Source: Allosalinactinospora lopnorensis
GTDB taxonomy: Bacteria; Actinomycetota; Actinomycetes; Streptosporangiales; Streptosporangiaceae
DNA length: 43,013 bases
Assembly: GCF_000981225.1 (NCBI RefSeq)
Contig: NZ_LAJC01000053.1
Coordinates: forward strand, 1-43,013
Direction of reading: 5' to 3'
The stretch's first letter is position 1, and each line of letters begins with the position of its first letter. Positions 1 through 43,013 of the stretch are shown piece after piece. The notes beneath the pieces are model-generated. The model was not told the DNA's origin. It saw only the letters and a program-made list of their open reading frames with translations, and did no database searches. The translations under genes and the position numbers were made by a program.

Positions 1-147
1 CTGGCCTCGCGGGCCGCTAGCCGCGGGCGCGCGCGGGCGTGTCCCCGGCCGTGCGCCCACCGGGTCGGCGGTACTGGATCCACCACTCGGCGATGAGCAG
101 ATTGACCACCCAGCTCGTCCAGGAGGTGCTCCCGGCGATGGCGGCGA

Positions 148-831
148 TCATGCGCTCTCGTCGCCGCCGTACACCGTGTCCAGCCGGGGAAGTGCGATCA
201 GCATGAAGAGCACCCCCCAGAACCGGTTGATCACGATGGACAGCGTCAGCGCGAAGCTGCGGATCATCCATTCGCGGTGCTCGGCGAACCGGCGCCTCCG
301 GGCCATCCGGAACCCGGTGTAGGTGAAGCCCAGCCACAGCGCCGCCATCAGGTAGCTCGATGTCTGCGTGGCCATGCCGGAGGTGCTGAGGTAGTTGACA
401 ACGAAGGCGGTCGCGCCGGCGGGCAGCACCCCGGCGAAGACGTAGACCCGTCCGCTCGTGCGGTGGACGGCCGGGTGGTTCCTGCGCAGCCACGGCCAGA
501 CCTGCGCGCAGCAGGTCACCAGCGCGATCGAGCCGAAGACGACGTGGGCGACCAGCATGGGGAAGTGCAGGTCGGAGCCCTCGCGAAGCGGCAGCCGGGC
601 CTGGGCGGGGTCGAGGGTCAGGTAGGGGGAGACGGAGAAGGCGATGAATACGGCGGCCAGCGGCGCCAGCGGGAGGATCCACGGCCGCCGCCACCAGCGG
701 CGGGGCGCGCCCTCAGCGCGGGCGGGCCGCTCGTCCGCGGTGGGAGCGTGCCGGTCCGTTCCGGTCGCGGGGCCTGCCGCTGTGGTCCGCTGAACGGACA
801 GGGAGGGTGGTCCCCCGGTGGGTGTGCTCAT
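148..831 (-). CDS. DUF2306-type integral membrane protein, C-terminus split off by an apparent frameshift
   Basis: A 227-aa protein with a basic, proline-rich N-terminal cytoplasmic stretch (about residues 1-50) followed by four or more hydrophobic helices. The His-rich pattern HFPMLVAHVVFGSIAL and the HRTSGRVYVFAG motif are typical of DUF2306 membrane proteins, whose function is not established. The start ATG (829-831) follows a GGGAAGAG ribosome site. The frame stops at 148-150, but an ATG overlapping that stop (ATGA, 149-151) opens another frame to 17 that encodes TSWVVNLLIAEWWIQ, which looks like the usual C-terminal helix of this family. Adding one base near 149 would give one protein of about 270 aa ending at 17. 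The gene is divergent from the TetR-type regulator at 1111 and is its likely target. Confidence 0.75.
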   Translation of the reverse strand: MSTPTGGPPSLSVQRTTAAGPATGTDRHAPTADERPARAEGAPRRWWRRPWILPLAPLAAVFIAFSVSPYLTLDPAQARLPLREGSDLHFPMLVAHVVFGSIALVTCCAQVWPWLRRNHPAVHRTSGRVYVFAGVLPAGATAFVVNYLSTSGMATQTSSYLMAALWLGFTYTGFRMARRRRFAEHREWMIRSFALTLSIVINRFWGVLFMLIALPRLDTVYGGDESA

Positions 832-1039
832 TTCTCTTCCCGATCGGTGGTGAGCGGTTCTGGGGCCCGTGGCGGGGCCGCGGTCTCTCGGTGGGGCGGT
901 CCGCCGGAGGCGACGGCTCAGCGTCCGGAAGCGCGGACGGACAGCGGGTCCTGAGGGGGGCCGGAGCGCTGGGCGCGGCCGCCGGCGAGGACGGCCGGTT
1001 CGGTCAGGGCCGCGTGCCCCTTAAAAACTGTTTATTTCG

Positions 1040-1055
1040 CACACTGTATAGTGTA
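1040..1055. promoter_or_regulatory. Candidate TetR-family operator between divergent genes
   Basis: An inverted repeat ACACT-GTAT-AGTGT (1041-1054) lies in an AT-rich patch about 57 bases upstream of the TetR-type start and 210 bases upstream of the DUF2306 start. TetR-family repressors usually bind such short palindromes in the shared promoter of a divergent pair. The assignment rests on position and symmetry only. Confidence 0.5.
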
Positions 1056-1110
1056 ACTAATACACAGTTCTAGGATGGAAGTCAAACGGCAACGGACCGG
1101 CTGGTAGGAC

Positions 1111-1917
1111 ATGGCGACTGAGGACAACGAAGCGAACAGACCGCCGAGCAGCCTTGAACTGCTCTGGGGGGTGCGGGACCGCCCCCGGCGGGGTCCCAAG
1201 CCCAAGCTCACCGTGGCCGGCATCGTTCAGGCGGCTGTCGACCTCGCCGACGCCGAAGGGATCGATGCGCTGTCGATGCAGCGCATCGCCAAGGAGTTCG
1301 GGTACACGACCATGTCGCTGTACCGCTACGTACCGGGCAAGGAGCAGCTGCTGGACCTGATGTTCGACGCGGGGAGCGGGCCGGTCCCGCCCGTTGAGGA
1401 GGACGTGCGCGACTGGCGCGGCGAGATCGGATGGTGGGTCCGGGCGCAGCAGCGCATCTACCGGCGCCACCCGTGGATGCTGCGGGTCGCGATCGACCGA
1501 CCGCCGGTGGGGCCCAACAACCTGGCGTGGATGGAGGCGGGGCTCAGAGCGACAGCGAAGTCCGGGCTCAGCCAGGTCGAGAGCATCGAACTGATCATGT
1601 TCGTCACCGGTGCCGTGCGGGAGCTGTCCCGGATCGAGGAGGACATGCGGCAGCGGCTGCGGAGCAGCGGAACCACCGCGCGCCAGATGGATCTGGACTA
1701 CGCCGCCGCGTTGAAGAGGGTGGTCGACCCCGGCACCTACCCGACCCTGGCGGGCATGCTGGCCGACGGGGTGTTCGACTCCCCGGCGCCCCGGGAGCCC
1801 GGTGAGCCGGGCGAGCTCATGGAGACGGAACTGACGTTCGGGCTGCAGCGGCTCTTCGACGGGATCGAGAGCTACGTCCGGGCGCGTGCGTCCGGAGAGG
1901 AGCCGGAGCGGCGGTGA
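1111..1917 (+). CDS. TetR/AcrR-family repressor with tetracycline-repressor-like C-terminal domain
   Basis: A 268-aa regulator. The N-terminal helix-turn-helix spans roughly residues 33-80 (LTVAGIVQAAVDLADAEG, then MQRIAKEFGYTTMSLYRYV, the recognition-helix pattern of TetR proteins). It is preceded by a basic arm, RDRPRRGPKPK. The rest matches the TetR_C_1 type of ligand-binding domain (YRRHPWMLRVAIDRPPVGPN, and the later helix ending QRLFDGIESYV). The ATG at 1111 gives a family-typical length with a weak TAGGA site upstream. It is divergent from the DUF2306 membrane protein with a palindrome between them, so repression of that gene and of itself is the simple model. The ligand is unknown. 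Confidence 0.85.
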   Translation: MATEDNEANRPPSSLELLWGVRDRPRRGPKPKLTVAGIVQAAVDLADAEGIDALSMQRIAKEFGYTTMSLYRYVPGKEQLLDLMFDAGSGPVPPVEEDVRDWRGEIGWWVRAQQRIYRRHPWMLRVAIDRPPVGPNNLAWMEAGLRATAKSGLSQVESIELIMFVTGAVRELSRIEEDMRQRLRSSGTTARQMDLDYAAALKRVVDPGTYPTLAGMLADGVFDSPAPREPGEPGELMETELTFGLQRLFDGIESYVRARASGEEPERR

Positions 1918-1977
1918 CCACCGGAGGAGGCGAAATCCCGGACACGCCGCTACCCCCCGGCTCCCGAAAGGGCCGCC

Positions 1978-3156
1978 TCACCGCAGGACGACCAGGTGGT
2001 GGCGCACCAGCGCCTGGACCACCCGCGATGTCGTGGGCAGGTCGGTCCCCGAGAGCATGGCGAGCGTAGCCACGGTGGTCGCGCGCTCGTTGGCGATCGT
2101 GGCGAGGATCGGCTCGGCCACGGCCGGGAAACGGTAGCGCTTGCCCGACACCGTGACCGCGACGCTGTCTCCGTCGCAGTCCATCGGCGGAGTGAGGAGC
2201 GGTACGAACTCCACCCGGGTGTCGGCGGTGGGCTCGGAGTCGTCCACCGCCCAGGGCAGTGAGAACGACTGGCGGCGCGGGAACCGCGAGTCGCGCTCGG
2301 TCAGGAGTTCGTCGATGTCGTGCTGTTCGGCGAGGTCGGCGAGATGCCGGACCAGTTCGTGGTGGTGCTTGCGCCGCTCCTCGTGCGAGGCAAACCGCGG
2401 CAGGTCCTGGCGGAGGAGGCGGACGTCGTGCAGGCGGTCCAGCAGCGACCGCACCCAGTCGATGCCGGTGGCGCGGGTGAACCCGAACGTCAGGTGCATG
2501 CTGACGTCACCGGTGCCTTTGACCGTGTGCCACCAGCCCCGCGGCACGTGCAGCACCTGGCCGGGCCGCAGGACGCCCTCCCAGAGGACGCCGTCGGGCG
2601 GGGTGTGGCTGTGGTCGGCGTCGACCTTCATGGGGTAGGGCCTGCTTCCCTGGCCGTGCACCTGCCAGGCCTTGGTCCCGGCCACTTGGACGACGAAGGT
2701 GTCGTGGTCGTCCCAGTGGGTGTCGAAGCCGTGCGAGTCGCCCCAGATCAGGTACAGGTTGGCCTGGGCTCGTTCGCGGACCAGGCGCATCAGGTCGTCG
2801 GCGGCGTCGCGGACGGGCGGGTGCAGCCGGTCGATCCCGTCCAGCACCAGGCTGGCGCCGTCGCGCAGCTCCTGGTACAGCGCGTCCGGCCGGATGACGT
2901 TCCGGGCGGCGCGCGACGCCTCACCGGTCTCGGTGTAGCGCGCGGCGGGGACCGGGGCCCCTTGACGGTGCAGCCGCACCCGCGGCGGTTCCAGCGCGCT
3001 GGTCGCGAGGATGTCGCTGAGGTCGTCGAAGGTCAGCAGTGGGCGGACCGCCGCCTCGCCGAGGTCGGCGAAGACGACGTCCGCGGACAGGCGGGTACTG
3101 AGCAGGTCCTCACCGACGGCCGCTCGCAGCGCTTCGGTGAACAGGCGATCGGTCAA
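1978..3156 (-). CDS. JmjC/cupin-fold iron and 2-oxoglutarate oxygenase
   Basis: About 392 aa from a TTG start at 3156, which has a GGAGGAG site nine bases upstream; longer in-frame readings lack family-like sequence. The core is a Cupin_4/JmjC fold. Iron ligands are visible as H147-x-D149 (in GFDTHWDDHDTFVVQV) and H210 (in LHVPRGWWHTV), with the second strand containing KAWQVHG. The C-terminal 60-70 residues (KRYRFPAVAEPILATIANE onward) resemble a winged helix, as in ribosomal-oxygenase-like members that hydroxylate protein side chains. It follows a 35-aa acidic peptide and an S9 peptidase on the same strand, so the peptide is a candidate substrate. Substrate and product are inference; the oxygenase fold is well supported. 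Confidence 0.8.
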   Translation of the reverse strand: MTDRLFTEALRAAVGEDLLSTRLSADVVFADLGEAAVRPLLTFDDLSDILATSALEPPRVRLHRQGAPVPAARYTETGEASRAARNVIRPDALYQELRDGASLVLDGIDRLHPPVRDAADDLMRLVRERAQANLYLIWGDSHGFDTHWDDHDTFVVQVAGTKAWQVHGQGSRPYPMKVDADHSHTPPDGVLWEGVLRPGQVLHVPRGWWHTVKGTGDVSMHLTFGFTRATGIDWVRSLLDRLHDVRLLRQDLPRFASHEERRKHHHELVRHLADLAEQHDIDELLTERDSRFPRRQSFSLPWAVDDSEPTADTRVEFVPLLTPPMDCDGDSVAVTVSGKRYRFPAVAEPILATIANERATTVATLAMLSGTDLPTTSRVVQALVRHHLVVLR

Positions 3157-3280
3157 GGTAACCGCTCCTCCTCGGGTGCTGGTCGGGGCCGTCGCGGCCG
3201 GGCCGGCCGCCAGGACGGTGGTGCCCCGGCGGCCGGATCGGCGTAGGCTGGTCGGTCTCTCGGTTCTGTGTCTGCGGTGC

Positions 3281-3388
3281 CTAGATGAAGTCGGAGCTGG
3301 AGTCGGTACCGTCGCTGTCGCCGCCCGCGGTGATGTCCCGCGAGGTGACCTCTCCAAGGTCCTCGACCTCGACCTCAATCGGGTCCAT
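3281..3388 (-). CDS. 35-aa acidic Ser/Asp-rich peptide, possible RiPP precursor
   Basis: A short gene with ATG at 3388 and a good AGAGGTGA ribosome site, ending TAG at 3281. The N-terminal half is acidic with alternating hydrophobics (starts MDPIEVEVEDLGEV). The C-terminal half is Gly/Ser/Asp/Thr-rich and ends TDSSSDFI. It has no cysteine and no membrane segment. It sits 54 bases after an S9 prolyl-oligopeptidase-type gene and 125 bases before a JmjC oxygenase, all on the minus strand. A leader-like half plus hydroxyl-rich tail next to a modifying enzyme and a peptidase is the layout of a ribosomally made, modified peptide, but I do not recognise a known precursor family. It could also be a small acidic protein unrelated to modification. 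Confidence 0.55.
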   Translation of the reverse strand: MDPIEVEVEDLGEVTSRDITAGGDSDGTDSSSDFI

Positions 3389-3441
3389 TACACGTTCACC
3401 TCTCTTTCTGTTGGGGAGTGGGCCGTCCGCGCGGATCCTCG

Positions 3442-5513
3442 TCACCGCGGGGACAGCCCCGTTCGCGCGGCCGCGAACGCGTGGGCGTCGGCCGCGAGAT
3501 CGATCGCCCGGCTCACGGCGCGCGGCCCGTGCCCGACGTCGTGCTCGTAGCGCAGCAGCGCCGGGGCCCCGGCCGCCTGCAGCGCGGCGCACATCTTGCG
3601 AGGGTGGGCGGCATCGGTGCGGGTGTCACCGTGGAAACCGGTGAGCAGGACCGCGGGATAGTGGTGGCCGTGCCCGTCGAGGGCGCGGTGGTACGGCGAA
3701 TAGGACATCAGCGCGGCGAAGTCGCCGGGGTCGGCCGCGGTCCCGAACTCCCGGATCCACATCGCTCCCAGGCCGAGGCGCTCGAAGCGCGCCATGTCGG
3801 CCAGCGGGGCCGAGGCGATGACGGCCGAGCACAGGTCGGGGCGCAGCGTCGCCGCGGCGAGCACCAGCAGGCCGCCCGCCGACCCGCCGGAAAGGCACAA
3901 CCGGCCACGGGTGCAGTATCCGTCGGCCACGAGCGCGTCACCCGCCGCGATGAGGTCCTGCACCGAGCGGATCTTGTTCCGGCGCGCCCCGCGCAGGTGC
4001 CACTCGCGTCCGGAGTCGCCGCCGCCGCGCACGTGCGCGACGGCGTAGCGGCCGCCGGCCAGCAGCCATGCCAGAACGGTCGCGCTGAAGCCGAACTGGC
4101 GGGGCCGGCCGAAACCGCCGTAGGCGTGCAGGATGGTGGGCGCGGGCTCCTCCCACGAGGCGGGGAGGCCGAGCAGGAGAACATCGTCACCGGAACCCGC
4201 GTGCCGTCGAGGGATCGGCACCGGATGGTCCGCCGGTGCACGCGGGGCGGCTCCGGGGTCGCGGCGGATTCCGGCCAGCGCCGTGGGAGCCGGTCGCCGG
4301 GGCGGTAGGTCAGAACGGTCTGCTGCGTGGCGACGTCGGCGTAGCAGAAGTGCGCGGAGCCGTCGGTGGCCCTCTCCAGCTGGGTCACCATGCCCTCGCC
4401 GGGGAGTTCGAGGCGCCGCGGCTTGCGGCCGTCGCGCGGGTCGTGCGCCGTCAGCTCGCTGATGCCGAGGCGGGTCCGGGACACGAGGAGTTCCACGGCC
4501 TCGCCGGCCTCGCAGACGGCGAAACCGTCCAGGGTGGCCCTGGGGTCTTCGGGGACGACCTCGCGCCAGTGGGCGGGATCGGGGTCGGCCGGATCGGCCG
4601 CGCAGATGCGGCGCCGCGGGGCACCGTGCGTCGTGCGCAGGTAGAGCAGGCCGTCGGGGCCGATGTCGGCCCGGGACTCGATCTCCTCTCCCACGTGCAC
4701 GCCGACCAGCGCGGGCTCCTCCGCGCGGCCGTGCGCGGTATCGGCGATCCACAGGTCGTTGCGGTGGCCGGTGCCATGGCTCTCCGAGACCAGCAGCCAC
4801 CGGTCGCGCAGCAGCCGCACGCCCGGCACGGTGCGCGGCCCGGCGCAGGCGTGCACCAGGATGTCGGGGCGGTCCGGCTCCGCGCCGACGCGGTGCAGCC
4901 ACACCCCGCGGCGGCCGTCGCCGTCGTCGCGCCGCACATAGTAGAACGCGGCCGTTCCGGGATCGCCGAGCCAGGCCACGTGGGAGTAGCGCACACCCCG
5001 GATCGGTTCCTCGACCGGACGCCCGGTCTCGGTCGACAGCACACGCAGCGCGCCGCGTTCGGTGCCACCGCTGGAGGTCTGAACGGCGACGTGGCGGCCA
5101 TCGGGGCTCGGCTCCCAGGCGTCCAGCGTTGTGCGGCCGCTGGGGTCGAAGGCGGCGGGGTCGAACAGCAGGCGTTCCGTCGTGCCGTGCCCGACGAGCA
5201 GCCGCGGGTGCTCGGCTCCGGCGTCGCGCCGTGTCGCGAAGACGAGATCGCCGCGCCGCACCGGGGGCGCCCAGAGGTCGGTGCTGACGAGCCGGCGGAT
5301 CTGCGCGGCGAGCCGGTCGCGCAGCGGCCATGTCGCCACGGCTTCGGAGAACTCCCGCGCCCGTTCGTCGAGCCATCCGCGGGTCGCGGCGGATCCAGGG
5401 TCCTCCAGCCATCGGTAGGGGTCGGCCACCGCGCGGCCGTGCAGGGTCTCCACGACCGATACGGGGGCATCGCGCTCGCCGGGCCGGGCGAGGTCCTGGC
5501 GCGAGAAGGCCAT
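3442..5513 (-). pseudogene. S9-family prolyl oligopeptidase, frame broken near 4178
   Basis: Two reading frames together make one S9 peptidase of about 690 aa. The first (ATG 5513; an upstream GTG at 5519 is also possible) holds the N-terminal signature ADPYRWLEDPGS and the beta-propeller. The second holds the catalytic alpha/beta-hydrolase domain, with ILHAYGGFG, the nucleophile Ser in LSGGSAGGLL, the acid in TGFHGDTRTDAAHP and the His in DVGHGPR. The frames join at VPVTMF / LLLGLPASWEE. Inserting one C near 4178 restores a continuous protein, so an assembly error is likely. Such enzymes cleave short peptides after proline, and relatives remove leaders in some class III lanthipeptide pathways. 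Here the gene lies directly upstream of a 35-aa peptide gene. Confidence 0.8.
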
Positions 5514-5791
5514 GCTCACCCGCGGTCCGGGGTTCGGGGGACAGGAGCGGGCACGAAGCCAGGCGGATGGTTACGCACGATCACATCATCAAAGCGCACC
5601 GTCATCCCGGTCAAGCCATTCATCTCTTCCCGGCAGGGCCGTAAATATGGCGGAAGGGTGAGGTTTACAAAACGGCCCTCGGCATACGGCGTGCGCTGGT
5701 GGAACGCCGCGACGATGAGGGGCGCGACGCGGTCGCCCGACGGCCGGCCCCACCGCACTCGCCGCGGCCCCCGCGCGTGGCCGCCTTCGCG

Positions 5792-6541
5792 CTACCGGCC
5801 GAGCAGCAGGGGAGCGGCGTCGCGGGGGACGACAGTGAGAGGGCCGGGGGCCAGGACCGCCAGGGCCGCCCGGTAGTCCGGACCGGCGTCCAGGTCGGTC
5901 AGCCAGGCGTGTTCCGGGGGCTCCGGGGCGTTCCAAGCGTGCAGCTCGGCCGGCTCGTGCGGCCCGTTGACGCTGATCGAGCTCAGCCCGGCCGAGAGCC
6001 CGTCGCCGGTGGCCTTGAGCAGGGCCTCCTTGCGTGCCCAATAGCCGAAGAACCCGTTGACGTGCGCTTCGGGGGGCAGGCTTTCCAGCGCGGCACGCTC
6101 GGCCCCGGTGAGGGCGTACTCGATGATGCCCTCGATGTCGCGCTCCGCTGAGACGCGCTCCACGTCCGTCCCGACGGCGACGCCGCGGGTGAGCGCGAGC
6201 GCGACCCGGTCCCCGGAGTGGCTCAGGGAGATCTCCAGACCGTGCGCCGGCCCGTCCGGCCGGGGCTTGCCGTGCGGTTCACTCCGCCCGCCCGGCTTCC
6301 GCGCGCAGCCGCGGCAGTGCAGGCTGAAGGCGACCTCGTCGGGTGCGCACCCCGCTTCGCGCGCGCAGACCAGCCGGGCCAGCGCGTGCGCGACGGCGTA
6401 GCGGTTCCGGTCGGCTTCGAACCGGAAACGCGCGTGCCGTTCCCGTTCGCGCTCGTCGAGCAGGTCCAGCAGCGCGGGCGAGGCCCAGGCGGGGTCCGCC
6501 CACCACACGTCGCACACGGGCGTCCTCGGTCCAGGTGTCAC
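5792..6541 (-). CDS. 4'-phosphopantetheinyl transferase, Sfp type
   Basis: A protein of about 249 aa from GTG 6541, which has GGGAG nine bases upstream; an upstream GTG at 6571 would add 10 residues. It transfers phosphopantetheine from CoA to carrier proteins. Visible family motifs are VGTDVERV (magnesium-binding Asp), FGYWARKEALLKATGDGLS (the W-x-x-K-E-A signature) and the N-terminal ERERHARFRFEADRNRYAVAHAL stretch. There is no carrier-protein synthase in the window, so its partner is probably elsewhere on the chromosome. It is upstream of the S9 peptidase by about 280 bases on the same strand, and I see no sign that the two are functionally linked. Confidence 0.88.
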   Translation of the reverse strand: MTPGPRTPVCDVWWADPAWASPALLDLLDERERERHARFRFEADRNRYAVAHALARLVCAREAGCAPDEVAFSLHCRGCARKPGGRSEPHGKPRPDGPAHGLEISLSHSGDRVALALTRGVAVGTDVERVSAERDIEGIIEYALTGAERAALESLPPEAHVNGFFGYWARKEALLKATGDGLSAGLSSISVNGPHEPAELHAWNAPEPPEHAWLTDLDAGPDYRAALAVLAPGPLTVVPRDAAPLLLGR

Positions 6542-6691
6542 ACGAACATTCTCCCGGTTCCGGGCGCGCACCGGAAACGGCGGCGCCCCATTCGACGGCC
6601 CTCGTGCGCCCGGTCCGGGGGCGCACCCCGGCGGATGCGCCCGAGGCCGGCCGATGCGTGCCCGGCCACCGGGACGCGTTCCGTGTCGGTG

Positions 6692-7689
6692 TCAGCCGTC
6701 GCTCTCGGGGGCCGGTTCCTGCTCGGGGACGGTGTCCTGGTCCGGCTGCTCGTCCTCCTCGACACCGTGCTCCTCCTCACCGTCCGGATGCTCGTGCGGC
6801 TCCCCGTCCGGGTACACCGGCGACTCCCCGGGGACGCCGGGAGACTCAGAGGGGTAGGGACCCTGGCCCGGGTCGGTCTCCTCGGAGTCCTCCTTCTCGG
6901 CGACCTTGATGTGGCGGGACTTCCCGGTGTTGATGTCGGTGGCCACGAGTTCGGTGATCCGCTCCTCGCTCGGGGTGATCACGGCCGTCTCCGTGGGTGT
7001 GTAGCCCTCCCAGGACTCGCCCGTGTAGGTCTCCTCCCTTCGGGGGAGTCGGGCTCGGGCAGCTCGCCGGGATCGACCGGTTCATCGTTCGCCTGCGGTT
7101 CGGTCAGCGGGTTCCCGCACTGGCACCGCGCCCCCGGGGTGCCGTACTCGTCCACCAGGACCGCGCTTCCGGCCTCTAGCGTGGCCAGGAACGGCTCCCA
7201 GGAACCGTCGCCGTTGTAGCTGTGGTTGGTGACGAGGGTGTCGCCGCGCAGGAGTACCGGTGTCATCGCCCGGATCGTGGGCTCGACCTCCTCGGGGGAG
7301 ATCCCGCGCGCCTCGCCCCAGGCGCGGCGCTTGTCCTCGTCCGCGTTGAGCTGGCCGACCAGGGCCTCCTTGTCGCAGTGGATATCGTCGTCGGCATCGC
7401 CGTAGAGGCCCTCCTCCCCGCCGTCGCGGGTCCCGGAGGGAGGCTCCGTGTCGGCCCCCTCGTCCCCGCCGCTCTCCTCCTCGGCGGGTTCCTCCGCGTT
7501 GGGGGCGTTCCGCTCGTCGGCGGGTGCCGTCTGCCCCAGGGGTGTGCCCGTGCCGACGGGCTCGGTGAAGGGGCCCGGTCCGGGCTCATCGATCGCCTGC
7601 AGCTCAACAGACAGCTCTTCGCCGCCCCCGCAGCCGCTCAGTACGATGGTCAACGCAAAAGCGGCGGTCGCCGCCAGAGATCTCCACAC
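6692..7689 (-). pseudogene. DUF6777-type secreted lipoprotein, frame broken near 7035
   Basis: Starts at GTG 7689 behind a GGAG site. The first 22 residues are a lipoprotein signal (FALTIVLSGCGGG, lipobox LSGC). A long Glu/Pro/Gly-rich linker follows, then the DUF6777-like domain with LYGDADDDIHCDKEALVGQL, the FLATLEAGSAVLVDEYGTP motif and the paired cysteines of CQCGNPL. The frame is lost after SPEG near 7035, beside a CTCCC-TTCG-GGGGAG hairpin. One added G gives EGEETYTGESWEGYTP and continues into VITPSEERITELVATDI, then an acidic, proline-rich tail to the stop at 6692. The domain has no known function. The protein is probably anchored to the outer face of the membrane. Confidence 0.7.
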
Positions 7690-8313
7690 AAAAGGCTCCG
7701 TCTTTTGGTCGCGAAAAATGGTCTCCGGTGATGCAGAGTCGCGGAATGTCACCAGAGGAAGCTGGGGGCCAGCCATTAGACGGCGAGCGGGGCCGCTTTT
7801 CGGTGCTCGTTTCCGAGCCGCACGGAATCAGGTGCCGGTCAGACCTCGGTCCGGCCGTTCGCGCTGACCGGATTCCTGGGATGACTGGGATATGGGGTCC
7901 GAGGGGTCACTGACACCGAGTGGCACCCTCCAAGCCGTCCAGTGGGCCCAGGCCCCTCCACCTCATCTGGTGGCACCGGCCCCGATCGGTGGGTGCCCCG
8001 GTGCTTGGCCCGATTATGCCCTATCGGCGGCGTTTTCGTACCCCGGTGGGATGATCTCAGTGAGTTTTCTCATCGGAGAATGCCAGGACCAGCGGCTTTG
8101 GCGGTGGCGCCGGTCGCGGCGGTCGCATTGCGGTATGCCGCAGTCCCGCCCAGAGGCCGACCGGTACCGCCCTCGCGCGCCCGCGGACCGGCCACCGTGA
8201 ACATATGGCCACGACCAAAAGGTGGATCCGGTCATAACTTCACGGTGGATGCGAGATCCCCGGTGAACCCGACGGTGGTGCCTGTGGGATGAGAGGGCTT
8301 GGACGTTCCAATC
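7690..8313. other. Gene-free stretch between the DUF6777 gene and the methyltransferase
   Basis: About 620 bases with no convincing coding sequence on either strand. It contains the first copy of a 59-bp repeat (8194-8252). The rest shows no promoter or RNA structure that I can support. Confidence 0.5.
8194..8252 (+). repeat. 59-bp repeat, copy A
   Basis: Starts ACCGTGAA and ends TTCACGGTGGATGC, so the ends form an imperfect inverted repeat (ACCGTGAA with TTCACGGT). It aligns without gaps to 20053-20111 in the same orientation; hand comparison gives 49 of 59 identical bases. The two copies bracket the lasso cluster and the zinc-hook ATPase. It may be a dispersed palindromic repeat of this genome or the edge of an inserted segment. 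Confidence 0.65.
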
Positions 8314-9129
8314 TCATTGGCGCATCGGCGGGGAAGGCGCGTGCGGCCGTGTCTTGCGGGCCCAGGCGATCATGCCCCGCTTGGTGACCGTCATTGGGGT
8401 GGCGAACTGCCGGGCGGCGGTTTCGGCGCGGTGCCGGGGAAGCCCGCGGCCGCAGAGGAACAGGCGAGCGCGCCGGTGTCGGGCAGGTGTACCAGCGGCG
8501 CGTTCCAGTGCCGCACGTCTACGTCGTCGAAGACGGGTTCGATCAGCTCGCGTCCGTTCTCAGCGTCGAAGCTGGTCGGGCGCCCCACCGGGGGAGTGCC
8601 GAGGCGAGTTCGGGGTCGTTGTAGCGGCTGGAGGTGCAGACCGCGAGCAGGCCGTCGGGGCGCAGTACCGGTGTGCCTCGCGGAGGGCGGGAACGGGATC
8701 GGCCAGGTGGTAGAGCATCCACAGCGCGGCCGCGCCGTCGAAGGTGTTGTCCGGGAAAGGGAGCTGGAGGGCGTCCGCGCGCACCGCGGGCCGGGGCGCC
8801 TGGGCGATGTGGCCGGCCCGGTCGACCACCACGGTCCGGATGCCGCGGCCGCCCAGCAGCCGGGCGAGCGTGCCGTTGCCGCCGCCGATGTCGACGACCA
8901 GGTGGCGGGCTTCGGCCGCGAACCGTTCCGCCACGTCAGGATGGACGTCGTTACGGGCCAGAAAACGCTCGGTCGCCCTCTGGTTCGCGGCGAAGCGGTC
9001 CGGGTCCTCGTCGTAGTCGCCGGCCAGGACGTGTCCGGGGCCCTCGTTCGCCAGCGGTTGTGGGCTCACGACATGGGTGTGCCCAGCACCTGGCCCGGCC
9101 CCAACCATTCCGCGAAGGCCAATGGCCAT
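8314..9129 (-). pseudogene. Class I SAM-dependent methyltransferase, three frame breaks
   Basis: The N-terminal part reads cleanly with the SAM-binding motif LVVDIGGGNGTLARLL, then VVVDRAG, ADALQLPFPDNTFDGAAALWMLYHL and PVPALREAHR. After this the frame changes near 8669, 8580 and 8425. With one base added at each site it continues as VLRPDGLLAVCTSSRYNDPE, GAPTSFDAENGRELIEPVF and ETAARQFATPMTVTKRG to a stop at 8314. This gives a normal UbiE/COQ5-like small-molecule methyltransferase of roughly 250-270 aa. The true start may be a later GTG (for example near 9069). All three breaks need single-base additions at G/C runs, so it may be intact in the organism. It is about 125 bases beyond the lasso cluster on the same strand; a role in that pathway is not shown. 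Confidence 0.65.
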
Positions 9130-9254
9130 CCACCGGGACGGATATCCGTCCAGTCCGGGTCACCGGCGCTCAGCTCCGGATAGTCGACGGCCACGAGGCG
9201 GGGCGCCGCAGCAGGCGCGATTTCAGGAGGTGATTGGGCTCGTGGGCCACCGCA

Positions 9255-10298
9255 TCAAGGCCGATACCCCATGTCCAGCGTGGGACGGACCTCCCAGCCG
9301 CTGTCCACCCGGTGGAGAGCCGGGCGCATATCTGCGTACCCAGGGTGTCCGGCACCGCGCCACGCCTCCGCCCACTCCCGGAGGATCCGCGGTGCCCGCT
9401 GGCCGCCGACGTGGACGGTGTCCGTCCTCGTGCCGCGGTCGAACAGCGCGGCGCCACGGGCGTCGGAGTAGCCCACGCGCCAACCTGAGCCGCCCAGACC
9501 CGCGACGCTTAGGCCGTCAGGGCAGGTAGCGTACAGATAGGCGACGAAGTCCTGCGCCTGTTCGCGCTCGGTGAGCGGCCCGCGTGGACTCGGGCGGGCA
9601 TCCTGCAGCGATCTCAGCAGCGTTTCCGCCGCATGCTCGTCGTCGGCGGCCCACGCAGCGGCGAACCACCACGGCGTCCCCTCCGCGTCGCGGACGAGGG
9701 CGTCGACACCGCGCGGAGGGACGAGCCACTGGGTGAGCACCTCGTCGTGCATCTCCACGTACCCGCCGGAAGACAGCGATTCCCCGGAGAGCCGGCCGTC
9801 GGCGGTGATACGCGCCTTGACCACTGCGCTCGTCTTCACCAGGGGCGTGACCTGGACCGGAGTGATGAGAAGCGCTTCTGATGCGGCCTGCTCCACCCAC
9901 GCTTGCGGGATGACATCGGGGGTGGCCCAGGCGACGACGCGGTCGAAGGGACCGCAGTCGGGTGCTCCTTTCCTGCCGTCGTCGGCGAGAAGCTCGATAT
10001 TGCTCCGGGCCTGGCTGTGGTGCCGCTCCCGCGCACGGTCGACGAGATCGGGCATGACGTCCACGGACACCACGGTTCCTGCCTCGCCGACGAGTTCGGC
10101 GAGCAGAGCGCCGGAGTAGCCCGACCCCGTCCCGATCTCCAGTACGCGCATGCCTGACCGGACATCGAGCTCGTCCAGCGTCGAGGCGATGAGCCAACCG
10201 ACGGTCGTCTGAGTGACGAGGGCGCCGTCAGGGTGCCGCGTGTAATGGTCCTCATCGACGGCGTCGAGGGCGCGTCGGACCGCTGGGCTGAATTCCAC
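9255..10298 (-). CDS. Lasso-peptide-associated protein-L-isoaspartate O-methyltransferase homologue (aspartimide-forming)
   Basis: A 347-aa PIMT-fold methyltransferase. Residues 25-45 (GALVTQTTVGWLIASTLDEL) and the SAM motif VLEIGTGSGYSGALLAEL (from about residue 52) match PIMT repair enzymes, as do FDRVVAWATPDVIPQAWVEQ and LITPV. Repair PIMTs are about 210-220 aa; this one has roughly 130 extra C-terminal residues, containing GSGWRVGYSDARGAALFD. The start is GTG 10298, about ten bases after the B2 stop, with AAAGG overlapping that stop, so it is the last gene of the lasso operon. In published PIMT-containing lasso clusters (cellulonodin-2, lihuanodin) the enzyme methylates a ring Asp of the folded lasso peptide, and the ester closes to an aspartimide. 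The same job is inferred here. Confidence 0.9.
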   Translation of the reverse strand: MEFSPAVRRALDAVDEDHYTRHPDGALVTQTTVGWLIASTLDELDVRSGMRVLEIGTGSGYSGALLAELVGEAGTVVSVDVMPDLVDRARERHHSQARSNIELLADDGRKGAPDCGPFDRVVAWATPDVIPQAWVEQAASEALLITPVQVTPLVKTSAVVKARITADGRLSGESLSSGGYVEMHDEVLTQWLVPPRGVDALVRDAEGTPWWFAAAWAADDEHAAETLLRSLQDARPSPRGPLTEREQAQDFVAYLYATCPDGLSVAGLGGSGWRVGYSDARGAALFDRGTRTDTVHVGGQRAPRILREWAEAWRGAGHPGYADMRPALHRVDSGWEVRPTLDMGYRP

Positions 10299-10308
10299 AG
10301 GGAGCCTT

Positions 10309-10743
10309 TCAGGGATCGATGTCAGGTACGAAGCAGGAGCAGGCAGGGGCGGTCGGCGGCGCGTGCGCCTCGCCCACCGGGTGTCCCTGCGCCTCGACCC
10401 AGGCGTGGGCGGCGTAGGGCATGAGGCGCGCGCCGATGCACCAGCCGAGGGAGCGGCGAAGCAGCAGCGCGGCGATCACGGCAGCGAGGGAGGTCTCCAG
10501 GCAGGCTGCCCGGCCTGGGAACCAGTGTGCGGCGGTGCGGCTGGCGGCCACGGCAGCGGCGGCCTCGTTCAGGGTGGCCGGTTTCGGGGCGCCCTGCCTC
10601 AGCTTGCCGACAATCGCCACGCTGTATTTGACAGGGAAGCGCAGCAGCAGGATCGCGATCGCGAACCCGAACAGGTCGGCCAACCGGTCGCGGTGGCGCA
10701 GACGGCGGTCCGGTGCCGCGGGAAGGGGCATGTGCGTACTCAT
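10309..10743 (-). CDS. Lasso peptide leader peptidase (B2, transglutaminase-like cysteine protease)
   Basis: A 144-aa protein from ATG 10743, which overlaps the stop of the preceding RRE gene by one base (TGATG), so the two are translationally coupled. Catalytic residues of the lasso B2 family are visible: Cys81 in GRAACLETSLAAVIAALLLR and His113 in YAAHAWVEAQG. The N-terminal half (RLADLFGFAIAILLLRFPVK) is the helical segment typical of split B2 proteins. It removes the leader from the precursor after the RRE protein delivers it, giving the free Gly1 amine needed for ring closure. It lies third in the order cyclase, B1, B2, PIMT. Confidence 0.92.
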   Translation of the reverse strand: MSTHMPLPAAPDRRLRHRDRLADLFGFAIAILLLRFPVKYSVAIVGKLRQGAPKPATLNEAAAAVAASRTAAHWFPGRAACLETSLAAVIAALLLRRSLGWCIGARLMPYAAHAWVEAQGHPVGEAHAPPTAPACSCFVPDIDP

Positions 10744-11015
10744 CACTGTTCCTTCCCGCCCCTGAGCAGCCCGTGGTTGCGCAGAGCCTCGACCAGTCGA
10801 CAGGTGTCGGCGGATAGCCGGCCCGGAGTGATGCCCAATTCCGGTGCGAGTTCGGCGGTGATCGCTTCGATATCGGTACCGGCCGTGATCCGGTTCCAGA
10901 TCGCGGCAGTTGTGGGGTTGAGCCCGAAGAACCTTCCCGTGGCGAGGTTGAGCAGTACCGCACCGTCTTCGGTGGTCACGAAGTGGACGTTCGGGGCGGG
11001 GGCGACTGTCGTCAT
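10743..11015 (-). CDS. Lasso peptide RRE protein (B1, PqqD-like)
   Basis: A 90-aa protein from ATG 11015, which overlaps the cyclase stop as ATGA. The PqqD-like fold of RiPP recognition elements shows in VHFVTTEDGAVLLNLATGRF, the FGLNPTTAAIWNRI segment and the helical C-terminal half ending VEALRNHGLL. B1 proteins bind the leader at its conserved Tyr and Pro residues and hand it to the B2 protease. The matching YxxP motif is present in the precursor at 12920-13036. Overlaps on both sides place it firmly within one polycistronic unit. Confidence 0.92.
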   Translation of the reverse strand: MTTVAPAPNVHFVTTEDGAVLLNLATGRFFGLNPTTAAIWNRITAGTDIEAITAELAPELGITPGRLSADTCRLVEALRNHGLLRGGKEQ

Positions 11016-12853
11016 CGGTGCCCTTGTCTTTGATTTGCGGTTGTGACAGGGGAGGAGCGGTCGTCGAGGCGCCGTAACCACACCTCGGCGGAGAGGACCT
11101 CGCCGAGCCCGGCCATCGCCGCACGGCCTCCGCCGACCGCGGTATCCAGTTCGCGGAGTACGAGGTCAGGCCGGATGATGCCGAGGTCATCGAGTCGGGA
11201 CTCGTGCAGTAGCGCGCGCAGGACCGCTGCGTTGCGGCGTGCTCCGTGGTACTCGCAGGCGCTGTAGTCGCCTTTGGTGCGGCGTGTGAACAGTTCATTC
11301 GGGAGCAAGCCCACCATGGCGGCACCCAGCAGAGGCTTCGCCCGGTCGGCCGATACCCGGTCGGCCGCGGGCAAGCTGAGGCAGGCGTCCAGCACCTGGT
11401 GGTCGAAGAATGGAGCGGACACCCGGACGTCAAGGTGCTCAGCGATCGCCATGAAGGATCGGGTTGCCGCCGCGTGCCAGCGGATCGTGCGCAGTGTGTG
11501 GGCATCGGCGCCGTCGGCAGCGGTGGCGCCTTCCGCCGTCTGCCGCAGCAGGCCTGCTGCGGCAGAGCGAGCACTGGGTGTCGCCCACGGGGCGGACTGG
11601 CTCAGAGCGGCCCAGGCGATGCTGTTCTCCATGGCCGGGGAGTAGCCCGCACGGTGCGGCCTGGGTAACCCTTCAAGCTGGGAGGCCAGCGCGGTAAGTG
11701 TGTCCGTGTAACTCGTCCGGGCCGTTGTCAGCGCCGCGCGTATGACGCGGTGTACCGGACGGTGCCGAAGTCTCGCCCACCCGGTGGTCTCCCGGACGAA
11801 CTGTCGGGCGCGGGCCGGCCGTGCGAGGTCGGCCAGGTACGTCAACGGAGCGCCGAGCACCACGTCCCCGCCGTCGCCGACGAGGTGGAGGGTGGAGCCT
11901 TGGGCGGGCAGGAGGCGGGAACGGTCACGCGCGTAGATCACCGTGTCCAGGCTGGGGTGGTCGGTGAACGGGACCGCCATCATGTCGGTGAAGGGCAGGG
12001 TCGCTGCGTCGCCCTCGACGAGCACCTGTTCCAGGGCGGGCGCAACGGCAGCGATGCGGGAGGCATAATCCGTGTCGTCATCGTTGGCCGCGTAGGAATC
12101 GGTGTAGGTGAGGGCCGGGATCGGGGACGTCCGGCCGCGGGCGGCGAGCAGGGCGAGGGATGAAGAGTCCAGGCCGCCGCTGAGATCAGCGGTGACTGAG
12201 CGCACTCCGGCGACACGCTCGTCCACTCCGGTCAGCAAGGCGGAGTGCAGCGCGTCGCTTGCCGTGGCGAAGTCGGTCCGCTCCCAATGCCGGGAACGCT
12301 CCACGACGGAGGCATGACCGACCCGAGCGTGCAGCACCTGGTCGGGCGGCAGTTCGGTGAGACCGCTGAACAGAGACGCGCCACCGGAGCCTTCGATGAC
12401 ATCGGGACACAGCATTCGGGCGGCCAGTATCCCTGGGTTGATTCGGAGGCCGTCCGGCGAGGCCAGCGGGAGTGGGCTGGAGGCGTACTCGACCGTTCCC
12501 TCCCCGCAGCGGAACCAGATCCGGACGAGTCCCGCCATGTCCCCGGCGATGGCCGTCTCGGAGCCGTCTGTGACGACCACACCGTAGGCACCGGCAAGGC
12601 TCCCCATGCCCATGACTGCGCGGGGGAGGGTGGGCGCGCTGGCCAGATGTTCGAGTAGAGCGGTGTCGGGGGCGAGACACTCCCCGAAGAGAACCGCCCG
12701 GCGAGGGCCGAAGCTCAACTGCCGTACCTGCCTGGCGGGCCAGTGCCCGGACAGCCGCACGGAGCATTCGCCTGTCCAGAGTGCACGGCCGTGGAGGCTG
12801 GAGGACATAGCGGGGTTTCCGGCCTGTCCGAATATGAACCGCTGCTTCGCCAT
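11012..12853 (-). CDS. Lasso peptide cyclase (asparagine-synthetase-like, C protein)
   Basis: A 613-aa protein from ATG 12853, with GGGGAGC upstream; further in-frame sequence upstream reads through a hairpin and is unlikely to be translated. It belongs to the asparagine synthase B family that has been recruited for lasso rings. The glutaminase-like N-terminal half is present but lacks the catalytic N-terminal Cys. The ATP-pyrophosphatase loop is TADLSGGLDSSSLALLAA, around residues 222-239, with later motifs HLVGDGGDVVLGAP and SAPFFDHQVLDACLSLP. It adenylates the side-chain carboxylate of the ring Asp and couples it to Gly1. The first enzyme after the precursor, it is 67 bases downstream of it with a strong hairpin between. 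Confidence 0.95.
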   Translation of the reverse strand: MAKQRFIFGQAGNPAMSSSLHGRALWTGECSVRLSGHWPARQVRQLSFGPRRAVLFGECLAPDTALLEHLASAPTLPRAVMGMGSLAGAYGVVVTDGSETAIAGDMAGLVRIWFRCGEGTVEYASSPLPLASPDGLRINPGILAARMLCPDVIEGSGGASLFSGLTELPPDQVLHARVGHASVVERSRHWERTDFATASDALHSALLTGVDERVAGVRSVTADLSGGLDSSSLALLAARGRTSPIPALTYTDSYAANDDDTDYASRIAAVAPALEQVLVEGDAATLPFTDMMAVPFTDHPSLDTVIYARDRSRLLPAQGSTLHLVGDGGDVVLGAPLTYLADLARPARARQFVRETTGWARLRHRPVHRVIRAALTTARTSYTDTLTALASQLEGLPRPHRAGYSPAMENSIAWAALSQSAPWATPSARSAAAGLLRQTAEGATAADGADAHTLRTIRWHAAATRSFMAIAEHLDVRVSAPFFDHQVLDACLSLPAADRVSADRAKPLLGAAMVGLLPNELFTRRTKGDYSACEYHGARRNAAVLRALLHESRLDDLGIIRPDLVLRELDTAVGGGRAAMAGLGEVLSAEVWLRRLDDRSSPVTTANQRQGHR

Positions 12854-12879
12854 GGAGCGGCTCCCCTCGTCGCGTAGCC

Positions 12880-12909
12880 GGTGTGGACCCAACCCCGTGG
12901 GTCCACACC
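12880..12909 (-). promoter_or_regulatory. Perfect 12-bp hairpin between lasso precursor and cyclase genes
   Basis: Arms GGTGTGGACCCA (12880-12891) and TGGGTCCACACC (12898-12909) with a six-base loop, starting 10 bases after the precursor stop. No T-run follows on the minus strand, so it is better read as a partial attenuator or a 3' stabiliser of precursor mRNA than as a full terminator. Such an element would let the cell make far more precursor than enzyme. Confidence 0.75.
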
Positions 12910-12919
12910 GGGCGGACGG

Positions 12920-13036
12920 TCAGTTGTAGCGGGCGACGTTCGTGTCGGCGGTGTCGTGCGCCGCCGAGCCGAGCGTCAACTCGCGGACGTCTCCCAGTTC
13001 GATCACCATCGGAGGCTCGTAGGTCTCGACCTGCAT
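12920..13036 (-). CDS. Lasso peptide precursor (A)
   Basis: A 38-aa precursor from ATG 13036, with GGAGGAA seven bases upstream. The leader (residues 1-22) holds YEPPMVIELG, the Y-x-x-P-x-(L/V)-x3-G motif recognised by B1, and the conserved Thr at position -2 (LTL before the core). The predicted 16-residue core is GSAAHDTADTNVARYN: Gly1 would link to Asp9, leaving a seven-residue loop and tail. The ring contains Asp6-Thr7, a plausible methylation and aspartimide site for the PIMT encoded in the same operon; Asp9-Thr10 is used for ring closure. Candidate plug residues are Arg14 and Tyr15. The reading comes from direct translation; the modifications are inferred from the enzymes. Confidence 0.93.
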   Translation of the reverse strand: MQVETYEPPMVIELGDVRELTLGSAAHDTADTNVARYN

Positions 13037-13082
13037 GTCACTTCCTCCTGAATCAGCGGCAGGGGATCTCCGTGCATTACGG

Positions 13083-13119
13083 AGACTATTCTCGAAAACT
13101 GACTAGTTCAAGGAATAGT
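13083..13119 (-). promoter_or_regulatory. Lasso operon promoter overlapped by an inverted repeat
   Basis: Reading leftward, TTGAAC (13111-13106) and TAGTCT (13088-13083) are separated by 17 bases, a fair actinobacterial promoter about 45 bases before the precursor start. A perfect 7-bp inverted repeat, ACTATTC (13085-13091) and GAATAGT (13113-13119), brackets it: one arm overlaps the -10, the other abuts the -35. This position suits a repressor. The regulator encoded immediately upstream is the obvious candidate, and its own operon start carries a similar repeat at 14763-14797. Confidence 0.6.
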
Positions 13120-13157
13120 TTGCTCGCCGGGCGGTCAGGTCACGGGGAGAGACGGGA

Positions 13158-13997
13158 TCAGGTGTGTTCGCGGGCCAGCCGCGCCAGGAAGTTCCTGGCC
13201 TCGTCGTCGTAGACCGCGGCGTCGGCGAACAGCTCGAACAGCTGCTGGTGGAAGGCGATGTCGCGGGTGTCGGTGATGGACTGGCGGGTGGTGAACCCCT
13301 CGACCACGACCTCCCGCTCGTCGCGCAGGACGAAGGCGCTCTTGGGTACCTGGGGAACGGGCGTCTCCCACGGCAGCACGCCGACGCGGACATTGGCCAG
13401 TGTCGACAGGTTGGCGATCCGGTCCATCTGGGCGGCCATCGTCTGCGCATCACCCAGCTTCCAGCGGAGAGCGGCCTCGGTGATCACGAAGTGGAACCGG
13501 AGCTCGGTGTCGAACAGCGCGGACTGCCGGTTGAGCCGGCTGCGGACCGCCTCGGCCACGTCCACGCCCGACATGGACAGCGGCTGGCTGAACACGGCCC
13601 GAGCGTACTCGGCCGTCTGCAGCAGGCCCGGAACCATCGTGGGCTGGAACGTCCGGGTCAGTGTGGTCGCGCGCTCCTCGCGGGCGATCGCCTCTTGGAC
13701 GCGGTGCAGGCCGCGCTTGCGCAGCATGCGCAGCGAGTCATAGCGCTCGTTCAGGTCGGCGGCCCTGGCCAAGAGCCTACGCTGTGTCGCGGGGGGTACG
13801 GCGAGGACCTTGAGTATGGCGTCGACATCGTCCGTGCCGGGGGTGACACGGCCGGTCTCGATCTTGGAGACCTTCGACTGGCTCCACCCGAGCCGCTCCG
13901 CCGCCGCGACCCCGGACATGCCGGAATCCACGCGGAGTCGGCGAATCTCCTCGGCCAGCTCCGCGCGGTCCCGCTCGAACGACTCCCGTGCTGCCAT
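13158..13997 (-). CDS. XRE-family helix-turn-helix regulator with DUF5753-like region
   Basis: 279 aa. The N-terminal helix-turn-helix (about residues 15-60) reads LRVDSGMSGVAAAERLGWSQ then SKVSKIETGRVTPG, typical of the XRE family. The C-terminal two thirds match the DUF5753 type common in actinomycetes: TRTFQPTMVPGLLQTAEYAR, RLNRQSAL, FHFVITEAALRWKLG and NVRVGVLPWE. Its ATG overlaps the stop of the DUF6879 gene (TGATG), making a three-gene operon. It lies directly upstream of the lasso precursor, separated only by the promoter region, so control of that cluster is plausible but not shown. Some family members work together with small DUF397 partners. Confidence 0.88.
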   Translation of the reverse strand: MAARESFERDRAELAEEIRRLRVDSGMSGVAAAERLGWSQSKVSKIETGRVTPGTDDVDAILKVLAVPPATQRRLLARAADLNERYDSLRMLRKRGLHRVQEAIAREERATTLTRTFQPTMVPGLLQTAEYARAVFSQPLSMSGVDVAEAVRSRLNRQSALFDTELRFHFVITEAALRWKLGDAQTMAAQMDRIANLSTLANVRVGVLPWETPVPQVPKSAFVLRDEREVVVEGFTTRQSITDTRDIAFHQQLFELFADAAVYDDEARNFLARLAREHT

Positions 13998-14542
13998 CAG
14001 TCCCGGTGGTAGTGCGGATGCGCCTTCCAGTACTCGCTGAAGGGTACGGCCTGAGCCATCGCGTGATCACGCTGGGCGCGGTAGTGAGCGAGGTCGGGGT
14101 CCTCCAGCAGCTCCCCGTGCCGGAACTCGCCGTCGTCCGTGTAGCGCATGAGTACGACGCGGGTGTCGTCGAACAGCCAGAAGTCCTCGTCGACCAGTTC
14201 GCTCGGACGCTCCCGCTCCGCGGTGTCGAGAATGAAGACGCGGTCCCCGGCCCGGGAATTGTAGAGGTAGCCCCACTCCATCTCGTAGCGCAGGTAGTCC
14301 GTGGGCGGCCCCTCGAACACGTGGACCCGCGAGTAGTCGATCCCGCGGCTGGTCTGCTCGGCCACCCGCTTCATGTACGCCGACGGCTCGCGTTCCTTCG
14401 GGCACGGTTCGCCCGCCAGGTACGAGCGTAGCCTGTCCGCCTCCGAGACGGGGTTGTAGACCGGCCGCGTCTCCAACCGGAACACACTGCGCTCCACGTC
14501 GCGGAACAGTCGGCCGAACTCCGCCGGCTCAAGAACCGGCAT
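13997..14542 (-). CDS. DUF6879 family protein
   Basis: 181 aa, no signal peptide or membrane segment. The conserved pattern of the family is visible in YMKRVAEQTSRGIDYSRVHV, DYLRYEMEWGYLYNSRAGD, FWLFDDTRVVLMRYTDDGEF and the C-terminal FSEYWKAHP. The family has no established activity; its genes commonly sit beside XRE/DUF5753 regulators in actinomycetes. It overlaps both neighbours: the 78-aa gene upstream by 14 bases and the regulator downstream by one base. A second family member at 30931 sits beside a STAND protein. Confidence 0.8.
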   Translation of the reverse strand: MPVLEPAEFGRLFRDVERSVFRLETRPVYNPVSEADRLRSYLAGEPCPKEREPSAYMKRVAEQTSRGIDYSRVHVFEGPPTDYLRYEMEWGYLYNSRAGDRVFILDTAERERPSELVDEDFWLFDDTRVVLMRYTDDGEFRHGELLEDPDLAHYRAQRDHAMAQAVPFSEYWKAHPHYHRD

Positions 14543-14765
14543 GGAGCCCCTTCAGCAGGTCAGCCGGGACCTCGACGGCGGACTCACCCGCGGGAAGCCC
14601 CAGCTCGTCGAGAACACCGGCATCGGTCACGGTGTACCCCTGCACCACCACCGTCCCCTGGTCTGTCGCGTACAACGTCGGGCAGGTGTCGTCCTCACAC
14701 GTCCCGGCGATCTTCGTGAGCCTCACTGCGTCCTCCTCACCAAGAGGGTTAGTCTTGGTGGGCAT
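14529..14765 (-). CDS. Small hypothetical protein (78 aa), first gene of a regulator operon
   Basis: Starts at ATG 14765 and ends 14 bases inside the following DUF6879 gene. It begins MPTKTNPLGEEDAVRLTKIAG, one residue beyond the point where I can quote safely, and continues with CEDDTCPTLY and GTVVVQGYTV; the C-terminus is LGLPAGESAVEVPADLLKGL. The two close cysteines could bind a metal or form a disulfide. I do not recognise a named family. Similar small genes precede DUF6879 and XRE genes in actinomycetes. The start lies within AT-rich promoter-like DNA and may be nearly leaderless. Confidence 0.65.
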   Translation of the reverse strand: MPTKTNPLGEEDAVRLTKIAGTCEDDTCPTLYATDQGTVVVQGYTVTDAGVLDELGLPAGESAVEVPADLLKGLHAGS

Positions 14766-14797
14766 ATTCCCATAAATAATATACGTAGAAGAATATC
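14763..14797 (-). promoter_or_regulatory. Inverted repeat over the regulator operon promoter and start
   Basis: ATATTC (14764-14769) and GAATAT (14791-14796) are separated by 21 bases. The arm core and spacing (TATTC-N21-GAATA) are the same as in the lasso promoter at 13085-13119. A TATTAT -10-like hexamer (14781-14776, leftward) lies between the arms. A shared operator for autoregulation and lasso control is the suggested reading. Confidence 0.45.
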
Positions 14798-14971
14798 CTG
14801 AACGGGAGGAAGACCTGTCGCCGCCGGGAGCGCGCCGGACGTGGAGGGCCATGGGCGGATTCCCGTGGTCCCGTTGATCATGGCCGTGCCGCCGGGGTGT
14901 CCGGGCGGATCTGGCGGCCGGACCAGTGTCGATGAGGAGGGCCGTCCGGCGCGAGACGGGGGAGCGGAGTG

Positions 14972-15235
14972 CTACAGCGCCTCGCGCTTGGCGGCGCGCA
15001 CGAACGCCGCCCACTCCGACCGGCCGAAGGAGAGGAACCCGAGGTCACGCTGTGTGGAGTCCCGCACGGCGAAGCGGGTGGAACCGTCGAGGACGGGGCC
15101 GGCTTCCACGCAGCTCTTCCCTCCATCTGGGCTGCGGTTGCTGAGGTGCCAGCCGACCTCGACGCAGCTGGCACCGCCGTTAGGGCTGTGACTGCTCTTG
15201 CGCCAGGCGACCACCGAGGACGTGTCTGTGTACAT
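14972..15235 (-). CDS. DUF397 protein with a duplicated motif
   Basis: 87 aa from ATG 15235, overlapping the stop of the XRE regulator by one base. The DUF397 signature WRKSSHSPNGGASCVEVGW is followed by a second copy, NRSPDGGKSCVEAG, and then by FAVRDSTQRDLG and the usual C-terminal FGRSEWAAFVRAAKRE. DUF397 proteins are small partners of XRE/DUF5753 regulators in actinomycetes, in some studied pairs acting as an antagonist of the regulator. The internal duplication of the CVEV block is slightly unusual. Confidence 0.9.
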   Translation of the reverse strand: MYTDTSSVVAWRKSSHSPNGGASCVEVGWHLSNRSPDGGKSCVEAGPVLDGSTRFAVRDSTQRDLGFLSFGRSEWAAFVRAAKREAL

Positions 15236-16086
15236 CACAGTCTCTTCTCCAAAGCCGCGATAAGCGCTACTGATTCTTCGCAATCAAGACTAACGCTACG
15301 AAGCCGCCCCAACATGCCGTCGAGTTTGTCAGCCTGTTCTGCTTCCAGGTAGAGGCCCCCAGCCGGCCCCAACGTGTAGGCGATTTGGGGGAAGGGGTCT
15401 TCCATCTTGATCAGGCTGAAACCGCCATCCGGGCTCGCATGTTCTCCCGCCGAGTATGGAAGCACTCGGAGCTCAATGTGTGGATGCGTGGACTGATCCA
15501 TGAGGTGCCGTAGTTGCGCCTTCATCACATCGCGTCCACCAACTAGCCGATGGAGGGCTGCCTCGTCCATGATCACCGACAGCTCCATCGGCTCGTCTCG
15601 TACGAGCACACGCTGCCTCGCTAGTCTCAGTTCCACGCCGCGCTCTACGAATGTCGCTGACTCATTCGGGTTGACGGCTCGAATCCAGGCTTCCGCATAC
15701 TCGGGTGTCTGTAGGAGACCGTTCACTGGCATCGCGTCGTATGCACGGATGGTCTGTGCCCGACTCTCTACCCAGAGGTAGTCGAGGAACCAGCTTTCGG
15801 CCTGTTTGGAGTACTTTTCCCACCACCCTGTCTTGGTCTGCTCCTGGCCAAGCTGTAGCAGCGTGTTGCGCTGGTTCTCGCCTTCAAGGCCGTAGAGATC
15901 CATCAGTGCGAGCAACTCGGACTGATGGATCGGCTGGATACCGGCTTCAAACCGGCTGAGCGTGGTGAAGTCCCGCCTGATGTGTTCTCCTACCTCTTTC
16001 AGCGTCAGTTCGTTCTCCAGCCGGAGCTCCTTGAGAAGCTTCCCCAGCCACTGAGCCCTCAGGGTGACCTTCCGCTTCCTCGACAT
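15235..16086 (-). CDS. XRE-family regulator with DUF5753-like region
   Basis: 283 aa. The helix-turn-helix is LRLENELTLKEVGEHIRRDF followed by TTLSRFEAGIQPIHQSE. The DUF5753-type body shows IRAYDAMPVNGLLQTPEYAE, ELRLARQRVL, LSVIMDEAALHRLVGG and IELRVLPYSAGEH. The start ATG 16086 follows AAGGAG. It is translationally coupled to the DUF397 gene, so the two form a regulator-partner pair distinct from the one at 13158. Base composition here and rightward to 19.8 kb is visibly less GC-rich than the flanks, consistent with acquired DNA. Confidence 0.88.
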   Translation of the reverse strand: MSRKRKVTLRAQWLGKLLKELRLENELTLKEVGEHIRRDFTTLSRFEAGIQPIHQSELLALMDLYGLEGENQRNTLLQLGQEQTKTGWWEKYSKQAESWFLDYLWVESRAQTIRAYDAMPVNGLLQTPEYAEAWIRAVNPNESATFVERGVELRLARQRVLVRDEPMELSVIMDEAALHRLVGGRDVMKAQLRHLMDQSTHPHIELRVLPYSAGEHASPDGGFSLIKMEDPFPQIAYTLGPAGGLYLEAEQADKLDGMLGRLRSVSLDCEESVALIAALEKRL

Positions 16087-16101
16087 CGAAACTCCTTGCT
16101 G

Positions 16102-16137
16102 CCAAATTTGGTGAATAACTTGACAGAAGATTATCTA
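16102..16137 (-). promoter_or_regulatory. Candidate promoter and operator of the second XRE gene
   Basis: A perfect 10-bp palindrome CCAAATTTGG (16102-16111) lies 16 bases upstream of the start codon. TAGATAAT (16137-16130, leftward) is a good -10-like sequence above it. The palindrome would lie in the transcribed leader, a position suited to autorepression. Inferred from sequence only. Confidence 0.35.
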
Positions 16138-16300
16138 GGTCGCACGCTAGCAGCAAGTGACCCAGCTCTCATCGGGAGCGATCAACCAGAGAACGAGGGC
16201 GGCCTTCTGCGCCGCCCACACAGACCACCGCCCGGGGTGATCGTTGAGATTGGACCCCTCATCCACCCCGGGCGGTGCCTTGAGAAGAGGAGGACCATCG

Positions 16301-16665
16301 ATGACCGACGTCTCAACCCTTCCCGCGCCGAGTATCCCCCAGGCGTGGGACTGCGTCGACACCTCCATCGACGCCGAGACCCCCGAACTGCTGTCGGAGG
16401 AGCAGTTCGACCGCTACACCGAGACCGTTACCGCCCCGCTCACCGCGGCCGGGCTGACCGTGCACGGCCTGAGCGAGCGCGAGCCCGGCCGTTGGAGATC
16501 TCCAACCCCGCAACCGGCTACACCGTCGAACTCGACCTGCGTGACGACCGCAGCGCCGAGTGGAGCCTCACCGTCGGCGGCGAGATCCCCGAAGGCACCC
16601 CCGCGCTAAACCTGGCCGCGACCATCGCCCGCCTGCTGCGCGCACCCACCTCCGCTGTGAACTGA
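16301..16665 (+). pseudogene. Small hypothetical protein, frame broken near 16491
   Basis: ATG 16301 has a strong GAGGAGG site. The first part reads IPQAWDCVDTSIDAETPELL and TAPLTAAGLTVHGLSEREPG. Near 16491 the frame shifts; adding one G joins it to LEISNPATGYTVELDLRDDR, WSLTVGGEIPEGTPALNLAA and TIARLLRAP, ending at 16665. The repaired protein would be about 121 aa. No family recognised. It is divergent from the XRE/DUF397 pair, which suggests it may be among their targets. Confidence 0.5.
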
Positions 16666-16675
16666 AACCCGGCTA

Positions 16676-16717
16676 CGCGGCGGCGGCCTTGGGCTCCGGC
16701 CCCGGGCCGCCGCCGCG
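16676..16717 (+). terminator. Strong GC hairpin after the small hypothetical gene
   Basis: Perfect 13-bp arms CGCGGCGGCGGCC (16676-16688) and GGCCGCCGCCGCG (16705-16717) with a 16-base loop. It begins 10 bases after the stop codon. No T-run follows, which is common for actinobacterial terminators. It probably insulates the zinc-hook ATPase operon from upstream transcription. Confidence 0.55.
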
Positions 16718-16979
16718 AAAGCGGCCCAGGGCGCGCCCTGCAGTCGATGACGCGCCCCTCGAGTAGCTATCGGTTATCGGTTGCTGGGTAGGCGACGTCT
16801 CTCACCAGGCCTTTTATCGATCGAGACTTGAGACCAGGCTTGTGAAGAGAGCGTGCGTAAAAACTCCAGACTGCTTTTCCGGTCAAAGTGCAGCGGGAAG
16901 CGACGATGTAGGGCAACCTGGAGCTGTCCTCCCTAAGCGGTCCATGCAGGACTTCCCTTTTATCTGCTTGGAGACCGAA

Positions 16980-19379
16980 ATGTCGCGAACTTCGCGTTCG
17001 GGTGCGCTGCGTGACCTCATCGAAGTCAAGCTCGCAGACTCCGACCTGGCCCCCGCTGCCCGAGAGATCGTGTTGAAGGCCTTTCCGGCCTCCTCCGCGA
17101 GGCCGTCCCAAACCGTACCTGAGCCGACATACTTGAAATCAGTTACAGTGTGCGGATTCCGTGGTATTGGTGCGGAGACACGACTGGATATCGCACCCGG
17201 CCCTGGCCTCACCGTGATCACTGGAGCAAATGGAACTGGGAAATCAAGTTTCGCTGAGGCTTTGGAGTTAGCGTTCACTGGGGAGAACGCCAGGTGGACT
17301 GAGGCCAAGAGAGCGAAGACGGTCCAGGATGACTGGCGCAACTTGCATTTCCCTAGTGAAAAACAACCGAAGATATCGGTAGAGTACATATCCGCCAGCG
17401 ATGCAAAATCACGCTGCGTGCGCCGTTATTGGAATGGCGATGAGGTGAAGGATGCGGTCACTCTCGTTTCGGCTCCAGATGAGGACGATCATCGGTTGGA
17501 AGAAATCGATTGGGGGGTGGCGCTTACCCCTTACCGGCCGTTCCTTTCTTACTCGGAATTGGGAACAAGTGTGGCTGGCCGTCCCACAGATATGTACAAG
17601 TCCGTGGCCGCCGTGCTCGGTTTGCAGGGCATCATCGATGCGCAGCAGAATCTGTTGGCACAAGAGAAGGATTTGAAGCAGGTCGACACTGCGGCCAAGG
17701 AAGAACTCGCCGGACTGCGAACTGAACTGAGTGCTCTGGACGATTCTCGCGCCCGTGAAGTCGTGAAGGTGCTGAACGAGCGGTCTCCTTCGACCAGTCG
17801 GCTGCGCGCACTGCTGGAAACCCACCGCCTTCCGGAGGGGACCGATCACGCGCGGCTGCGTGCTTTGGCGAACTTGCACGGGCCAGACACTCAGCGAACA
17901 GCCACCGTGCTTGCGGACTTGCGATCAGCCGTAAAGGAATCGGCTACCGTGTCCGGGACATCGGCGGACACAGCCCTCAAGCGGTCCGATCTACTCGCGC
18001 GGGTAGTGGAACTCCATCGATCCATCCCCGAGGACCATGATTGTCCGGTGTGCGGTACTGGAGACCAACTCACCGACGCCTGGGTTATCGACTGTGAGCA
18101 GCAGATTAGGGAACTACGACGTGAGGGTGAGCACGTCAAGGAAGTCCAGCGTAAGGTCACCGAATCAGTTCAGGCGGCACACCGCCTCATCGAGGATCCT
18201 CCCGCATGGCTGCCCGAACAAGTCACTCCAGCATGGGAGGCGTGGCTGAACTGCCGTTCTCACCAGCAGCCCGAATCCCTCATCGAGGCGATCGAAGCGA
18301 GCGCCGCACCCCTACGCGACGCCTGCGATCCCATTCGGGCAGCGGCCGCGGCTGAACTCTCTGTGGCGAACGAACAGTGGTCAAACGCTACTTCGCGCGT
18401 GCGTACCTGGGTCTGCAAGGCTGAAAAAGCCACCAAATGCCGTCAGGAACTCAAGCAACTCCAAGAAGCCCGGGCTTGGCTCAAGGAGGTGCACAATGAG
18501 TTGCGCACGGATCGGCTGCGTCCCTTGGAGAAGGGTGTAAAGCGCAACTGGCAGAAGCTTTGCATGGACAGCAGCGTAGAACTTGCCGCGGTCGCGCTCA
18601 CAGGGGAGGGAACCAGGCGAAAGCTGGCTCTGGACCTTGCTGTGGATGGCCGAGAGACTACCGCCTTGGGAGTGGTGAGCCAAGGGGAGCTCAACGCGCT
18701 GGCGCTGTCATTATTCCTGCCGCGTGCCACCACCGATGAGAGCCCGTTCAGGTTCATCGTGCTCGATGATCCGGTGCAGTCGATGGATCCAGTCAAGATA
18801 GTCAAATTGGCCCAGATTCTGGCCGAAGTCGCCGAAAACCGACAGGTCGTCGTCTTCACTCACGACCATCGGTTGGTGGACTCACTCCGTTTCCAGGGGC
18901 TTCCGGTAACCGAGGTTCGCGTGGAACGCGGCCGAGAGTCTGCAGTGCTCACGAAGAAGCGCAGCGCTCCAGCAACGCAGGCGGTGAATGAGGCGAAAGC
19001 TCTGATCAAGGACGCCAACGTCAGTTCTTATGTGGCCAAGACGGTTCTTCCCGGTGTATGCCGTTCGGCTTTGGAAGCCGCGTTCTATGATCTCGCGTAC
19101 CAGGCCTTGAGTCGCAGAGGTAAGGAGTGGAAGTGGATCGAGGAGCAGACATCCAAAACGCGTGAGCTGAAACAATTGGCGGGACTCGCCCTCAGTGAGG
19201 AAGGCCGTCTCAGAGACGAAGATATCCCCCAGAGTATCCGAGAGGCGTTCGGAGAGGAGGCTTTGCAAATAATCGATGACTGCAACCACGGGTCACACGA
19301 GGCCGGAGCGCTTTCCGATCCAAAAACACTAGTGGGAAGAGTTGAGAAACTGGTCAACCAGATCGGGAAACATCAATGA
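16980..19379 (+). CDS. SMC/Rad50-like ATPase with zinc-hook motif, possible defence protein
   Basis: About 799 aa from ATG 16980 (GGAG six bases upstream; earlier in-frame starts lack a good site). This is an ABC-type ATPase split by a long helical arm: Walker A GANGTGKSS (about residues 82-90), the signature VSQGELNALAL (566-576), Walker B FIVLDDP (592-598) and the H-loop FTHDH (626-630). The arm centre carries CPVCG (355-359), the Rad50/RloC-style zinc-hook cysteines. The last 150 residues hold RSALEAAFYDLA and CNHGSHEAG, a helical extension with conserved-looking Arg, Glu and His. It is not standard RecN, SbcC or SMC. The gene overlaps the next one as ATGA. It lies in lower-GC DNA. Confidence 0.82.
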   Translation: MSRTSRSGALRDLIEVKLADSDLAPAAREIVLKAFPASSARPSQTVPEPTYLKSVTVCGFRGIGAETRLDIAPGPGLTVITGANGTGKSSFAEALELAFTGENARWTEAKRAKTVQDDWRNLHFPSEKQPKISVEYISASDAKSRCVRRYWNGDEVKDAVTLVSAPDEDDHRLEEIDWGVALTPYRPFLSYSELGTSVAGRPTDMYKSVAAVLGLQGIIDAQQNLLAQEKDLKQVDTAAKEELAGLRTELSALDDSRAREVVKVLNERSPSTSRLRALLETHRLPEGTDHARLRALANLHGPDTQRTATVLADLRSAVKESATVSGTSADTALKRSDLLARVVELHRSIPEDHDCPVCGTGDQLTDAWVIDCEQQIRELRREGEHVKEVQRKVTESVQAAHRLIEDPPAWLPEQVTPAWEAWLNCRSHQQPESLIEAIEASAAPLRDACDPIRAAAAAELSVANEQWSNATSRVRTWVCKAEKATKCRQELKQLQEARAWLKEVHNELRTDRLRPLEKGVKRNWQKLCMDSSVELAAVALTGEGTRRKLALDLAVDGRETTALGVVSQGELNALALSLFLPRATTDESPFRFIVLDDPVQSMDPVKIVKLAQILAEVAENRQVVVFTHDHRLVDSLRFQGLPVTEVRVERGRESAVLTKKRSAPATQAVNEAKALIKDANVSSYVAKTVLPGVCRSALEAAFYDLAYQALSRRGKEWKWIEEQTSKTRELKQLAGLALSEEGRLRDEDIPQSIREAFGEEALQIIDDCNHGSHEAGALSDPKTLVGRVEKLVNQIGKHQ

Positions 19380-19750
19380 CAGAGCCAGAAAATTGGTCCC
19401 TCGCTGTGCTCGGACTCATAGACTGCGAAGTGGCTGAGAGCTCTGAAGCGCGCCGACGCGCGGTATTCTTCCTGATTCGGCTTGGCTTGGAGGAGGAAAT
19501 GCGCGGCCTCTGGCGGCGTACCCGCCCTGAAGTCGTCAAATATCGGGCCCGCGTGCAGGCATTGTGCTTAGAGTACGAGGGCCACCATAGGATCGCGCGG
19601 CGCTGGTTCGCCGCTTGGTCCGCGATCAGTCCCGCCTGTCATTACCATCAGCGTCCGATCGTTCCGGGCTTGGCGGAACTATCGGCCTGGCATTCCGAGG
19701 CGGCCGAGATCATAGACGAGTTGTCCATGCTCACAGTGGATACCCGGTGA
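19376..19750 (+). CDS. 124-aa partner of the zinc-hook ATPase, unknown function
   Basis: Its ATG overlaps the ATPase stop (ATGA), so the two proteins are almost certainly made together. It is predicted mostly helical, rich in Arg, Glu, Trp and Ala (for example RLGLEEEMRGLWRRTRPEVV and YEGHHRIARRWFAAWSA), with no signal peptide, membrane segment or nuclease motif that I can identify. I do not recognise the family. Small coupled partners occur in SMC-like defence systems such as Lamassu (LmuC), but no sequence link is claimed. Confidence 0.65.
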   Translation: MTEPENWSLAVLGLIDCEVAESSEARRRAVFFLIRLGLEEEMRGLWRRTRPEVVKYRARVQALCLEYEGHHRIARRWFAAWSAISPACHYHQRPIVPGLAELSAWHSEAAEIIDELSMLTVDTR

Positions 19751-19754
19751 CCAG

Positions 19755-19816
19755 TCAGGAGCAGGGACGAGCAGTGAGTCTCTGAGCGGGTTTTCACCGG
19801 CTTGTTCTGCTCCTGA
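19755..19816 (+). terminator. Long inverted repeat after the ATPase operon
   Basis: TCAGGAGCAG (19755-19764) and CTGCTCCTGA (19807-19816) form a perfect 10-bp stem around a 42-base loop. It starts five bases after the 124-aa gene stop. It may end transcription of the operon, or be part of a boundary sequence; the large loop is atypical for a simple terminator. Confidence 0.35.
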
Positions 19817-19857
19817 CCGTCAGAAGTCATGCTGGGTAGGGCGCAGCCACAGGGACC

Positions 19858-20052
19858 TCACCTGTGAACTATAAGTGCCTCAGCTAACTCGAAGACACGG
19901 CCGCTGGTTTGCGCGGCCCCAGACTCGTACTGTCTTGCCAAGCCACTGACTTCGGTCAGCGCACATCGCTTGACGAGGTACTCACCGCTTTCAGCCGCAC
20001 TCGCGAGTCTCTTGCACGAACATCGAAATCCACGACACCACCCGTGTTCTTC
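19858..20052 (-). pseudogene. Possible C-terminal remnant of a helical protein
   Basis: Leftward, the frame ending at the TGA of 19858 reads as a plausible helical tail: RKLASAAESGEYLVKRCALT, then EVSGLARQYESGAAQ and VFELAEALIV. It resembles the end of an actinobacterial regulator. Upstream of it the frame runs straight into the 59-bp repeat at 20053 and has no start or N-terminal domain. It may be a gene cut when the repeat or neighbouring segment arrived. Chance coding is not excluded. Confidence 0.25.
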
Positions 20053-20111
20053 ACCGTGAAGATACGGACACGACAGAGAGGCGAATCCGGCCGTAACTTC
20101 ACGGTGGATGC
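20053..20111 (+). repeat. 59-bp repeat, copy B
   Basis: Same orientation as 8194-8252 with no gaps; ends ACCGTGAA and TTCACGGTGGATGC are conserved, and the ten differences lie in the middle. It sits about 87 bases before a DeoR-type regulator and marks the point where base composition returns to high GC. Confidence 0.65.
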
Positions 20112-20197
20112 CGGCGCCCCGCCGCCCGCCGCCGGAGCGAACACCACCCCTGCTCACCGCGGCCGGAAAAGAACGGCGCCTGTGTTTGGATGGTGCC

Positions 20198-20956
20198 GTG
20201 GACAGCACGGAACGGCTCGACCTGATCGTGGGCCGGCTGCGCGAGGCCGGCGAGGTGAGCGTCGTCGGGCTCGCGGAGCTCACCGGCCACTCCGAGATGA
20301 CCATCCGGCGCGACCTGGACCAGCTCGCCGCCAAGGGCGTGCTGCGCCGCGTGCGGGGCGGCGCGGTCAGCCTGGTCCCGCGCGGCCAGGAGCCGCCGTA
20401 CGCCATCCGGGAGCGCCAGGCGGCCGAGGCCAAGAAGCGCATCGCCCGCGCCGTCGCCGGCCTGATCGGCGACGGGCAGGCGGTCGTCGTCGACGGCGGC
20501 ACCACCGCGGCGGAGGCGGCGCGCGAACTGGCCGGCCGCCCGATAACCGCCATGCCCCTCGGTCTGCAGGCCGCGCAGGCGCTCAGCGGCGGCAGGGACA
20601 CCACGGTGCTGATGGCCGGCGGCGAGGTCCGCCCCGGCGAGCTGGCGCTGGTCGGCCCCCTGACCGAGGCCTCCCTGAACGCGCTGCGTTTCGACACCGC
20701 CGTCCTGGGCTGCTGCGGGCTCTCGGTGAACGAGGGCATCACCGCCCACGACCTGCCCGAGGTCGCCGTCAAACGCTGCGCCATGCGGTCGGCGCAGCGC
20801 ACCGTCATGGCCGTCGACTCCACCAAGCTCGGCCGCGTGACGATGGGCTACGTCGCGCCCGTGGGCGACATCGACACCCTCGTCACCGACACCGACGCCC
20901 CGGAGGACCTCGTGGCCGAGATCGACGCACACGGGGTGTCGGTCGTCCGCGCCTGA
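20198..20956 (+). CDS. DeoR/GlpR-family transcriptional regulator
   Basis: About 252 aa from GTG 20198; the sequence upstream in frame lies in the repeat and is not family-like. The N-terminal winged helix contains VSVVGLAELTGHSEMTIRRD and LDQLAAKGVLRRVRGGAV, the standard DeoR DNA-binding region. The C-terminal sugar-phosphate-sensing domain shows VVVDGGTTAAEAARELAG, FDTAVLGCCGLSVNEGI and the VMAVDSTKLGR motif. It probably senses a phosphorylated sugar. No sugar pathway genes are adjacent, so its target cannot be named. A second DeoR-type gene lies at 21353. Confidence 0.88.
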   Translation: MDSTERLDLIVGRLREAGEVSVVGLAELTGHSEMTIRRDLDQLAAKGVLRRVRGGAVSLVPRGQEPPYAIRERQAAEAKKRIARAVAGLIGDGQAVVVDGGTTAAEAARELAGRPITAMPLGLQAAQALSGGRDTTVLMAGGEVRPGELALVGPLTEASLNALRFDTAVLGCCGLSVNEGITAHDLPEVAVKRCAMRSAQRTVMAVDSTKLGRVTMGYVAPVGDIDTLVTDTDAPEDLVAEIDAHGVSVVRA

Positions 20957-21120
20957 GAACCGAGCGGGGCGAAAACCGGAAACGCAAATCCACCGATTGG
21001 CGTTATGGATGTGTGACCCGTAGCGGTACGGGGCATGCGTCAAGTGACCAACCCGGTGCGGGGCTTTCCGGCACTGCCGCCGGGCGGCGCCGTTCAGCCT
21101 TGTCCCCTCAGGGAGGCCAT

Positions 21121-21300
21121 GTGTCCCTCTTGGTGATGTTCGGTATCGGCTCCCTCATCGTGCTCGGTGCGCTCGTCGCACTCTTCATCGCGGCCGTCGT
21201 CTCGGGGGCGGGGGCGCCGCCCGAGGAGGACATGGACGACAAGGTCGACGACGACGCGATCGACGCCTCCTTCCACACGCACGGAGTGCATTTCTGCTGA
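21121..21300 (+). CDS. Small single-pass membrane protein (59 aa)
   Basis: GTG 21121 (GGGAGG just upstream) opens a frame with one clear membrane helix (LVMFGIGSLIVLGALVALFI) and a very acidic tail (PPEEDMDDKVDDDAID) ending in HTHGVHFC. It lies between two DeoR-type genes on the same strand. The His/Cys-containing C-terminus could bind metal, but no function is known. An overlapping ATG at 21119 gives only a five-codon frame, supporting the GTG. Confidence 0.55.
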   Translation: MSLLVMFGIGSLIVLGALVALFIAAVVSGAGAPPEEDMDDKVDDDAIDASFHTHGVHFC

Positions 21301-21352
21301 CCGCCGTGCCCGTATCATCGGAGGTCCCGGGGCATAGAGGGGACATAACCCG

Positions 21353-22159
21353 ATGACAGAGGAGACCAGGCCCGCGTTCGCCGCCGAACGCAGGGAGCGG
21401 ATCCTGGAGTTGGTGCGGGCGAACGGGGCCATGGCGCTGCGCGACATCGCCTCCCAGGTGCGGGCATCGGAGGTCACCGTACGCCGCGATGTGCGGGCGC
21501 TGGAGACTGATGGGCTGCTCGACCGGCGCCGCGGCGGAGCGGCCCTGCCCGGCAGACTCGGCCACGAGGAGAGCTACACCCAGAAGAGCGGCCAGGCGGC
21601 GCCGGAGAAGATGGCCATCGCCGCGGCGGCCGCCAAGCTGGTCCGGAACGACGACGCCATCGTGCTCGGCCCGGGAAGCAGCACGGAGGCGCTGGCGCGG
21701 GAGCTCACCGGGCGGCAGAACCTCACCGTGGTGACCAACTCGCTCCCGGTGGCGGAGACGCTCGCGGGCGCGCCCGGCGTCGAGGTGGTGATGACCGGCG
21801 GGACGCTGCGCGGCTCCATCCGGGCGCTGGTCGGTACCGCCGCCGAGCAGTCCCTGGCCGGGCTGCGGGTGCACCAGGCGTTCGTGTCCGGGAACGGCAT
21901 CACCGCCGAGCGCGGACTGAGCACACCCAACCCGACCGTGGCCAGTGTGGACCGCGCGCTGGTCGGCTGCGCCGAAGAGGTGATCGTTCTCGCCGACCAC
22001 ACGAAGGTCGGCGCCGACACCCTGGTGCAGACGGTGCAGCCCGAACACATCGCGCACCTGATCACCGACAACCACGCCGACCCCGAAGTGCTGATGACGC
22101 TGGAGGACATGGGGACCCTGGTGCACGTCGCCGTCCTGGAGGTCGACCGCGGCGAGTGA
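21353..22159 (+). CDS. DeoR/GlpR-family transcriptional regulator
   Basis: 268 aa from ATG 21353. Winged-helix region [20 protein letters not shown] then [20 protein letters not shown]; sensing domain with [51 protein letters not shown] and [11 protein letters not shown]. These are the typical DeoR features for binding sugar phosphates. Clearly a paralogue of the gene at 20198 in fold, though not a recent duplicate. The effector and target are unknown. Confidence 0.9.
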
Positions 22160-22292
22160 CGGCACCGCGAACGGGGCCGCGATCGGACGAGGGGCCGGAC
22201 ACCCCTACGGCGGGCGGCGGCCCTACGATACGGGCTACGCCCGGCCCGCCGGACCCACCTCAGCTCAACGACCGATGGCTGGAGACCGCCTC

Positions 22293-23081
22293 ATGCCCAC
22301 CCCGGTGAAACTGCCCGACCCGTGGTCGCGGTCGAAGGTGAGCGTCGTCGTCCCGACGTTCAACGAAGCGGAGAACCTGCCGGTCCTCGTCGAGCGGCTG
22401 CTCGCGCTGCCGCTGCCCCGGCTGCGCGTGGTCGTCGTGGACGACAACTCGCCGGACGGCACCGGGGAGATCGCCGACAAGCTGGCCGTCGAACACAGGG
22501 ACGCGAACGGGGAGCGCGTCACCGTGGTGCACCGCCAGGCCAAGGACGGCCTCGGCCGCGCCTACGTCGCGGGCATGACGCGGGCACTGGACGACGGCGC
22601 CGACTTCGTCGCCCAGATGGACGCCGACCTGAGCCACCCGCCGGGCTACCTGCCTCAGATGCTGGGGACCATGCTCTCCACCGGCGCCGGCGTCGTCATC
22701 GGCAGCCGCTACGTGCCCGGCGGGAGTCTCTCCGAGTACTGGAACCTGCGCCGCCGGCTGCTCAGTGGGTGGGCCAACGCCTACGTGAAGGCCATCCTCG
22801 CGATGCCGGTCCGCGACGTCACCGCCGGCTTCAAGCTCTGGCGCCGGGAGGCCCTGCAGGCGCTGGACCTGCCGAGCGTTCATAGCAGCGGCTACAGCTT
22901 CCAGGTGGAGACGCACTTCCGCGCCTACCGCCGCGGCCAGAAGATCGTGGAGATCCCCATCCACTTCGAGGACCGCAGGGAAGGCGCGAGCAAGATGGAC
23001 CTCGCCGTCCAGCTGGAGTCGGCGCTGCGCCCGTTCCAGCTGCGCAGGCACGAGCGCGGCGCACGGCGCCGGCGGTCGTGA
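22293..23081 (+). CDS. Polyprenol monophosphomannose synthase (GT2, DPM1-like)
   Basis: About 262 aa. ATG 22293 has GGAG eight bases upstream; ATG 22275 is possible but has no clear ribosome site. The GT2 fold shows [49 protein letters not shown], the catalytic DADLSHPP and [12 protein letters not shown], with the acceptor region [16 protein letters not shown] and [15 protein letters not shown]. It moves mannose from GDP-mannose to polyprenyl phosphate at the membrane face, supplying lipomannan and protein O-mannosylation. Unlike mycobacterial Ppm1 there is no fused acyltransferase domain. Confidence 0.9.
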
Positions 23082-23098
23082 GGCCGCGCCCCGCCCGC

Positions 23099-23839
23099 TC
23101 ATGACGCTGGCGCGCGGTCGCGCAGTACGGTATCGGCGATGCGCTGCGCCAGCTCCTCGGCCTGGACGCGGATCTGCGGGATACCGTCCGCCCGGTGGTC
23201 CCGGCGCACGGGCCCCAGGGCGAAGAGCCTGCGGCTCGCCTCGCCCGAGCCGGTGATCAGGGCGCCCTTGGGGCAGGTGACCAGCTCCGTCCCGGCGTCA
23301 CCGGCCGCGATCCCGGTGATCCGGGGCGGCGCGTGGGCCGCCGGATCGCCCGTCGCCACGACGACGGCCGCCACGGGAAGCCGTTCCCCCTGCGCGAGCC
23401 GCACTTCGGCCAGTCCGTTGTCCGCCGACGCGCCGACCACCCGGGCGGTGCGGCGCTGCAGAGTCGCGTGCGGCCGCGCCCAGGAGACGGTCTCCGCGAG
23501 GGTCTCGGCGAGGTAGTCGCCGTAGACCCGGAGCGAGAGGTGGGTATCGGGATCGCAGGGCAGTCCCCGCCATCGGGCCCATTCCAGCAGGTGGCACGGC
23601 CGGTCGGGGAACGCCGACATGCCTTTGACCGAGGTCCGGAGCAGCTGCCGGTCGTCGCTCGCCGCGTAGGCGGGCCCCCGGGCGTGCCGACCGTACTCGT
23701 CGAATACCAGCATGCGGTAGCTCAGGCGCAGCCAGGTCGTCGTGCGCAGCAGGGCGACGGCAGCGAGTGTCGCACTCGCGCCGCCGCCCGCGAAGGCGAT
23801 GACCGGATCAGCGGACGCCGCCTGATGTTCCATGGACAC
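23099..23839 (-). CDS. Short FAD/NAD(P)-binding protein
   Basis: 246 aa; the start may be GTG 23839 or ATG 23833. N-terminal Rossmann motif VIAFAGGGASATLAAVALL, then YRMLVFDEYGRHARGPAYAA, LLRTSVKGMSAF and a second motif, VAAVVVATGDPAAHAPP. The C-terminus has LITGSGEASRRLFALGPVRR. These match the FAD-NAD(P)-binding (NAD_binding_9) group, whose members are usually well over 400 residues, so this is a compact or internally shortened form. The frame is open throughout. It is convergent with the mannosyltransferase. Substrate unknown. Confidence 0.7.
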   Translation of the reverse strand: MSMEHQAASADPVIAFAGGGASATLAAVALLRTTTWLRLSYRMLVFDEYGRHARGPAYAASDDRQLLRTSVKGMSAFPDRPCHLLEWARWRGLPCDPDTHLSLRVYGDYLAETLAETVSWARPHATLQRRTARVVGASADNGLAEVRLAQGERLPVAAVVVATGDPAAHAPPRITGIAAGDAGTELVTCPKGALITGSGEASRRLFALGPVRRDHRADGIPQIRVQAEELAQRIADTVLRDRAPAS

Positions 23840-24075
23840 ACTCTAGGCCCGCGGGCCTGACATCGCAGCTCTTCACCGCCCCCGTCCGGGACGGCGCGGG
23901 GAACGGGACGGCGGCCCGTCTCCGCGGACCGGCGGGGCCGCGCCCAGGGTGCGGGTGCTCCTCCCGCCCCTCCGCATGTCGCGCGAAGTCATAAGGTGAG
24001 AGAATCCCGGCGATGGCCGGGAGCGAAGGAGCACCTTGGGCCGTCCCGAGGTTCACCCGTAGAAAGGCTGTTGCC

Positions 24076-24798
24076 GTGGCCGTGCGCGCCCGCGGCGGCC
24101 GGGGCCGGGGCATACCGCCCGAGCCCGCCGCCGATTCCACCGCTCCCGGAGTCTCCGACGAGGCCGTGGACGCCGCTTCCGTGCCCGATGAGCGGCCGGC
24201 GCCCGGGGCGAACGAGGAGTCCGTGCCCCGGCGGCTGCTCGCCGTGGCCACCCGGTTGTTCGCGGACAAGGGCTTCGACCGCACCTCGGTCCAGGAGATC
24301 GTGGACGCCGCCGAAGTCACCAAGGGGGCGATGTACCACTACTTCGACTCCAAGGACGATCTGCTCGCCGAGGTCTACGCGCGGGTCCTGCGCATGCAGC
24401 TGACCCGGCTGGAGGAGATCGCCGCCGAGGGAGGCCCGGTCGCCGACCGGGTGCGCCGCGCCGCGGCCGACGTCGTGGTCACCACGATCGCCAACCTGGA
24501 CGACGCCACCATCTTCTTCCGGTCGCTGCACCAGCTCAGCGCCGCGAAGCAGCGCGAGGTGCGCATCGAGCGCCGCCGTTATCATGAGCTCTTCCGCTCG
24601 CTGATCACCGAGGGGCAGCAGGAGGGCGTCTTCGCCGACCGGGTGCCCGCCGATCTCGTGGTCGACTTCTACTTCGGATCGGTGCACCATCTCAGCACCT
24701 GGTACCGGCCCGGCGGGCGGCTCTCACCCGCCGAGATCGGCGACCACTACGCCAGGCTCCTCCTGGACGCGCTGCGCCCGGACGGTCCGGACGCCTGA
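24076..24798 (+). CDS. TetR-family regulator, possibly KstR2-like
   Basis: About 240 aa from GTG 24076 (AAAGG nine bases upstream); an ATG at 24013 would add 21 residues. A disordered, proline-rich N-terminal region of about 55 residues comes before the helix-turn-helix: PRRLLAVATRLFADKGFDRT, SVQEIVDAAEVTKGAMYHYF and DSKDDLLAEVY. The C-terminal domain contains FFRSLHQLSAAKQREVRIER and VHHLSTWYRPGGRLSPAEIG, like KstR2-type regulators of lipid or steroid catabolism. No such pathway is adjacent, so that comparison is tentative. Confidence 0.82.
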   Translation: MAVRARGGRGRGIPPEPAADSTAPGVSDEAVDAASVPDERPAPGANEESVPRRLLAVATRLFADKGFDRTSVQEIVDAAEVTKGAMYHYFDSKDDLLAEVYARVLRMQLTRLEEIAAEGGPVADRVRRAAADVVVTTIANLDDATIFFRSLHQLSAAKQREVRIERRRYHELFRSLITEGQQEGVFADRVPADLVVDFYFGSVHHLSTWYRPGGRLSPAEIGDHYARLLLDALRPDGPDA

Positions 24799-24847
24799 GC
24801 CGGACCGCCGGGGCCGGCACCGGCCGCCCGGGTACCGCGATCGAAGA

Positions 24848-26503
24848 TCACCGCAGGTACCGCGGCCGGCCGGCGTCGCTCTCGTGGTGGAGCCGGTCCA
24901 GAGCGGTCACGTAGTAGGTCTGCGACTCCGGGGCGCCGGGGTCGGTGAACGCCGTCGTGCCGCCGCCGCTGCGCACGGTTCCCACCATGGTGCGCGGGTC
25001 CGCGAGGTCGCACACCTGCTCCTCCGCGGGTTCGCCGTCGAACCGGTACACCGCGTAGTAGGCCGTCTCGCTGTCCGGCGCCGCCTCGATCGTCAGCTCG
25101 ACGCCCTCGCTGGTGCGCGTGGCGCCGACGATCGCCGGAGGAGGCGGAGCCGAGCCGCCCAGGTCCTCCTTGACCGGCACCAGGGCCGGGTGCGAGTAGT
25201 GCTCGTCGACCAGGACCCGCCGCGCCTGCGCGGCGTTCGTCCTGAGGGAGTCGGCGCTGAAGTACACGTCGCCGTCGACCCGCGGATGGTTCTGGTTGAA
25301 GGTGAGATGCCTGCTCAGCTCCGCCGGATTCTGCCACGCTCCCGGTTGCTCGCCTACCTTGTAGGCGGCTTGCCCGATGTAGAGGTGCACGTCGGTGCCG
25401 TCGACGAGGTCGGCCCACCACGGGACGAGCGCCGCGTAGTCGGCGAGATCGTGCCCGATCTCCCAGTAGACCTGCGGGTTGATGTAGTCTAGCCAGCCCT
25501 CCAGCACCCACTTCCGGCTGTCGGCGTAGATCCGGTCGTAGGACTCGAAACCGTCGGTGCGTGAGCCGTTCGGGTCGGTGCGGGCGTTGCGCCAGATACC
25601 GAAGGGGCTGATCCCGAACTTCACGTGCGGCGCGGCCTCCTCGATCCGCTCGTTCATCTCCTTGACCAGCAGGTCCACGTTGTTGCGGCGCCAGTCGTGG
25701 ATGTTGTCGAAGCCGCCGCCGTACCGGGCGTAGGTGTCCCTGTCCGGCAGCCCCTGGCCCTCCGCGGGGTAGGGGTAGAAGTAGTCGTCGAAATGCACCC
25801 CGTCCATGTCGTAGTTCTCGACCGCGTGCATCATCGCGTCCTGCACGAAGGAGCGGACCTTCGGGATGCCCGGGTTGTAGTAGAGGCGGCCGCCGTACTC
25901 GAAGACCCAGTGGCGGTTCTTCCGGGCCGGATGCCCCTCGGCCAGCCGGTTGATGTTGTCGTGCATCGCGACCCGGTACGGGTTGAACCACCCGTGGAAC
26001 TCCAGGTTCCGCTTGTGCGCCTCGGAGACGGCGAACTCCAGCGGGTCGTACCCGGGATCGGCGCCCTGCCTGCCGGTGAGCCACTGCGACCACGGTTCGT
26101 GCGGGGAGGGCCAGAAGGCGTCGGCGGTCGGGCGGATCTGCACGAAGACCGCGTTCAGGCCGTAGGAGGCCGCTTCGTCGTAGAGCCGGACGAGTTCCGC
26201 CTTCTGTTTCTCGGGTGAGAGCCCCGGTTCGGACGGCCAGTCGATGTTGTACACGCTGGAGATCCACGTCGCGCGCATCTGCCGCTTGTCGGGCGCACCG
26301 GAGACCGGAGCGCAGTTGCTCGGGTCGGGCGCCGCGGGGGCCGCCTGCGCGGGGGCCGCGGTGAGCAGCGACCCGGTGAACAGCACGGCCAGCACACCGG
26401 AAACAGCGGGGAACAGGGAGCGGCGAAGACCGGCGGGCCGGAATCCCGGAGAAGAACGGAAGTCCGGGCGCGGGATGTCTCCTGGTTTTCGGTGGTTTCT
26501 CAT
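24848..26503 (-). CDS. Secreted GHL10-family glycoside hydrolase (DUF187)
   Basis: 551 aa with a signal peptide: a basic N-terminus, then LFPAVSGVLAVLFTGSLLTA and cleavage near AQAAPA. The GHL10 core follows from RATWISSVYNIDWPSEPGLS through VFVQIRPTADAFWPS, FHGWFNPYRVA, MDGVHFDDYFYPYP, ISPFGIWRNA and LDYINPQVYWEIG. The Asp pair of HFDDYF fits catalytic acids in this barrel. Relatives include E. coli DigH, which cuts denuded peptidoglycan. The last 100 residues form a fibronectin-III-like beta domain. The gene is exported and monocistronic, convergent with the TetR gene. Confidence 0.88.
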   Translation of the reverse strand: MRNHRKPGDIPRPDFRSSPGFRPAGLRRSLFPAVSGVLAVLFTGSLLTAAPAQAAPAAPDPSNCAPVSGAPDKRQMRATWISSVYNIDWPSEPGLSPEKQKAELVRLYDEAASYGLNAVFVQIRPTADAFWPSPHEPWSQWLTGRQGADPGYDPLEFAVSEAHKRNLEFHGWFNPYRVAMHDNINRLAEGHPARKNRHWVFEYGGRLYYNPGIPKVRSFVQDAMMHAVENYDMDGVHFDDYFYPYPAEGQGLPDRDTYARYGGGFDNIHDWRRNNVDLLVKEMNERIEEAAPHVKFGISPFGIWRNARTDPNGSRTDGFESYDRIYADSRKWVLEGWLDYINPQVYWEIGHDLADYAALVPWWADLVDGTDVHLYIGQAAYKVGEQPGAWQNPAELSRHLTFNQNHPRVDGDVYFSADSLRTNAAQARRVLVDEHYSHPALVPVKEDLGGSAPPPPAIVGATRTSEGVELTIEAAPDSETAYYAVYRFDGEPAEEQVCDLADPRTMVGTVRSGGGTTAFTDPGAPESQTYYVTALDRLHHESDAGRPRYLR

Positions 26504-27145
26504 GGCGAGGTTTCCTCCCGGTCGTGGGATCGCGGTGTAGGGAGGGGAACGGAGTGGCGACAGGACTCGGAATGAAAATTTTCTTCGATATGTCAGCGAA
26601 AGTAAAACATCTCCTTCGGGAGATGGGGTGTGTCGGGTTTCCGTGCGGCTGGTCAGGGCGTTCCGTGGCTGATCGCGCTATCGGGGCAAGTCGGGTGATC
26701 AGGGGATACAGCGATAAAAAGGGAAATATGGGAACAGGTGGAAACGGTTGTTCAAGGGTGGCGTGGGTGAATCCCTGCGCCGGTTGTTCCGTTCCATGCT
26801 GCGCGGTGCCCGCGGTGGGAAAGGCGCTGTGTGCGCGGCCGTGGCACAAGGGGCGCGCGGGGAATGGAATTCTTTTTTGAAAAGATTTTGGTTCCGATTT
26901 GGAGGATACGGATTTTCCGCCTTCAGCGGTGCTCCCCGCGCGGCAGCGCGGCCACGAGGGCACCGTCCGGTGCGAGTACAACGGCGGCGGTGAACGCGAG
27001 CGGGAACCTCTCGGTAAGCGCGTGCGGCGGCCCCGGCGGCCCCGGCGGCTTCGGTGCGGCCGGCGGCGTCAGGACCGGCCGAGGAGCTCCAGGCTGCGCC
27101 GCCGCAGTTCGGCGCGGGCACCGGGATCGGGCCGCGCCGGGCGGT
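26504..27145. other. Long AT-richer leader upstream of the glycosidase
   Basis: About 640 bases with no supported gene. The part from about 26570 to 26900 is clearly AT-richer than its surroundings. It holds the hairpin described at 26604-26625. Immediately after the SGNH hydrolase stop, a 26-codon frame (GTG overlapping the stop) encodes RAELRRRSLELLGRS, which could be a remnant but is too short to call. Confidence 0.45.
26604..26625 (-). terminator. TTCG-type hairpin with T-run in the glycosidase leader
   Basis: Arms CATCTCC (26608-26614) and GGAGATG (26619-26625) around TTCG, followed leftward by TTTT (26607-26604). It lies about 105 bases before the glycosidase start, so it may stop transcripts coming from the SGNH gene or act as an attenuator for the glycosidase. 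Confidence 0.5.
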
Positions 27146-28366
27146 TCACCCGACGGTGATCTCCGCGGGGGCGGAGAACCCCATCTCCCCATTGCTGTCG
27201 ATCACGGTGAGGGTGAGGTAGTAGGCCCCGGGCTCCTCGTAGCGGTGTGTCACGCTCTCGCCTTCGTCGATCTCGCCGTCGTCGAATTCCCAGAGATAGA
27301 TTTCCAGGCTCCCGTCGCCCTTTGTCGAGCCCGAGGCGTCAGCGGTGATCGCAGCGCCGTCCTGGTGGAGGTCCATGTGCGTCCGCGGCGGGCGGTGGGG
27401 CTGCGCGGGCTGCCGGCTCCTCGCGGACACCGGCAGCACCGGCTCCGCGTCGAGCTGCGACCGGATGGCGTCGGCATTGGCGGCGTATCCGAACCGGGTG
27501 GGGTGGAACGCGTTCGGGTCGAACCGGATGCCGTTGAGGTAGTCCTCGTTGCTGGCCGGGTTGCAGAGCTCGTGGCCCTCCGAGGCGTCGTAGAGGTCGA
27601 CCGGGCGGGTCCCCGTGCTCCGCGCCGCTCCTTCGATCGCGTTGTTCATGCGCCGAATCCAGTTGTTGATCCACAGCTGGTCGCTCACCCGGATGTTGTT
27701 GCACCGCGGCTGGAAGAGGATGCTCGACCAGTCCGATCCGCCGTCCACCGGGAAGAACCGTGGGTAAGTGATGGCGGCCACGGTGGCCGAGTCCGGGTCA
27801 ACCTCGGCCCGGATGTCGGTGTAGAGCGTCTCGAAGCCGTTCAGCCCGGTTTCGGGGGCCGCCGCGGTCACCTCGTCGAACTTCTCCTGGACCTGGTCGT
27901 CGTAGCGCGAGGCGCAGGAGCTCCAGACCCAGCCGTAGAGGATGCAGTCCCTGAGGACGTCGGAGTATCCGAGATCGTTCCCGCCGACCCCGACGGTCAC
28001 GTGCGTGATCTCCTCGCCGCCCCGGCGGACGGCGTCCATCTGCGGCGGCTCGCCGTGCTGTCCGGCGTAGAGGTCGTCGATGTCGGCGCTCCTGCAGGCG
28101 ACGAAGTCCAGTTTGCCGGGGACGGAACCGTCCTTGTTCAGCAGGTTCACATGCGACAGCGGCGAACGCAGGCACTCGCCGCTTTCTTCGTCGAATTCCC
28201 CGGTGCCGACGCCGGACTGGAAGGAGTCGCCCATGGCGACCCACCGCGCCTGCTGGAGGGCGCCGGCGCTCTCCTCGGAGGCGGCGGCAGCCGGTGCTGC
28301 CAGGGGGAACAGAACGAGACCTGCGGTAATGGCCGCGGCGGGGGAGAGGCGTCTCGCTTTCGACAT
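27146..28366 (-). CDS. Secreted SGNH/GDSL hydrolase with C-terminal PKD domain
   Basis: 406 aa from ATG 28366 (GGAG five bases upstream). Signal peptide with ITAGLVLFPLAAPAAAAS. Block I is WVAMGDSFQSGVGTGEF with the nucleophile Ser; block III is THVTVGVGGNDLGYSD; block V is DPNAFHPTRFGYAANA with the catalytic Asp/His. Several cysteines (ECLRSP, VACRSAD, RDCILYG, SSCASR, PRCNNI, HELCNP) suggest three disulfides, as in actinobacterial secreted lipases. After a proline-rich linker, the PKD domain reads LEIYLWEFDDGEIDEGESVT then HRYEEPGAYYLTLTVIDSNG. Probably an extracellular esterase or lipase that binds a surface. Confidence 0.9.
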   Translation of the reverse strand: MSKARRLSPAAAITAGLVLFPLAAPAAAASEESAGALQQARWVAMGDSFQSGVGTGEFDEESGECLRSPLSHVNLLNKDGSVPGKLDFVACRSADIDDLYAGQHGEPPQMDAVRRGGEEITHVTVGVGGNDLGYSDVLRDCILYGWVWSSCASRYDDQVQEKFDEVTAAAPETGLNGFETLYTDIRAEVDPDSATVAAITYPRFFPVDGGSDWSSILFQPRCNNIRVSDQLWINNWIRRMNNAIEGAARSTGTRPVDLYDASEGHELCNPASNEDYLNGIRFDPNAFHPTRFGYAANADAIRSQLDAEPVLPVSARSRQPAQPHRPPRTHMDLHQDGAAITADASGSTKGDGSLEIYLWEFDDGEIDEGESVTHRYEEPGAYYLTLTVIDSNGEMGFSAPAEITVG

Positions 28367-28372
28367 GAGCAC

Positions 28373-28692
28373 TCCGCGGTCTTTATTTGTGTGGGGAATC
28401 CCATTCTGAGAGGAGAGCGCTCGAAATCACCAGCGGAGGGCGTGACCACAAACCGCCACGTTAGGGGGATTGTTTTACTGTGGAGTAATGTGTTATCTAT
28501 ATGATTCTTACCGGTGGGGTGGTGTTTCCTTGCTTTCCCTGCCGCGGTGCGAAACACGGCTGCCGCCGGTGCCGCGGGGCTCTCCGGTTCGGGGCGGGTG
28601 CGGCCGGACGCCGCCGCGGCTACGGCGGCTGACTCCCGCCTCTGTCCGGCACCGATCCCGCCGGGGCGCTCACCGGTTCGAACGGGCGGTGC
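28373..28692. other. Intergenic region upstream of the SGNH hydrolase
   Basis: About 320 bases without a supported gene. An AT-rich patch around 28470-28515 is the likely promoter zone for the leftward SGNH gene; the Ku gene ends at 28693. No RNA gene seen. Confidence 0.5.
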
Positions 28693-29682
28693 TCAGGAGG
28701 CGGACCGGGATGAGCGCTGGTCGCGGGCGTTGGCGACCGCCTTCTCCAGATCGTTCCGGTTCATCTTGGAGCGGCCCGGGATACCCAGGCCGGTCGCCAT
28801 GCGGGCCAGTTCCTTCTTGGGCAGCTCCGACAGCGGTGCCTCGCCCAGGTACTGCGACCCCGGAGCCGAGGCGCGGGGCCTCTCCCCGCCCTTCCTGCCT
28901 TTCAGGCTCGCCCGTAGTGCGCTGCCCAGCTCGACGACGTTCTCCTCGCTCTTGGGCTGGGTTTGCTCGGCGCGGCGCAGCACACGGCGCTGCCCGGAGC
29001 GCTTGGCCTGGATGAGCTCTCCCAGCCGCTCCTGGTAGTCGTCGGTGTAGGCGTCCGGCTTCCACTCGTCGCCCATGGAGTCGATGAGCTCGTTGGCGAG
29101 CTCCAGCTCCTGGCCGTCGACCTCTTCCTCCTCGTCCGGGAGGGCGGGCAGGGTCTCCTCGGGGTCGCGGATCTCGTCGTCCCACCACATCGTGCTCAGT
29201 GTCAGCACTCCGCGCTGGGGCCCGATGGTCACGAGGTGCTGGCGGTCGCGCATCACCAGGGTGGCCACCCCGATCCGGTCGGCCTGCTCCAGCGCCCTGC
29301 GGAGCAGCTTGTACGGTTTCGCCGCCGCCTTGGACCCGGGGGCGAGGTAGTAGGTGGTGTCGTACCACAGCGGCTCGACGTGGTCGGCGGGGACGAACTT
29401 GGAGATCTCCATCTCCCGGGAACGGCCCGGAACGATGGACTCCAGCTCCTCCGACTCCAGCGTCACGTAGGTGTCGTCGTCGGTTTCGGCCCCCATGACG
29501 ATCTTGTCGCGGGGGACCTCCTGGCCGGTCCGTTCGTTGATCCGCCGGAACCGGATCCGGTCGGACGTGCCCCGCTCGAACTGGTGCAGGCTCGTTCCGT
29601 GGCGTGTGCGCGCGACGAACACCTGCACGGGGATGCTGACCAGCCCGAACGAGAGCGTCCCCTGCCAAACCGGTGCCGCCAT
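28693..29682 (-). CDS. ku: Ku protein, non-homologous end joining
   Basis: About 329 aa from ATG 29682, which has GGAGG eight bases upstream; the GTG at 29691 is too close to that site. The Ku core begins VWQGTLSFGLVSIPVQVFVA and contains RIRFRRINERTGQEVPRDKI, ISKFVPADHVEPLWYDTTYY and QRGVLTLSTMWW. It forms a homodimeric ring on broken DNA ends and recruits LigD. The C-terminal tail is basic with a short SAP-like motif (LPKKELARMATGLGIPGRSK), seen in some actinobacterial Ku proteins. No LigD in the window. Confidence 0.95.
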   Translation of the reverse strand: MAAPVWQGTLSFGLVSIPVQVFVARTRHGTSLHQFERGTSDRIRFRRINERTGQEVPRDKIVMGAETDDDTYVTLESEELESIVPGRSREMEISKFVPADHVEPLWYDTTYYLAPGSKAAAKPYKLLRRALEQADRIGVATLVMRDRQHLVTIGPQRGVLTLSTMWWDDEIRDPEETLPALPDEEEEVDGQELELANELIDSMGDEWKPDAYTDDYQERLGELIQAKRSGQRRVLRRAEQTQPKSEENVVELGSALRASLKGRKGGERPRASAPGSQYLGEAPLSELPKKELARMATGLGIPGRSKMNRNDLEKAVANARDQRSSRSAS

Positions 29683-29709
29683 GACATCCACCTCCCCCTT
29701 TTGTCCACG

Positions 29710-30335
29710 TTACCCCATGAAACTCCAGGTCAAGCAGGGGAGTTCTGGCCGGTGCAGTGCTACAGGGAGCACGCCCGGGCGGAAAGAGGGTCCAATGGCG
29801 GGAGAGGACCGTCGCGGCCTCAGCCTGCTCGGGGGCTCCACGGTCGCCTGGAGCCAACGCGCGGGTGGTGAGTCCCTCCCGTGCCAGCTCCGCGGCCCGC
29901 GAGGCCAGGTCGGGAGGGCGTCGGCCAGCTTGTTCAGGACACGTTGGAGTCGATCGCGAGCGGCCGCGTACTCGGCGGGGTAATCGGCGGTGACCGCCTC
30001 GGTGTGGTGGGCGGGGGTGAGGTCCACGAGATCGTCGAGCAGGTCGACGGGGGCCACCTCGGCCTGCTGGCTGCTCGCCGCCTCCAGCGAACCGTCGAGG
30101 TCCGCCCGGGTGAGGTCGGTCATCCGCACGTGGGTGGCAGCATCCGACGGTGTGGTGGGCCGCCACAGTAGCCACAGGTGCACGGGTTGGGCGTGGGCGG
30201 TCGACATCCCGGCGGGCAGCGCGATGACCTCGGTGAGCAGGCCGCGCCGAACCAGGTCGGCGCGGATCGGCGCCCGGTGCGGCGGTAGGCGGCCGAGGCG
30301 GACATGACCACCGCTGCTCTCGCGCGGTCGGGAAG
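29710..30335 (-). pseudogene. Remnant of an N-6 DNA methylase (HsdM-like)
   Basis: Leftward, one frame reads ESSGGHVRLGRLPPHRAPIR, ADLVRRGLLTEVIALPAGM and then AQPVHLWLLWRP, which is the segment of N-6 methylases after the catalytic NPPY motif (LV..GL..VI.LP.G.....P..LWLL). It continues through AEVAPVDLLDDLVDLTPAHH and DRLQRVLNKLADALPTW, then loses similarity. The SAM-binding and NPPY parts and the start are missing, and there is no specificity or restriction subunit nearby. This is what is left of a restriction-modification gene, 28 bases upstream of ku. Confidence 0.6.
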
Positions 30336-30930
30336 GAAGATTCGACCGGTCGATCTTGACGATGCCGGTGTTTCAACCCTGTTAGCGTTAAGATCGCAAA
30401 GACCATTGGCTGCCAAGGCATCGTAGTCGTCCTTGGGTGCAACGATCCCATCATCACCAGGATGCCCGTTCCGTTCAGAAACACCTGTGGATTGATTCGG
30501 ATGTCATGACGTATTTCCGAGGTTCTCGTTCGAGATTGTCAATGATCGGATCTTTTTCGTGTTCTCTTCCGCTGGAAGCGTTCGGCGGTCGCCTTTCAGT
30601 CATGGATCGGTGGGTGCCTTGATGTTATTCTCCGGCTGCTGATTCAAGCAGGGCGGGAGACTTCCGATGGCCGGAACGAAATGGGAATCAGACCCTACGG
30701 CAGAGCTTTTGTGTCGCTGGGGTAAGTCTCCCCATGATCGGGGAGATACCTCCGGGGACGGCAGTTGCCCGGATATCTGGAGCTCGACAACGGTGACATA
30801 GCCGTTATCGGACAGGATCTCACCACGAGCTGCCGACACCGCCTTCCGCAAGGCGTGTCCATCGATCCGGGCGAAAGAATGGTCATAATTCCACGATCTG
30901 CGGTCCTCGCAGCGAAGGCGGATATACCGG
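30336..30930. other. Gene-poor stretch next to the methylase remnant
   Basis: About 600 bases, lower in GC than the flanks. One leftward frame (about 30600-30900) reads FARIDGHALRKAVSAARGEI then LSDNGYVTVVELQISG but has no good start or recognisable family. Probably decayed accessory DNA and the promoter of the DUF6879 gene. Confidence 0.35.
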
Positions 30931-31542
30931 ATGATTGAGGCGCTGAGGAACAGTACGGGAGAACGGCTGGATCTCGCCGATTACTGGGCCGACTTCGAGA
31001 AGCGGTTCTGGGAGACCGGGAAACCGGGATTCTGGAAGCTGGAGCGTCAGCAAACCTTCAAGGAACCCAACGAACCCAGTTGGCGCGTCTTCGCGGCGGG
31101 CGACTGGGATGAGTGCATTCGTCTGGTCCAGGAGAAACGAAGCGAGTTCAGCAACTACTACCAGCGGATCGCCGATTCGGGATTCATCAACCGCCGGGTT
31201 CGCGTCGTCGAGAGACCGATCACCGCGTATCTCCAATGGGAGTTGCACGTCCTGGCGCTGCGGCACGAATACGGCGGCTTGACCAGGGTCGTCGAGGCGC
31301 CGCGGATCGCCGCTCTTGAGGAGCAGGGCCCCCTTCCGGAGATCTACACACTGGGCACCGACGTGATGTACGAAGCGGTCTACGACCGGGACGGGGTACT
31401 GGAGGCGGCCAACCGCTTCACGGACCGGACGTTGATCATCGAGTGTCAGCGTTTCATCGAGCGCCTCTACAACGCTGGTGAGCCGCTGGATGAGTTCTTC
31501 GCCCGGGATGTCGCACGCCTGGAGTCTCCGGTCGGGCAGTGA
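30931..31542 (+). CDS. DUF6879 family protein paired with a STAND protein
   Basis: 203 aa. Family pattern: DLADYWADFEKRFWETGKPG, FWKLERQQTFKEPNEPSWRV, SGFINRRVRVVERPITAYLQ, WELHVLALRHEYGG and the C-terminal IIECQRFIERLY. Function unknown. The following STAND gene begins 13 bases after its stop, so they form an operon. The other family member, at 13997, is beside an XRE regulator. The repeated pairing with regulators suggests that the protein works in signalling rather than metabolism. Confidence 0.75.
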   Translation: MIEALRNSTGERLDLADYWADFEKRFWETGKPGFWKLERQQTFKEPNEPSWRVFAAGDWDECIRLVQEKRSEFSNYYQRIADSGFINRRVRVVERPITAYLQWELHVLALRHEYGGLTRVVEAPRIAALEEQGPLPEIYTLGTDVMYEAVYDRDGVLEAANRFTDRTLIIECQRFIERLYNAGEPLDEFFARDVARLESPVGQ

Positions 31543-31555
31543 GGTCCGAACGATC

Positions 31556-33931
31556 ATGGATCGGAGTGAAGGCGACGACCGGCCTCAGCACGTGAACCAG
31601 TCCGAACCGGCCGGCTTGGCTGACATCGCGCAGGCCAGAGATGTCCACGGAGGTGTGCATTTCCACGGCGCGCGCCCGTCCGGCGAACTACCGCTGCAAC
31701 AGTTGCCTGCCGATATCAGACATTTCATCGATCGCCGGGCCGAGCTGGATGATCTCGACGGGGTGCTCTCCGGCGATACGGGCGAGACCCTCGTGGTGAT
31801 CACAGGTACGGCCGGCGTCGGCAAGACCTCGCTTGCGCTGCGCTGGGCGCACCGGGTTCGGCGGCGCTTTCCCGACGGCCAGTTGTACGTCAACCTCAAG
31901 GGCTATGACCCCGGCACGCCGATGACGCCCGAACAGGCTCTCGACCGGTTCCTGCGAGCACTCGGCGTCAGCCCCGCCGCGATCCCCGCCGATGCCGAGG
32001 AACGAGCGGCGTTGTTCCGCTCCTACCTTGCCGATCGACGGATACTGCTCGTCCTCGACAACGCGGCGACGGGTAGCCAGGTGCGGCCGCTCCTCCCAGG
32101 GACGGCGAGCTGCCTCGTGATAGTCACGAGTCGGAACAGGCTCTCCGGTCTCGTAGCCAGGGACGGGGGCCGGCGCCTCACACTCGGCATCCTGCCCGGC
32201 TCGGACGCGGTGGCGCTGCTGAAGCTCGTCACGGCCGACTACAGAGGTGGCGACACCCCCGAGCAGTTGCAGGAACTGGCGTCGTTGTGCGCCCGCCTTC
32301 CACTCGCGTTGCGCATCGCCGCCGAGCGTGCCGCGAGCCGGCCGTTCATGCCGTTGGTCGAGCTCATCCGGGATCTCCGCGACGAGTCGGCGCTCTGGGA
32401 TGCGCTGACCGCCGGGGACGACGAGGAGGCGGACGCGGTGCGCACCGTCTTCGCCTGGTCCTATTGTGCGCTGGCTGACGACGCCGCCCGACTGTTCCGT
32501 CTCCTGGGGTTGCATCCCGGCCCCGACTTCGACTCCGCCGCCGGCGCGCTCCTGGGTAGAACCGACCGTATCCGGCACCTGCTCGATGTCCTGGTCGGTG
32601 CCAACCTCCTCGAACAGACTGGCCCCGATCGGTATCAGTTGCACGACCTGCTCCGCGCCTACGCGACCGACCAGGTCCGCCACCTCGAAACCGAGGCCCG
32701 ACGCCACGCGGCACTGCGCCGCGTCCTCAACTGGTACCTGCACACGGCCGACTCCGCGCTGGCGACGCTCATGCCGTTCAACCGGACGGTCGCCATCACC
32801 GAGCCGCTCGAGTCCGCGCCGCTGCGGTTCCCGACGGAGACGGCCGCGGGCACGTGGTTCGAGGCCGAACGCGAGAACCTGGTGGCGGCCACAAGGGCCG
32901 CGGGCGAGAACGGTTTGCACCAGACGGCCTGGCAGCTCGCGGCTGTGCTCCGCGGCGTCCTCATGCATCAGAACGCGTTCGAGGATTGGATCGCCACCGG
33001 ACGCGTTGGCCTGGCGGCGGCCCGCGCGGCGCAGAACCGGTACGGCGAATCGGAGGTGCCGGAGAGCCTCGGCAAGGCGTACTTCCAGGCGCGCCGTCTG
33101 GCCGAAGCGGAGGAGTGCCATCTCGCCACGCTGGAGATACGCCGAGAGATCGGCAACCGGTTCGGCGAGGCCGTCTCGACGAACGCCCTCGGCCTGTTGG
33201 GTTTGCGGCATCGGCGCCTCGACGATTCCGTTACCTACTTCGGGCAGAGCCTGGCGATCTTTCGCGAACTCGGCAACCCTCGGTGGGAGGCGCTGCTGTC
33301 GAGCAACCTCGGCGAGACGCTGTACGAGTTCGGACACCTCCACGAAGCGGTGGACCATCTCGACCAGGCGCTCGCCATCCAACGGGAAATCGGCGACCGT
33401 GCGCAGGAAGGGAACTCGCTGTTCTTCCTGAGCATGGCGCAGCGCGAACTCGGGCAGACCACGGAAGCGCTCCGTTCGATCGAATCCGCACTGGACATCG
33501 CCTATGACGAGCAGAACTCGGTCTGGCTCGCCCACTGGTTCGTGGCGTACGCGCGGGTGCTTCGCGCTATCGGCCGGCCGGCCGAAGCCTTGGGACCGCT
33601 CCAGCGGACCGCGGTGATACAACGAACGCTCGGCGACCAGAGCCGTGAGGCGATGGCTCTCGACTGCACCGGCGAGACGTACCGGGAACTGGGCCAACCG
33701 GAAGAGGCGGTCAAGTTCCACCTGCAGGCCGCCAAGGCCCACCGTGAACTGGGCGACCTGTGGCACCTCGCTGTCGCGCTCGACCACCTGGCGTCCGCCC
33801 TCGCCGATACGGGAAGGCCGGAGGACGCCCTGCGGCACTGGGAGGAAGCGAGCGCCCTGCTGACCCGGTTCCCCGACCCGCGCGCCACGGCCGTGCGAGA
33901 TCGCGTCAGTGCCGCGCTCCACGGAGCGTGA
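31556..33931 (+). CDS. STAND protein: NB-ARC ATPase with TPR repeats
   Basis: About 791 aa from ATG 31556. A short N-terminal motif QARDVHGGVHFHG (about residues 26-38) precedes the NB-ARC module: Walker A GTAGVGKTS (84-92), Walker B RILLVLDNA (162-170), then IVTSRNRLSGL and the LPLALRIAAERAA (GxP-like) motif. A winged-helix segment follows (VRTVFAWSYCALADDAARLF, RYQLHDLLRAYA). From about residue 520 there are several tetratricopeptide repeats, such as AEECHLATLEIRREIGNRFG and EAVDHLDQALAIQREIGDRA. No SARP DNA-binding domain is present, unlike AfsR. A regulator or an immune-type sensor are both possible. Confidence 0.88.
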   Translation: MDRSEGDDRPQHVNQSEPAGLADIAQARDVHGGVHFHGARPSGELPLQQLPADIRHFIDRRAELDDLDGVLSGDTGETLVVITGTAGVGKTSLALRWAHRVRRRFPDGQLYVNLKGYDPGTPMTPEQALDRFLRALGVSPAAIPADAEERAALFRSYLADRRILLVLDNAATGSQVRPLLPGTASCLVIVTSRNRLSGLVARDGGRRLTLGILPGSDAVALLKLVTADYRGGDTPEQLQELASLCARLPLALRIAAERAASRPFMPLVELIRDLRDESALWDALTAGDDEEADAVRTVFAWSYCALADDAARLFRLLGLHPGPDFDSAAGALLGRTDRIRHLLDVLVGANLLEQTGPDRYQLHDLLRAYATDQVRHLETEARRHAALRRVLNWYLHTADSALATLMPFNRTVAITEPLESAPLRFPTETAAGTWFEAERENLVAATRAAGENGLHQTAWQLAAVLRGVLMHQNAFEDWIATGRVGLAAARAAQNRYGESEVPESLGKAYFQARRLAEAEECHLATLEIRREIGNRFGEAVSTNALGLLGLRHRRLDDSVTYFGQSLAIFRELGNPRWEALLSSNLGETLYEFGHLHEAVDHLDQALAIQREIGDRAQEGNSLFFLSMAQRELGQTTEALRSIESALDIAYDEQNSVWLAHWFVAYARVLRAIGRPAEALGPLQRTAVIQRTLGDQSREAMALDCTGETYRELGQPEEAVKFHLQAAKAHRELGDLWHLAVALDHLASALADTGRPEDALRHWEEASALLTRFPDPRATAVRDRVSAALHGA

Positions 33932-34003
33932 ATTCGGTCGATCTTGTAGTTGGCGGGGTCTCACCTGGGGTTCTGGCCCCACTGACGTCGAGATCGGTGA
34001 GGG

Positions 34004-34240
34004 TTAGAGGTGCCGTCTCTTGGCGGCGTCGAGGAAGGCACGCCACTCGGCTAAGGGGAAGACCAGTGCGCCGCGGTCCCGGTGTCTGGTGTCGCGGATG
34101 GCGGCGCCTGCTTCCCAGTTGGCCACCTCGACGCAGGCTGCCTCGCTCTGCGAGTAGCTGGACTTTCGGAAAAACACATGGGAGGGGATCGGTGAGTTCG
34201 AGGGAAGCACGCTGTTATTCCTTTTCTTCGCCTTCCCCAC
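34004..34240 (-). CDS. DUF397 family protein
   Basis: Up to 78 aa from GTG 34240, but that codon lies in a hairpin, so a later GTG start is likely. Signature FFRKSSYSQSEAACVEVANW, then AAIRDTRHRDRGALVFPLAE and WRAFLDAAKRR. This is the small-partner family of XRE/DUF5753 regulators, yet no such regulator is adjacent; the neighbour is the convergent STAND gene. It may be an orphan, or may act on a regulator elsewhere. Confidence 0.8.
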   Translation of the reverse strand: MGKAKKRNNSVLPSNSPIPSHVFFRKSSYSQSEAACVEVANWEAGAAIRDTRHRDRGALVFPLAEWRAFLDAAKRRHL

Positions 34241-34466
34241 CGAGAGGTGGGGGAGGGAATCGCCCCCGCATATCGCCAGAAGTAACCGTCATCTGCGCAC
34301 CGGGAGGTGCGTCGCGAGTAAAGTACCGAAATCGGGCGGCGGGACCAATCGGTTTTTGGGGCAATGGTCCGGTGACCGGAGTGCGCGCCACCGCCCGAAC
34401 AATGGAAAACATCAGCGGAATCGCGGGCGATCCGTGCGCTGACATCCTCGGACTACACTCTGGTGC

Positions 34467-34964
34467 GTGCAGACGTTCCTGCCGTACCCGGATTTCACCG
34501 CGACGGCGTACGTGCTTGATGCCCGGCGTCTCGGCAAGCAGCGGGTGGAAGCACTGCAGGTCCTTCGCGCGCTGACGGTCGCCGGGTACGGCTGGCGCGG
34601 CCATCCGGCGGCGGGCATGTGGCTCGGCTACGAGGAGGCCTTGGCCCGGTACGGCCTGACCGTGTGCGATGTGTGGCGCTCGGCCGGACGGGCCGACACC
34701 TGCGCGGCGACCATCCGCGCGGACCTGGAGGCGGCGACCCGGGTCACCGCGGTGCGGTCCCAGGAGGAAATGGCCGAAGCGGGTGAGCTTCCGCCGTGGC
34801 TCGGCGATCAGGAATTCCACCGCAGCCATCAGTCCGCGCTGCTGCGAAAGGATCCCGGATACTACGGCCGGTTCTTCCCCGGTGTTCCGGACGACCTGCC
34901 CTATGTGTGGCCCGTGTCCGACCGCACTGCCCGATCGGGGATTTTCCGCGCCCCTGATCCGTAA
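34467..34964 (+). CDS. MSMEG_6728-like protein, possibly related to pyrimidine-dimer glycosylases
   Basis: 165 aa from GTG 34467. Family-like text: MQTFLPYPDFTATAYVLDAR, RLGKQRVEALQVLRAL, GWRGHPAAGMWLGYEEALAR, DTCAATIRADLEAA and the C-terminal FHRSHQSALLRKDPGYYGRF. The LDARRLGKQRVEA segment and the RSHQSALLRK segment recall the T4 endonuclease V (Pyr_excise) fold. A role in DNA repair would be an inference from that resemblance only. Confidence 0.7.
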   Translation: MQTFLPYPDFTATAYVLDARRLGKQRVEALQVLRALTVAGYGWRGHPAAGMWLGYEEALARYGLTVCDVWRSAGRADTCAATIRADLEAATRVTAVRSQEEMAEAGELPPWLGDQEFHRSHQSALLRKDPGYYGRFFPGVPDDLPYVWPVSDRTARSGIFRAPDP

Positions 34965-35030
34965 TGGGCGATCCGGGGTCGAACTCTCCTGTTGGAGAAC
35001 CGGGGCCGCCGGTTCCCGGCGCGGCTCCCT

Positions 35031-35064
35031 GCTCCCGGGGCGGGCGGAGGACCGCCCCGGGAGC
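35031..35064. terminator. Bidirectional terminator between convergent genes
   Basis: Perfect 13-bp arms GCTCCCGGGGCGG (35031-35043) and CCGCCCCGGGAGC (35052-35064) with an eight-base loop, followed rightward by GGCTTT. It lies in the gap between the convergent MSMEG_6728-like and DoxX genes and can serve both. Confidence 0.8.
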
Positions 35065-35069
35065 GGCTT

Positions 35070-35522
35070 TCAGGAGTTTCGGTGCGCTTCCGGTGCGCCT
35101 CCCCCGCGCACCCGGGTGAGCACCTCCATGGTGCGCCCGCGGCGGCCCCAGGCGACCACCAGGCTAAGCACCAGCAGGACCAGGGCCGCCACCGGCGGGG
35201 CGTCCAGGACGAAGACGTCGAACACCGCGGCGCCGACCATCACACCGGCCAGCCCGAGAGCGGCCAGTCCGCTGAGCAGCGGGATCAGTAGTCCGATGGC
35301 GCCGAGCACCTCCAGGGCGCCGGTCAGGTAGCGGAACCAGTCCCCGAAGCCGATGGTGTCGAACAACTCAACCATCTCCTCCGTGCCGGCGAGCTTGGCG
35401 CCGCCGCTGAAGGCGAACCCCGCCGCCAGCAGGGCCTGGACGACCCACAGCGCGATGCTGCCCGCCCGTCCCGGTGCCGCGGCGGCGCGTCCGCCCGCCT
35501 CGGCCGTCCCTTGCGTTTCCAT
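35070..35522 (-). CDS. DoxX-family membrane protein
   Basis: 150 aa with four membrane helices: LWVVQALLAAGFAFSGGAKL (the DoxX signature first helix), WFRYLTGALEVLGAIGLLIP, LAALGLAGVMVGAAVFDVFV and PVAALVLLVLSLVVAWG. DoxX proteins are small redox-linked or stress-linked membrane proteins of unsettled function. It is divergent from a MarR-family regulator with a strong inverted repeat between, so it is probably the regulator's target. Confidence 0.88.
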   Translation of the reverse strand: METQGTAEAGGRAAAAPGRAGSIALWVVQALLAAGFAFSGGAKLAGTEEMVELFDTIGFGDWFRYLTGALEVLGAIGLLIPLLSGLAALGLAGVMVGAAVFDVFVLDAPPVAALVLLVLSLVVAWGRRGRTMEVLTRVRGGGAPEAHRNS

Positions 35523-35559
35523 GCCGCCCTCCGATGTTCGATCAGTGATGCTACGCAGA

Positions 35560-35585
35560 ACAATAGTACGCGCAGCAACTATTGT
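35560..35585. promoter_or_regulatory. Candidate MarR operator in the doxX-marR gap
   Basis: ACAATAGT (35560-35567) and ACTATTGT (35578-35585) form a perfect 8-bp inverted repeat with a 10-base spacer, in the only AT-rich part of the shared promoter region. MarR-family dimers typically bind such sites to repress themselves and the divergent gene. Confidence 0.6.
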
Positions 35586-35632
35586 CGAAGCAGAAGGTGT
35601 AGTGGGGAGTGAGAGGTCGGTAGGCTGGACGC

Positions 35633-36157
35633 ATGAGCAACGCTGCGGGGCCGACCGAGCAATGCAATGACCCGCGGATCACCGCCCTGGGCCTACTCGT
35701 CGATGTCCGCACCGGCGTGACCGCCCGGCTCGCCCCGGTCTTCGAGGCGCACGGCATCTCCGAAAACGACTTCGACGCGGTACTGCGTATCGCCCGGAGC
35801 TGCGACAACGCGTTGCGCATGTCCGATCTGGCCCGGCAGGCGGGAGCCTCGACGAGCGGGATGACCAGGGTCGTGGACCGGCTGGAGCGCCGGGGGCTGG
35901 TGGTCCGCGAGCCGCACCCCACCGACCGCCGGGTGCTCTACGTCCGGCTCACCCGGGAGGGGCTTGACAAGACCGGCGCGATGCTGCCGGACCTGCTCGC
36001 CGCGATCGACCACTGGTTCACCGGCCGACTTCCCGCCGAGCATCTCGACCAGCTTCTCGCCGGCCTGCGCGTCGTACGCGACGTCGTCCTGCCCGAAGCG
36101 GAGGAAGCCGAACGAGGGAACCGCGCCGCCGCGGTGACCGAGACGTCCTCTCCATAG
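35633..36157 (+). CDS. MarR-family transcriptional regulator
   Basis: 174 aa. Winged-helix core: NDFDAVLRIARSCDNALRMS, DLARQAGASTSGMTRVVDRL, ERRGLVVREPHPTDRRVLYV and RLTREGLDKTGAMLPDLLAA. The DRR beta-wing motif is intact. Divergent from DoxX and likely autoregulated through the dyad at 35560-35585. No cysteine redox switch of the OhrR type is evident near the N-terminus, so the signal is unknown. Confidence 0.9.
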   Translation: MSNAAGPTEQCNDPRITALGLLVDVRTGVTARLAPVFEAHGISENDFDAVLRIARSCDNALRMSDLARQAGASTSGMTRVVDRLERRGLVVREPHPTDRRVLYVRLTREGLDKTGAMLPDLLAAIDHWFTGRLPAEHLDQLLAGLRVVRDVVLPEAEEAERGNRAAAVTETSSP

Positions 36158-36175
36158 ACGCAGCGGTGACGCCCC

Positions 36176-36197
36176 CGTCCCCGCCCCGGGTCGGGGA
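36176..36197 (+). terminator. Hairpin after the MarR gene
   Basis: GTCCCCG (36176-36182) and CGGGGAC (36191-36197), with an eight-base loop, 18 bases after the stop codon. No T-run. Probable terminator. Confidence 0.45.
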
Positions 36198-36397
36198 CGC
36201 CACCGCTCATATGGGGAGAGCCATGGACACGGAATTCAGGGAGGATCCCGCCCATCGCGCATCCACAAGCCAAGTGTGAAACCGACCGGATGGTATGTCA
36301 ATGGTATTCTCATCGAATACGTTGATATACGTTGCCGGCGGCCGGGGTCACCGTGATGGCGGGCCGGTGCGTTGAGCTCGAAGAGACAGGAGGAGCG

Positions 36398-37419
36398 ATG
36401 GGCGAGGCGAACCCTCCGGGGCTGGATCTGGAGCGGCTCCGGAATCACCTGGAGTCCGAACGGCCCGGGCTGGTGCGGGGGGAGCTGACCGCGGAGCTCA
36501 TCGCCGGAGGCCGCTCGAACCTCACCTATGCCGTCACCGATGGCCACAGCCGCTGGGCCGTGCGCCGCCCTCCGCTGGGGCACGTGCTGCCGACAGCGCA
36601 TGACATGGGCCGCGAGTACCGCGTCATCTCGGCGCTGGCGGGGACGGGCGTCCCGGTGCCGCCCACCGTGCTGCTGTGCGACGACCCCGACGTGATCGGG
36701 GCCCGGTTCTATGTGATGGACTTCATCGACGGCACGCCCTTCCGCGAGGCCGGCCGGCTCGCCGAACTCGGCCCGCAACGCACCCGCGAGGTCGTCGCGT
36801 CGCTGGTCGAAACGCTCGTCGAGCTGCACGCCGTGTCTCCGGAGAGCGTCGGGCTCGGCGACTTCGGCCGCCCCGAAGCTTCCTGGAGCGCCAGCTGCGC
36901 CGTTGGGGCAAGCAGCTCGACGCCTCGCGCAGCCGCGACCTTCCCGGCATCGACGACCTGCACGACCGCCTCGCCTCGGCGATGCCCGCCTCGCCCGCCC
37001 CGACGATCGTGCACGGCGACTACCGGCTCGACAACGTGCTGGTCGACGAGCAGGACCGGATCACCGCCGTCCTCGACTGGGAGATGTCGACGCTGGGCGA
37101 CCCGCTCACCGACCTGGCGCTCATCGTCGCCTACAGCAGCCGCGACCTGCCCACCTTCGCGGGCGTCAGCAACGCGCACGAAGCCCCCGGCTTTCCCGGG
37201 ACCGACGAGATCGTCGCCCGCTACGCCAAGGGGTCGGGCCGCGACGTCTCGGCGCTGCCCTGGTACGCGGGCTTCGCGTTCTTCAAGCTCGCCGTGATCC
37301 TGGAGGGCATCCACTACCGCTACAGCCAGGGCCAGACGGTCGGGGACGACTTCGACCGGATCGGCGACGCCGTCCCCCTTCTCATCTCCGCCGGCCTCGC
37401 CCACCTCGATAGGGCCTGA
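36398..37419 (+). pseudogene. Phosphotransferase (APH/ACAD10-like), frame broken near 36878
   Basis: ATG 36398 follows GGAGGAG. The first frame gives the kinase N-lobe: LIAGGRSNLTYAVTDGHSRW, AVRRPPLGHVLPTAHDMGRE and FYVMDFIDGTPFREAGRL. It breaks after FGRPE; one added G continues as GFLERQLRRWGKQL, then the catalytic loop IVHGDYRLDNVLVDE, the DFG-like LDWEMSTLGDPLTDLA and the C-terminal FFKLAVILEGIHYRYSQG. The repaired protein is about 340 aa. This group is often linked to acyl-CoA dehydrogenases and may phosphorylate hydroxy-acyl substrates. The break looks like an assembly error. Confidence 0.8.
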
Positions 37420-37423
37420 CCGG

Positions 37424-38416
37424 CTAGGCGCGCGGCTCCTCCCCGCTCAGGTGCGTCCGGCCGTGCGGCTCCTCGAAGTCGAGGACCGGACCGGCCGGGA
37501 CGATCCGCTTGGGGTTCAGCGTGCCGTGCGTGATGTAGTAGTGGCGCTTGATGTGGCCGAAGTCGGTGGTCTCGCGGAAGGCCGGGCGCTGGTAGAGGTC
37601 GCGGGTGTAGGCCCACAGGCGGGGGTGGTCCACCAGGCGCCTGATGTTGGTCTTGAAATGCGTGGCGTAGACCGCGTCGAACCGGGCCAGCGTCACCCAC
37701 AGCCGGACGTCGGCCTCGGTGATGGCGTCGCCCAGCAGGTACCGCCGGGTGGCCAGCCGCTCCTCCAGGTCGTCGAGCGCGGCGAAGAGGTCGCGGACGG
37801 CTTCGTCGTAGGCCGCCTGGGTGGGCGCGAACCCGCAGCGGTACACGCCGTTGTTGACGTCGCGGTAGATCCGGTCGTTCAGCTCGTCGATCTCCGACCG
37901 CATACTCTCGGGGTAGAGGTCGACGCCGTGCCGGGCCCAGGCGTCGAAGCGTGCGTTCAGGTCCACGGTGATATCGGGAAAGTGGTTGCTGACGATCCGG
38001 CGGGTGCGGGTATCCCAGAGCACCGGCACGGAGATGTGCCCGTCGAACCCCGGTTCGGTCGCCTCGTAAGCCTCGCGCAGCAGGGCGAAGTGCTCCACCT
38101 CGTCGGGGCCGTGCCTCTCGCCGTCGCGGAACGCCCAGCCGCGGCCGTCGCGGACCGGATCGACGATACCCACGGAGACGGCGTCCTCCAGTCCTTTGAG
38201 CTTGCGGACGATCAGGCTGCGCTGCGCCCACGGGCAGGCATAGGAGGCGTAGATGTGGTACCGGCCGGCCTCGGCGGGGAAGTCCTCCGAGCCGATCCGG
38301 CCGCGGAACGGGTAGGGCGGACGCTCGAACGCTGTTCCGCTCGGCTTGGTCAGGGACGAACCGTAGTCGCCGTAGTGCTCGAAGTCGACGGGCGTCGCGG
38401 TGGTGACGGTTGCCAT
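37424..38416 (-). CDS. Glutathionyl-hydroquinone reductase-like (Xi-class GST)
   Basis: 330 aa from ATG 38416. The active-site Cys is in YASYACPWAQRSLIVRKLKG. Other family marks are GRGWAFRDG, VPVLWDTRTRRIVSNHFPDI, LNDRIYRDVNNGVYRCGFAP and YLLGDAITEADVRLWVTLAR; the C-terminus has ETTDFGHIKRHYYITHGTLN. These enzymes use a Cys thiol to release thiol adducts from hydroquinones. Actinomycetes mostly lack glutathione, so mycothiol is the likelier cofactor, by inference. Convergent with the phosphotransferase and divergent from fabG. Confidence 0.9.
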   Translation of the reverse strand: MATVTTATPVDFEHYGDYGSSLTKPSGTAFERPPYPFRGRIGSEDFPAEAGRYHIYASYACPWAQRSLIVRKLKGLEDAVSVGIVDPVRDGRGWAFRDGERHGPDEVEHFALLREAYEATEPGFDGHISVPVLWDTRTRRIVSNHFPDITVDLNARFDAWARHGVDLYPESMRSEIDELNDRIYRDVNNGVYRCGFAPTQAAYDEAVRDLFAALDDLEERLATRRYLLGDAITEADVRLWVTLARFDAVYATHFKTNIRRLVDHPRLWAYTRDLYQRPAFRETTDFGHIKRHYYITHGTLNPKRIVPAGPVLDFEEPHGRTHLSGEEPRA

Positions 38417-38571
38417 GGCGCTCTCTCTCCGGGCCGCGGACGTCTTTCCTCCCGGGCTCCTGAACCTCGGGCGGCTGTTCCCTCTCTACCCGCTGGAGCA
38501 GCGCCGACGCCTGAACTGCCGGGCGACGGGCGGGGACGATGGCGGAGGGCGACGGGCGTGCGGCGCCGTAA

Positions 38572-39377
<806 letters not shown>

Positions 39378-39432
39378 AGCTCCGCATCCCCCACGCCAGC
39401 AGGCGAACAAGCAGAACAGGACTGAAGACGCA

Positions 39433-40196
39433 ATGGGAATTCTTGAGGGCAAGCGCATCCTGGTGACCGGGGTGATTACCGACAGCTCGATCGCCTACCA
39501 CGTGGCCCGCCTCTGCCAGGAGCAGGGCGCCACGGTGGTGCTCACCGGGTACGGCCGGTTGAGCCTCGTCCAGCGCATCGCCCAGCGGCTCCCCGACACC
39601 CCGCCGGTGCTGGAGCTCGACGTCACCAGCGAGGAGGACCTCGCCAGCCTCGCCGACCGGATCCGCGAACACGTCGACGGTATCGACGGCATCGTGCACT
39701 CCATCGGCTTCACTCCCCAGGAGGCACTGGGCGGCAACTTCCTCAACACCAAGTGGGAGGACGTCGCCACGGCCCTGCACACGTCGGCGTTCTCGCTGAA
39801 GTCGCTCACCGCCGCGGTGCTGCCGCTGATGAAGGACGGCGGTTCGGTGGTGGCGATGGACTTCGACAACAGTGTGTCCTACCCCATCTACGACTGGATG
39901 GCGTCGCCAAGTCCGGCCTGACCTCCACGGCCCGCTACCTCGCCCGTTACCTCGGTGAGCAGAAGGTGCGGGTCAATCTGGTCTCCGCCGGCCCGCTGCG
40001 CACGATGGCGGCGCGCAGCATCCCCGGTTTCGAGGAGCTGGCCGACGCCTGGCCGCAGCGCGCCCCGCTCGGCTGGGACACCGCGGACCCCGAGCCCGCG
40101 GCCCGCGCCGTGGTCGCGCTGCTCTCCGACTGGTTCCCGGCCACCACGGGTGAGGTCGTGCACGTCGACGGGGGCTTCCACTCGACAGGGGCATAG
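39433..40196 (+). pseudogene. fabI: Enoyl-ACP reductase FabI (InhA-like), frame broken near 39900
   Basis: ATG 39433. First frame: MGILEGKRILVTGVITDSSI, then AYHVARLCQEQGATVVLTGY, DGIVHSIGFTPQEALGGNF and VAMDFDNSVSYPIYDWM. One added G near 39900 joins GVAKSGLTSTARYLARYLGE, RVNLVSAGPLRTMAARSIPG and FPATTGEVVHVDGGFHS. The catalytic Tyr (PIYDWM) and Lys (VAKSGL) are split by the break. The repaired length of about 254 aa suits FabI. It performs the NADH-dependent last step of each elongation cycle and is the family targeted by isoniazid and triclosan. Partner of the upstream fabG. Confidence 0.9.
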
Positions 40197-40202
40197 GCTG
40201 GT

Positions 40203-40235
40203 CCCGCGGGCGTCCCCGTACGGGGACGCCGCGGG
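40203..40235 (+). terminator. Hairpin after fabI
   Basis: CCCGCGGGCGTCCCC (40203-40217) pairs with GGGGACGCCGCGGG (40222-40235) apart from one bulged base, with a GTAC loop. It starts six bases after the fabI stop and probably ends the fabG-fabI transcript. Confidence 0.65.
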
Positions 40236-40274
40236 CACGCCGAGGGAGCCGTAGGACGGGGAGGAGCCGCGGAG

Positions 40275-41039
40275 ATGGATCTCGGACTGGACGGCGCCAA
40301 GGTCGTGGTCACCGGCGCGAGCCGCGGAATCGGCAGGGCGATCGCGCGGACCTTCGCCGAGGAAGGGGCCGACCTCGCGATCTGCGCCCGCTCGCCCGAA
40401 CCGCTGAAACACGCCGCCGAAGAGCTGCGCGCGAGCGGGGTGGCGGTGCTGGCCGAGGCACTCGACGTCGCCGACACCGAGGCCCTGCGCGGCTTCGTCG
40501 ACCGGGCGGCCGAGGACCTCGGCGGGATCGATGCCGTGGTCTCCAACGTCTCCGGTGGCAGTGCGGCGACCCCGGACCAGTGGGAGCGCGGTTTTCGGAC
40601 CGACGTCATGCCCTTCGTTCGGATGGCCGAGTACGCCGAGCCCCACTTGGCCGCGTCCCAGCGCGGCGGCGCCATCGTGCTCATCTCCACCACCTCCGCG
40701 CTGCACGCCGGGGCGCCCCCGTCCGGACCGAAGGCCTACGGCGCGTACAAGGCCGCCCTCAACCACTACGCGGCCGGGCTCGCCCGCACCCTGCCGGAGA
40801 AGGGGGTCCGGGTGAACACGGTCTCGCCCGGCCCCGTCGAGTTCGAAGGTGGCGGCTGGGCCCGGCGCAGGGAGAGCGACCCGGAGTTCTACGAGCGGAT
40901 CCGATCCAGGATTCCCTTCGGCCGCCTGGGCCGCCCCGAGGAGGTCGCCCGGGCCGTCGTCTTTCTGGGCAGCCCGGCCGCGAGCTACATCACCGGGACC
41001 AACGTGGTCGTCGACGGCGGCTTCGTGGACCAGATCTAG
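40275..41039 (+). CDS. SDR-family oxidoreductase
   Basis: 254 aa. Cofactor motif VVVTGASRGIGRAIARTFAE, then DLAICARSPEPL (NADPH preference), VSNVSGGSAATP, the active-site Ser region VLISTTSALHAGAPPSGPKA with YGAYKAALNHYAAGLA (Tyr-x3-Lys), and the end SYITGTNVVVDGGFVDQI. An intact short-chain dehydrogenase next to fabG-fabI; the hairpin between suggests a separate transcript. Substrate unknown. Confidence 0.88.
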   Translation: MDLGLDGAKVVVTGASRGIGRAIARTFAEEGADLAICARSPEPLKHAAEELRASGVAVLAEALDVADTEALRGFVDRAAEDLGGIDAVVSNVSGGSAATPDQWERGFRTDVMPFVRMAEYAEPHLAASQRGGAIVLISTTSALHAGAPPSGPKAYGAYKAALNHYAAGLARTLPEKGVRVNTVSPGPVEFEGGGWARRRESDPEFYERIRSRIPFGRLGRPEEVARAVVFLGSPAASYITGTNVVVDGGFVDQI

Positions 41040-41185
41040 CGCCCGGAACGTGCGTCCGGATCCCGTGTCCAGCGGACCGGGTGTCTTCACTCACCGTATT
41101 TCCACGCTTTCGCAAAGACGGCGTTTTCTCCGGCGCGCGGGGTGGAACGCGGCCCCGACCTCCGATATCCAGGCCGGAAGCTGCG

Positions 41186-41965
41186 ATGAACGCGTCGGAG
41201 GAGGTGTCGGGGGTGGCTGATGCTGGAATCTATCCGGTAAAGGTCGACGGGGACCTCGATCCGGGGTTGCGGCGCTGGGTGTGGCTGGTCAAGTGGATCC
41301 TGGCGATCCCGCACTACGTCGTGCTGTTCTTCCTGTGGATCGCGTTCGCCGTCCTGACCATTGTCGTCTTCTTCGCGATCCTGATCACCGGCCGCTATCC
41401 CGAGCCGATCTTCCGGTTCAACGTCGGCGTTCTGCGGTGGAGCTGGCGGGTGCGCTACTACGCCTATTCCGCGCTGGGCACGGACCGCTACCCGCCGTTC
41501 ACCATCGCCGAGCGCGGTAACTACCCCGCGCGGTTCGAGGTGGACTACCCCGAGCGGCTCTCGCGCGGCCTGGTGCTCGTCAAGTGGTGGCTGCTGGCCC
41601 TCCCGCACTACGTCGTCGTGAGTATCTTCGTCGGCAGCGGCCCTTACCTGCTGTACCTGGGCTATCCCTGGCGAGACGGCGGCGAACCGGACGGGGCGGG
41701 GACCTACTACAACTGGAGCCTCATCTACGTGCTGGTCCTGTTCGCCGCGGTCGTCCTGCTGTTCGCCGGGTTCTATCCGCGGGGGATCTTCGACTTCGTC
41801 CTCGGGATGAACCGGTGGCGGCTGCGCGTCTCGGCCTACGCCGCCCTGATGACCGACCACTACCCGCCGTTCCGGCTCGATCCCGGAGGCGCGGATCCGG
41901 CCCGGCGCGGCCCGCCGCGGGAAGGCCCGCCGGACGCGGGAACGATGCCCTACGTACCGACCTGA
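41186..41965 (+). CDS. DUF4389 integral membrane protein
   Basis: About 259 aa from ATG 41186. Two related halves: WLVKWILAIPHYVVLFFLWI with FAILITGRYPEPIFRFNVGV, and VLVKWWLLALPHYVVVSIFV with LLFAGFYPRGIFDFVLGMNR. Each is followed by a YYAYSALGTDRYPPF or AYAALMTDHYPPF motif, the mark of DUF4389. Three to four membrane helices. The internal duplication is normal for the family. The C-terminal tail is Pro/Gly-rich. Function unknown. Confidence 0.85.
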   Translation: MNASEEVSGVADAGIYPVKVDGDLDPGLRRWVWLVKWILAIPHYVVLFFLWIAFAVLTIVVFFAILITGRYPEPIFRFNVGVLRWSWRVRYYAYSALGTDRYPPFTIAERGNYPARFEVDYPERLSRGLVLVKWWLLALPHYVVVSIFVGSGPYLLYLGYPWRDGGEPDGAGTYYNWSLIYVLVLFAAVVLLFAGFYPRGIFDFVLGMNRWRLRVSAYAALMTDHYPPFRLDPGGADPARRGPPREGPPDAGTMPYVPT

Positions 41966-41984
41966 CCCCGAACCGGTGACCGGG

Positions 41985-43013
41985 TCACCCCTCGCGCAGC
42001 ACCTCGACCAGGCGGGTCTGCCGCTCGATGGCGGCGGTGCGCCGCACGGCCTGCGCGAGATCGGGGCCCGCGGCGTGCACGACGGACAGGTGCCGCCGGG
42101 CGCGGGTGATCGCGGTGTACACCTGGGGCCGGGAGCCCTTGGTCTCGGGCGGGAACACGGCGATGACCGCGGGCCAGAGGCCGCCGTGGGAGTCGGCGAC
42201 CGTGATGGCCCCCCCCGGCCGCAGGTGCGCGGGGTCGGCCACGGTGGCCGTCGTTCCGTCCGCGAGCCCCACGCGCACCCCGGTGTCGTCGGCCCCCTCC
42301 AATCGGCCGACGTCGCCCGCCGAGTAGCCGGGACCGTCGGCGGTCAGCAGGACGCGGTCGCCGGGATCAAGTCCCCGGTATGTCCCGGGGCCGGGGTTGA
42401 GCCGCTCCTTGCAGGCGGTGTTGAGCGCGTCGGCGCCGGAATCACCAGCGCGGGTGGCGGCCACGACCTGTACCTGCCCGGCGGGAACCCCCAGGGCGCG
42501 CGGGATGGAGTCGGTGATCAGCTGCACCGTGCGGTGCGCCGCCTCGGCGCCGGACGAGGCCGGAACCACGACCACCTCGCGGCCGGGCGCCTCGACCTGC
42601 CCCAGCTCGCCTCCGGCGACCAGGCCGGAGAGCCGGACCAGCGGGCCGGGCTCCGCGGCGGGGGGGAGTTCGGCGACCGCGACCGTGCGCGAGGCGATCA
42701 CATCCCGCACGACCTGCCCGGGAGAGGCGGAAGGCGCCTGGGCGGGGTCGGCGACCAGGACGAGATGGGTGTCGTCGGCGCAGGCGTCGACCAGGACCGC
42801 GGCGCGCTCCACGTCCAGCGCCATGGCTTCGGGAACGATCACGAGCCCCGCCTCAATGGGGCGTGCCGCGCCCCGCTCGAACACCCCGGGGGCGCGGCAC
42901 TCCAGGAGTCGGCTCAGCGGGACGACCTCGACCCCGGGGGCGGCCCCGCCGCTCAGATCGGCCAGCTCGGCGTTGAGGGCCGCCGCGGCCTGGGCGGTGG
43001 GGGCGGCCACGGC
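41985..43013 (-). CDS. RecD/TrwC-like helicase, C-terminal part (runs off the window)
   Basis: The 3' portion of a gene whose start lies beyond the right edge; 341 residues are visible. It keeps the second half of a superfamily 1 helicase: a Walker-B-like LVIVPEAMALDVERAAVLVD, the motif III region HLVLVADPAQAPSASPGQVV, an SH3-like insert (DPGDRVLLTADGPGYSAGDV) and the UvrD_C_2 end KGSRPQVYTAITRARRHLSV. Many actinobacterial genes of this kind carry N-terminal helix-hairpin-helix repeats (RecD2-like). In the Walker B position Pro replaces the usual Asp (VPEA rather than VDEA), which could weaken ATP hydrolysis or mark a divergent member. Confidence 0.75.
   Translation of the reverse strand, partial: AVAAPTAQAAAALNAELADLSGGAAPGVEVVPLSRLLECRAPGVFERGAARPIEAGLVIVPEAMALDVERAAVLVDACADDTHLVLVADPAQAPSASPGQVVRDVIASRTVAVAELPPAAEPGPLVRLSGLVAGGELGQVEAPGREVVVVPASSGAEAAHRTVQLITDSIPRALGVPAGQVQVVAATRAGDSGADALNTACKERLNPGPGTYRGLDPGDRVLLTADGPGYSAGDVGRLEGADDTGVRVGLADGTTATVADPAHLRPGGAITVADSHGGLWPAVIAVFPPETKGSRPQVYTAITRARRHLSVVHAAGPDLAQAVRRTAAIERQTRLVEVLREG

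Follow-up and report, generated by a model that had tools for sequence, protein, structure and literature searches.

The locus raises the question of which peptide is made by a lasso gene cluster that carries a PIMT-type aspartyl O-methyltransferase, and of how its production might be controlled. It lies in a stretch of 43,013 nucleotides, hereafter the window, and the host is Allosalinactinospora lopnorensis CA15-2T, an actinomycete of the Lop Nor region. Read from the sequence, the locus is very probably a ring-type (group 1) cluster for an aspartimidylated lasso peptide, joined to a cassette of an XRE/DUF5753 regulator, a DUF6879 protein and a 65-aa protein that would act through a palindrome common to both operons. 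The cluster is thus predicted to be a further member of the known ring-type lassimiditides.

The five biosynthetic genes occupy positions 9255-13036 on the minus strand and read as one packed operon. The precursor gene (A; 12920..13036, minus strand), preceded by the ribosome-binding-like sequence AGGAGGAAGTGACATG, encodes 38 aa with the leader MQVETYEPPMVIELGDVRELTL and the core GSAAHDTADTNVARYN, and matches NCBIfam lasso_leader_L3 with 37.0 bits (cut-off 19). It is followed on the same strand by an asparagine-synthetase-like macrolactam cyclase (C; 11012..12853; Pfam Asn_synthase; NCBIfam macrolact_Ik_Al, 336.9 bits, cut-off 300), a PqqD-like leader-binding protein or RRE (B1; 10743..11015; Pfam PqqD, 52.0, cut-off 23.4), a transglutaminase-like leader peptidase (B2; 10309..10743; NCBIfam lasso_biosyn_B2, 70.1 bits, cut-off 33) and the methyltransferase (M; 9255..10298; Pfam PCMT, 103.5, cut-off 20.3), hereafter the PIMT, a protein of 347 aa with a GTG start and, by alignment, a C-terminal extension. 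The RRE reaches 57.9 bits to NCBIfam lasso_PqqD_Strm, below the cut-off of 70; counted by its Pfam PqqD match, it stands together with precursor, cyclase and B2 as a lasso cluster does. Cyclase and RRE genes overlap by ATGA, RRE and B2 by TGATG, and 10 nt separate B2 from the PIMT. The coordinates, family matches and junctions of all five genes thereby bear out the first-pass annotation, which had described a complete lasso cluster with a PIMT on one strand, with overlapping or near-touching genes. Between the precursor and cyclase genes lies a perfect hairpin of 14 bp (12878..12911, minus strand), probably an attenuator or a transcript-stabilising stem, with a z of -3.20 and an equally good fold in 1 of 200 shuffles. 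Long stems of differing sequence were seen by eye, with no shuffle control, 3' of the precursor in 7 of 15 folded relatives, and a stem at this place would fit a precursor output higher than that of the enzymes.

Lasso precursors have YxxP and a Thr at -2 in the leader, and a core that starts with Gly and has an acidic residue at 7-9. The leader MQVETYEPPMVIELGDVRELTL, with its Thr at -2, and the core, from Gly1 to Asp9, follow this rule, and the core carries DTAD at positions 6-9 (codons at 12944..12955, minus strand). According to the part of a 2026 review drawn on here (PMC13001092), lassimiditides are marked by DTAD at core 6-9, the lasso enzymes and a PIMT with a C-terminal domain and a WxxxGxP motif; by this motif, Asp6 is the predicted aspartimide site and Asp9 the predicted ring residue. 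Both ring-type features are present at the window, namely D(T/S)AD at core 6-9 and a PIMT homologue with a C-terminal domain and WXXXGXP, here WRGAGHP (W313, G317, P319; 9342..9362, minus strand, by alignment). The conserved loop Asp of the loop type (group 2) is not: the core has DTAD, Asp is absent after position 9 and the PIMT falls outside the loop-type set. The earlier reading of the product as a member of the aspartimide class accordingly gains support from A, C, RRE and B2, the PIMT extension with WxxxGxP, DTAD, Gly1, Thr at -2 and the place of the PIMT in the tree. The aspartimide on the predicted product is itself inferred from the class described in PMC13001092, and, taken as a prediction, the biosynthetic reading stands on firm ground. 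The four masses calculated by hand in the first-pass annotation were reproduced at 1661.739 Da for the linear core, 1643.729 Da for the lasso form, 1657.744 Da for its methyl ester and 1625.718 Da for the aspartimide.

The review counts two characterised lassimiditides, cellulonodin-2 from Thermobifida cellulosilytica and lihuanodin from Lihuaxuella thermophila (PMC13001092). Likened by their description rather than by core letters, they have in common with the window DTAD at 6-9, the lasso enzymes and a PIMT with WxxxGxP, and differ from it in that the portion of the review used here mentions neither a regulatory cassette nor a palindrome for them. Mining studies, as far as their results are given in the consulted parts of the sources, found 48 group 1 clusters (Cao 2021, as quoted), 67 lasso clusters of both groups (Lee) and 58 others (Cao 2023, quoted in PMC13001092), and the mined group 1 clusters have the ring motif D(T/S)AD and the gene set of the window. 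The string HDTADTN does not occur in the main texts of the literature searched. A PDB sequence search with the precursor returned the leader of MS-271 as its sole match (E 0.083). In the part of it consulted, the 2016 genome paper of A. lopnorensis CA15-2T (PMC4749953) lists a lasso peptide predicted by BAGEL3 with three of four genes and the transporter missing; the host genome has two lasso B2 genes, so that this report may mean either cluster. ORFs on G000:C9, an ectoine synthase among them, correspond to the ectABCD genes in Table 3 of that paper under x -> 39782 - x; of the eight gene ends printed there, six agree with ORF ends and two deviate through the start codon chosen. The cluster at the window offers a clean lassimiditide member from a named, cultured strain for a class in which the review, in the part used here, leaves the purpose of the aspartimide modification open (PMC13001092).

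By analogy with the enzyme families, the RRE would present the leader to B2, which would cut after Leu(-1), and the cyclase would link Gly1 to Asp9 to form a ring of nine residues around the tail. The PIMT would then methylate the threaded peptide at Asp6, whose ester would close on the backbone nitrogen of Thr7 to give the succinimide of 1625.72 Da, while Thr7 would steer hydrolysis back to Asp.

How far this arrangement recurs was examined among relatives, in which loci are numbered L and genomes G, with G000 as the host genome. Of the 297 genomes sampled from the family, 32 matched the PIMT at E 1e-40, own genome included, and in the class 5 of 394 genomes had one, four of them already found in the family search. 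In 19 of the 33 regions around PIMT relatives (the window's own left out), a D[TS]xD precursor is followed by cyclase, B2 and PIMT in unchanged order, which argues that the arrangement is not due to chance; 16 of the 19 have a detected RRE, and in the remaining 14 regions the lasso genes are absent or partial, some at contig ends. With the window, L152 from another family and two Streptomyces plasmids (pSITFR-21a and pSTRVI01), the ring-type set grows to 23 loci with 20 distinct cores among them, and all of these cores have Asp6, Thr or Ser at 7 and Asp9; position 8 is Ala in 13 cores, the other 7 having K, E, Q or M. The precursors were located by leader pattern, position or annotation at 21 of the 23 loci and by the motif itself at two (L037, L041), which for this reason add nothing to the motif count as a test; further short ORFs that show the leader pattern but lie away from the cyclase and lack D[TS]xD were passed over. 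The closest core found is GSAAHDTADMNTARYN (L036), which differs from GSAAHDTADTNVARYN in two residues. A tblastn search with the cyclase found no match among plasmids at E 1e-40, though plasmid clusters exist, and none among phages at E 1e-10. The methyltransferase ORF at 8560-9129 was unmatched at E 1e-4 in the regions of 40 relatives and is therefore not counted as part of the cluster.

A tree of 42 PIMTs places the window enzyme in a set of 17 rows with 97/94 support, made up of 12 DTAD rows including the window, three rows lacking lasso genes and two with partial ones; the four PIMTs of the loop type group apart from it with 100/98 support. DTAD rows also occur outside the set of 17 (L056, L150, L152), with six changes on the tree, so that the motif is not confined to a single clade. 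A profile search of genome contigs returned at least 80 PIMT loci; among the matches listed, only L069 exceeds 50% identity, the other 79 lying at 29-44%. L069 (Nocardiopsis sp. CC223A) is apparently the same contig as L047. The model of the window PIMT has a mean pLDDT of 63.0, low across much of the C-terminal part, and its top structural match is 1DL5, a Thermotoga PIMT with a C-terminal extension, aligned over 358 columns at a large rmsd of 15.2. PADLOC gave a partial mad2 match to PIMT and helix-turn-helix models, which was not taken as defence.

Two other readings of the PIMT need to be weighed against aspartimide formation. As the enzyme has a Pfam PCMT domain, it might be a repair enzyme returning isoAsp to Asp that neighbours the lasso cluster by chance. 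This is scarcely credible, given that its gene lies only 10 nt behind B2 and belongs to a full lasso cluster in 19 of the 33 regions from relatives, and that the protein carries the extension with WxxxGxP and scores 92.6 bits against the cut-off of 159.05 of the canonical repair model TIGR00080; the locus G000:C2 of the host genome, with 169.4 bits over a 258-aa frame, looks more like the ordinary repair enzyme. The other reading accepts the methylation and concerns its outcome: the final product might be the Asp6 methyl ester, or Asp6 might be cycled back to plain Asp, so that the aspartimide would not be the end product. Aspartimides of the class hydrolyse in Tris at pH 6-9 and do so fully within 21 h under basic conditions, as stated in the part of the review consulted (PMC13001092), and in other RiPPs enzymes of this type lead to isoAsp as the end product, as reported in the part used of PMC10787088. 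Yet both characterised relatives, expressed in E. coli, yield the aspartimide, which is stable in water, and the Thr after Asp, which is kept here, directs hydrolysis back to Asp (both from the same portion of PMC13001092). An ester or Asp end product is accordingly judged quite unlikely, and the aspartimide is retained as the predicted product.

Directly upstream of the lasso operon and on the same strand lies a cassette of three overlapping genes. A 65-aa protein comes first (14529..14726, minus strand), with a GTG start assigned by reference to a GAGGAGG site and to where the L051 homologue starts; next are a DUF6879 protein (13997..14542, minus strand; Pfam PF21806, 164.4 bits) and an XRE/DUF5753 protein (13158..13997, minus strand; Pfam HTH_31 and DUF5753), a putative cluster regulator with relatives beside other clusters. 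The 65-aa protein had no NCBIfam match, and a 78-aa reading of it had no Pfam match at E 0.01. The DUF6879 model is too poor for a structure search (mean pLDDT 43.8), and DUF6879 goes unmentioned in the main texts of the literature searched. The cassette has the arrangement of the window in 9 of the 23 ring-type loci (window, L036-L039, L041, L044, L046, L047), with the first gene undetected and the DUF6879 match partial in L039, and is rearranged in four (L065-L068). It is absent in 10 (L043, L045, L048, L056, L061, L062, L064, L150-L152), L043 and L045 having only a distant XRE match on the opposite strand. In the consulted parts of PMC10294661 and PMC13097080, DUF397-DUF5753 genes are noted next to graspetide clusters from groups 11 and 13, which include the aspartimide group. 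These genes and the Streptomyces XRE-DUF397 (WhiJ-BldB) pairs resemble the window in placing an XRE/DUF5753 gene next to a small protein, at a PIMT-bearing RiPP cluster in the graspetide case. The window cassette has the XRE/DUF5753 regulator of such pairs but differs in that the small protein, in its 78-aa reading, has no DUF397 match by Pfam, that DUF6879 is added and that a palindrome is common to the cassette and the RiPP operon, this shared palindrome being the new element. A separate XRE/DUF5753 and DUF397 pair lies further upstream (14972-16086).

The palindrome, TATTC-N21-GAATA, spans 31 bp at 13087..13117 upstream of the precursor, where it overlaps a sigma70-like TTGAAC-N17-TAGTCT, and a pattern search placed a second copy at 14765..14795 upstream of the cassette. 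The pattern was drawn from an alignment of the regions before nine precursors and searched in 28 loci with a spacing of 20-24 allowed. Six loci had it (window, L036, L041, L044, L046, L047), always in two copies and always with spacing 21; the cassette-side copy, present in all six loci with a precursor-side copy, serves as an independent test because the pattern was drawn without it. Whole-genome searches found 16 sites in six genomes, 12 at these lasso loci and four elsewhere, and none in nine other genomes, three of which have a more distant form of the cassette; the reversed control pattern gave no site in 15 genomes, and the window has two palindromes against none in 100 shuffles. General measures were less distinctive: by a dyad score the window lies within its shuffles (20 of 60 as good), as do most loci, the best dyad of L036 is not the palindrome, and the plain likeness of the two sites as 31-mers exceeds all 20 shuffles in only two of seven loci (L044, L047). 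In L037-L039, where the cassette is present, the palindrome was not found. A sigma70-like TTGAnn-N17-TAnTCT, identified by eye, overlaps the precursor-side copy in all six loci, and this position over a promoter-like sequence suggests repression. Main texts of the literature searched held no description of a shared palindrome for lasso peptides.

On this basis, the XRE/DUF5753 regulator would bind the palindrome before its own operon and before the lasso operon, most likely as a repressor, and a regulator acting at both sites would switch peptide and regulator together; the cassette thus probably controls peptide production. The cassette might instead be an independent toxin-antitoxin-like or developmental module that has only its neighbourhood in common with the lasso operon, as DUF6879 genes also occur elsewhere in these genomes, cassette genes lie near PIMTs with neither cyclase nor precursor in L051-L053, and 10 of the 23 ring-type loci do without it. 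A palindrome that is rare, stands before both operons and occurs at only four other places in six genomes argues against such independence, as does the search for DUF6879 in 19 genomes, in which the cluster-side copy was the best or only genome-wide match in the five other palindrome genomes; in G075 (L037) another copy scored higher, and at the cluster of G085 (L039) the search gave no hit at E 1e-5. Independence is therefore considered rather unlikely. A bolder extension of control by the cassette, put forward as a long shot, would have the aspartimide lasso peptide act as an internal signal and not as an exported antibiotic, its electrophilic ring binding to or reacting with a cassette protein and so relieving repression. 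It draws on the operator common to cassette and peptide operon and on a strict motif scan in which none of 27 lasso loci, each with a few kb of flank, had an ORF with both Walker A and LSGG; ABC export, if any, would then run through a gene elsewhere or one missed by the strict test. If true, this would be a switchable feedback loop between a RiPP and its regulator, with a ring renewable by the PIMT and returned to Asp by Thr7. Under the preferred reading of a repressed operon pair, the rare palindrome before peptide operon and cassette, found across three genera in six genomes, is a testable handle on control, and such a switch could help to wake silent clusters and to probe the role of the peptide.

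The same genome holds a second lasso cluster with a PIMT (G000:C44; L157), in which a precursor of 46 aa, with a lasso leader match (36.9 bits) and the core GQYASEHADDGDGAGYWSQPV, precedes cyclase, RRE, B2 and PIMT. The calculated mass of its lasso form is 2190.89 Da and that of the imide 2172.88 Da. Asp-Asp at core 9-10 is common to three relatives (L169-L171), and the cluster looks like the published group 2 or 'loop Asp' lassimiditides, which have a conserved loop Asp and for which the review, in its consulted part, names no characterised member (PMC13001092). Group 2 clusters combine lasso genes with a PIMT as the window does, and the window differs from them in the ring motif of its core and the tree set of its PIMT. 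Two PIMTs with different target positions could therefore be compared in one cell. The core of L170 also has Asp6-Thr7 beside its Asp-Asp at 9-10, which indicates that core features do not fully separate ring from loop types.

The genome of A. lopnorensis also carries a second lasso cluster with a PIMT (locus L157, contig C44, positions 31000–45000), which looks to be of the loop-Asp type. In coordinates of that locus, the lasso precursor lies on the plus strand at 5429–5569 with the predicted core GQYASEHADDGDGAGYWSQPV, the cyclase inside 5412–7310, B2 at 7638–8057 and the PIMT, which contains WYETGCP, at 8070–9182. A PF01135 search of the genome found 20 places with a PCMT domain, ten of which, the window PIMT among them, score above 90 bits. 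L157:1750–2835 has a likeness to the family of ATP-grasp peptide methyltransferases, scoring 273 bits, which is below the cut-off.

Four PIMTs (loci L051, L052, L053 and L042) fall inside the 17-row tree group of the window PIMT, yet neither cyclase nor precursor was found at these loci. At L051, the RRE, B2 and the cassette (65-aa protein, DUF6879 and XRE/DUF5753 regulator) are still present beside the PIMT; cassette genes also accompany it at L052 and L053, and just a weak XRE match at L042. These PIMTs may be relics, or enzymes acting on another substrate.

Elsewhere in the window, prolyl oligopeptidase domains are split across two overlapping minus-strand frames (3442–5519), with the N-terminal propeller in 3708–5519 and the catalytic part in 3442–5412, reflecting either a broken gene or a sequencing error. 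Upstream of the cassette and separate from it, a minus-strand XRE/DUF5753 and DUF397 pair (14972–16086) has a clear likeness in L036, a region around a PIMT relative, and no general conservation at the same place beside relatives.

Among the relatives, the ring-type cores at seven loci (L061, L062 and L064–L068) follow the pattern D(T/S)xD: residue 8 is K, E, Q or M, where the published motif has Ala. In addition, the Streptomyces plasmids pSITFR-21a (L150) and pSTRVI01 (L151) bear lassimiditide-type clusters, with the cores GTNNFDTADETQYKNA and GTQYQDSADDTQYKT, respectively.
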